Origin: an uncultured Bacteroidia bacterium
GTDB taxonomy: Bacteria; Bacteroidota; Bacteroidia; J057; CALLMJ01
Direction: 5' to 3'
Assembly: GCA_938005475.1 (NCBI GenBank)
Contig: CALLNY010000008.1
Location: forward strand, 1-40,405
DNA length: 40,405 nucleotides
In this document: positions 1 to 40,405 of the stretch, one piece after another
How the letters are laid out: each line of letters starts with the position of its first letter
Position numbering within the stretch: the first letter of the stretch is position 1
The notes under the pieces: model-generated
What the model was told of the DNA's origin: nothing
Databases searched by the model: none
Seen by the model: only the letters and a program-made list of their open reading frames with translations
Made by a program: the position numbers and the translations under genes

Positions 1-398
1 CTTTGATGCAAGCTGTATCAATCTCGGGAATATTAAACCCTAATATGTATATCGTTGTTATTGGTAGTATCGTCTTTTGTTGATAAACCTCATCCTCTTT
101 TTTGTATTGCTCTACAAGATAATTACGAAATCGCATTAAATCAATTTGATTCCTAGCTTTTTGAATCTCTATAAGTACCTTCCTAATTTCGCCTTTTTCT
201 GTTTTGGATAGTAGCTATGAAATCTAAACGAGATACCGCTAAACCCTCAAGTCTATCCGTATAAGTAAATTCTTGGGGCTTCACTTCTAATTCAACAATA
301 TTTTCGTCAAGAAGAGTTCCAATGAAAAACTTGGCTACTTTATCGTTTTCCATCAGTTTCTTGAACACTACATCATAAATAGGATTGGCTATAACCAT
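1..398 (-). pseudogene. Frameshifted Rpn-family PD-(D/E)XK nuclease / putative transposase (partial)
   Basis: The intact first part (183-398) reads MVIANPIYDVVFKKLM and continues to SRLDFIATIQ, the usual N-terminus of Rpn/PD-(D/E)XK 'transposase' proteins, and then meets a stop. From about 200 down to 1 the next frame continues the same family without a break: TEKGEIRKVLIEIQKARNQ, then RFRNYLVEQY and ILGFNIPEID. The first acidic catalytic residue (D of RLDFIAT) and the E-x-Q pair (IEIQ) therefore sit in different frames. Removing one A from the minus-strand AAAA run (plus strand TTTT, 202-205) would join them. The C-terminus lies beyond the window. A TATTTTTG box (403-410, minus) stands just upstream of the ATG. 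The family assignment is firm; whether the frameshift is genuine or a homopolymer error cannot be told here. Confidence 0.8.
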
Positions 399-412
399 AA
401 CGCAAAAATAAT

Positions 413-1537
413 TTAAAAAATGGTACTTAAAATCTTTAAAATAAAATTTAATTCCTCATGTTGTAAATCAGGAAACAAAGGCAAAGTAAAAATTTGATTT
501 TTAATAATTTCGCAATTTGGATAATCTTTTTGATTGAATCCAAGATTTTTGTAAAAACTGAATTCGTATATAGGTTTAAAGTGGATACTGGGTTGAATAC
601 CATTTTTTACTAAATTATGAATAATTTTTTCACGGGGGAGCGTGGATTGATTTTTTACTATCATGAGATGCCAAGCACTATGTGAATTAGGAAGAGGTAG
701 AATGGGTTTTAGATAAGGAAATTTTGCGAAGAATTCTAAATATTGTTTTGCAATTTGTTGTCTTTTTTGAAGAAATAAATGAATTTTAGAAAGTTGTATA
801 CGTCCTAATGCGGCGGTAATATCGTTCATATTTAATTTGTAGCCGGGTAGTAAAATATCATATTGTTTAAAAGTATTTTTTTCTTGCCTTTTAATAGGAT
901 CTAAATCAAAGCCGTGATTTTTAAGGTTACGCCAGAAATTTTCATACGAATTATTAGTAGAAATTATCATACCACCTTCACCGGTTGTAATATTTTTGTT
1001 TGCATAAAAACTAAAAGCACCACCTAAACCAAAAGTTCCGACGGGTTGGTTTTCGTAAGAAGCTTCTATGGCATGGGCACAATCTTCAATCACAGCGATT
1101 TGATGAGCATTAGCCCACTCCATGATAGGTTTCATATCGCATGGGTGCCCTGCAAGATGAACTACAATAATAGCTTTTGTACGGGGAGTAGTTTTTGCTT
1201 TAATGGACTCAATATCAATATTTAAAGTTTCGGGATTGATATCTGCAAAAACTAACTTAGCACGATGGTGTAATACAACGTTTGCAGTAGCAACAAAGGT
1301 TAAAGGAGTTGTAATAACTTCATCATCGGGCTGTAAATTTAAAGTAGCTAATAATAAAAATAATGCGGCAGTTCCTGAATTCACTGCAACAGCAGTGTTT
1401 ACTGATTTGTACTCTGCAAATTCTTTTTCAAAAGCGGTACATTCTTTGCCTGTTGTAATCCAACCCGATTGTAATACTCGTTGCACTGCTTTATACTCAT
1501 GTTTATCAAAACTGTAACGATGGAAAGGTATTTTCAT
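413..1537 (-). CDS. DegT/DnrJ/EryC1/StrS-family PLP-dependent sugar aminotransferase
   Basis: This is a 374-residue fold-type I aminotransferase of the kind that transaminates nucleotide-linked keto-sugars for surface polysaccharides. Visible landmarks are GWITTGKE near residue 25, NSGTAALF (53-60) for cofactor phosphate binding, PLTFVATANVV (78-88), EDCAHAIEA (151-159) with the Asp that contacts the pyridine nitrogen, and SFYANKNITTGEGG with Lys181 as the expected Schiff-base lysine. Length is normal for the family. The ATG at 1537 lies about 10 nt after a TTATTTTG box. No other sugar-pathway gene is nearby, so the sugar substrate cannot be named. The downstream neighbour is the broken Rpn gene 14 nt away. 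Confidence 0.9.
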   Translation of the reverse strand: MKIPFHRYSFDKHEYKAVQRVLQSGWITTGKECTAFEKEFAEYKSVNTAVAVNSGTAALFLLLATLNLQPDDEVITTPLTFVATANVVLHHRAKLVFADINPETLNIDIESIKAKTTPRTKAIIVVHLAGHPCDMKPIMEWANAHQIAVIEDCAHAIEASYENQPVGTFGLGGAFSFYANKNITTGEGGMIISTNNSYENFWRNLKNHGFDLDPIKRQEKNTFKQYDILLPGYKLNMNDITAALGRIQLSKIHLFLQKRQQIAKQYLEFFAKFPYLKPILPLPNSHSAWHLMIVKNQSTLPREKIIHNLVKNGIQPSIHFKPIYEFSFYKNLGFNQKDYPNCEIIKNQIFTLPLFPDLQHEELNFILKILSTIF

Positions 1538-1584
1538 TGAAATGCAAAATAACTCAAAAACTTAAGTTTATCCTAATTTTTATT

Positions 1585-1611
1585 TTTGTAAATGGTCTTT
1601 TACTAATTTTG
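1585..1611 (+). promoter_or_regulatory. Possible promoter of the CHASE2 gene
   Basis: TAATTTTG at 1604-1611 fits the Bacteroidota -7 consensus TAnnTTTG. A TTTG at 1585-1588 could be the -33 element, but the 15-nt spacing is shorter than the usual 19-21, so only the -7 half is convincing. The ATG follows at 1628. Confidence 0.4.
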
Positions 1612-1627
1612 GATTATAAATAAATTT

Positions 1628-2782
1628 ATGTTAAGACTGAGTTTTTATATCACGACTTTGGTTTTTGGTTTTATTCTTTCTATCAAGTTTTTTCCTTTAG
1701 AATTTGAATTTTTAGATCCGCTCAATCAAGCATTAGAGGACTTTCAAATCACGGATTTAATTTTTAAAGAGTTTAAGGAGGAACAACAAGATACGCATAT
1801 AGTTTTTGTAAATATAGGCTTTTTAAATCGTGTAGAAATTGCACAGCAGATAGAAAATATAGCCAAGTTTCATCCCAAAGTAATCGGTATAGATGCATTA
1901 TTTGCTCAACCTAGAGATTCAGAATGGGATTCTGCCTTATCTAGGGTATTACAAAAATATGGTCAGAACATCGTGATGGTAAATGCTTTTGAGCAATATA
2001 ATCCAGACAAAGGAAAAGCGGACTCTATCAGTCAGTCTATGAAATATTTTTCAGATTATGTTCATCAGGGATATTCTAATTTAGATGATAGAAGTTTGTT
2101 AACAGTAAGAAATTATAGACCTTTTACAGTGGTTAGAGATAGTCTTTTACCTGCGTTTTCAACACAGATAGTCAAACTTTATGCTCCTGAAAAATGGGAA
2201 ATTTTAAAAAATAGAAATCAAGAATTTGAGACTATCAATTATAGAGGGAATTTTGATAAATATTATGCAGTAATAGAAGCTGAAGATGCTTTAAATTCAA
2301 CACTTGATTTCAGTTTTGTGAAAAATAAAATTGTACTTTTCGGTTATTTGAATTCACAAAAGGATGCTATTGATATAACGGATAAATTTTTTACTCCACT
2401 AAACACCAAAATGGCTGGGCGTTCTTTGCCCGATATGTACGGTATTGTAATTCATGGAAATATAATTTCAATGGTGCTTTCACAAGATTACATTGAAAGT
2501 ATGTCATGGCTAACTTCTGTTGTCATAGCTATCATCGTTTGTTTTATGAATATATTGTTTTTGCTATATATTTACTTTAAAAAAAATCATTTATACGATA
2601 TTATTACGAGAGTTATGCAATTATCAGAGTCTTTGTTTTTATATTATGTAATTATATGGTTGTTTGATAGTTATCGTTATGAGACGGATTTATTACTTAC
2701 ATTTATTGTTATTGCTATAGCACCTGATATATTAGAGTTCTTTATGCATTTCTATGAAAAATGGAATGATAAAAAGATATAA
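1628..2782 (+). CDS. CHASE2-domain membrane protein without an output domain
   Basis: This 384-residue protein has one N-terminal membrane segment (about 5-24), a periplasmic region of about 250 residues and three C-terminal hydrophobic segments (about 290-315, 330-350, 355-375). The periplasmic part shows CHASE2 hallmarks: THIVFVNIG, HPKVIGIDALFAQPRDSEWD (about 80-99), IVLFGYLN and a late PDMYGIVIHGNIISMVL block. CHASE2 is an extracytoplasmic sensor domain usually joined to a kinase or cyclase. Here nothing catalytic follows the membrane segments, as in many Bacteroidota stand-alone CHASE2 proteins. The ligand is unknown. It precedes nuoK by 160 nt and is probably a separate unit. Confidence 0.8.
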   Translation: MLRLSFYITTLVFGFILSIKFFPLEFEFLDPLNQALEDFQITDLIFKEFKEEQQDTHIVFVNIGFLNRVEIAQQIENIAKFHPKVIGIDALFAQPRDSEWDSALSRVLQKYGQNIVMVNAFEQYNPDKGKADSISQSMKYFSDYVHQGYSNLDDRSLLTVRNYRPFTVVRDSLLPAFSTQIVKLYAPEKWEILKNRNQEFETINYRGNFDKYYAVIEAEDALNSTLDFSFVKNKIVLFGYLNSQKDAIDITDKFFTPLNTKMAGRSLPDMYGIVIHGNIISMVLSQDYIESMSWLTSVVIAIIVCFMNILFLLYIYFKKNHLYDIITRVMQLSESLFLYYVIIWLFDSYRYETDLLLTFIVIAIAPDILEFFMHFYEKWNDKKI

Positions 2783-2942
2783 TTATCTTTCATCAAATTT
2801 TCAAATAATTTTATATCTTATTGATTTTTAATTAGTAAAGAAATTTAATAACTTTTCAAAGAGGAATTTTTTCAAAAAAATTTGGTAGGTTAAAAGTTTC
2901 ATTAGAATTTTACGTTTTGATAAACCGAAAAAGTAGGTCTAT

Positions 2943-3254
2943 ATGTTAGTTCAAGAATATTTATATGGATATTTAGCTATCAGTATTGCTTTATTTGTGA
3001 TAGGAATGATAGGAGTATTGACACGAAAGAATGCTATTATAGTATTTATGTGCGTTGAGCTGATGTTAAATGCGGTAAATTTGTTTTTAGTAACTTTTTC
3101 ACGATACTATAATGACCCCGCAGGATCTATGTTTGTTTTTTTTGTGATGTGCGTAGCGGCGGCAGAGGCTGTTGTAGGTTTAGCAATTATCATTGCGTTA
3201 TTCCGAAATAAGCAGGATATTGATATCAACAATTTTAATTTATTTAAGTGGTAA
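2943..3254 (+). CDS. nuoK: NADH-quinone oxidoreductase subunit K
   Basis: A 103-residue protein with three membrane helices, the normal size for NuoK of respiratory complex I, a proton-channel subunit homologous to MrpC. The two membrane glutamates expected for proton transfer are present: Glu39 in [12 protein letters not shown] and Glu75 in [11 protein letters not shown]. It is followed after 8 nt by nuoL, the usual K-L order. The gene upstream is the unrelated CHASE2 protein rather than nuoJ, so the pair is separated from the rest of the nuo cluster. The 160 nt before it hold no gene. Confidence 0.97.
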
Positions 3255-3262
3255 TTTAGGTT

Positions 3263-5248
3263 ATGGATATACAAAATTTATTGCCTTTGGTAGTTATACT
3301 ACCATTTACAGGTGCGGCGATTATTGGATTATTAGGTTTTTTATCACCGAATTTTCGGAAACAAGAAGGCTTGATAGGGGGATTAGCCGTGGCTATGGTC
3401 GCAATTCCTTTCGTGATTTATTTGATAGCCTTTCTAAATTTTGATGGTAAACCCCTAATATTTGATTTATTTTCATGGATGGAAACCCCGGACCTAAAAA
3501 TTAGATTTTCTTATGAATTAGACGAATTGTCTTTGATAATGGGTATGATTGTTACGGGGGTTGGCTCTCTCATACATTTATACTCTATTAGTTACATGCA
3601 CGGTGATAAGGGTTATTATAAATATTTTCTTTATTTGAATTTATTTATTTTTGCTATGACCAACCTTGTTTTAGGAGATAATTTAGTAGTTCTTTTCTTG
3701 GGCTGGGAAGGTGTAGGGGCTTGTTCTTATTTCTTAATTGGTTTTTGGTTCAAGGATATGGAAAAAGCCAAAGCCGCTCAAAAAGCTTTCGTTGCGAATA
3801 GAATTGGAGACTTTGCTTTATTAACAGCAATGTTCTTGATTTATTCTACAACAGGTACCTTAACATTCAGAGAGTTTCTTTACATTGGTTATGACCCTGT
3901 AACATTGAAATGGATTTGTTTATTAGTGTTTATTGCCGCAACGGGTAAATCAGCTCAGATTCCATTGTATGTATGGTTACCTGATGCTATGGCAGGTCCT
4001 ACACCGGTTTCTGCTTTAATTCACGCCGCAACGATGGTTACCTCAGGTATCTATTTAATTGCGAGAATGAGTTGGATGTATTACAACGCTCATGAAGTTT
4101 TAGCTTTTATTGCCATTATAGGGGCATTGACAGCAGTTTCTGCCGCTATGACCGCTATCGCACAAAATGATATCAAAAAAGTTTTAGCTTACTCTACGGT
4201 TTCACAGTTAGGTTTCATGTTTATGGCTTTAGGTGCGGGTGCATTTACTACTGCAATTTTCCACGTTATGACACACGCTTTCTTTAAAGCATGTTTGTTC
4301 TTGGGGTCTGGTTCTGTAATACACGCTATGGAACATGCCCATGCCGCCCCTGACCCTCAAGATATCCGTTTTATGGGTAACCTCAAAAAATACATGCCCC
4401 ATACGAGCAAAACATTTTTCATTTCAACATTAGCAATTGCGGGTATTCCTCCCTTAGCGGGATTCTTCTCAAAAGATGAAATTTTAGGAAAAACCTTTGC
4501 CGCAGGGCATGAAAATACCATTTATTATTTAGTTTGGTTTATCGGAATTTGCACTGCTTTTATGACCGCTTTCTATATGACACGTCTGTATGTATTAACT
4601 TTTGAAGGTAAAGAAAGATTTCAATATCAGCGTACCCATGACGAGCACGCTCACCATGAACACGATGACCATCATCATGAACCTCATGAGTCTCCTGCCA
4701 TCATTACCATTCCCCTTTGGATTTTAGCTATACTCGCAATAGTAGGTGGTTTTTTAGGATTGCCTGAAATTATTGGGCATGGGCATTACAATTGGATTTC
4801 GCATCATTGGTTGGGGGGTGGTGGTTCGCCATTAGTCAAAAATATCACGCTTCATGCTTCTTTCTTTACCGAAATTATTTTGATTGTGCTTTCTATTGCA
4901 ATAGGGGTTATTGGAGTTTCATTAGCATGGAAATTATATACCACTCAAGGCTTACAAGGTGACGAAGTAGTCAAATCTAAATTAGGTGGATTCTATAAGG
5001 TGCTTCAAAATAAATTCTATGTGGACGAATTCTATAACGCTGTGATTGTAAGACCATTTGTTTTTCTCTCCGATAGATTTGTGATGTTTTTAGATAAAGA
5101 AATTGTGGATGGTGCCGTAAATGGTGCTGCTGACCTCACCGACATAACCGGAGGAATTATCAAAAAGTTACAAACGGGTCTAATACAAAATTATGTCTTG
5201 ATTATGGTTTGCGGAGTTATAGCAGTGATTGCTTATCTTATGTTATAA
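3263..5248 (+). CDS. nuoL: NADH-quinone oxidoreductase subunit L
   Basis: This 661-residue antiporter-like subunit pumps protons in the membrane arm of complex I. Diagnostic blocks are FLGWEGVGACSYFLIGFW (about 147-164), AQKAFVANRIGDFA, LPDAMAGPTPVSALIHAATM with the channel histidine, and the KKVLAYSTVSQLGFM helix carrying the key lysines. The C-terminus has the long lateral helix region followed by a last membrane segment (IQNYVLIMVCGVIAVIAYLML). A cytoplasm/periplasm loop at residues 459-475 is unusually rich in histidine (9 of 17). No nuoM or nuoN follows; a strong terminator closes the unit instead. Confidence 0.98.
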   Translation: MDIQNLLPLVVILPFTGAAIIGLLGFLSPNFRKQEGLIGGLAVAMVAIPFVIYLIAFLNFDGKPLIFDLFSWMETPDLKIRFSYELDELSLIMGMIVTGVGSLIHLYSISYMHGDKGYYKYFLYLNLFIFAMTNLVLGDNLVVLFLGWEGVGACSYFLIGFWFKDMEKAKAAQKAFVANRIGDFALLTAMFLIYSTTGTLTFREFLYIGYDPVTLKWICLLVFIAATGKSAQIPLYVWLPDAMAGPTPVSALIHAATMVTSGIYLIARMSWMYYNAHEVLAFIAIIGALTAVSAAMTAIAQNDIKKVLAYSTVSQLGFMFMALGAGAFTTAIFHVMTHAFFKACLFLGSGSVIHAMEHAHAAPDPQDIRFMGNLKKYMPHTSKTFFISTLAIAGIPPLAGFFSKDEILGKTFAAGHENTIYYLVWFIGICTAFMTAFYMTRLYVLTFEGKERFQYQRTHDEHAHHEHDDHHHEPHESPAIITIPLWILAILAIVGGFLGLPEIIGHGHYNWISHHWLGGGGSPLVKNITLHASFFTEIILIVLSIAIGVIGVSLAWKLYTTQGLQGDEVVKSKLGGFYKVLQNKFYVDEFYNAVIVRPFVFLSDRFVMFLDKEIVDGAVNGAADLTDITGGIIKKLQTGLIQNYVLIMVCGVIAVIAYLML

Positions 5249-5267
5249 TTCATTCATAATACTAACA

Positions 5268-5299
5268 AAAAAACTGGTAAATTTTTTTACCAGTTTTTT
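5268..5299 (+). terminator. Intrinsic terminator after nuoKL
   Basis: A 14-bp perfect stem (5268-5281 with 5286-5299, core ACTGGTAAA / TTTACCAGT) has a four-T loop, and its 3' arm ends in six T. It lies 20 nt past the nuoL stop, and the flanking A and T runs could let it work in both directions. Confidence 0.85.
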
Positions 5300-5367
5300 A
5301 TAAATTATAGGATTAGTGCACTACACTAAAATTTCTAACAACCTACTTTAAAATAAAAAAATTCAAG

Positions 5368-5375
5368 TATATTTG
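5368..5375 (+). promoter_or_regulatory. -7 element for the divIC-asnS unit
   Basis: TATATTTG matches TAnnTTTG exactly and stands 7 nt before the ATG at 5383, implying a very short leader. No clear TTTG is seen 19-21 nt upstream. Confidence 0.5.
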
Positions 5376-5382
5376 CGACATC

Positions 5383-5670
5383 ATGAAAAAATTTTTATCT
5401 CTATTCACTAACAAATATTTTCTATTTTTGGTTATAGCTTTATTATGGATGTTATTTTTTGACCGCCATGATTTGATGTTTCAATATAGATTACAAAAAA
5501 AAATTCAGCAGTTAGAGCGAGATAAATTATATTACCAATATGAGATTCAAAAACTTAATGAGGAAAGGTTAATGCTTATAAAGAATGAAGAGGCATTAGA
5601 AAAATATGCACGGGAACAGTATTGGATGAAAAAAGCAAACGAGGATTTATACATCATTGTGAATGACTAA
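5383..5670 (+). CDS. FtsB/DivIC-family septum formation initiator
   Basis: This 95-residue bitopic protein has a short cytoplasmic N-terminus (MKKFLSLFTNK), one membrane helix (about 12-25) and an extracytoplasmic coiled coil (about 33-75; RLQKKIQQLERDKLYYQYEI...). The late block YAREQYWMKKANEDLYII matches the conserved 'ARE.Y.M...dE' end of the FtsB/DivIC family, which links FtsL and FtsQ in the divisome. It is the first gene of a tight unit, with asnS 15 nt downstream. Confidence 0.88.
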   Translation: MKKFLSLFTNKYFLFLVIALLWMLFFDRHDLMFQYRLQKKIQQLERDKLYYQYEIQKLNEERLMLIKNEEALEKYAREQYWMKKANEDLYIIVND

Positions 5671-5685
5671 TCCCACAAAAAATTT

Positions 5686-7083
5686 ATGCTAAAACCTAAA
5701 AGAGAAAAAATTATAAATTTATTAAAAGATACGGAGTTAAATAGGTTAGTTTTGGTACAAGGATGGGTCAGAACTATTAGAAATAGTAAAAAATTTTCGT
5801 TCATTGAACTAAATGATGGTTCAACTTTAAACAATATACAAATTTTTGTCGATCATGAAATTATAAGGACGGAACTACTTAAAGCAATCAGTACGGGTGC
5901 ATGTATAGGGGTTCATGGGATGTTAGTAGCATCTCAGGGTAAAAATCAATCATCAGAAATTCAGGCTAGTACTATTGAAGTATATGGTTTAGCAGATCCT
6001 GAAACTTATCCTTTACAAAAGAAAGGGCATAGCCTTGAATTTTTAAGAGAGATTGCTCATTTAAGGGTGAGAACCAATACTTTTAGTGCTATTTTTAGGT
6101 TAAGGCACGCTATGGCTTTTGCAATTCACCAATTTTTTCATGATAAAGGATTTTTTTATATACATACTCCTATTATTACAGGTGCTGATACAGAGGGTGC
6201 TGGCGAGATGTTTTTAGTTACTACCTTGAACTTGAACAGTCTCCCAAGAGATGATAAGGGTAATATCGATTTTAAAGAAGATTTTTTTGGTAAACCAACT
6301 CATTTAACGGTCAGTGGGCAATTGAACGCAGAACTAGCTGCATTAGGTTTATCAGAGGTCTATACTTTCGGACCTACTTTCCGAGCAGAAAAATCGAATA
6401 CACCTAGACATCTCGCAGAATTCTGGATGATTGAACCTGAAATGGCTTTCTATGATTTAGAAGATAACATGAACCTTGCCGAGGAATTGTTAAAGTATCT
6501 TACCCAATATGCCTTAAATTATAATTTAAATGACCTTAAATTTTTAAACGATCATTATGATAATCAGTTACTGGATAGGCTTCATAATGTAGTTAATACT
6601 ACATTTGTACGTTTAAATTATACAGATGCGATTGATATTTTATTAAATTCTGGTAAAAATTTTGAGTTTCCAGTTGCCTGGGGGGTAGACTTACAATCGG
6701 AACATGAGCGTTTTTTAGTAGAAGAGCATTTTGAAAAGCCTGTCATTCTTACAAACTATCCTAAGGATATTAAGGCTTTCTATATGAAAATGAATGATGA
6801 CGAAAAAACTGTTCGTGCAATGGACGTATTATTTCCTAAAATTGGTGAAATTATTGGGGGTTCACAAAGAGAAGAAGATTATTCTAAATTATTAAAACGT
6901 ATTCGTGAATTGAACTTACCTGAGGAGGAGTATTGGTGGTATTTAGATACTCGCAAGTTTGGAACTGCTCCTCATAGTGGTTTTGGTTTAGGTTTTGAGC
7001 GCTTGATGTTATTTATTACAGGAATGACTAATGTTAGAGATGTTATTCCCTTCCCACGTACTACTAAAAACGCTGAATTTTAA
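5686..7083 (+). CDS. asnS: Asparaginyl-tRNA synthetase
   Basis: At 465 residues this is the usual size for bacterial AsnRS, a class IIb enzyme that charges tRNA-Asn. The N-terminal OB-fold anticodon-binding domain covers about 15-105 ([21 protein letters not shown]). The catalytic domain has [13 protein letters not shown], motif 2 in [27 protein letters not shown], and motif 3 in [28 protein letters not shown]. The GMTNVRD ending is typical of AsnRS rather than AspRS. It lies in one unit with the DivIC-like gene upstream and the GNAT gene 6 nt downstream. Confidence 0.98.
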
Positions 7084-7089
7084 TTATTT

Positions 7090-7725
7090 ATGTACTTAAT
7101 TCGTAAAGCAATTCCTGATGATATCCCATTTTTGATTGAATGCATTTTAGCGGCTGAAGGTTTTGCAGGAAAATCTACTTATGAAATTATTTTTGATTTG
7201 TCAAGAGAAGAAATTACTAATATTCTTACTCAAATTTTTCAAGAAGATATTGAAAATCAAGAGATTTGTTTGCAATCCTTTGCAGTTATTGAATACCAAA
7301 AGCAACTAGTTGCAGGGTGTGCCGCATGGATAGAAGGTAAAGAAGAAATAGGCTCTGGTACGCTCAAAGCAACCGCTTTTTCTTATTTTGTTTCAGACAA
7401 ACTTAAAAATAATCCTAAAATGGAGGCTATTGCAGAAGTTAATATTACAAGAACCTTTCATGCTATACAACTTGAATCCTTTTATACTGTCCATGAATTT
7501 CGTGGAAAAAAGCTATCTAATTTATTAATAGATTTTCACATAGGAAATTTAAAAAATAAAGATACGCATTATGCAGAAATTATTACTGTTACAGAAAATA
7601 CTATTGCATTGAAAGCTTACCAGAATGCGGGTTTCAAAATAGCGGAGGTCTCTAGTTCGGAAAATCCATTAGTTCAAGAGATCTTGGGTGGTAAAGGTAA
7701 AACTTTATTAAGGCGTAAAATTTAA
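7090..7725 (+). CDS. GNAT-family N-acetyltransferase
   Basis: A 211-residue GNAT protein, recognised by the N-terminal YLIRKAIPDDIPFLIECI start, the acetyl-CoA loop in FYTVHEFRGKKLSNLLIDFHI (about 135-155) and the C-terminal ALKAYQNAGFKIAEVSSS strand-helix block. The acceptor is not identifiable. It lies 6 nt after asnS and 5 nt before the GGGP synthase gene, so it is co-transcribed with both. A helical insertion in the middle (about 60-110) makes it longer than a minimal GNAT of about 150 residues. Confidence 0.85.
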   Translation: MYLIRKAIPDDIPFLIECILAAEGFAGKSTYEIIFDLSREEITNILTQIFQEDIENQEICLQSFAVIEYQKQLVAGCAAWIEGKEEIGSGTLKATAFSYFVSDKLKNNPKMEAIAEVNITRTFHAIQLESFYTVHEFRGKKLSNLLIDFHIGNLKNKDTHYAEIITVTENTIALKAYQNAGFKIAEVSSSENPLVQEILGGKGKTLLRRKI

Positions 7726-7730
7726 TTACT

Positions 7731-8450
7731 ATGAAACTTCTAAATGATTTTCAACAAAATAAATTAAAAAATGCTAAAAAATTAGCAATTTTAATTGATC
7801 CAGATTTTTATCATGAAAGTCGTTTAGACTTAATACTTGAAAAATGCAAGCATAGTCAAGTTTCATATATTTTCGTAGGAGGTAGTTTTCTTTCCCAAAA
7901 TGCTACTGATGAGCTTATTCAACGGATAAAAAGTGAACTATCTATACCTATAATCATTTTTCCGGGAAGTTGTTTTCAAATATCTGTTTATGCAGATGCA
8001 ATTTTTTTTATGTCTTTGATAAGCGGTAGGAATCCTGAATATTTGATAGGGCAACAGGTCGTGGCTGCCCCACTTTTAGAAAAAATGAATATAGAAATTC
8101 TTCCAACGGGTTATATGCTTGTAGAAGGTGATTATTTAACAACAGCTCATTATGTAAGCAACACATTACCACTCCCTAAAAATAAACCTAATTTAGCATA
8201 TGCGACCGCATTAGCTGGGAAGTATTTAGGGCTCAAAATCATGTATTTAGATACAGGAAGTGGAGCTTCTGCTCATGTCCCTGCTCCCATTATAGAAAAA
8301 GTAAGTAAGATACCTGATTTACCAATCATTGTAGGTGGGGGGATAACTCAACCGAACGAGGTACATCAATTATGGAGAGCAGGTGCTGATGTTGTGGTAG
8401 TAGGTACTATCATCGAGAAAAATCCCTATTTTTTAGATTTTTTTAGTTAA
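7731..8450 (+). CDS. Geranylgeranylglyceryl phosphate synthase family protein (GGGPS/PcrB)
   Basis: This 239-residue TIM-barrel prenyltransferase is expected to join a polyprenyl diphosphate to sn-glycerol-1-phosphate through an ether bond. Landmarks are LAILIDPDF (18-26), IFVGGSFLS (47-55), IIFPGS (75-80), FMSLISGRNP (93-102), LDTGSGASAHV (173-183), the phosphate loop VGGGITQP (201-208) and VVVGTIIE (222-229). The family has archaeal and bacterial branches; GGGPS enzymes from Bacteroidota are known and generally use longer prenyl chains than PcrB of Bacilli, but chain length cannot be read here. It is the last gene of the divIC-asnS unit. No glycerol-1-phosphate dehydrogenase gene is in the window. 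Confidence 0.92.
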   Translation: MKLLNDFQQNKLKNAKKLAILIDPDFYHESRLDLILEKCKHSQVSYIFVGGSFLSQNATDELIQRIKSELSIPIIIFPGSCFQISVYADAIFFMSLISGRNPEYLIGQQVVAAPLLEKMNIEILPTGYMLVEGDYLTTAHYVSNTLPLPKNKPNLAYATALAGKYLGLKIMYLDTGSGASAHVPAPIIEKVSKIPDLPIIVGGGITQPNEVHQLWRAGADVVVVGTIIEKNPYFLDFFS

Positions 8451-8531
8451 GCATTTTTTATACAAGATATGTTTTGAACTTGCAAATAATCAAAACAAGA
8501 AGTAGTATGAACTACTGTTATTAATTTAGTT

Positions 8532-9518
8532 CTACAACACTAAATCTTTGATTTGTAATTGAAGTAAAATATCACGAACCGCTTGTGGAGAGTCAGTGGT
8601 ACAAAGTTTTTGTTTAGTTTCTTTGAAGAATGGAATACTTTTAAAATAGTTACCGTAGTGTTTGCGCATTTCAAGAAGACCCTGTTTTTCTCCTTTCCAT
8701 TGTAAAGCAAATTCAAAATGTTCTAAGCAGACGCGTGCTCGTTCTGATAAAGAAGGTGGTGGGAGTAGTTGATGGTTCTTAAAAAAGTGTTTAATTTCGT
8801 TAAATATCCAAGGGTAACCGATAGCGGCTCTCCCAATCATGATACCATCAACACCGTAGCGATTTTTATATTCTAAAGCTTTTGTTGGGCTGTCAATATC
8901 ACCATTTCCGAAGATGGGAATAGTTATACGAGGGTTTTCTTTTATTTTACCAATAAGTGACCAATCTGCTTGTCCTTTGTACATCTGAACTCGGGTTCTT
9001 CCATGAATAGTAAGTGCTTTTATACCAATATCTTGTAACCTTTCAGCAACTTCTTCAATATTTTTTGAGGTATCATCCCAACCTAAACGAGTTTTCGCTG
9101 TTACAGGCAAATGAGTAGCCTTTACGACGGCTTCTGTCATTTTCACCATGAGTGGGATATCTTTTAATAGGGCGGCACCTGCGCCTTTACAAGCTACTGC
9201 TTTAACAGGGCAACCGTAATTAATATCAATTAAATCCGGATTCACAGCAGTAGCAATCCGGGCACATTCTGCCATAGTATCTATATCAGAACCAAAAAGT
9301 TGTATTCCAATGGGTCTTTCATACTCAAAAATATCTAATTTTTTTTTGCTTTGAGCGGCATCACGAATTAAACCTTCTGAAGAAATAAACTCGGTATACA
9401 TTAAATCCGCACCATGCTGCTTGCATACTTTACGAAATGGTGGGTCACTTACATCTTCCATCGGAGCCAGAATCAAAGGAAAATCTTTTAAAATTATATG
9501 CTCACCAATTTTTATCAT
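8532..9518 (-). CDS. dusB: tRNA-dihydrouridine synthase (DusB-like)
   Basis: This 328-residue FMN-dependent enzyme reduces uridine to dihydrouridine in tRNA. Seen in the sequence: LAPMEDVSDPPFR (18-29) for FMN binding, the active-site block DINYGCPVKAVACKGAGAALL with Cys103 as catalytic acid, the TVHGRTR-type TIHGRTRVQMYKGQADW, and GNGDIDSPTKA followed by GIMIGRAAIGYPWIF for phosphate binding. The C-terminal helical tRNA-binding domain is present. It is 2 nt downstream of the PAP2 gene and so is probably in the same transcript. It converges on the GGGPS gene across 81 nt. Confidence 0.95.
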   Translation of the reverse strand: MIKIGEHIILKDFPLILAPMEDVSDPPFRKVCKQHGADLMYTEFISSEGLIRDAAQSKKKLDIFEYERPIGIQLFGSDIDTMAECARIATAVNPDLIDINYGCPVKAVACKGAGAALLKDIPLMVKMTEAVVKATHLPVTAKTRLGWDDTSKNIEEVAERLQDIGIKALTIHGRTRVQMYKGQADWSLIGKIKENPRITIPIFGNGDIDSPTKALEYKNRYGVDGIMIGRAAIGYPWIFNEIKHFFKNHQLLPPPSLSERARVCLEHFEFALQWKGEKQGLLEMRKHYGNYFKSIPFFKETKQKLCTTDSPQAVRDILLQLQIKDLVL

Positions 9519-9520
9519 GA

Positions 9521-10156
9521 TTATTCAGTGGCAAATTTACTGCGGTTCTTGTAAATTAAGTATTTAGCAAGGTTATATGCGGTTAAAGCATATAAAACAC
9601 CAAAGGGTATATCAATTACATAATGCTGTTTTATGAAAATAGTTGATAAGCAAATGCTTATCGCAACTATGAAAACTGGAACAAAGAATCTTCTTTGGTA
9701 TACATAAAAAAAAACAGAAACTAAAACGGAGTGCCCTACATGTAAAGAAGGCAGTAAATTGTAGCCAGGGTCAACAGAAAATATACCGTAAACTAATTGA
9801 TAAGTCCAATTGATTGGTTCTACGGAGGGTCGTATCATTTTTGTGGGGAGTAGGATAAAAGTGGAAATGGCTGTAGTTTCTAGTACGGCAAATGCTGTTA
9901 CAACGTGATAAAATTGGAGGCGAGTAGCGGAAATAGGCACAACTAAAAGCATAAAAGGAAAATAAATGTAATAAGGATATATAAACTCTGGAATAAATGG
10001 AATCCAATCATCCCAATGTGTTTTAATCATAGTAAAAGCACCCCCACTTCTTTCAAAAGCTAAATTTACTTCGTTAGCGTAGAAATAAAAATAAGCCGCT
10101 ATTGTAATGAATAGGGTAGTAACTAATAATTTCTCTATATTCAAGCTTATTCGCAT
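9521..10156 (-). CDS. PAP2-superfamily membrane phosphatase
   Basis: A 211-residue protein with about six membrane helices. The PAP2 motifs are present in the short form typical of the PAP2_3 / inositol-phosphorylceramide-synthase-like branch: SLHVGHS at 137-143 and H178-x3-D182 in KQHYVIDIPFG. The family removes phosphate from lipid phosphates or transfers lipid head groups; the substrate is not evident. A TATTTTTG box lies 20 nt upstream of the ATG. dusB follows 2 nt downstream. Confidence 0.88.
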   Translation of the reverse strand: MRISLNIEKLLVTTLFITIAAYFYFYANEVNLAFERSGGAFTMIKTHWDDWIPFIPEFIYPYYIYFPFMLLVVPISATRLQFYHVVTAFAVLETTAISTFILLPTKMIRPSVEPINWTYQLVYGIFSVDPGYNLLPSLHVGHSVLVSVFFYVYQRRFFVPVFIVAISICLSTIFIKQHYVIDIPFGVLYALTAYNLAKYLIYKNRSKFATE

Positions 10157-10175
10157 AGTTTAAGAATTTTACATG

Positions 10176-10183
10176 CAAAAATA
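10176..10183 (-). promoter_or_regulatory. -7 element for the PAP2-dusB unit
   Basis: The minus strand reads TATTTTTG, an exact TAnnTTTG match, 19 nt before the ATG at 10156. No clear -33 TTTG is visible. Confidence 0.5.
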
Positions 10184-10189
10184 AAAAAT

Positions 10190-10220
10190 TTTTTCACATA
10201 ATTTATTTTTATTAATTTTG
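10190..10220 (+). promoter_or_regulatory. Promoter of the secreted duplicated-module protein
   Basis: TAATTTTG at 10213-10220 fits the -7 consensus, and TTTT at 10190-10193 stands 19 nt upstream at the -33 position with one mismatch. The ATG is at 10241. It is divergent to the PAP2 promoter. Confidence 0.5.
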
Positions 10221-10240
10221 AGCATAAAAAAATTTTTATA

Positions 10241-10951
10241 ATGAAAAACTGTTTTAAAAAAGGGTTTCTATTCTCGTTTTTAATAGTCTTAAAAATACAA
10301 GCACAGTCCACCAAAGTATATGATTTTTATTACGATAGGTTTAGTTGTAAAAATCCAAAAGGACTGATTGAATATTTGAAGATTGGTAAAAAAAAACAAA
10401 AAATATTTTATGCCACCTCAAAGAATTCAGAAGAAGATATACCTTTGAAAATTTTAAATCCTAATGCAACTTTTTTAGATTATTATGGAGAGGGAACAAA
10501 AGTACAATTTCCTAACGATAATAAAATATACATTTTAAAAGCATATCCCTCCTGTGAAAATTTTATTGAGTGTCATAATCCCGATGGTACCGTACAAAAA
10601 TTTGAATTCATAAGAGAATTAGGAGGCACTTATCGTTGTATCAATTTAAATAATACCATAGAATATTTGTATATTAATTATATAAACTCCAAGAACCTGA
10701 AAGTAAAATATTCTTCTAATAAAAATCCTCGATGGGTAACTTTAAAAGTATCGAATATTAAAATAAATACTAACGCTCCCGTTTTCCTGGATTACGAGTA
10801 TATTGAACAGTTTGAAGTTCAGTTCCCAAATGCACCGCAAAAATATATTGTTATTATTCCGCAAAAAGAAGAAAATATAGAATTTCCTATTGTGAAGGTC
10901 AAAAATCCAGATGGAACCGTTCAAACATTTCAATGGATAAATAAGGAGTAA
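10241..10951 (+). CDS. Secreted protein of unknown function with two related modules
   Basis: A 236-residue protein with a signal peptide (MKNCFKKGFLFSFLIVLKIQAQS, cleavage near residue 22). No family is recognised. The mature part is two diverged copies of a module of about 95 residues (about 35-126 and 132-234). Aligned blocks are FLDYYGEGTKVQFPNDNKIYIL (78-99) against FLDYEYIEQFEVQFPNAPQKYIV (182-204), and NPDGTVQKFEFI (113-124) against NPDGTVQTFQWI (222-233). Alternating hydrophobic and polar residues suggest beta structure. It has its own promoter and ends at a hairpin shared with the convergent gene. Confidence 0.8.
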   Translation: MKNCFKKGFLFSFLIVLKIQAQSTKVYDFYYDRFSCKNPKGLIEYLKIGKKKQKIFYATSKNSEEDIPLKILNPNATFLDYYGEGTKVQFPNDNKIYILKAYPSCENFIECHNPDGTVQKFEFIRELGGTYRCINLNNTIEYLYINYINSKNLKVKYSSNKNPRWVTLKVSNIKINTNAPVFLDYEYIEQFEVQFPNAPQKYIVIIPQKEENIEFPIVKVKNPDGTVQTFQWINKE

Positions 10952-10978
10952 GAAAGTATTTATTATTATATTAGTAAA

Positions 10979-11017
10979 ATTACAAGACCACTTAAAATTT
11001 TTTAGTGGTCTTGTAAT
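10979..11017. terminator. Bidirectional hairpin between convergent genes
   Basis: A perfect 14-bp stem ATTACAAGACCACT / AGTGGTCTTGTAAT (10979-10992 with 11004-11017) has an AT-rich 11-nt loop. It sits exactly between the stop codons at 10951 (+) and 11024 (-). There is no long T tract, so it is a terminator by position and stability rather than by the classical tail. Confidence 0.7.
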
Positions 11018-11023
11018 AAATTA

Positions 11024-11476
11024 TTAGTTTTTAGAGTAAAGTAGTTTAAAGAATTTATTGTCATTGAAAGATAACCAAACTTGGTCAATGTCTTTGGCAG
11101 AAAATTTTTTATCGAAGCAGATCCATTTTTTTACAGTTGTACCACCTTTTAAATTGAAAATACAGGCATAGTCACTGGATTCATTTTTGGCTTCTGTTTT
11201 ATAATTATAAAACAAATCACCATTTTTTAATAAAATATATACTTTGTAATCATTCCACTTAAAATCTTCTTTTGATTTGTTTATCAATCCGATTTGTGCA
11301 ACAGTATAAACAGAACCATCATTTCTTTCCATACCTTCAATGGTATTGGTATAAAATCCAAACAAGAAATCAATGCTTTTATCAGGAGTGCTAATTTCCT
11401 CATAATAAAAACCTTGACCATAAATTTTTTGAGTTAACAAAAGAACAATTACAACTAAAAACTTTAATACTTTCAT
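11024..11476 (-). CDS. Small secreted protein, function unknown
   Basis: A 150-residue protein with a clear signal peptide (MKVLKFLVVIVLLLTQKIYGQ). No family is recognised. The mature part has alternating aromatic and polar strands (FYYEEISTPDKSIDFLFGFY, KVYILLKNGDLFYNY, KKWICFDKKFSAKDIDQVWLSF), suggesting a compact beta-rich periplasmic or outer-membrane-facing domain. It has two cysteines, in DYACIF and KWICFD. It stands alone, with its own TATTTTTG box upstream. Confidence 0.7.
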   Translation of the reverse strand: MKVLKFLVVIVLLLTQKIYGQGFYYEEISTPDKSIDFLFGFYTNTIEGMERNDGSVYTVAQIGLINKSKEDFKWNDYKVYILLKNGDLFYNYKTEAKNESSDYACIFNLKGGTTVKKWICFDKKFSAKDIDQVWLSFNDNKFFKLLYSKN

Positions 11477-11503
11477 ATGACATGTATTTTAGAAATAACA
11501 TTA

Positions 11504-11511
11504 CAAAAATA
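11504..11511 (-). promoter_or_regulatory. -7 element for the small secreted protein gene
   Basis: The minus strand reads TATTTTTG, 27 nt before the ATG at 11476. No -33 element was recognised. Confidence 0.4.
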
Positions 11512-11583
11512 CTAAATAAGTTTAATGAACTGCATTAATTAGTAAGAATCTTTTTATTTTGGGTATAAATTTATGTGGGTTAT

Positions 11584-12381
11584 TTATTCAATGACTAAAG
11601 AATAACTATAAACACCGCAACCCCCAAAATAGCCTAATGCACCGTTGGAGATATTTCCTTTTACATTATCCGCAGGAGGTGCAAAGGGTCCGCCACCTAA
11701 AAGTTGTTTTATCAAAGAGACGTAATAATAAAAAGTGGGCTGATCTATGTTCCATAGTTCTAATTTGGCAGTATCTCCTCTATCGAATTTGAATGGTAAA
11801 GCAAAAAAGATGGAGTTCCCATCTACAAGGATGTCATCCGTGATAAAATAATCCCCAATACCATTAAATAAAGAATCATTCTTGAAGCATAGTACTCTGT
11901 AATAGTTTATACCTACGGGTTCTTTACCAATAGAAATCAAGTAATAACCAGGCTCCCTAACAATATTGGTATTATTGATATATTCATAAATAATAGTATC
12001 AATCTTTACGACTTCGGGTAGAAAGGCTTTTGCTTGATAAATTTTTCCTTCTGCAAAGATTTTAAGGAAATAATTTCTGTTGGGAGTACCTTCAAATACT
12101 TTGCTGGTTCGGAATATTCCATTAGATATATTTACAAGAGTATCAATTCTACCTGCATCGTCAGATAAAATCACAATAGCATCATTGATACCGGGATAGT
12201 TGTTACTCTCTTGAAAATTATTTGTTTTTCTGACACTTATACGCTGATAAAGGCTATCGGTTCGGATAAAACCTTCAATAAATACTCGGGGTTCTGAACT
12301 TTTTAATTGTAGTTCAACTTCCTGCTCGCAAGCAAAAAGCAATAAACTTAAAACTATGAAGATTAAATCGTGAATTTTCAT
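11584..12381 (-). CDS. DUF4249 lipoprotein
   Basis: The start chosen is the ATG at 12381, which gives 265 residues beginning MKIHDLIFIVLSLLLFACEQ, a lipoprotein signal with Cys18 after LLFA. A longer open frame (to 12513) only adds sequence that overlaps the TonB receptor gene. DUF4249 features are the early VFIEGFIRTDSLYQRISV strand, NFQESNNYPGINDAIVIL, and the C-terminal NVKGNISNGALGYFGGCGVYS. DUF4249 genes typically accompany a TonB-dependent receptor, as here (1-nt gap). The protein is probably an outer-membrane lipoprotein partner of that receptor; the substrate is unknown. Confidence 0.88.
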   Translation of the reverse strand: MKIHDLIFIVLSLLLFACEQEVELQLKSSEPRVFIEGFIRTDSLYQRISVRKTNNFQESNNYPGINDAIVILSDDAGRIDTLVNISNGIFRTSKVFEGTPNRNYFLKIFAEGKIYQAKAFLPEVVKIDTIIYEYINNTNIVREPGYYLISIGKEPVGINYYRVLCFKNDSLFNGIGDYFITDDILVDGNSIFFALPFKFDRGDTAKLELWNIDQPTFYYYVSLIKQLLGGGPFAPPADNVKGNISNGALGYFGGCGVYSYSLVIE

Positions 12382-12382
12382 A

Positions 12383-14722
12383 TTAAAATTTGAAATTATA
12401 AGTGATGGATGGAATGATAGAAAATAAATAAATTTTGATGACACGAGTTTTAGATTTATCGTTAGGGTCATTTTCAAAGCGAAAAGCCCAAGCGTTTTTT
12501 CGTGCGTAAACATTGAAAATACTGAAGTTCCAGCTACTTTCTAATTTTTTGCTGGGTTTGTTTTTTAGAGTAGCGGATATATCCAAACGATGATAATTAG
12601 GCATTCGGTCATTGTAAAGTTTATCATAGCGTAGAATTGTTTGCCCATCTAATTCATATTTACCTGTTGGAAAGGAGATAGCATTACCTGATGCAAAGAC
12701 CCAAGTCACAGATAAATTAACTCTATTATGAGGGTCGTAGCTTAATACAATATTACAGTCATGGCGGCGGTCATTTCGAGCGAAGTAAGGTTCGTTGTTG
12801 TTAATAAAAGGCATTTGACGATAAGTCCATGATAAAGTATAACCTATCCAACCTGTAAATTTACCTGAATTTTTTTTTAAGAATAATTCAAGTCCATAAG
12901 ACCATCCTTTTCCGAAGGCAAGTTGTTTTTCTATTTGTGGATTTAAGAATAAATTTGCATCAGGTTGGAACTCAATTTGATTTTGTAGCCACTTATAATA
13001 AATTTCTACGGAGGTTTCCAATCTATTATCCATAAAATTTCTGAAATAGCCACCTGCGATTTGGTCAGCGATTTGGGGTTTTACTTCTGAGGAGGCGGGT
13101 ATCCATATATCCGTTGGCAAAGAAGAAGCGGCATTAGAAACTAAATTTAAATATTGCCGTGTACGAGCGTAAGAACCTTTTAAAGCACTTAACTCGTTGA
13201 TATTATAATTTAGGCTAAGGCGAGGTTCAATTCCTTGATAAGTTTTTAGCATTTTTCCAAAAGGAACTGAGGTAGTATCAATAGGTCTATTATCACGAGG
13301 ACTTGCAAAAGTGTAGAGGGTAGTGGGTCCTATATCGGCAAAAAAGCTATAACGTAGCCCATATTTCATACTAATTGTCTCATGTATTTTGTGGTCATTC
13401 GTGATATAAAGAGCTTGTTCATAGCCATGGCGGATAGGCAATCGATACGGAGTAATGTTAGATTTTCCTGTAGGTTTCAAATCTGCGCGTAGAAAGGAAT
13501 GATAGAAAGCTTGTTGCCCAAATTTAAGGTGCATTTTTTCATTCCAAAAGAAATCAAAATCGGTTTTGAGGCTGTAGTTAGTTGCCCCCGAAGTATATTG
13601 AGCATTTTCTGAGGATTGTTTGATATCAAATTGGTATTGAAAATCCGAGAAAATGAATGAATTGTTCATAAAAAGTTTCGCATTGAATTGGTGATTCCAT
13701 CGAGCGGTTAAAGTAGCATTGCCCCAATTAAAACCAAATTCATTACCAAAATCAAAAACATCTTTACCAAAATAACTGGATATAAAAACTCTGTTTTTTT
13801 CATTGATTTCATAATTGGCTTTTGCGTTTAAGTCGTAGAAGAACAGTTTATTTTGGTTGATTTTAGGGTTATTAGAAAATTTCAGGAAAGCGTCTGCGTA
13901 AGTTCTTCTTCCGGACATAATAAAAGAACCTTTTTCTTTGGTGATAGGACCTTCCAATGTTAAACGGGAGGCAATAGTACCTATACCACCTTTGAGCACA
14001 TATTTTTTGTTGTTACCTTCATTCATTTTGATATCTAGGACTGCGGAGAGCCTGCCTCCATAATTAGCGGGCATACCACCTTTGTAAAGTATAATATCTT
14101 TCACAGCGTCCGAATTGAAAACAGAAAAGAATCCAAACAGATGAGCGGCGTTGTAGACAACCGCTTCATCAAGCAAGACTAAGTTTTGGTCTGCGCCTCC
14201 CCCTCTAACATAAAAACCCGTATTACCGTCTCCTGCAAAAACTACCCCAGGAAGCATCTGTATCGCTTTGAGAACATCCACTTCACCAAAAAAAGCAGGC
14301 ATCGTTTTGATGGTCTGAATATCTAATTTCTGTACACTCATTTCTACTGATTTGATATTTTCATCAGCTCTTTTATCGGTTATTATAACCTCCTCCGTAG
14401 AAAGCCCTTCTTGTTGTAATTCAATGATTACCTTTACATTTTCTTTTACATTAAATGTCTGCTCATGAGTTACATATCCTAAATACTTAACTACCAAAGT
14501 AAACTTATCTTGGGGAACCTTCAAAGAAAAAAAACCGTAGTCATTAGTCAAAGCACCTTTTTGGGTTTCTTTTATGAATACCGTTGCTCCTATTAAGGAC
14601 TCTCCAGAAGATGAGTCACGTACATAACCACTGATAGTGTATTCTTTACTTTGAGAATAGAGCTCTTGTCCTAATAATGTCCAAAACAAAAGGAATAAAT
14701 ATCTCCTTTTTAAAAATTGCAT
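12383..14722 (-). CDS. TonB-dependent outer-membrane receptor with carboxypeptidase-D-like N-terminal domain
   Basis: The ATG at 14722 is preferred over the TTG at 14731, because a TATTTTTG box at 14736-14743 puts transcription start at about the TTG. This gives 779 residues: a signal peptide (to about 23, ...LYSQS), a CarboxypepD-reg-like beta sandwich (about 27-110; YTISGYVRDSSSGESLIGATVFI), a plug domain (about 120-225; MLPGVVFAGDGNTGFYVRGGGADQNLVLLDEAVVYNA) and a 22-stranded-type barrel ending in aromatic ITYNFKF. It likely imports or binds a ligand at the outer membrane with the DUF4249 lipoprotein encoded immediately downstream. It lacks the SusC length and has no SusD partner. Confidence 0.93.
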   Translation of the reverse strand: MQFLKRRYLFLLFWTLLGQELYSQSKEYTISGYVRDSSSGESLIGATVFIKETQKGALTNDYGFFSLKVPQDKFTLVVKYLGYVTHEQTFNVKENVKVIIELQQEGLSTEEVIITDKRADENIKSVEMSVQKLDIQTIKTMPAFFGEVDVLKAIQMLPGVVFAGDGNTGFYVRGGGADQNLVLLDEAVVYNAAHLFGFFSVFNSDAVKDIILYKGGMPANYGGRLSAVLDIKMNEGNNKKYVLKGGIGTIASRLTLEGPITKEKGSFIMSGRRTYADAFLKFSNNPKINQNKLFFYDLNAKANYEINEKNRVFISSYFGKDVFDFGNEFGFNWGNATLTARWNHQFNAKLFMNNSFIFSDFQYQFDIKQSSENAQYTSGATNYSLKTDFDFFWNEKMHLKFGQQAFYHSFLRADLKPTGKSNITPYRLPIRHGYEQALYITNDHKIHETISMKYGLRYSFFADIGPTTLYTFASPRDNRPIDTTSVPFGKMLKTYQGIEPRLSLNYNINELSALKGSYARTRQYLNLVSNAASSLPTDIWIPASSEVKPQIADQIAGGYFRNFMDNRLETSVEIYYKWLQNQIEFQPDANLFLNPQIEKQLAFGKGWSYGLELFLKKNSGKFTGWIGYTLSWTYRQMPFINNNEPYFARNDRRHDCNIVLSYDPHNRVNLSVTWVFASGNAISFPTGKYELDGQTILRYDKLYNDRMPNYHRLDISATLKNKPSKKLESSWNFSIFNVYARKNAWAFRFENDPNDKSKTRVIKIYLFSIIPSITYNFKF

Positions 14723-14735
14723 AATTTTCAAGATG

Positions 14736-14743
14736 CAAAAATA
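14736..14743 (-). promoter_or_regulatory. -7 element for the TonB receptor / DUF4249 unit
   Basis: The minus strand reads TATTTTTG, 13 nt before the ATG at 14722. It decides the start codon, since an upstream TTG would coincide with the expected transcription start. Confidence 0.5.
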
Positions 14744-14798
14744 ATGAATTTTTTATTATGCTTTTTCAATTTTTTTTGAAAGCAAGTACTAATATAAA

Positions 14799-15296
14799 CT
14801 AAAAAAAAGGGGAATTTGTATTTTTAGGAAAATCAAAAAATAACAACATGCCTGTGCCTCCCGAGACTTCTTGCCATGTTCCTGGGAATTTTAAACAAGC
14901 CATAGCCGCTGTAGCAAAGTAACCTACTTCTTTACCTGCTAAATAATTGGTTAACAACGAAATTGTAGGATTATGTCCAATCATTAAAATCGTATCTACT
15001 TCTTCGGGGAAATTTTCTATTATCCTCAACAAAGTTTGAAGTGTTGAATCATAAATTTTGGGCTCTACTTGAATAGGAATATCAGAATTTAAAGCCTCAC
15101 GTACAAGCTGCGCAGTTGTATAGGCTCTGACCGCATCCGATGTATATATCAATTGGGGTATTATACCACTGTTTTTTATTCTTCGCCCCATCTCAGGAGC
15201 ATTCCTTAACCCTCGTTCATTCAAGGGTCGCTGAATATCTGATAAAGGTAAATCCCATGAGGACTTAGCATGACGCATCAATATGAGTTTTTTCAT
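14799..15296 (-). CDS. sixA: SixA-like phosphohistidine phosphatase (histidine phosphatase family)
   Basis: A 165-residue member of the histidine-phosphatase (phosphoglycerate-mutase-like) superfamily. It begins KKLILMRHAKSSWD with catalytic RHA (Arg8, His9). The LNERG motif follows at about 26-30, and the second catalytic histidine is His108 in LMIGHNPT. The minimal size and RHAKSSW start are typical of SixA-type proteins, which in E. coli act on phosphorylated histidine; the target here is unknown. It starts 1 nt after the upstream fatty-acid-hydroxylase-family gene, so the two are co-transcribed. Confidence 0.9.
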   Translation of the reverse strand: MKKLILMRHAKSSWDLPLSDIQRPLNERGLRNAPEMGRRIKNSGIIPQLIYTSDAVRAYTTAQLVREALNSDIPIQVEPKIYDSTLQTLLRIIENFPEEVDTILMIGHNPTISLLTNYLAGKEVGYFATAAMACLKFPGTWQEVSGGTGMLLFFDFPKNTNSPFF

Positions 15297-15297
15297 C

Positions 15298-16596
15298 TTA
15301 AGTTATTGTTAATGGATAAGGTGTTGAATACTTAATTACTACTTGATTGTTTTTCCATATATATCGAAACCAGTACCATTGACTAACTAAAAATACCAAA
15401 CTAAATCCAACCCATAAAAAGAAGTATTGATAAACATATACAAGACCTAAAATTCCCACGCTGATACTTATGATCCTAAAAATCTCGGACTTATAAGCCC
15501 AGGTTTTGTTTTCCATTATTCCTCCTAAATTCAACAGTGATAATAAAACCCAAAAAGCTCCGCTGATAACTGTAAATTGAATTTCAATATTGGTATTAAC
15601 AAAGTCTGTTGCTAATTCTAACAGTTGCGTAGAAAAAAGTAATACCACGATAAAATGGAACAATAAATAGTAGATTGTTGAAGGGGGCAAATAGGTATCA
15701 TATTTTTGGTAATAGGATTTATCTATTTCAACAGGTACAATAGGACCTCCAAGTTCTTCTGGTCTCCAACCAGGTTTCCCAAATAAAACTTTAAGTTTAT
15801 TTTTTATACCTTTTACTTTACCAACCTCTTGAAAAAGTGATTTATAACTGCCGAGGTTCGCCCATATTGGATTCCAACTATTCAAAGGGATTGTTATTCC
15901 ATAGGTAGGTTCTTCGTGTTCCTCTTGAAAAGTACCAAACATTTTATCCCAAATAATAAAAACTCCTGCATGATTTTTATCACAATATTTGGGGTCTTTT
16001 CCATGATGTACTCGGTGATGGGATGGAGTATTCATAAAAAGCTCTAAAAATCCTAATTTCCCGATAGCTCTTGTATGTATCCAAAACTGATAAATCAAAT
16101 TTACTCCAATACATATAAACCACATATCAAAAGGAACTCCCGCAAAAGCAAAAATTAAATAATAAAACCATGAAAAAAATTGTTGAAAAACACTTTGCCT
16201 CAATGCTACCGCTAAATTATATTCTTCCGACTGGTGATGTACAACATGCGATGCCCAAAATAATGCAATTTCATGTGAATGACGATGAAACCAATAATAA
16301 ACAAAGTCCACAGCAATAAAAAGTAATACCCAAGTAAGCCAAGAATTAGGATTCAGGTAATGCAAATTGAACCACTTCGGTATACTCCAATGCTCGTAAA
16401 CAAAGTTGTAACCAATACCAAACAATACTATCTTCATGAAAATATCCGCTACTTGTTGTGTAATACCACAACTTAAATCATTGATTGTATCCGTGAAGCG
16501 ATAATAATTTAATTTACCATTTTTCCATAAAAATAGAATCTCTATTCCCATCAGTAAAAAGAAAAAAGGAATAGCAATTTTTACAACGTTAATCAT
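15298..16596 (-). CDS. Fatty acid hydroxylase / sterol desaturase family membrane di-iron protein
   Basis: A 432-residue membrane protein with about eight hydrophobic segments. The histidine clusters that bind the di-iron centre are complete: H104-x3-H108 (HRHSH), H117-x2-H120-H121 (HVVHH), H174, and H193-H194-x2-H197-H198 (HHRVHH). The domain order and the C-terminal extra membrane segments (about 310-420) resemble the alkylglycerol-monooxygenase (TMEM195/AGMO)-like branch rather than short sterol desaturases; that sub-assignment is inference. It is co-transcribed with the SixA-like gene. Confidence 0.88.
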   Translation of the reverse strand: MINVVKIAIPFFFLLMGIEILFLWKNGKLNYYRFTDTINDLSCGITQQVADIFMKIVLFGIGYNFVYEHWSIPKWFNLHYLNPNSWLTWVLLFIAVDFVYYWFHRHSHEIALFWASHVVHHQSEEYNLAVALRQSVFQQFFSWFYYLIFAFAGVPFDMWFICIGVNLIYQFWIHTRAIGKLGFLELFMNTPSHHRVHHGKDPKYCDKNHAGVFIIWDKMFGTFQEEHEEPTYGITIPLNSWNPIWANLGSYKSLFQEVGKVKGIKNKLKVLFGKPGWRPEELGGPIVPVEIDKSYYQKYDTYLPPSTIYYLLFHFIVVLLFSTQLLELATDFVNTNIEIQFTVISGAFWVLLSLLNLGGIMENKTWAYKSEIFRIISISVGILGLVYVYQYFFLWVGFSLVFLVSQWYWFRYIWKNNQVVIKYSTPYPLTIT

Positions 16597-16682
16597 ATGG
16601 CAAAGTAAATAATAAAATTACTAATTTTCAAAATGATTTGAAAAAAAAATAATTACAACTTATTTTTTATGGTTTTTATTTA

Positions 16683-16690
16683 TAAATTTG
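16683..16690 (+). promoter_or_regulatory. -7 element deciding the start of the penicillin acylase gene
   Basis: TAAATTTG lies 5 nt before the ATG at 16696. It falls inside the longer open frame that begins at 16669, so that earlier ATG is probably not in the transcript. Confidence 0.5.
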
Positions 16691-16695
16691 CGTCA

Positions 16696-18855
16696 ATGAT
16701 AAAAACAAAATTCAAAGTTAAACTTTTAGTCCTTTTAGTAGGAATTTTTGATTATTATTTGTATGCACAAATCCATCCTGATAACGTAACTATAATCAGA
16801 GATAGGTGGGGTGTTCCTCATATTTATGCAAAAACAGATGCAGAAGTAGCTTATGGTTTAGCTTGGGCTCATTGTGAAGATGACTTTCCCACCCTTCAAT
16901 ATCAACTGATTCGTTACAGAGGTAGAATGGGAGAATATGAAGGTATCAACGGAGCTTTATCGGATTTTTTCTTTCATTATATTAAGACGACCGAAACCGT
17001 GGATAAAGAATATAGCCAGCTTTCCCCTGATTATCTTGCTTTTTTAAATGGTTATGTTCAAGGAATAAACGACTATGCCACTAAACACCCCAAAGAAATT
17101 CTTATGAAAAATCTTTTCCCTATCACAGACAAAGACCTCTTGAAAGGTTATGTTATGACGTTAGCGGCGATGGTAGGTTTACCGTTTGCATTAGATTATG
17201 TTCTAAAAGGAAAAGCGGACGAATACATGTTCAGGCCGGGTTCACGTGCTGAGCATCAGTGGAATGGTAAGCCCATTAGAGGTTTAGAAAGCCCGTTTGA
17301 CCATGAAAGCACCATGGGTTCTAATGCTATTGCAGTACATAAATCCGCCGCAAAAGACCATAAAAATCACATTGTAATCAATCCTCACATTGGGTTAGAT
17401 GATTTTATTTATTGGTATGAAGCCCACATGGTGAGTGAGCAAGGATTAAATATTTTAGGTGCATTATTTCCTGGTGCCACAAGCCCCGGTTTGGGAAGTA
17501 CGAACCATCATGCATGGGCTATGACCTTCAATTGGCCTGATTACGTAGATATTTACCGCATGGAACTAAATCCTCAAAACAAAAATCAATATCTTTTTGA
17601 TGGTCAGTATTATAATTTTGAAAAAAGAAAAATTAAACTGAAAATTAAGATTGCAGGTATACCTATCGTGGTTAAGAAAACAGCTTATTGGTGCCACTAT
17701 GGCCCCGCATACCGTATCAAAGACGGTAGAGTTTATGCAACACGTTTTGCCGCAAACATCACTACAAAAGCTGGTGAACAATGGTATCGTATGGCTAAAG
17801 CACAGTCCTTTGAAGAATTTATAGACGCTCTCAAAATGAGAAATATACCCTTGTTCAATATCATCTATACCGATAAGGATAATATTTTGTATTTCTTTAA
17901 TGCTGCACTCCCCCGTAGAAATCCCAACTATAATTGGCAAAAAACACTCCCAGGGAATACCTCCGAAACCTTATGGAATGACTTTTTATCTTATGAAGAG
18001 TTACCCAAAGTGATTAATCCCGCTTGTGGCTTTGTGTATAATACTAATAATTCACCTTTTTATGCTACATGCTCCCCTGATAATTGCGATAAAAACCAAT
18101 TTGAAAAACTCCATGCTTGGGATTGGAACCGCCAAAATAATCGTGCTTTGCGCTTAGAATATCTTTTAGGGCAGTACACCCAATTTGATAGAGAAATCCT
18201 TAAAAATATTAAGTATGATGACCAATATCCCGAAAATGGTGGTGTAGTAAAAACTTATCAGCATATATTCCAATTAGACCCCCATAAATACCCTGATATT
18301 CAAGATGCTATTGAATTATTGAAAACATGGAACTACCGAACTGATACCATGAATCGTGTTTGTCCTATGCTCGTTTTAACTTTTGATTATATTTTCAAGA
18401 ACACTAATGCTGGATATGTTGAGCTTGAAACAGGTATTTCTATAAGTGAAAAACTGATGGTTGAAGCAATACGTTTTGCCAAAAAATGGTTATTAAAGTA
18501 TTACAAAAGAATTGACCCTACCTTTGGTGAAGTTCAGCGGCTTAGAAGAAGGAATGCATCAGTTCATTATGCCATTAGTGGAATGCCTGAAATGTTATCT
18601 CCCATTGCCTCCCAAGTTGATAAAGCTGGTTACTTACTGCCTGTAAATGGTGATACCTATATCCAGTTTACAACCTATGGAGAAAATGGTTTAGAAAAAA
18701 TCGAAACTATCGTACCAATGGGAGCTTCTCGTAGACCAAGTTCACCGCATTATACAGATCAAATGTCTTTATTCGCTCAAAGAAAATTAAAAACAATGAC
18801 CCTAAACTTAGAAGAAGTCAAAATGAACGCTGAAAAAATTTATCATCCTAAATAA
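16696..18855 (+). CDS. Penicillin acylase family Ntn hydrolase
   Basis: From the ATG at 16696 the protein has 719 residues and starts with a signal peptide (MIKTKFKVKLLVLLVGIFDYYLYAQ). The family is made as one chain that cuts itself into alpha and beta subunits. Here the alpha part has VTIIRDRWGVPHIYAKTDAEVAYGLAWAHCEDDF, and the beta N-terminal nucleophile is Ser209 in STMGSNAIAV, followed by HIVINPHIG. A later FIDALKMRNIPLFNIIYTDKDNILYFFNAALPRR block also fits. Members hydrolyse amide bonds in beta-lactams, acyl-homoserine lactones or lipopeptides; this substrate is not identifiable. It is monocistronic, convergent with the permease gene across 254 nt without a clear terminator. Confidence 0.92.
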   Translation: MIKTKFKVKLLVLLVGIFDYYLYAQIHPDNVTIIRDRWGVPHIYAKTDAEVAYGLAWAHCEDDFPTLQYQLIRYRGRMGEYEGINGALSDFFFHYIKTTETVDKEYSQLSPDYLAFLNGYVQGINDYATKHPKEILMKNLFPITDKDLLKGYVMTLAAMVGLPFALDYVLKGKADEYMFRPGSRAEHQWNGKPIRGLESPFDHESTMGSNAIAVHKSAAKDHKNHIVINPHIGLDDFIYWYEAHMVSEQGLNILGALFPGATSPGLGSTNHHAWAMTFNWPDYVDIYRMELNPQNKNQYLFDGQYYNFEKRKIKLKIKIAGIPIVVKKTAYWCHYGPAYRIKDGRVYATRFAANITTKAGEQWYRMAKAQSFEEFIDALKMRNIPLFNIIYTDKDNILYFFNAALPRRNPNYNWQKTLPGNTSETLWNDFLSYEELPKVINPACGFVYNTNNSPFYATCSPDNCDKNQFEKLHAWDWNRQNNRALRLEYLLGQYTQFDREILKNIKYDDQYPENGGVVKTYQHIFQLDPHKYPDIQDAIELLKTWNYRTDTMNRVCPMLVLTFDYIFKNTNAGYVELETGISISEKLMVEAIRFAKKWLLKYYKRIDPTFGEVQRLRRRNASVHYAISGMPEMLSPIASQVDKAGYLLPVNGDTYIQFTTYGENGLEKIETIVPMGASRRPSSPHYTDQMSLFAQRKLKTMTLNLEEVKMNAEKIYHPK

Positions 18856-19109
18856 AAGCTTATATTAACGGTTCATCGTATTTTTTAATTTTAGAAAACT
18901 TAAAACAAGTATACTTTCGTTGTGCAAATTATTCATGATAATTAACTTTTTTTATTTTTGTTTCATTGCGTCTTCTTTTAAACACTCTTTTTTATACAAA
19001 ATAAATTTTTGCAGATTAAAACTACAACACAACAATTTTTAAGTATTTATAGCTCGACTATGCTCACTAACCTTAAATCAATTTGTTATATGGTTGTTTA
19101 TAAATTTAT

Positions 19110-20342
19110 TTATTCATATCGTAATGCTTCTATGGGGTCTAATTTTGCGGCTTTGCGAGCAGGATAAATCCCTGATATTACTCCGACTATAAAGCAAATC
19201 ATAACGGATAAAATTACCCATTTCCATGGAATAATAAATTCATTACCTAAAAAACTACCTATGAGATTACCCATTCCAATACCCATTAAAGTACCAACTA
19301 ATCCACCTATTTGGCAAATCACGATGGCTTCCATTAAAAATTGAAATAAAATATGATTTTGAGTTGCTCCTAATGCTTTTCTCAATCCTATTTCTTTGGT
19401 TCTTTCCGTAACGGAAACAAGCATGATGTTCATTAATCCAATAGATGCACCAAACAAGGTAATTAAAGCTATTGCAGTTGCTGATAGTGTTAATAAAGCT
19501 AAATTTTCCATTAAAGATTCTATAAAAGAGTCACTTTTTACTACTACAAAGTTATTTTCTTCACTAGGTTTTAATTTTCTTATAATTCTGAATAGACCCG
19601 TTGCTACTTGAATAAAGTAATCAATTTCCTCAGGGTTCTGTACATACGCATTGATGGTATAAGAGCGTTTGTTATCAATAAAGGATTTTCTCATACTGGT
19701 AATTGGGATAATAGCAACTTTATCACCTCCTCCGCCAAAAGAAGTACCTCTTTTTTCTAAAACCCCAATTACACGATAAGGTCTTTTGTCAAGGTTTATA
19801 ATTTTATCTATGGGATAAATTCCAGGGAAAATTTTATCTTTTACATCCGAACCCAATACAACCACATCTCTACCAAATTCTACATCTTCTTTTGTAATGC
19901 TTCGCCCTTCTGCAATTTGATATCCTTCCACAACTAAAAAATTTTCATCTGTTCCTTTGATAGCAACATTGTTATTGGTAACAAAATTTAGGTATTTAGC
20001 TTTACCTGCTTGATTAGCCACGGCATTAATATTCGCAGGAATGCCTAAATTTTCCAATTTTTCTTTTATTTGAGAAGCTTGCATAAAACTAATTTCAGGA
20101 TATTGGATTTTTTTTGCTCTTGATCCTCCTATACGAAAATTACTTTCTCGGTTCTGTATCTTAAAAGTATTAGCTCCCAGTGTTGTAAAACTACTTGCTA
20201 ACCAATATTTTATACTATCAATAGAAGTTAAAACTCCTACAATAGCCATAATACCAAAAGCTATAATCAATATTGTAATGCCCGCTCTCAATAAATTAGA
20301 ACGAATCGCTTCTATTGCTTGTCGCAAATTCTCCCAAAACAT
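19110..20342 (-). CDS. MacB/FtsX-type ABC transporter permease
   Basis: The start is the ATG at 20342 ([16 protein letters not shown], 410 residues); a TTG two codons earlier overlaps the -7 box. Architecture is that of MacB-like permeases: one N-terminal membrane helix (about 16-38), a periplasmic core (about 45-265), then three membrane helices in the FtsX domain (about 280-400) with the signature [31 protein letters not shown] and a closing [20 protein letters not shown]. Such permeases export lipoproteins, peptides or drugs or transmit mechanical force. No ATPase or membrane-fusion gene is adjacent, so its partners lie elsewhere. Confidence 0.93.
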
Positions 20343-20345
20343 GCT

Positions 20346-20353
20346 CAAAAATA
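20346..20353 (-). promoter_or_regulatory. -7 element for the ABC permease gene
   Basis: The minus strand reads TATTTTTG, only 3 nt before the ATG at 20342, implying a nearly leaderless message. Confidence 0.4.
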
Positions 20354-20720
20354 AATCTTTTGTAACACTATTACATTCTTAAAAATTCATTTATGGCTTT
20401 TTTTATCCTTTTATCATTATCAAGCATAAAATTTAAGTTTTTTAAAACAACGTATAGAAAATAATAAGGAAGTTTTTCTTACTCTGGAAAAATTTGCTTC
20501 AAAGTATAAATTCAATGAAATTATTCCTTAACAATAACCCAATTTTTAAATTCAAGAAAAATTACTATATTATTCAGTAAGTTATAAATATTCTGATTTT
20601 AAGGAAGTTACTTATAGAAGCCCGAGCTAAGGAATTTGATGAACATAAAACCTAGTTCAATAATCCAATTAGTGCGAGTTCGTATTATAAAAATAAGTTC
20701 TTAAAAAAATCAAAAAAAAT
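20354..20720. other. Gene-free stretch with possible eroded coding remnants
   Basis: No intact gene is seen. On the plus strand two short stretches read like protein but are broken by stops: NKEVFLTLEKFASKYKFNEIIP at about 20480-20540, and RKLLIEARAKEFDEHK then FNNPISASSYYKNKFLKK at about 20602-20712. They are not recognised as any family and could be chance. The rest is AT-rich with no strong hairpin. Confidence 0.3.
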
Positions 20721-20751
20721 TTTGTAATTAAAATCTTATATTGCAATTTTG
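20721..20751 (+). promoter_or_regulatory. hisGp: Promoter of the histidine operon
   Basis: TTTG at 20721-20724 and CAATTTTG at 20744-20751 are separated by 19 nt, matching the Bacteroidota TTTG-N19-21-TAnnTTTG pattern with one mismatch. It places transcription start near 20756, about 140 nt before the hisG start and just upstream of the His-rich leader ORF. Confidence 0.65.
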
Positions 20752-20777
20752 TGCTTACAAGTAACAATGAAAGATAA

Positions 20778-20822
20778 ATGCTTGTTCATCATATTAAATA
20801 TTTCGTTTTCATTGAGCATTAA
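20778..20822 (+). CDS. hisL: Histidine operon leader peptide
   Basis: This is a 14-codon ORF, MLVHHIKYFVFIEH. Three of its codons are His (CAT): a tandem pair at 20787-20792, and the last codon at 20817-20819 directly before TAA. It lies between the predicted promoter and a terminator in front of hisG, the arrangement of an amino-acid-operon attenuator leader. It is too short to detect by length alone; the support is His content plus context. A competing 40-residue frame (ATG 20767 to TAA 20889) has no His codon and runs through the terminator, so it is less likely to be the control peptide. Confidence 0.6.
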   Translation: MLVHHIKYFVFIEH

Positions 20823-20841
20823 TCAAGTAATGATTTCAATG
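20810..20841 (+). promoter_or_regulatory. Leader hairpin overlapping the leader stop codon
   Basis: Two stacked helices, CATTGA/TCAATG (20810-20815 with 20836-20841) and CATTA/TAATG (20817-20821 with 20828-20832), have a 6-nt loop and a small internal loop. The last His codon and most of the stop codon lie in the left arm. A ribosome finishing the leader would therefore prevent this helix, while one stalled at the CAT-CAT pair would leave it free. Its exact role is inferred. Confidence 0.5.
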
Positions 20842-20852
20842 TTATTAAGTAC

Positions 20853-20880
20853 ACCGCTAAACTCCAATTTAGCGGTTTTT
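20853..20880 (+). terminator. Attenuator terminator before hisG
   Basis: A perfect 9-bp stem ACCGCTAAA / TTTAGCGGT (20853-20861 with 20868-20876) with a 6-nt loop is followed by TTTTGTTTTG. It is GC-richer than its surroundings and lies 16 nt before the hisG ATG, so it can act only on transcripts entering the his genes. Confidence 0.8.
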
Positions 20881-20896
20881 GTTTTGTAAAAACACT

Positions 20897-21754
20897 ATGG
20901 AAAAACTAAAATTGGCAGTACAAAAGAGTGGTAGATTAAGTGAAAAATCATTACAACTACTCAAAGAATGTGGTATTAAATTATTAAATGAAGACCGTAA
21001 GTTAAGGTCTATTGCGAGTAATTTTCAATTAGAAATTTTATATTTGCGAGATGATGATATACCTCAATATGTTGAGCAAGGCGTCGCTGATACAGGTATA
21101 GTAGGTTTAAATGAGGTACATGAACAACAAAAAAACGTGGTTTTAGTGGAGTATCTTGGCTTTGCTAACTGCCGATTATCATTAGCTATACCCAAAGAAG
21201 AGGCTTATACGGGGCTTCGTTATTTTGAAAATAAAAAGATTGCAACAAGCTATCCTAATATTTTGAGAAGTTTCTTTGAACAACATCATATATCCGTAGA
21301 AATTGAAACCATAGGTGGAAGCGTAGAAATTGCACCGAGTATCGGTCTTTCCCAGGCTATTTTTGATATTGTAAGTACAGGTAGTACTTTGATAATGAAT
21401 GGTTTAAAAGAAGTTCATACGGTCATGAAAAGTGAAGCTGTGCTTATAAGAAATTTCCAATGTTCTGAAAACAAAATGTTAATTTTAGAAAAATTGCTCT
21501 TTCGAATTAGAGCTGTAAAGAATGCCTCTGAGAATAAGTATATTTTGTTAAATGCACCAAACGAGGTTATTCCCCAGATAGTTCAAATTTTACCAGGAAT
21601 GAAAAGTCCAACAATCCTACCATTAGCCCAAGAAGGCTGGAGTAGTTTACATTCTGTTGTTAAAGAAGACCAGTTCTGGGACATTATAGACCAATTAAAA
21701 GCACTCGGGGCACAAGGTATTTTGGTTTGTTCAATAGAAAAAATGGTAATTTAA
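20897..21754 (+). CDS. hisG: ATP phosphoribosyltransferase (long form)
   Basis: This is the first step of histidine synthesis, ATP + PRPP to phosphoribosyl-ATP. The chosen ATG at 20897 (MEKLKLAVQKSGRLSEKS) gives 285 residues; a TTG at 20879 would start inside the terminator tail. The catalytic part shows the PRPP loop DIVSTGSTL (157-165). The last ~75 residues (to SIEKMVI) form the C-terminal regulatory domain that marks long-form HisG, which binds histidine for feedback inhibition and does not need HisZ. It heads an eight-gene operon behind the leader/terminator, with hisD 13 nt downstream. Confidence 0.97.
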   Translation: MEKLKLAVQKSGRLSEKSLQLLKECGIKLLNEDRKLRSIASNFQLEILYLRDDDIPQYVEQGVADTGIVGLNEVHEQQKNVVLVEYLGFANCRLSLAIPKEEAYTGLRYFENKKIATSYPNILRSFFEQHHISVEIETIGGSVEIAPSIGLSQAIFDIVSTGSTLIMNGLKEVHTVMKSEAVLIRNFQCSENKMLILEKLLFRIRAVKNASENKYILLNAPNEVIPQIVQILPGMKSPTILPLAQEGWSSLHSVVKEDQFWDIIDQLKALGAQGILVCSIEKMVI

Positions 21755-21767
21755 AAAATATAAATTT

Positions 21768-23048
21768 ATGATTAAAATATATCATAATCCAGAAAAAGAT
21801 TCTTGGAAATCCTTAATTCAAAGACCCAAAATAAAGACAGATCTTTTAAAAAGTTTAGTACAAGAGGTATTTGGAAATGTTAAAAAAAATGGAGATGTTG
21901 CATTAAAACAATATACCGAACAATTTGATAAAGTAAAAATTGATGATTTCTTAGTTAGCAAAGAGGAAATTGAAAATGCATATAATTGCATAAATATTGA
22001 ATTGAGAAGTGCAATTGTAGATGCGGGCAACAACATTAAAGAATTTCACTGTCATTTTAAGGAGAAGCGTAAAGTAATTCAAACTAAACCAGGAGTAAGA
22101 TGTTGGACGGAGGCACGCCCAATTGAAAAAGTAGGAATTTATGTTCCTGGAGGCACGGCTCCCTTATTTTCAACTGTTTTAATGCTTGCTATTCCTGCCT
22201 ATTTAGCAGGTTGTCAAGAAATTATTTTGTGTACGCCTCCAAATTCAGAAGGGAAAATACATCCTGCGATTTTGTTTGCCGCTTTTAATTCTGGTGTAAC
22301 AAAAATTTTCAAAGTGGGAGGTATTCAGGCTATTGCCGCCATGGCGCTGGGCACTGAATCTATTCCATGTGTCCATAAAATATTTGGTCCTGGTAACCAA
22401 TATGTTACAGCCGCCAAAGAATATGCATTGACCATAGGAACCGCAATTGATATGCCTGCTGGACCCAGTGAAGTTTTAATTATTGCTGATAATTACGCTA
22501 ATCCTGATTTTATAGCGGCTGACTTATTGGCTCAAGCCGAACATGGAGTAGATAGTCAAGTAGTTCTACTTTCGAATAACTCTACCATCCTACAAAAAAC
22601 CTTGTTTGCTTTGAAAGAACAACTTGAAAACTTACCACGAAAATCCATCGCTCAAAAAGCATTAGAGAACAGCTTCTTCATTGAATTTTCTGACTGGGAT
22701 ACTTGTTTTGATTTTTCTAATGAATATGCTCCTGAACATTTGATTTTAGCAGTTAAAAAACCTAAAAAATATGTTTCTAAAATAAAAAATGCAGGCTCCG
22801 TATTTTTAGGAAAATACAGTTGTGAAAGTGCAGGCGATTATGCAAGCGGTACTAATCATACTTTACCCACCGCTGGTTTTGCCAAAGTTTATAGTGGTGT
22901 ATCCGTTGAAAGTTTTATGAAAAAAATTACCTTCCAAAAAATTTCAAAAAAAGGGCTGTTTAATTTAGGGCATACTATCGAAACGATGGCTGAATTTGAA
23001 GAGTTATATGGTCACAAAAATGCAGTTTCTATACGTTTAAAAAATTAA
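21768..23048 (+). CDS. hisD: Histidinol dehydrogenase
   Basis: This 426-residue enzyme performs the last two oxidations, histidinol to histidine, with NAD+ and zinc. Conserved blocks are VGIYVPGGTAPLFSTVLM, KIFGPGNQYVTAAKEYA (from about 204), DMPAGPSEVLIIAD, LLAQAEHGVDSQ with zinc ligands, and EYAPEHL with the catalytic Glu323-His324. The C-terminal SAGDYASGTNHTLPT completes the signature. Length is standard. It lies 13 nt after hisG and 3 nt before hisC. Confidence 0.98.
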   Translation: MIKIYHNPEKDSWKSLIQRPKIKTDLLKSLVQEVFGNVKKNGDVALKQYTEQFDKVKIDDFLVSKEEIENAYNCINIELRSAIVDAGNNIKEFHCHFKEKRKVIQTKPGVRCWTEARPIEKVGIYVPGGTAPLFSTVLMLAIPAYLAGCQEIILCTPPNSEGKIHPAILFAAFNSGVTKIFKVGGIQAIAAMALGTESIPCVHKIFGPGNQYVTAAKEYALTIGTAIDMPAGPSEVLIIADNYANPDFIAADLLAQAEHGVDSQVVLLSNNSTILQKTLFALKEQLENLPRKSIAQKALENSFFIEFSDWDTCFDFSNEYAPEHLILAVKKPKKYVSKIKNAGSVFLGKYSCESAGDYASGTNHTLPTAGFAKVYSGVSVESFMKKITFQKISKKGLFNLGHTIETMAEFEELYGHKNAVSIRLKN

Positions 23049-23051
23049 AAA

Positions 23052-24083
23052 ATGTTTGATATTCAAAGTTTTATAAGAAAAAATATTTTAAAGTTAACAC
23101 CATATTCTAGCGCTAGAAGCGAATTTAATAGTGGAGAGGGAATTCTTTTAGATGCTAACGAGAACCCTTATGGTAGTTACAATCGATATCCCGACCCTTA
23201 TCAAAAAATTATTAAAAAAACTATTTCTGATATCAAACAAGTTAATGAAAATCAAATCTTTCTTGGTAATGGTAGCGATGAGGTTTTAGATGTTATTATG
23301 AGAGTTTTCTTACAACCTCAACAGGATAGTTTATTAATTTTTCCACCTACCTATGGTATGTACGAAGTGCTTGCAAACATAAACGAAATACCTTTACATG
23401 TTATCCCCCTGAACAAAGAATTTCAATTAGATATTCCTAAAATTAAGGATTTTATAAGTTACAATAAATCTAAAATGGCTATTATTTGTAGTCCCAATAA
23501 TCCAACGGGAAATTCCGTTTATAATATTGAAGAATTTTTATCCATTTTTAGTGGTATTGTGGTTATTGATGAGGCATACATTGATTTTTCAAACCAAACT
23601 TCTTACTTGAATAAGCTAAATAAATATTCTCAACTAATTATTATTCAAACATTTAGTAAATCATGGGGGCTTGCTGGAATAAGAGTAGGAATGGCTTTTG
23701 CTCATCCTTTGATTATTCATTACATGAATGCTATAAAATATCCTTATAATATAAGCGTTCCTAATCAACAAGTTTTAGCTAACGCATTAAAACAATTTCA
23801 TAAAATACAAAAAAAAATTCAAGTAATTTTAAAAAATCGAAAATTACTTATAGAAGGCTTACAATCAATAAAGCTTGTAAAAAAAATTTTTCCTACTGAT
23901 GCAAACTTTGTTTTAGTAGAAGTTACCGATGCAAACTTTATTTATCAAAGTTTGTTAGATATTCCTATCGTGGTCCGTAATAGACATTCACAAATTCCTA
24001 ATACTTTAAGAATTACTGTTGGAACAAAAAAAGAAATAAAAAGTTTATTGAACCAGTTAAGTGAATTAGATAAAATTTTATGA
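23052..24083 (+). CDS. hisC: Histidinol-phosphate aminotransferase
   Basis: A 343-residue fold-type I PLP enzyme converting imidazole-acetol phosphate to histidinol phosphate. Landmarks are [17 protein letters not shown] (33-49), the GNGSDEVLD phosphate-binding region (72-80), CSPNNPTGN (146-154), VIDEAYIDF (171-179), and [13 protein letters not shown] with Schiff-base Lys203. Its stop overlaps the hisB start by 4 nt (ATGA), indicating translational coupling. Confidence 0.97.
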
Positions 24084-25174
24084 AAAAAAAAGTTTTATTT
24101 ATAGATCGTGATGGTACTTTAATCATAGAACCACTTCCTGATAGACAAGTGGATAGTTTAGAAAAATTAGAATTTTATCCTGGTGTTTTCCAAAATTTAT
24201 CTAAGATAGCCCATGAATTAGATTATGAGCTGGTAATAGTTACCAATCAAGATGGTTTAGGTACGGAGAGTTTTCCTGAGGAAACTTTCTGGCCTGCACA
24301 TCAAAAAATGCTTAGAGCCTTTGAAAATGAAGGTATTATATTTAATGCAGTTCATATAGATAGGACCTTTGAGCACGAAAAAGCACCTACACGTAAGCCA
24401 GGTACAGGAATGCTAACTCGTTATTTTTCCCAAGAGTATGATTTAAAAAACTCTTTTGTAATTGGTGATAGAATCACTGACGTTCTACTTGCGAAAAATT
24501 TAGGTGCTCGGTCTATTTTATTGAATAATTTAGATTGTCCCGAAGCTGATTTAGTAACTAATTCATGGAGAGATATTTATGAATATTTAAGAGCTTTTAA
24601 ACGTTCTGCCATCGTACATAGAAAAACTAAGGAAACAGATATTACAGTCAAAATTGCATTAGAGGGTTCGGGAAAAAGCAATATTTGTACGGGTTTATTT
24701 TTTTTAGACCACATGTTAGAACAAATTCCAAAACATGGACTCGTTGATTTAACTATTGAAGCTCATGGAGATTTACATATAGATGAACACCACACAGTAG
24801 AGGATGTAGCAATTACGTTAGGTCAAGCTTTTTATCAAGCAATGGGGTCAAAAAAAGGAATAAATCGTTATGGATTTTTGTTACCTATGGATGATAGCGT
24901 AGCTTATGCTGCAATTGACTTGGGTGGGCGTTCTGATTTGATTTGGAAAGTAAAATTTAAACGAGAAAGGATTGGAGATGTTTCAACAGAATTGTTCAAA
25001 CATTTTTTTAAATCTTTTTGTGATTATGCTAAATGCAATTTATATGTTAAAGCAAAAGGTAAAAACGAGCATCACAAAATTGAAAGTATTTTTAAAGCAT
25101 TTGCCAAAGCCATTTATATGGCAATACAAATCAATCCTAATCAAAATTTACCATCAACTAAAGGAATGCTATGA
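24080..25174 (+). CDS. hisB: Bifunctional histidinol-phosphatase / imidazoleglycerol-phosphate dehydratase
   Basis: This is a 364-residue fusion. Residues 1 to about 165 are a HAD-type phosphatase (FIDRDGTL, nucleophile Asp9 and Asp11; [25 protein letters not shown]). The cysteines and histidines of the Zn-loop form of HisB-N are not obvious. Residues ~175-364 are IGP dehydratase ([47 protein letters not shown]) with the metal-binding histidines. The fusion is the same arrangement as in enterobacteria and is common in Bacteroidota. It overlaps hisC and hisH by 4 nt each. Confidence 0.97.
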
Positions 25175-25752
25175 TTGCTATTATCGATTACGGAGCAGGA
25201 AATATAACTTCAATTAAAAATATACTAAAATTATTGAATTTAGAAGTAATAATTACAAATCAAAAAGAATTACTCAAACAAGCAGATAAAATTATATTCC
25301 CTGGCGTTGGTCATGCAAAATATGCAATGCAAAAATTACAGGATTATGATTTAATTGAATTTATACAAAATTTAGAAAAACCATTTTTAGGAATTTGTTT
25401 AGGGTTACAACTTATGTGTACTAACACAGAGGAAGGAAATACAAAAGGATTATCTATTATTCCAGCAAAAGTAAAAAAGTTACCGTCAGATGATATAATA
25501 CCTCACATGGGCTGGAATAATGTTCATTATCAAGATGATACTTGTTTGTTTAAAGACATAATGCAAGATAGTGATTTTTATTTTGTGCATAGTTATTATG
25601 TAGAGCCAAATGAATATTGCATAGCAAAAAGCGAATATATCCTGGAGTTTTGCAGTGCAGTACAAAAGGATAATTTTTATGGAGTTCAATTCCATCCAGA
25701 AAAGTCTGGAAATGTAGGTAAAAAATTATTAGAAAATTTTTTAAGTTTATAA
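25171..25752 (+). CDS. hisH: Imidazole glycerol phosphate synthase, glutaminase subunit
   Basis: A 193-residue class-I glutamine amidotransferase that supplies ammonia to HisF. The catalytic triad is visible: Cys76 in [11 protein letters not shown], and His175 with Glu177 in [11 protein letters not shown]. The IIFPGVGHA loop (41-49), with PGVG forming the oxyanion region, is intact. It overlaps hisB by 4 nt and is 4 nt before hisA. The AT bias is stronger here than in its neighbours, but reading and motifs are uninterrupted. Confidence 0.97.
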
Positions 25753-25756
25753 AAAT

Positions 25757-26473
25757 ATGAGAATAATACCTGCTATTGATTTAATGGACGGAAAATGCGT
25801 ACGATTAACTCAAGGAAATTATGAACAAAAAAAAGTGTACAATGCAAATCCCCTTGAGGTAGCCAAAATTTTTGAAGATAATGGTTTAGAGTATCTTCAT
25901 TTAGTGGATTTGGAGGGAGCTAAAGCTCAAAGAGTGGTTCACTACAAAATTCTAGAACAGATTTGTAATCAAACGAAGTTGAAAGTGGATTTTAGTGGAG
26001 GGATAAAAACCGAAGAAGACTTAAAAATTGTCATGGAATCGGGAGCCTATCAAGCTTGTATAGGTTCAATAGCCGCAAAAAATCCTGAACTTTTTTTAGA
26101 ATGGTTACAACGCTATAGTGCAGAAAAAATTGTGTTAAGTGCCGATGTGAAGCATGAGAAAGTAATGATACATGGATGGACCGAAAAAACAGATTGGTCC
26201 ATTTATGAATTTTTACAGCAATTTTTAAACTATTCATTGAAATATGTCATTTGTACCGATATAGTGAAAGATGGTACACTTACTGGACCTTCATATGAGC
26301 TATATCTTCAAATACTTCGTAAACTTCCATCAATTCATTTAATAGCGAGTGGTGGGGTTCACCATGAAAAAGATATAGAAGGGCTAAAAAATTTGGGTTG
26401 TGAAGGAGTTATAGTAGGAAAAGCAATTTATGAGGGTAAAATATCTATTAGAAGTTTACTAAAATATGCTTAA
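25757..26473 (+). CDS. hisA: Phosphoribosylformimino-AICAR-phosphate isomerase
   Basis: A 238-residue (beta-alpha)8 isomerase opening the ProFAR ring to PRFAR. It begins IIPAIDLMDGKCVRLTQG with the catalytic Asp8. The second catalytic aspartate is in LSADVKH (about 129). The phosphate-binding loops are DFSGGIKTEED and IASGGVHHEKD. Two half-barrel repeats are evident from these paired GG loops. The stop overlaps hisF by 8 nt. Confidence 0.97.
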   Translation: MRIIPAIDLMDGKCVRLTQGNYEQKKVYNANPLEVAKIFEDNGLEYLHLVDLEGAKAQRVVHYKILEQICNQTKLKVDFSGGIKTEEDLKIVMESGAYQACIGSIAAKNPELFLEWLQRYSAEKIVLSADVKHEKVMIHGWTEKTDWSIYEFLQQFLNYSLKYVICTDIVKDGTLTGPSYELYLQILRKLPSIHLIASGGVHHEKDIEGLKNLGCEGVIVGKAIYEGKISIRSLLKYA

Positions 26474-27230
26474 AAAAAGAATTATACCTTGTTTAGATAT
26501 TCGGGATGGAAGGGTTGTAAAAGGCGTAAAATTTGAGAATTTACGAGATAGTGGTGACCCAGTAGAATTAGCGTATCGTTATATGCAAGAAGGAGCAGAT
26601 GAACTTGTTTTTTTGGATATAACAGCTACACAAGATGCAAGACGAACCTTAATTGAGTGGGTTAAAAAAGTAGCAGAGGTTTTACTTATTCCTTTTACCG
26701 TAGGTGGTGGTATCAGAAATTTAAGTGATGTTGAAGCGATACTGTATGCTGGAGCTGACAAAATCAGTATCAATTCTATTGCAGTTAAAAATCCGCAAAT
26801 TATTGAAGAGATAGCCAAGCAATTTGGTAGTCAATTTGTTGTAGTTGCTATTGATACGAAAAAGAAAGAAAATCAAAACCAAGTTTTTATTTCAGGTGGA
26901 AAAATTGGAACGGGATTACAAACAGAAAATTGGTGTAAGCAAGTAGAAAATTTGGGTGCTGGTGAAATATTGTTAACTTCAATGGACCATGACGGAGAAA
27001 AAAACGGTTTCGCTATTGATATACTTAAAAAAATTACCAATACAGTGAAAATTCCTGTGATTGCATCAGGTGGAGCAGGAAATGTAGAACACTTTTTGGA
27101 GGTTTTTCAGAAAACTCAGGTTACGGCTGCATTAGCCGCTAGTGTCTTTCATTATAAAATCATACCAATTGTTGAATTAAAGCAATTTTTACATAAAAAT
27201 TCAATACCTATAAGATATGAAAAAAATTAA
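26466..27230 (+). CDS. hisF: Imidazole glycerol phosphate synthase, cyclase subunit
   Basis: A 254-residue barrel that uses HisH-derived ammonia to form IGP and AICAR. The start MLKKRIIPCLDIRDGRVVKG carries catalytic Asp11. The second catalytic residue is Asp130 in VVVAIDTKK. Phosphate loops are TVGGGIRN (78-85) and IASGGAGN. It overlaps hisA by 8 nt and hisIE by 14 nt, so the ATG of hisIE lies within the hisF end. Confidence 0.98.
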   Translation: MLKKRIIPCLDIRDGRVVKGVKFENLRDSGDPVELAYRYMQEGADELVFLDITATQDARRTLIEWVKKVAEVLLIPFTVGGGIRNLSDVEAILYAGADKISINSIAVKNPQIIEEIAKQFGSQFVVVAIDTKKKENQNQVFISGGKIGTGLQTENWCKQVENLGAGEILLTSMDHDGEKNGFAIDILKKITNTVKIPVIASGGAGNVEHFLEVFQKTQVTAALAASVFHYKIIPIVELKQFLHKNSIPIRYEKN

Positions 27231-27819
27231 CTTTGAAAAAGGTAATGGGCTTGTTCCGGTAATAATACAAAACGCTTATAATGAGCAAGTTTTAATGTTA
27301 GGGTTCATGAATGAAGAAGCCTACCAAAAAACGATGGATGAGAAAAAAGTTACTTTTTACAGCCGAAGTAAAAATCGGTTATGGACAAAAGGAGAGACCA
27401 CGGGGCATTATTTGATAGTCAAAGAAATCTATTTAGATTGCGATGAAGATACTTTGTTAATCAAGGTTGAGCCTCAAGGTCCAACTTGTCATAGAGGGAC
27501 AGTGAGCTGTTTTGATGAAGAATATGAAAAGGGTTTTCTCTATGAACTACAAACTATTCAAAATCGTAGAATAGAAGAAAAAAATTCAGAATCTTACACG
27601 TATCAATTGTATCAAAAGGGCATCAACAAAATCGCACAAAAGGTAGGAGAAGAGGCAGTGGAATTGGTTCTAGAAGCCAAAGATAATAATATAGAATTAT
27701 TCAAAAATGAAGCCGCAGATTTGTTGTATCACTTTTTACTTTTATTGAAAGCGAAAGGTCTAGAATTGGAAGATATTGAAAAGATATTAAAGCAACGACA
27801 TCAAGAAGCTCATACTTAA
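27217..27819 (+). CDS. hisI: Bifunctional phosphoribosyl-AMP cyclohydrolase / phosphoribosyl-ATP pyrophosphatase
   Basis: A 200-residue HisIE fusion carrying steps 2 and 3 of the pathway. The N-terminal cyclohydrolase (1 to about 105) has VLMLGFMNEEAY, FYSRSKNRLWTKGETTGH, the metal site DCDEDTLLIKVEPQGPTCHRG, and FDEE. The C-terminal pyrophosphatase (about 110-200) has GINKIAQKVGEEAVELVLEAK and NEAADLLYHFLLLLKAKG, the MazG-like four-helix motif. It is the last his gene, and its final 4 nt overlap the end of the convergent bshB1. Confidence 0.97.
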   Translation: MKKINFEKGNGLVPVIIQNAYNEQVLMLGFMNEEAYQKTMDEKKVTFYSRSKNRLWTKGETTGHYLIVKEIYLDCDEDTLLIKVEPQGPTCHRGTVSCFDEEYEKGFLYELQTIQNRRIEEKNSESYTYQLYQKGINKIAQKVGEEAVELVLEAKDNNIELFKNEAADLLYHFLLLLKAKGLELEDIEKILKQRHQEAHT

Positions 27820-28553
27820 AATAAATCTGAAATATTTTTGAGAGGGTAAGCTTTTGGAAGAATAAAACCTTCACCATAAGTTACACCAATTATTCTACCT
27901 AATTCCATTGCCCGAGAATAAATGTTATCCCAAAAAATTTTTGTTGAAATATAGGTTTGTGGTTCAGTTGATTGGGGATTATAAAATTGGGATTTGTAAG
28001 CTTTTATGGCTTGTATTTTCTTTTCCATAAATGTAGTAATATCAACAACTAGGTTAGGAATAAGTAGTTTATCTTGGATGTAATGCATAAAATGAGTAGG
28101 TCTCCAAGGGGATTGTGGTATCTGATTATCCGAAGTATGAATTTTGGAAAGTCCACTGAGAAAGAGAGCATCAACTGATAATCTTGCGGCACGCCCATGG
28201 TCGGGATGTCTATCTTCAGGAGCGTTAGTAATCACTAAATGGGGTTTATATTTTCTGATAATTTGAATGATTTTGAGTTGATAGTCTTTACTATTTTCAA
28301 AGAATCCATCTGGGAAGGCTAAATTTTCACGGACCGTTAAACCCAGAATTTTTTGGGCTTGTATGGCTTCTTGCAAACGGATTTGTGGCGTACCTCTTGT
28401 CCCTAGTTCACCTTGCGTAAAATCGATTACTCCTACTTTGTAACCTTCTGATACCCATTTGCATATAGAGCCTGCACAGCCAAGTTCTGCATCGTCAGGA
28501 TGAGCGGCCAAAACTAAAATATCTAAGGTAGTTTGATTAGTTTTTTCGTGCAT
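27816..28553 (-). CDS. bshB1: Bacillithiol biosynthesis deacetylase BshB1
   Basis: A 245-residue PIG-L/LmbE-type zinc deacetylase that removes acetyl from GlcNAc-malate in bacillithiol synthesis. Metal and catalytic residues are His18, Asp20 and Asp21 in AHPDDAELG and His116 / Asp118-His119 in EDRHPDHGRAAR. GELGTRGTPQIRLQEA and NLAFPDGFFEN are BshB1-specific blocks. The only Met before the catalytic motif is at 28553, so the 31-nt overlap with the upstream T9SS gene is real. It converges on hisIE with a 4-nt overlap. bshA and bshC are not in the window. Confidence 0.93.
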   Translation of the reverse strand: MHEKTNQTTLDILVLAAHPDDAELGCAGSICKWVSEGYKVGVIDFTQGELGTRGTPQIRLQEAIQAQKILGLTVRENLAFPDGFFENSKDYQLKIIQIIRKYKPHLVITNAPEDRHPDHGRAARLSVDALFLSGLSKIHTSDNQIPQSPWRPTHFMHYIQDKLLIPNLVVDITTFMEKKIQAIKAYKSQFYNPQSTEPQTYISTKIFWDNIYSRAMELGRIIGVTYGEGFILPKAYPLKNISDLF

Positions 28554-30298
28554 ACTTGTTCCTTATGGTAGATTTTAAGAAAATATATTCCAGCAGATAA
28601 ATCACCAAGATAGAGCTTTTTATCAGGGAAAATTGCTCTTAACAGCTCGCCAATAGAATTGTAAAGTTCTAGTTTGGTGATAGGTTGCTCGGATTGAAAA
28701 TAAACAAAGTCTTGAAAAGGATTAGGAAAAAGAGAAAATTCTAAATTTTGGGTAGGGGTGTTACTGACGGCTAGTTCTGGTTTAGAGCCCATTACGGGTC
28801 TTATCATAAGAGTGCCATTCAAACGGGATTTAACAAAGACAGAAGAACTATCCCAATAGATATTGTGGTTATTATTATAACTGAAATCAAAACCGACCCC
28901 AATAGGTTTATTATCAGGTTGCGTAATACCAATATAATAGACTTGGGGAAGTGGAACTAAACTATCTAGAAGGAAATAATTAAAACTATCACGGGAGGAG
29001 AGATGCGTAAGATTGTAGAACTTACTATAAATCATGGAATCGCGGTGCAATTGATGTAAAATGACGAGTTTAAAACCTTTACCACTGGGGATATCCAAGT
29101 TGGGAACAAAGTTTATCATGACGGCTTTGAGGGTGTCTTGAGTATGATTATAAAATTTTTGGACAAAAGTTTTAGCGGTTCTAAGACCGTAGCCAGTTTC
29201 GGGCTCACCATCGTCGTATGCCCAAACGGTATCAATCGGAAAGGTCAATTTTAGGGTATCATTATGGATTTGGGGGTCAGAAGCATTCTGATTTAAAGAA
29301 AATTGAATCTGGAGACGGCTGTACTGTTCTATTATACTTCCCTGTTCAGCGAAAGCAGGAATCGGGTAAGAGGTATAAGGAGGAAAGAAAGCAAAAAATT
29401 GATTTTGAAATAATGGAGGATTTAAGTTTGTGTTGTTTTTTATTTCATTTATAGACCATATCAGGTTTCTTCCTATGTTGTTAGCACTTAAATTAGTAAT
29501 TTCGATAAAATCTTGGGACATCCATGGATGAGATTGAAATTGTTTGAGTGGAATGGCCATCAGGGAATCAAATGGGGAATAACGTTTATCCGAGAAAGAT
29601 AAATCAGAGAAAAGGGTATCATCGTAGGTTCTGTTTTTATTCAAATATATGTAATCCAAGAGCCACTGGTCAAATAAACCATTGAGATTTCCAAAGGTTT
29701 CAAAGAAAAATTGGAATTGCCCATGTAAGAATTTGCTATCCTGAATCGGGATAATAACTTTTTGAAAGGTTTGCATGGTGTCTCCTCCCTTCCTAAACCA
29801 CACTAATTCAGGAACTTGATTGTTATTTATAAAAAATAATTTAAGACTGTCGTTGCTTTCAGCTTTATCTCCATAACCTCCATGCATAAAATAAAACGAA
29901 AAATAGATGCTATCACTGTTAGTAAAAGAAGATAAATCAATAGGTTTTGAAATCAATCTTTCTTGGATACCTTGAGCAGCTACCTCAAAATAACCTTGAC
30001 CACTTTGAGTAGCTCCGTCAAGCACTGCTACTCCACGATTAGGGGGCTTAATTCCAATACCAAAATGAATTTGTACATTACCATCGGTTTCCCAAAGGTT
30101 ATTTTTCAATGTATTATTGTATTGATAAAAATCATCAAAAAAGGGAAGTTGTAATGATTGGGTTTTGTAAGATTGTAAAGTAAAAGGTTTAAAGTAGAAT
30201 TTTTCTGAATAGGGATAGGGTTCTTTAAGCAGTATTTCTTGGGGATAAGCGAAGAGCGAAGCTAAAAGCAAGAAAATCAGGATATACCAATAGTTCAT
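28523..30298 (-). CDS. Secreted protein with type IX secretion (Por) C-terminal sorting domain
   Basis: A 591-residue protein: signal peptide (MNYWYILIFLLLASLFAYPQ), a long extracellular region with no recognised catalytic domain, and a C-terminal sorting domain of ~75 residues (NLEFSLFPNPFQDFVYF..., then LELYNSIGELL, LYLGDLSAGIYFLKIYHKEQVCTKKLIKLP). This is the type A signal for outer-membrane export by T9SS. Blocks such as VLDGATQSGQGYFEVAAQG and SDSIYFSFYFMHGGYGDKAESNDSLKLFF suggest a jelly-roll adhesion or carbohydrate-binding fold. It is 5 nt downstream of ricT and overlaps bshB1. Confidence 0.85.
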   Translation of the reverse strand: MNYWYILIFLLLASLFAYPQEILLKEPYPYSEKFYFKPFTLQSYKTQSLQLPFFDDFYQYNNTLKNNLWETDGNVQIHFGIGIKPPNRGVAVLDGATQSGQGYFEVAAQGIQERLISKPIDLSSFTNSDSIYFSFYFMHGGYGDKAESNDSLKLFFINNNQVPELVWFRKGGDTMQTFQKVIIPIQDSKFLHGQFQFFFETFGNLNGLFDQWLLDYIYLNKNRTYDDTLFSDLSFSDKRYSPFDSLMAIPLKQFQSHPWMSQDFIEITNLSANNIGRNLIWSINEIKNNTNLNPPLFQNQFFAFFPPYTSYPIPAFAEQGSIIEQYSRLQIQFSLNQNASDPQIHNDTLKLTFPIDTVWAYDDGEPETGYGLRTAKTFVQKFYNHTQDTLKAVMINFVPNLDIPSGKGFKLVILHQLHRDSMIYSKFYNLTHLSSRDSFNYFLLDSLVPLPQVYYIGITQPDNKPIGVGFDFSYNNNHNIYWDSSSVFVKSRLNGTLMIRPVMGSKPELAVSNTPTQNLEFSLFPNPFQDFVYFQSEQPITKLELYNSIGELLRAIFPDKKLYLGDLSAGIYFLKIYHKEQVCTKKLIKLP

Positions 30299-30303
30299 TG
30301 TAA

Positions 30304-31410
30304 TTACTTTTTATTTTCCTTTTTTTTATTTGATTTTTTATTCTTTTTCTTTGGTTCAAGGTGTAAATTAGATTGCCCTACAACATCAACAAAATCTTCA
30401 ATTACAAGTTGTTCTGTTTTAAGAGTTTGCTCATCTAAAAGTGAGAGCGTTGGCGGAAGTATCCCTTTATTATTAAGTTCCATAATTTCATGAACTTTTT
30501 CAACGGGTAATCCTACCCAGCTATCATCATTCGGGTAACCAAACCACATAATTTTTTTAAAGATATCGACTTTTTGTAGTACAGCGGTTCCGAGTTCTGT
30601 TTTAATTTCTTTTATATCAGGGATATCATTCAAGGCATCAAGATAGACTTCGAGTTCGTAGTTAAGACAGCATTTTAATCTTCCACAAAGACCCGTAATT
30701 TTGGATGGATTTAAAGAAATATTTTGGTATCGTGCGGAGGCGGTAGTTACATTTTTAAAATTTTGTATCCAAGTAGAACAGCAAAGTTCCCTACCGCAAG
30801 AACCAATACCTCCAACGAGTGCAGTTTCTTGTCTTAAACCGATTTGTCGCATTTCAATACGAATTCTAAACTCCTCTGCTAAAATTTTGATGAGTTCCCT
30901 GAAATCTACTCTGTTTTCAGCGGTATAATAAAAGGTAGCTTTGGTCCCATCGGCTTGATAAAAAACCTCCGTAAGTTTCATATCAAGTTTAAGGTTACTA
31001 ATGATACCACGGGTTTTGATAAGCATAGAATATTCTTGAGCTTTTAACTCCGTAAATTTTTGTAGTTCTTCTTCACTCGCTTTTCGGTAGATTTTTAATA
31101 ATTCATTTTCAGGAATATTATTTTTTTTCAATTGTAATCTAACTAATTGACCACCAATCCCTAAAGAGCCTATGTCATAACCTCTATCAGATTCTACGAC
31201 TACCCAGTCCCCTGGATATAATTCTAATCGGTTGGTATTTTTATAGTAACCTTTTTGCATTCCGCGAAATTTGACTTCATAAATATTGAGGCTTTCAGGT
31301 GTACCTGGTGGTAACATGTTTTCTAACCAATCATAAAAGTTAATTCTGTTACAACCACCTTCTGAGCAATCTCCGTTTCGCCCACATCCTTTTCCTGTAC
31401 TGCAACCCAT
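30304..31410 (-). CDS. ricT: RicT/PSP1-family protein with Cys-rich N-terminus
   Basis: A 368-residue PSP1-domain protein related to Bacillus RicT (YaaT), which with RicA and RicF supports RNase Y-dependent RNA processing and carries Fe-S clusters. The core (about 40-280) contains VVVESDRGYDIG, LVGGIGSCGRELCCSTWIQNF and KITGLCGRLKCCLNYE, with the paired cysteines characteristic of the family. A Bacteroidota-type extension at the N-terminus has Cys3, Cys9, Cys15 and Cys20, and the C-terminus is a lysine-rich tail (KKKNKKSNKKKENKK). No ricA or ricF is nearby. It is followed after 5 nt by the T9SS gene. Confidence 0.88.
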   Translation of the reverse strand: MGCSTGKGCGRNGDCSEGGCNRINFYDWLENMLPPGTPESLNIYEVKFRGMQKGYYKNTNRLELYPGDWVVVESDRGYDIGSLGIGGQLVRLQLKKNNIPENELLKIYRKASEEELQKFTELKAQEYSMLIKTRGIISNLKLDMKLTEVFYQADGTKATFYYTAENRVDFRELIKILAEEFRIRIEMRQIGLRQETALVGGIGSCGRELCCSTWIQNFKNVTTASARYQNISLNPSKITGLCGRLKCCLNYELEVYLDALNDIPDIKEIKTELGTAVLQKVDIFKKIMWFGYPNDDSWVGLPVEKVHEIMELNNKGILPPTLSLLDEQTLKTEQLVIEDFVDVVGQSNLHLEPKKKNKKSNKKKENKK

Positions 31411-31420
31411 AATTTTTTTA

Positions 31421-31428
31421 CAAAAATA
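31421..31428 (-). promoter_or_regulatory. -7 element for ricT
   Basis: The minus strand reads TATTTTTG, 10 nt before the ATG at 31410, in the 42-nt gap after the methyltransferase gene. ricT may therefore start its own transcript. Confidence 0.4.
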
Positions 31429-31452
31429 TTAACTTTTTTCGTATATTGTGAC

Positions 31453-32103
31453 TTAATTTTGTTTTTCCCAGAAAATCATTTCATTCCAATTTTTATAACG
31501 TTCTAACAAAGTAACTTTTCCTTTTTTTTCTAATTCCCTGATTATTATATTATTATCTTGAACATAAGGAATAGTATTAATTAAAATAGCCCCATGTTTT
31601 GTAGTGATAGCTTGTAGTTTTTCTAAAAAATGGGCTTCAAATAAAAATTCTGGTAAATTTAAATCTATGAATAAATCCACAATAATGAAATCATATTGAT
31701 TAGTATTTTGAAGCACAAAGCGATAAGCATCTTGTTGTATAATGTTAAGATTATTAAATCTCTTAATATCAAAATATTGGTAAGCTAATTGAATTATAAC
31801 GGGATCAATTTCAACGGCATCCACCGAATAACTATATGAAAAAGTTCCTTGAAGAATTTCTAAAACACAACCAGCACCCATTCCAAGCATTAAAATCTTT
31901 TCAAAATGATAATTTCTTAAAGATAGTTGTTGGAAAGCGAATTGAAAAGCTTTAAATAAAGAGCCATAAGAATAGTTTGCATTTTGGGTATCAAGGATAT
32001 ACCTACTTCCTTGCTTGTGAATTTCAAGCATCTTATTGAATTCAGATTGAAACTGAATAGAAGTTGTAATGATACCTAATCGTTCTAAAAATTTTTTTAA
32101 CAT
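31453..32103 (-). CDS. Spermidine-synthase-like class I methyltransferase-fold protein
   Basis: A 216-residue Rossmann-fold protein of the spermine/spermidine synthase superfamily. Motif I is ILMLGMGAGCVLEIL (70-84), the acidic end of strand 2 is Glu98 in DAVEIDPVIIQLA, then QQDAYRFV (123-130) and FIIVDLF (139-145). The N-terminus (ILDTQNANYSYGSLFKAFQFAF) matches Bacteroidota relatives that lack the full polyamine-synthase N-domain. True aminopropyl transfer is therefore uncertain, and it may be a different SAM-fold enzyme. An intrinsic hairpin ends exactly at its start codon. Confidence 0.8.
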   Translation of the reverse strand: MLKKFLERLGIITTSIQFQSEFNKMLEIHKQGSRYILDTQNANYSYGSLFKAFQFAFQQLSLRNYHFEKILMLGMGAGCVLEILQGTFSYSYSVDAVEIDPVIIQLAYQYFDIKRFNNLNIIQQDAYRFVLQNTNQYDFIIVDLFIDLNLPEFLFEAHFLEKLQAITTKHGAILINTIPYVQDNNIIIRELEKKGKVTLLERYKNWNEMIFWEKQN

Positions 32104-32133
32104 AAAAAAACCTTTCTTGTTAAAAAGAAAGGT
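32104..32133 (-). terminator. Intrinsic terminator abutting the methyltransferase start codon
   Basis: On the minus strand, ACCTTTCTT-(6 nt)-AAGAAAGGT (32133-32125 with 32118-32110) is followed by a TTTTTTT run that runs directly into the ATG at 32103. It fits a terminator for the YbjN gene ending at 32162, but it is also the 5' flank of the next gene. Confidence 0.8.
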
Positions 32134-32161
32134 AAACTAATTGATAAACTAAAATTAAATT

Positions 32162-32581
32162 TTAAGCTTCGGTGATACCGTATTTTTGTTTTAAGAAGTC
32201 ATCGTAGTGGTCAGCATAATTTCCTACCCGATTTAACATTGCACTTGCTTCATTCACATCTAGACCATCCACTTCACGAATCATTTTGATGTAAATCCAA
32301 TTTTCATACTTGACAAAACTTACTCCGTAAAAACCATAATTTACCTCGAGTAATTCTTCATAGAACTCTAATAGATGAGTAGAAGGAGTAGGGCAAACCG
32401 GAGACATCACTTGAAAGTAAGCTCTCTGTTCTCTTTCAATATACATTATATCCACCCATACTAATGCAGAGCCTTTTTTTAGGTTCCACTGTCCAGGTTT
32501 ATCTCCTCGACAATCTACAGGATTAACCCCTAAATTTCTGATACATTCTTCAATAATTTGGTAATAATTAGCTAAATCCAT
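32162..32581 (-). CDS. YbjN-domain protein
   Basis: A 139-residue soluble acidic protein matching the YbjN / type III secretion chaperone-like fold: YYQIIEECIRNLGVNP, WVDIMYIEREQRAYFQVMSPVCPTP, LLEFYEELLEVNYGFYGVSFVKYENWIYIKMIREVDGLD, and MLNRVGNYADHYDD. It has no signal peptide. The function of such proteins in Bacteroidota is unknown; E. coli YbjN affects stress and motility phenotypes. It appears to be a single-gene unit, with a -7 box upstream and a terminator downstream. Confidence 0.8.
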   Translation of the reverse strand: MDLANYYQIIEECIRNLGVNPVDCRGDKPGQWNLKKGSALVWVDIMYIEREQRAYFQVMSPVCPTPSTHLLEFYEELLEVNYGFYGVSFVKYENWIYIKMIREVDGLDVNEASAMLNRVGNYADHYDDFLKQKYGITEA

Positions 32582-32644
32582 TTTTTTTACAATTTAATTA
32601 TTAAATAATGAAGTCGTAAAATTAGGTACTAATTTTTTTTTATG

Positions 32645-32652
32645 CAAAAATA
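32645..32652 (-). promoter_or_regulatory. -7 element for the YbjN gene
   Basis: The minus strand reads TATTTTTG, 63 nt before the ATG at 32581 and just past the end of the TPR gene. Confidence 0.4.
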
Positions 32653-32655
32653 TTT

Positions 32656-32967
32656 TTAGAAAATAAGTTGTTGTAGAGCTTCTCTTAACTCTCTGGCTGA
32701 GTGGTGGTCTTTCATTTGCATGGCTACAACAATTCCTTTTTCATAAATTTCTATGGCTTCTTCATTACGATTCAATGCTTCTAATGTTTTTCCTAAATGG
32801 TAATAAGTAGGCACATAGTTGGGGTCAGTTGCTAATAAACTTTGGAAAGTCTCCAAAGCTTTTTCTAATTCATTCATTGATTTATATTCTGTTGCAATAG
32901 CGTATTTTATAAAAGGATCATTAGGCTCTTGCTTTAAAAATTCATAAAGCTGTTCTAAACGTGTCAT
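32656..32967 (-). CDS. Small tetratricopeptide-repeat protein
   Basis: A 103-residue cytoplasmic protein made almost wholly of TPR helices: DPFIKYAIATEYKSMNELEKALETFQSLLATDP (about 17-49) and YVPTYYHLGKTLEALNRNEEAIEIYEKGI (about 51-79), then a capping helix HSARELREALQQLIF. It is likely a protein-protein adaptor; the partner is unknown. It begins 5 nt after the M36-like peptidase gene and is probably co-transcribed. Confidence 0.85.
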   Translation of the reverse strand: MTRLEQLYEFLKQEPNDPFIKYAIATEYKSMNELEKALETFQSLLATDPNYVPTYYHLGKTLEALNRNEEAIEIYEKGIVVAMQMKDHHSARELREALQQLIF

Positions 32968-32972
32968 GAATT

Positions 32973-34808
32973 TTATTTATTAACAATAATTTTATCTGTA
33001 AACATTTTGTTCCCTGAATAAATCTGTAAAATATATATTCCATTATTAAAATCTTGTAAATCAATAATTTGTTCATCAAAATGAATAAAAGATTTTTTAT
33101 ATACTTCCTGACCTAATAGATTAAATAGGTATACTTGCGTATTAGAAAGATGATTGATGTTTTGGAGATGTAATTCATAAGTGGCGGGGTTGGGATAAAT
33201 TTTGAACAAGTGTTCAGAAAAGATATTTATACTAGAGGCCATTGAACAGCGATTATCTGTAAGGATTTGTTTTTCACAAAACGCCTCAAGGTAAGCGAGG
33301 GAATTGGTTCCACCGAATAACATGGTATCAGCATCCAAAATTAAATTAGCTGCATCTCGTAAGGTTTGATTAGCAGAATTCATGTAAAGGTGTTGAAAAA
33401 ATACTTTGTCAGAAGTTTCTTTGCCCACAATTCCCCATACCTGCATAAGAACGGTACACCATAGTTCTCCATAATTATAAAAATTTCCAGTTATATTAGG
33501 ATATTTGGCTGTAATATTACATTTTCTACCGTTCCAATAAGTATTATGACCGTCCCAGTTGAAGATATTAAACCAATTAAAGGGTTTTATGCCACGAGAA
33601 TAAGAAGCCGCGATATAATCTCCAATACCTTCATCTTGTCCTTGCCGCTGAGTGCCAGAGTTACTACCAGGAGAACCACTCTCCGATAAAGCATGCCCAT
33701 ATTCATGCACAATGACATCTGCATCCTCCGCATCGTCTACACCGCCTTCTCCGAAAGCTATCCTTGGACTAGGAGAGGAAGTGTAATAAGAATTATCTTG
33801 ACCAAAGTTAGAATGTGTGTCCACTAAAATTTGAAAATTTGCTAAATTATTAAAACCTAGGCTTTGAATATATCGTTGCATGCTATCTAGGTGGTAATAT
33901 GCATTTACATCTTCAAACCCACTTGATGCCCTACCAAAATAAAAATTTCCATCATTACTTGTAACAGGTTGTATGACAGGACTTTCAAATTCTGTTATCT
34001 TTACAAAAGGACCTTCCAATTTAAATACTCCATTAGAAAAAGTGATATTTTTTAGTATTACCGTATCTCTTTGTTGATTGATGACAGGAACATCCGCATC
34101 ATTATTATCAACATAAGAACCTCCATAGGTTACTCCTGCTTTTGTGAGGGGGTCCGGAATAAAAACCAATCCTCTGCCTGTTGTATCCAATTGAGTTATG
34201 AAAGCCGCTAAAATTTGATGATGCAAAATAGCTCCAGTTTCTCCATCTATAAGCCATTCTTGAGCAGAGTATTCATTATCCATTTGAGTGCGAACCCTAT
34301 AAGCTAATCGTAATTTTCCTTGTATAACAAACGCTACTTTGGTAACCTGTATATCAAATTCTGGGTTACCAGCAAGCCTATTTCTTTGTGGTTCAACGAA
34401 TAATTCTATATTGTAATCATAACTGCCATACAATTTAGGTTCAAAGACTTTTAGATAGTTCAGCGCATTCAAAATTTTGTATTCTTTATTTAAATTTATT
34501 TTGATACCTGCATCATATATTAGTATATCATCAAAGTGCTGATGAAATAACACATGTATTCCATAAGGGCTCTCGATTTGAGAAAAAAGTTCTATTTTGG
34601 AGTTTGTCTCTTTAAGTTCAGTAAAATTTTGATATATAAACGCTTTAATTCCTTCCACACTTTTGTCATCTAAAATATGATTAATTTTGCGGTAAATATC
34701 ATTTTCAATTTTGGTATTGATAGGAATAACTGGTTGTATTTTTTGCGATAGTACAATTTGAAAGCCCACTAAAAATATAAACCCCAGTAAAATATATGAA
34801 ATCCTCAT
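32973..34808 (-). CDS. M36 (fungalysin)-like metallopeptidase with T9SS sorting domain
   Basis: The start is the ATG at 34808; the TTG one codon earlier is not needed. The 611 residues comprise a signal peptide (to about 21, ...FQIVLSQ), an FTP-like propeptide (about 35-205, ending WLIDGETGAILHHQ), a catalytic domain with the zinc motif HEYGH (His368, Glu369, His372) and downstream Glu393 in DEGIGDYIA, and a C-terminal type A sorting domain (LFKIYPNPATYELHL ... GIYILQIYSGNKMFTDKIIVNK). The spacing and DEG-x-GDY context fit M36 better than M4. It is expected to be secreted by T9SS and auto-activated. Confidence 0.88.
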   Translation of the reverse strand: MRISYILLGFIFLVGFQIVLSQKIQPVIPINTKIENDIYRKINHILDDKSVEGIKAFIYQNFTELKETNSKIELFSQIESPYGIHVLFHQHFDDILIYDAGIKINLNKEYKILNALNYLKVFEPKLYGSYDYNIELFVEPQRNRLAGNPEFDIQVTKVAFVIQGKLRLAYRVRTQMDNEYSAQEWLIDGETGAILHHQILAAFITQLDTTGRGLVFIPDPLTKAGVTYGGSYVDNNDADVPVINQQRDTVILKNITFSNGVFKLEGPFVKITEFESPVIQPVTSNDGNFYFGRASSGFEDVNAYYHLDSMQRYIQSLGFNNLANFQILVDTHSNFGQDNSYYTSSPSPRIAFGEGGVDDAEDADVIVHEYGHALSESGSPGSNSGTQRQGQDEGIGDYIAASYSRGIKPFNWFNIFNWDGHNTYWNGRKCNITAKYPNITGNFYNYGELWCTVLMQVWGIVGKETSDKVFFQHLYMNSANQTLRDAANLILDADTMLFGGTNSLAYLEAFCEKQILTDNRCSMASSINIFSEHLFKIYPNPATYELHLQNINHLSNTQVYLFNLLGQEVYKKSFIHFDEQIIDLQDFNNGIYILQIYSGNKMFTDKIIVNK

Positions 34809-34827
34809 CAATATCCAATTTAATTCA

Positions 34828-34859
34828 CAAAGATAAACATTTCTTTTTTATTTTCACAA
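34828..34859 (-). promoter_or_regulatory. Promoter of the M36-like peptidase / TPR unit
   Basis: On the minus strand TATCTTTG (34835-34828) matches TAnnTTTG, and TTG (34859-34857) lies 21 nt upstream of it. The ATG is 19 nt downstream. It is divergent to the miaB promoter. Confidence 0.55.
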
Positions 34860-34948
34860 TACAATTTTTCTAAAATCATCAAATAAAGAAATTCAACACT
34901 TTATTAACATTGCTGTGAAAATAAGTAGATAAATAAATGTGAATTTTT

Positions 34949-34980
34949 TTTGTAATACTGACAAATTGTCTTTATTTTTG
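34949..34980 (+). promoter_or_regulatory. Promoter of the miaB-sigma54 activator-lptE operon
   Basis: TTTG (34949-34952), a 20-nt spacer and TATTTTTG (34973-34980) form the best match in the window to the Bacteroidota housekeeping promoter. The ATG of miaB is 23 nt downstream. Confidence 0.7.
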
Positions 34981-35003
34981 TTGCATAAAAAAATCATTGT
35001 GAA

Positions 35004-36422
35004 ATGAAGACGAAGCTTACGCAGAAAATATTCGAGCCTTTAATAGAAAAAAAACTAGATGAAAGTAAGCAAGGTCTTGCTTATGAAGATAATACAAACC
35101 CTAATTCTTCCATAAAAAAAGCTTATATAGAAACCTATGGATGTCAAATGAATTTTTCTGATACGGAAATAATAGCTTCTGTCTTAAAAGATTTAGGGTA
35201 TAGCTTTACTACAAACGTATTAGAATCAGACTTAGCCCTTATCAATACTTGTAGTATCCGTGAAAATGCAGAAGAGAAAGTATGGCATAAACTGAAAGAA
35301 TTAAAAGGAATTAAGAAAAAAAATCCAGGGTTATTAGTGGGCGTGTTGGGTTGTATGGCGGAGCGATTAAAATCAAAACTTTTAGAACAAGAGCAGTTAG
35401 TGGATTTAGTGGTGGGACCTGACGCATATCGTGATTTACCGCGCCTGATTGAAAGTGCTGAAAGCGGTATGAAAAGTATCAATGTATTACTTTCACGTGA
35501 AGAAACTTATGCAGATATATCTCCAATACGTCTCAATACCAATGGAGTATCTGCTTTTATCTCTATTATGCGTGGATGTAATAATATGTGTACTTTTTGT
35601 ATAGTACCTTTCACTCGCGGTCGTGAAAGAAGTCGTGATTACCATTCTATTGTAAAAGAAGCCCAAGAACTATACCATAATGGTTATCGAGAAGTTACTT
35701 TGCTTGGCCAGAATGTGGATTCATATCATTATGAAGATTGTAATTTCGCACAATTACTTGAAAAAGTAGCTTTAATAAGTCCTGATTTACGTGTACGTTT
35801 TTCTACTTCGCATCCCAAAGATATTACAGACGAAGTGTTGTATACTATAAAAAAATATGAAAATATTTGCAAATATATTCATTTACCTGCTCAATCTGGA
35901 AATTCCGCTATATTAGAAAAAATGAACCGTGGTTACACAAGAGAATGGTATATGCAAAAAATAGAAAGAATACGTCAAATCCTACCTGATTGTGCTATCT
36001 CAACCGATATTATTGTAGGCTTTTGTGGTGAAACTGAAGAACAATTTCAAGATACAGTATCTCTTATGCAATGGGCAAAATTTGATTATGCTTATATGTT
36101 TTTTTATTCAGAACGACCTGGTACTCCTGCCGCTAAAAAATTTAAAGATGATATTCCCGAAGAAGAAAAAAAACGTAGATTACAAAAAATCATTGCTATA
36201 CAAAATCAAAACAGCTACAACAGTAATTTAAGGGATTTAAATCAAACATTTAAAATTTTGATTGAAGGAAATTCCAAAAAATCTGATTTGGATTTTTGTG
36301 GTAGAAATGACCAAAATAAAATGGTTATATTCAGAAAAAAACCTGGTTTAAAACCAGGAGATTATGTCAATGTGAAAGTTCACCAAGTTACCTCAGCTAC
36401 TTTAATTGGAGAAATCATATGA
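35004..36422 (+). CDS. miaB: tRNA-2-methylthio-N6-dimethylallyladenosine synthase
   Basis: This 472-residue radical-SAM methylthiotransferase modifies A37 of tRNAs reading UNN codons. The N-terminal domain has three cluster cysteines, Cys47 ([10 protein letters not shown]), Cys83 ([10 protein letters not shown]) and Cys117 (LGCMAERLK). The radical SAM motif is Cys192-x3-Cys196-x2-Cys199 ([12 protein letters not shown]). The middle has [22 protein letters not shown] and [15 protein letters not shown], and a C-terminal TRAM domain covers about 405-472. The last 4 nt overlap the next gene (ATGA). Confidence 0.97.
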
Positions 36423-37603
36423 ATCACAGAGACAGTATTAAACAGCGTTTTGGTATCATTGGGAACAACGAACTATTAAATCAAGCAGTGGATATTGCTA
36501 TTCAAGTGGCTCCAACTGAAGTAACAGTTTTAATTTATGGTGAAAATGGCACAGGAAAAGATGTCTTCTCTAAAATAATACATCAATTAAGTTTACGAAA
36601 ACATAAAACTTTTATTGCCATAAACTGTGGAGCTATACCCGAAGGAACTATTGATTCAGAGTTGTTTGGGCATGAAAAAGGTTCTTTTACTTCCGCTTAT
36701 GAATCTCGTAAAGGTTATTTTGAAGAAGCTAATGGAGGAACTATCTTTCTCGATGAAATTGCAGAAATGCCGCTTGCTACACAATCCCGCTTGTTAAGAG
36801 TGCTTGAAAATGGCGAATTTATTCGCGTAGGTTCCTCTAAAATTCAAAAAACCGATGTACGTATCGTTGCCGCAACAAACAAAAACTTACTAGAAGCTAT
36901 CCGCGAAAATAAATTTAGAGAAGATTTGTATTTCCGTTTGAATACCGTTACTATTTATGTCCCTCCATTACGTGAGCGAAAAGAAGATATTGAGGTTCTA
37001 TTTCGTTACTTTGCGGTTCATTTTGCTGAAAAATACTCTAAAAAGCCTTTACGTTTGAACGAATCTACTTTATCTATATTACAAAAATATCACTGGCCAG
37101 GAAATATAAGAGAATTAAGAAACTTTGTTGAAAAACTGACTGTACTTACTCAAAATGATCAACTTACTGAAAATGATTTATATACTCATATGCCTATGAC
37201 TGAAAAAACTCTCCCTGTATTAACTGCTTTACCCGTTTCTTTTAACCCTGCAAGCAAAGATCACTCTTCCCAATTAGAAATTCAAGTTCTATTAAATGCT
37301 TTAATAGATATTAAAAAAGAAATTCAAGAAGTAAAAAAACAAATTTTTGAACTATCAAATCATTCCTCAAACAATCATTTTGTTAATGGTAACCGTTCTA
37401 TGTCATACGCAGAAAAAGAAGATGAATCGATACAAATTCCTATGTTAGAGGAAAGTCTATCACTGGAAAAAAAAGAAAAAGATATGATAATACGTGCTTT
37501 AAGTAAATACAAAAGCAATCGCAAAAAAGCGGCTGCTGAGTTAGGAATTTCGGAAAGAACTTTATACCGAAAAATAAAACAATATGATTTAGAGCAGTTA
37601 TGA
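36419..37603 (+). CDS. Sigma-54-interaction AAA+ activator with Fis-type HTH, no receiver domain
   Basis: A 394-residue enhancer-binding-protein relative. The AAA+ domain starts almost at the N-terminus: Walker A GENGTGKD (41-48), the sigma-54 contact loop read as GSFTSA (88-93) in place of the usual GAFTGA, Walker B GTIFLDE (107-113), and [26 protein letters not shown] linker rich in charged residues (about 270-340) leads to a Fis-type helix-turn-helix (about 350-394; [21 protein letters not shown]). Without a receiver or sensor domain it may be constitutive or regulated by level. It is coupled to miaB (4-nt overlap) and to lptE (4-nt overlap). Confidence 0.92.
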
Positions 37604-38082
37604 AAGCATTTTGGATAATAATACTAATGATATTACAAGGTTGTTGGTATTCTTTTACAGGGGTTAGTGTTCCTAATGAAATGAAAACTCTAAAAATAGA
37701 GAATTTTACCAATACCTCTGAGCTGGTTGTACCTACTTTTGCCCAGTTTTTTTCTCAAAAATTAAGAGATAAATTTTTATCGCAGAGTAGTCTAAAACAA
37801 ATTGATGGCGAAGCCGATTTAATCATTAAAGGTAATATTACAGGCTATCAAATTGCTCCCATCGCTTTACAAGGAAACGACAAAGCCGCTCAAAATCGTC
37901 TGACGGTTAATATTGAGTTCCAACTCATCTCTAATAAATTTGAAGAATACAATAAAGTATATAATATTAGTAATTTTGTTGATTTTACCACGGCGTATTC
38001 AAGCGCTGAAAGTCAATTGATACAAGAAATTTCCGAAAAATTAAGTCAAGACATTTTTAATAAAACATTTTCCAACTGGTAA
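37600..38082 (+). CDS. lptE: LptE-like LPS-assembly lipoprotein
   Basis: A 160-residue lipoprotein with signal [15 protein letters not shown] (acylated Cys15). The mature part opens YSFTGVSVPNEMKTLKIENFTN, and contains QKLRDKF and EADLIIKGNITGYQIAPIALQGNDKAAQNRLTVNIEFQL, matching the Bacteroidota LptE/LptE-like family (secretin/TolB-N-like fold) that plugs LptD in the outer membrane. It overlaps the sigma-54 activator gene by 4 nt and is 3 nt before the repeat-protein gene. miaB / activator / lptE order is common in this phylum. Confidence 0.9.
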   Translation: MKAFWIIILMILQGCWYSFTGVSVPNEMKTLKIENFTNTSELVVPTFAQFFSQKLRDKFLSQSSLKQIDGEADLIIKGNITGYQIAPIALQGNDKAAQNRLTVNIEFQLISNKFEEYNKVYNISNFVDFTTAYSSAESQLIQEISEKLSQDIFNKTFSNW

Positions 38083-38085
38083 GCC

Positions 38086-40405
38086 ATGATTCCATTAGAA
38101 TTATACAAAAAATCAAAAGAAGAAAAACTATCTGCAATGGAAGCTAAATGGATAGAAGAACAACTAGAAAAGTATCCTTACTTTTCTCTACTTCATTATA
38201 TTCGTGCTAAAGTTGCTCATCATAACAACGAAGAAAAAGCAAAAGACCTTGCTTCCATAGCTTCTATCTATTCTATTGACAGAAAAAAAACAGCAAACTA
38301 TATTCAGCAAAGTCTAAAAACCGTTTTTAAACCTTCCTCAGAACTTCTAGAAGAAATAAAAAAACAAGAACCTTTAACCTTAAAAAAAGAAAAACATTTT
38401 AAGGAAGTTAAACCTTATATCCCCAAAGGACCGCGGGTAGGTATGATAGATTGGAGAATTCAGACCTTCATACAAGTTAGGGTTCAAATGTTTTTACATT
38501 TGACTAAAATCTTAATCCAAGAAATAGAACAATTTAAAAAGCCCAAACAAACTAAACCTAATACTGTAAATGCATTTTCTCTTAATTTAGCTGAAAATAT
38601 TTTGAAACTTCTCAATATCAATCTTTTAGAACTAGCCTCAAATCCCAATATAGGACCTTCATTTACTACATCAAAATTCCAAATCCCGGATATGAAAGAA
38701 CAAAATATTAAGGGAGATACCAAAACGGATACCTTTGCAGAGCAGTTAGCCAAACTACGTGAAGTAAATGAAGAACTAAGGAGACTAAAAAAAATTACTT
38801 CTGAATCTATGAAAAGGTTCGTTGAACCTAACTTCGATAGTAGAACCTACATAACCGAGATTGATGATATTACCTTTAAAGCAAAGTTAGAACAACAAAA
38901 ACAAAAAGTTGCAAAAGAAAACCCCCAAAATCAAAATCCCCCTCAAAATGTAAATAAAACTTTACCTGAACAAACCCCTCAAAAAATTGATTCTGTTGTT
39001 CCTAATGTTAATGATAACCAACTAATTGTTAGCAAATCTATTGAATCCAAAGCCTCTGAAACCCAAAACCCAATTAACATTCCTCAAAATATTACATCAG
39101 AATCTATGAAGCGGTTTAAGCCATTGACTTTTGAGGAAGAAACCCTTCAAGAACAATCCACTAGAGAAAATGAATTTAATCAAACCCAAAATAATCAAAA
39201 TAATGAAACTTCCTCTTCGCATAGTTCTCTAAAATCAGAAGAAATTAAAACGACTTCTAAAGAGCCTCCCCAAAATATCACATCAGAATCTATGAAAAGA
39301 TTTAAACCATTGATATTTGAGGAAGAGACCCAAAGTATTCAAGAACATCCTATCAATCAAAAAGACATTAAGCAAATAGAAAAAAAAGAAATCCCATCTA
39401 CAAAAGATTCTGATCAATCTACCACTCTAATAGAAAAGACTCACAATAAAAATATTTCATCTGAATCGTTTAAAAGATTTGTTCCCCTAGAATTAGAAAT
39501 TCCTGAAACTAAAAATAAAAAAACAGAGCCTGTTAAAAATATTTCTTCTGAATCGTTTAAGCGTTTTATTGCTCCTATCTTTGATGAGAAATCAGAAACC
39601 TTAAAGTCCAAAAGTTTATATACTACGAAATCAGAAAAAGAAATTACTTCGGTCGATAAAAAAAATGAACCCGCTCAACCACAGAAAAATCAACCTGAAT
39701 CTAAAAAACAAAAAGTAGAACTCGCCGGTAAACAAGACTCCCTTAAAAGATTTATAGAACCTGATTTCACTGATGTAGTAAAAACTCCTAAAAAGGAAGA
39801 TACAACGCTTTCCAGATTTGTAAAACCCGATTTTGATGAAAATTCTAAAAAATCTTTCAAAACAGAAGATACCGTTATTGAGGTTCTAAGTACTAAATAT
39901 GTTATTGAATTAGTGGTTAAAAAAGATAAAATCCATCACTATTTCAAAAAAGATGTTGTTTCAAAAATTATTGAACAATCAAAAGAAGTAGAACCTACTG
40001 AGCAAGTCGCAGAGAAAGTCGTAGAACCTACTGAACAAGTCACAGAGAAAGTCGTAGAACCTACTGAACAAGTCACAGAGAAAGTCGTAGAACCTACTGA
40101 ACAGGTTACAGAGAAAGTCGTAGAACCTACTGAGCAAGTCGCAGAGAAAGTCGTAGAACCTACTGAGCAAGTCGCAGAGAAAGTCGTAGAACCTACTGAG
40201 CAAGTCACAGAAAAAATCGTAGAACCTACTGAACAAGTCACAGAAAAAGTCGTAGAACCTACTGAACAAGTTACAGAGAAAGTCGTAGAACCTACTGAAC
40301 AAGTCACAGAGAAAGTCGTAGAACCTACTGAACAAGTCACAGAAAAAGTCGTAGAACCTACTGAACAAGTCACAGAAAAAGTCGTAGAACCTACTGAACA
40401 AGTCA
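38086..40405 (+). CDS. Large repeat-containing protein, open at the window edge
   Basis: The ATG at 38086 is 3 nt after lptE, and the frame stays open to the window end (773 codons read). Residues 1-80 are a charged helical head (MIPLELYKKSKEEKLSAMEA... EEQLEKYPYFSLLHYIRAK... AAxYS-type helices) resembling TPR-like heads of Bacteroidota proteins encoded after lptE. About 115-185 is a second helical stretch (GPRVGMIDWRIQTFIQVRVQMFLHLTKIL). From 237 a Gln/Asn/Lys/Glu-rich, presumably disordered region carries seven copies of an SES(M/F)KRF-type motif. From residue 635 an 11-residue unit VEPTEQVTEKV repeats without a break. No signal peptide is seen, so it is probably cytoplasmic. Function is unknown. 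Confidence 0.85.
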   Translation, partial: MIPLELYKKSKEEKLSAMEAKWIEEQLEKYPYFSLLHYIRAKVAHHNNEEKAKDLASIASIYSIDRKKTANYIQQSLKTVFKPSSELLEEIKKQEPLTLKKEKHFKEVKPYIPKGPRVGMIDWRIQTFIQVRVQMFLHLTKILIQEIEQFKKPKQTKPNTVNAFSLNLAENILKLLNINLLELASNPNIGPSFTTSKFQIPDMKEQNIKGDTKTDTFAEQLAKLREVNEELRRLKKITSESMKRFVEPNFDSRTYITEIDDITFKAKLEQQKQKVAKENPQNQNPPQNVNKTLPEQTPQKIDSVVPNVNDNQLIVSKSIESKASETQNPINIPQNITSESMKRFKPLTFEEETLQEQSTRENEFNQTQNNQNNETSSSHSSLKSEEIKTTSKEPPQNITSESMKRFKPLIFEEETQSIQEHPINQKDIKQIEKKEIPSTKDSDQSTTLIEKTHNKNISSESFKRFVPLELEIPETKNKKTEPVKNISSESFKRFIAPIFDEKSETLKSKSLYTTKSEKEITSVDKKNEPAQPQKNQPESKKQKVELAGKQDSLKRFIEPDFTDVVKTPKKEDTTLSRFVKPDFDENSKKSFKTEDTVIEVLSTKYVIELVVKKDKIHHYFKKDVVSKIIEQSKEVEPTEQVAEKVVEPTEQVTEKVVEPTEQVTEKVVEPTEQVTEKVVEPTEQVAEKVVEPTEQVAEKVVEPTEQVTEKIVEPTEQVTEKVVEPTEQVTEKVVEPTEQVTEKVVEPTEQVTEKVVEPTEQVTEKVVEPTEQV
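38794..39834 (+). repeat. Seven dispersed copies of an SES(M/F)KRF-x-x-P-x-F protein motif
   Basis: Copies within the gene starting at 38086: ITSESMKRFVEPNF (residues 237-250), ITSESMKRFKPLTF (336-349), ITSESMKRFKPLIF (398-411), ISSESFKRFVPLEL (457-470), ISSESFKRFIAPIF (486-499), DSLKRFIEPDF (551-561) and DTTLSRFVKPDF (572-583). The linkers between copies differ in length and sequence, so the motif itself appears to be under selection. Confidence 0.85.
39988..40405 (+). repeat. 33-bp tandem repeat encoding VEPTEQV(T/A)EKV
   Basis: Twelve complete 33-bp units start at 39988 and every 33 bp after, plus 22 bp of a thirteenth cut by the window end. Units 1, 5 and 6 encode Ala at position 8 and the others Thr; unit 7 ends KI instead of KV; unit 4 uses CAG GTT. 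All other differences are silent. The array is in frame with the gene and probably continues. Confidence 0.97.

Follow-up and report, generated by a model that had tools for sequence, protein, structure and literature searches.

Leader-peptide attenuation of his genes is a classical mode of regulation. A comparative study by Lopatovskaya and others from 2010, cited in PMC4833913, may cover Bacteroidetes. In the enterobacterial his leader (RF00514), a leader peptide containing His codons is encoded ahead of a terminator that precedes hisG, and the position of the ribosome is the signal. His leaders with three to five consecutive His codons, a terminator and an antiterminator have been described in the Bacillus cereus group, Peptostreptococcaceae and Erysipelotrichales (PMC9413887). 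A transcriptome study of Flavobacterium psychrophilum reported strong indications of leader-peptide attenuation ahead of amino-acid operons and described a structured 5′ element that precedes hisG, is conserved in other Flavobacteriaceae and has no match in Rfam (PMC9723704).

Here, the region upstream of hisG was analysed in a stretch of 40,405 nucleotides (the window) from an uncultured Bacteroidia bacterium. The window harbours the complete operon hisG-hisD-hisC-hisB(bifunctional)-hisH-hisA-hisF-hisIE (20897-27819; genes named with NCBIfam models), and its hisG is the only one in the genome (2.63 Mb, completeness rated at 100%). The F. psychrophilum element belongs to the same phylum and precedes the same gene, but its anatomy is not given in the main text of that study (PMC9723704), and the window represents another order-level lineage with a copy devoid of an antiterminator. 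The enterobacterial leader (RF00514) is a chain of hairpins, whereas the relatives of the window within the Bacteroidia have three strands, of which the window lacks the antiterminator strand. The leaders reported in PMC9413887 are similar to those of the Bacteroidia in having a His run and a terminator with antiterminator, but they occur in another phylum, and the comparison is one of design. The window copy is best regarded as a degenerate member of an already known kind, since both leader-peptide attenuation and conservation of an element 5′ of hisG have previously been proposed for Flavobacteriaceae.

The his leader of the window

A first-pass annotation of the window listed a promoter, a short ORF with CAT codons, a hairpin and a terminator ahead of hisG, and on direct reading of the sequence all of these parts are present at the positions given there (Table 1). 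The -7 box of the promoter deviates from the consensus TTTG-N19-TAnnTTTG by a C replacing the first T. A third CAT codon of the leader (20817-20819) is located directly before the stop, and the AU-rich hairpin does not extend to the 5′ arm of the terminator (T5). The terminator stem is perfect, consists of 9 bp with 4 G-C pairs and is positioned 20 nt upstream of hisG; no other terminator-like site was found in 700 nt, where shuffles gave an expectation of 0.1. The distance from leader to terminator is 30 nt (mostly 20-40 in relatives), and the hairpin, at -10.7 kcal/mol, ranks 101st in strength among the 106 loci described below. The nearest upstream gene (19110-20348, minus strand) is divergent, starts with TTG and encodes a MacB-like ABC permease; between it and hisG lie 548 nt of A+T-rich DNA.

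An earlier ATG at 20767, unmentioned in the first-pass annotation, opens a frame different from the His frame which continues across the terminator and stops 7 nt ahead of hisG. This ATG occupies the position of the leader start in the genus-mate L003 and is located 15 nt from the -7 box, the corresponding distance in L003 being 14 nt.

When the window upstream DNA was shuffled 3000 times with dinucleotides preserved, 0.5% of the shuffles gave an ATG-initiated ORF that was 6-45 codons long and contained HH and three or more His. By the looser measure of the survey below, the maximum number of His per 8 codons, the window scored 2, which is the weakest score among recognisable leaders and was often reached by shuffles, so that the strong evidence is comparative. 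Neither the window as a whole nor the region 20690-20950, searched up to E 1, matched the His_leader (RF00514), T-box or any other RNA family in Rfam.

As a separate observation on this organism, the model TIGR00118 (acetolactate synthase large subunit, ilvB) matched in 14 of 14 control genomes and had no match in the window's own genome. The organism may be without branched-chain amino-acid synthesis.

Table 1. Features of the his operon and its upstream region in the window.
Feature	Position	Strand	Description
Promoter, Bacteroidota-type	20721..20751	+	TTTG 20721-20724, N19, CAATTTTG 20744-20751
ORF from earlier ATG	20767..20889	+	MKDKCLFIILNISFSLSINQVMISMLLSTPLNSNLAVFVL, 40 codons, without His, stop 20887-20889
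His-frame leader ORF	20778..20822	+	14 codons, MLVHHIKYFVFIEH, then stop TAA 20820-20822
CAT CAT tandem	20787..20792	+	Sole His run in the window leader; typical relatives 3-7
Site corresponding to the antiterminator strand, probably lost	20808..20822	+	TTCATTGAGCATTAA in the window versus TTCATCAGGCGGTGA in genus-mate L003
AU-rich hairpin	20810..20841	+	CATTGA 20810-20815 can pair with TCAATG 20836-20841, leader TAA enclosed
Terminator 5′ arm (T5)	20853..20861	+	ACCGCTAAA
Terminator 3′ arm and T tract	20868..20887	+	3′ arm TTTAGCGGT (20868-20876), tail TTTTTGTTTTG
hisG	20897..21754	+	285 aa, first operon gene, ATG 20897, TIGR00070 191.6 bits
hisD, hisC, hisB (bifunctional), hisH, hisA, hisF, hisIE	21768..27819	+	All frames open

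His leaders across the Bacteroidia

Among 159 distinct regions upstream of hisG in genomes of the same class (Bacteroidia), 145 contained a short ORF in which a stretch of 8 codons included 3 or more His, and in 129 such a stretch included 4 or more, compared to 11 and 1 in the reverse complements and 27 and 0 in 477 shuffles. Typical leaders of the relatives are MNTNRIHHHHHHHTCSQAR or MKQFTHLHHHHTCLKG. A terminator was recognised after the leader in 106 loci, and 44 of these displayed TTT(G)-N18-21-TAnnTTTG ahead of the leader (reverse-complement control, n = 4), the leader start being found at a median of 17 nt downstream of the motif in the promoter-bearing loci. The relatives L003, L004 and L060 have a perfect TAnnTTTG at N19. 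Across the class, hisG is preceded by a His-leader attenuator whose antiterminator, terminator and promoter follow one common order. The window shares with this class-wide leader the homologous position, the promoter, the His ORF and the terminator before hisG. Conservation of the His codons and the terminator in close relatives, by which the first-pass annotation had proposed to judge its attenuator, is clear among the relatives and only weakly displayed by the window itself. Nine hisG upstream regions (L041, L042, L043, L045, L053, L068, L100, L112 and L126) had no recognised His-rich leader, and these are apparently independent absences. The his leaders of ten relatives gave no match in Rfam, none reaching the gathering score, and the class-wide his leader is without an Rfam model.

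In most of the loci a strand at the end of the leader ORF was complementary to T5. Pairs of strand and T5 were CTCAGGCGAG versus CCCGTCTGAG, GGTAAGCC versus GGCTTACC and AGGCGGTG versus CACCGC, and the two co-varied between families. This antiterminator strand usually falls between 20 nt upstream of the leader stop and a few nt downstream of it, the stretch that a ribosome on the stop codon would cover, and its pairing energy with T5 was -8 to -19 kcal/mol. A nascent-RNA model was applied in which the ribosome footprint reached to about 11 nt beyond the A site and the RNA was included only up to the terminator loop. The median upstream pairing of T5 in this model was 0.69 with the ribosome at the His codons and 0.06 with the ribosome at the stop (103 loci), and the switch exceeded 0.4 in 85% of the loci, compared to 14% after shuffling of the intervening strand. 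When antiterminator strands were permuted between loci, the values were -9.3 for own and -7.4 for cross pairings, and -4.0 for upstream control segments. The advantage of own over other strands is only modest because families share sequence, and the within-locus shuffles and upstream control segments are better controls than the permutation between loci. L060 was negative in the simple switch model despite a duplex of -16.8, since most of the pairing by its strand falls 5′ of the arm as defined, and the model is crude for such cases. Weaker terminator hairpins were also seen in the A+T-rich relatives L004 and L060.

As modelled, the element in the relatives is a three-strand attenuator made up of the leader end, the terminator 5′ arm and the terminator 3′ arm. 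From this anatomy and established attenuation biology we infer ribosome stalling and a response of transcription in the relatives. In the working form, the leader ORF would be translated while being transcribed. With ample His-tRNA, the ribosome would reach the stop and cover the strand there, the terminator would form and transcription would end before hisG. With scarce His-tRNA, the ribosome would stall in the His run, leaving the strand at the stop free to pair with T5, and transcription would continue.

Many relatives have yet another strand, here called S, between the terminator and hisG. In the set of 42 loci in which hisG starts with ATGAG/ATGAA and the terminator is 35-90 nt away, hisG is preceded by S (TTTACTCAGGC and variants); these loci include L061, L062, L125, L050, L153, L139, L123 and about 35 others. 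S was complementary to T5 and the loop at p <= 0.02 in 36 of the 42 loci, 28 of them with complementarity also to the hisG start, whereas 17 other loci gave 2 and 1, respectively. The complementarity extends over 11 bp to T5 and the loop and about 8 bp to the hisG start region. Matched changes were observed for GTTTGAGTACA/TGTACTCAAAC with hisG ATGAGTAC, GTCTGAGCAGA/TCTGCTCAGGC with ATGAGCA, and TTTATTCA with ATGAATAAA. Since S is complementary to both T5 with the loop and the hisG start, these two would be competitors for pairing with S. On starvation, the antiterminator would take T5 and S would be left free to close the hisG start. Equilibrium folding of the read-through RNA predicted that S closes over the hisG start and revealed no condition under which S releases it. 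We tentatively suggest that S could be a second layer coupling transcription attenuation to translation control of hisG, possibly also in trans via the terminated leader RNA. The window is without S, its terminator being only 20 nt from hisG.

The window compared with its genus-mate

The hisG of L003 is 87% identical to that of the window, and L003 has an intact switch with modelled values of 0.56 (stalled) and 0.13 (at stop). The model showed no switch for the window, which gave 0.13 stalled versus 0.14 at stop, the lowest stalled value of the 103 loci. The L003 leader ends in TTCATCAGGCGGTGA and its strand pairs with GGCACCGC at -13.2 kcal/mol; the antiterminator reads GGCGGTGA in the genus-mate and AGCATTAA in the window. 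The window strand pairs with its own T5 at -3.5 kcal/mol and the L003 strand pairs with the same window T5 at -10.0, and thus the arm is kept and the strand is gone. A scan of the whole window leader for an antiterminator with G-U pairs allowed gave a best value of about -3.5 to -3.7 kcal/mol, no better than shuffles, and T5 pairing stayed at 0.05-0.14 with the ribosome masked at any position.

These results bear on several points of the first-pass annotation. A clean antiterminator could not be found there by eye, and it is truly absent from the window, while being present in the genus-mate and most relatives. The last CAT, which had been taken as regulatory, is instead located where the genus-mate has its antiterminator strand, in the altered stretch. 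The folding it suggested, with a ribosome masked at the HH codons, the last His or the stop, left the terminator unchanged each time. The his attenuator it proposed is of the right kind, with relatives throughout the class, but a working switch in the window copy is not supported. The window does have a terminator between the leader and the first gene; it has no antiterminator strand, and in the model no change of structure followed from the position of the ribosome. Its leader contains the tandem CAT and one further CAT in 14 codons, with the start position of the relatives out of frame.

The window and L003 have the start CAATGAAA in common. From the ATG to CATCAT there are 20 nt in the window and 18 nt in L003, so that in the window the His codons are not in the frame of the ancestral start position (20767); the His-frame ORF starts at 20778, 11 nt further downstream. 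From the His run to the stop there are nine codons in both (HHHFLDLKFIRR in L003), and the window leader also has TTCAT, G, C and the stop position in common with L003. Alignment of four relative sequences by MAFFT was unreliable at the leader start, and the comparison of starts uses the common CAATGAAA and the distance from the -7 box. An assembly error as the cause is unlikely, since the antiterminator site differs by several substitutions and not by one indel.

Fate of the switch in the window

The window probably carries a copy of the class-wide ribosome-mediated his attenuator in which the switch has been lost by erosion in this lineage. Its homology, the absence of an antiterminator and the weakness of the terminator are evident from sequence and modelling. 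The strand at the stop no longer fits T5, the His run consists of just two codons and the ancestral start position is not in frame with them. We infer that the histidine response has been lost and that his expression is leaky and constitutive, the remaining weak terminator most likely setting a fixed, leaky read-through into the his genes with little or no response to histidine. The order of change, with the loss in the window, follows from the presence of the strand in the genus-mate and most of the class, and with one genus-mate only, the order of events rests on parsimony.

A counterpoint to erosion is that, with the His-frame ORF, the spacing and the perfect-stem terminator all preserved, the element is better ordered than would be expected long after its loss of function; terminator hairpins are also weaker in the A+T-rich relatives L004 and L060. 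The window copy could still be a histidine attenuator if it worked by a contact invisible to simple base pairing, such as a bound protein, a pause hairpin (e.g. 20810-20841) or a very weak pairing that suffices for a weak terminator. The His-frame ORF with its tandem CAT, the stop position kept relative to L003 and the kept terminator all agree with this, as does the rarity by chance of HH with at least three His in the window DNA (0.5%). We nevertheless find it unlikely, as no leader segment pairs with T5 better than -3.7 kcal/mol, a value equalled by shuffles, and at every ribosome mask T5 pairing was 0.05-0.14 and the folded terminator was intact. It is even less probable that ribosomes from ATG 20767 cross the terminator, block its folding, stop 7 nt before hisG and restart, by which expression would be coupled to leader translation and not to histidine. 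This ATG is found at the start position of the relatives, nearest to the promoter, and its frame is open to 20889. An ATG-initiated ORF through the terminator occurs in only 8 of 106 loci, none of the others starting at or before the canonical leader start, and for leader stops shortly before a gene, distances of 11-14 bp are over-represented in Bacteroidetes (PMC4833913). The 20767 frame could, however, have arisen passively through a frame shift; its peptide is without relatives, the competing start at 20778 is only 11 nt away and there is no close relative in which conservation of the frame could be seen. Plain chance, by which an ordinary terminator happened to be preceded by a random short ORF, is highly improbable: shuffles often give a His score like that of the window (2 in 8 codons), but the window agrees in position, promoter, terminator and His codons with 145 relatives, among them the genus-mate with its 87% hisG identity.

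Alongside the probable erosion of the his switch, the genome has kept an attenuator for trp intact (L173:1304-1430, contig C47), located upstream of a trpE-like gene. Its leader is MEEQFLLINQWWWQIFAYSSRRLNLF (WWW), the strand GCAGTAGGCG in the second half of the leader is opposed to the terminator CGCCTACTG at -15.7 kcal/mol, and the modelled switch was 1.00 versus 0.01. The trp leader gave no Rfam match at the gathering score and, at E up to 1, none to Bacteroid-trp (RF01692), which is a listed Bacteroidetes motif (PMC2864571). It has a three-strand design like that of the his element, but is intact and predicted to sense Trp. The organism thus uses this mechanism of attenuation and retains it for tryptophan, with the his copy as the exception.

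Throughout the Bacteroidia, hisG is regularly subject to histidine attenuation, in a simple three-strand design absent from Rfam. For annotation, the window gives a warning that a His-rich ORF and a terminator are insufficient to call a working attenuator. It would represent a natural case in which the antiterminator strand was lost, the leader and terminator remain, and an intact trp attenuator is found in the same genome; with such a pair of an eroded his and an intact trp element, one can test how an operon under attenuation persists once its switch is lost.
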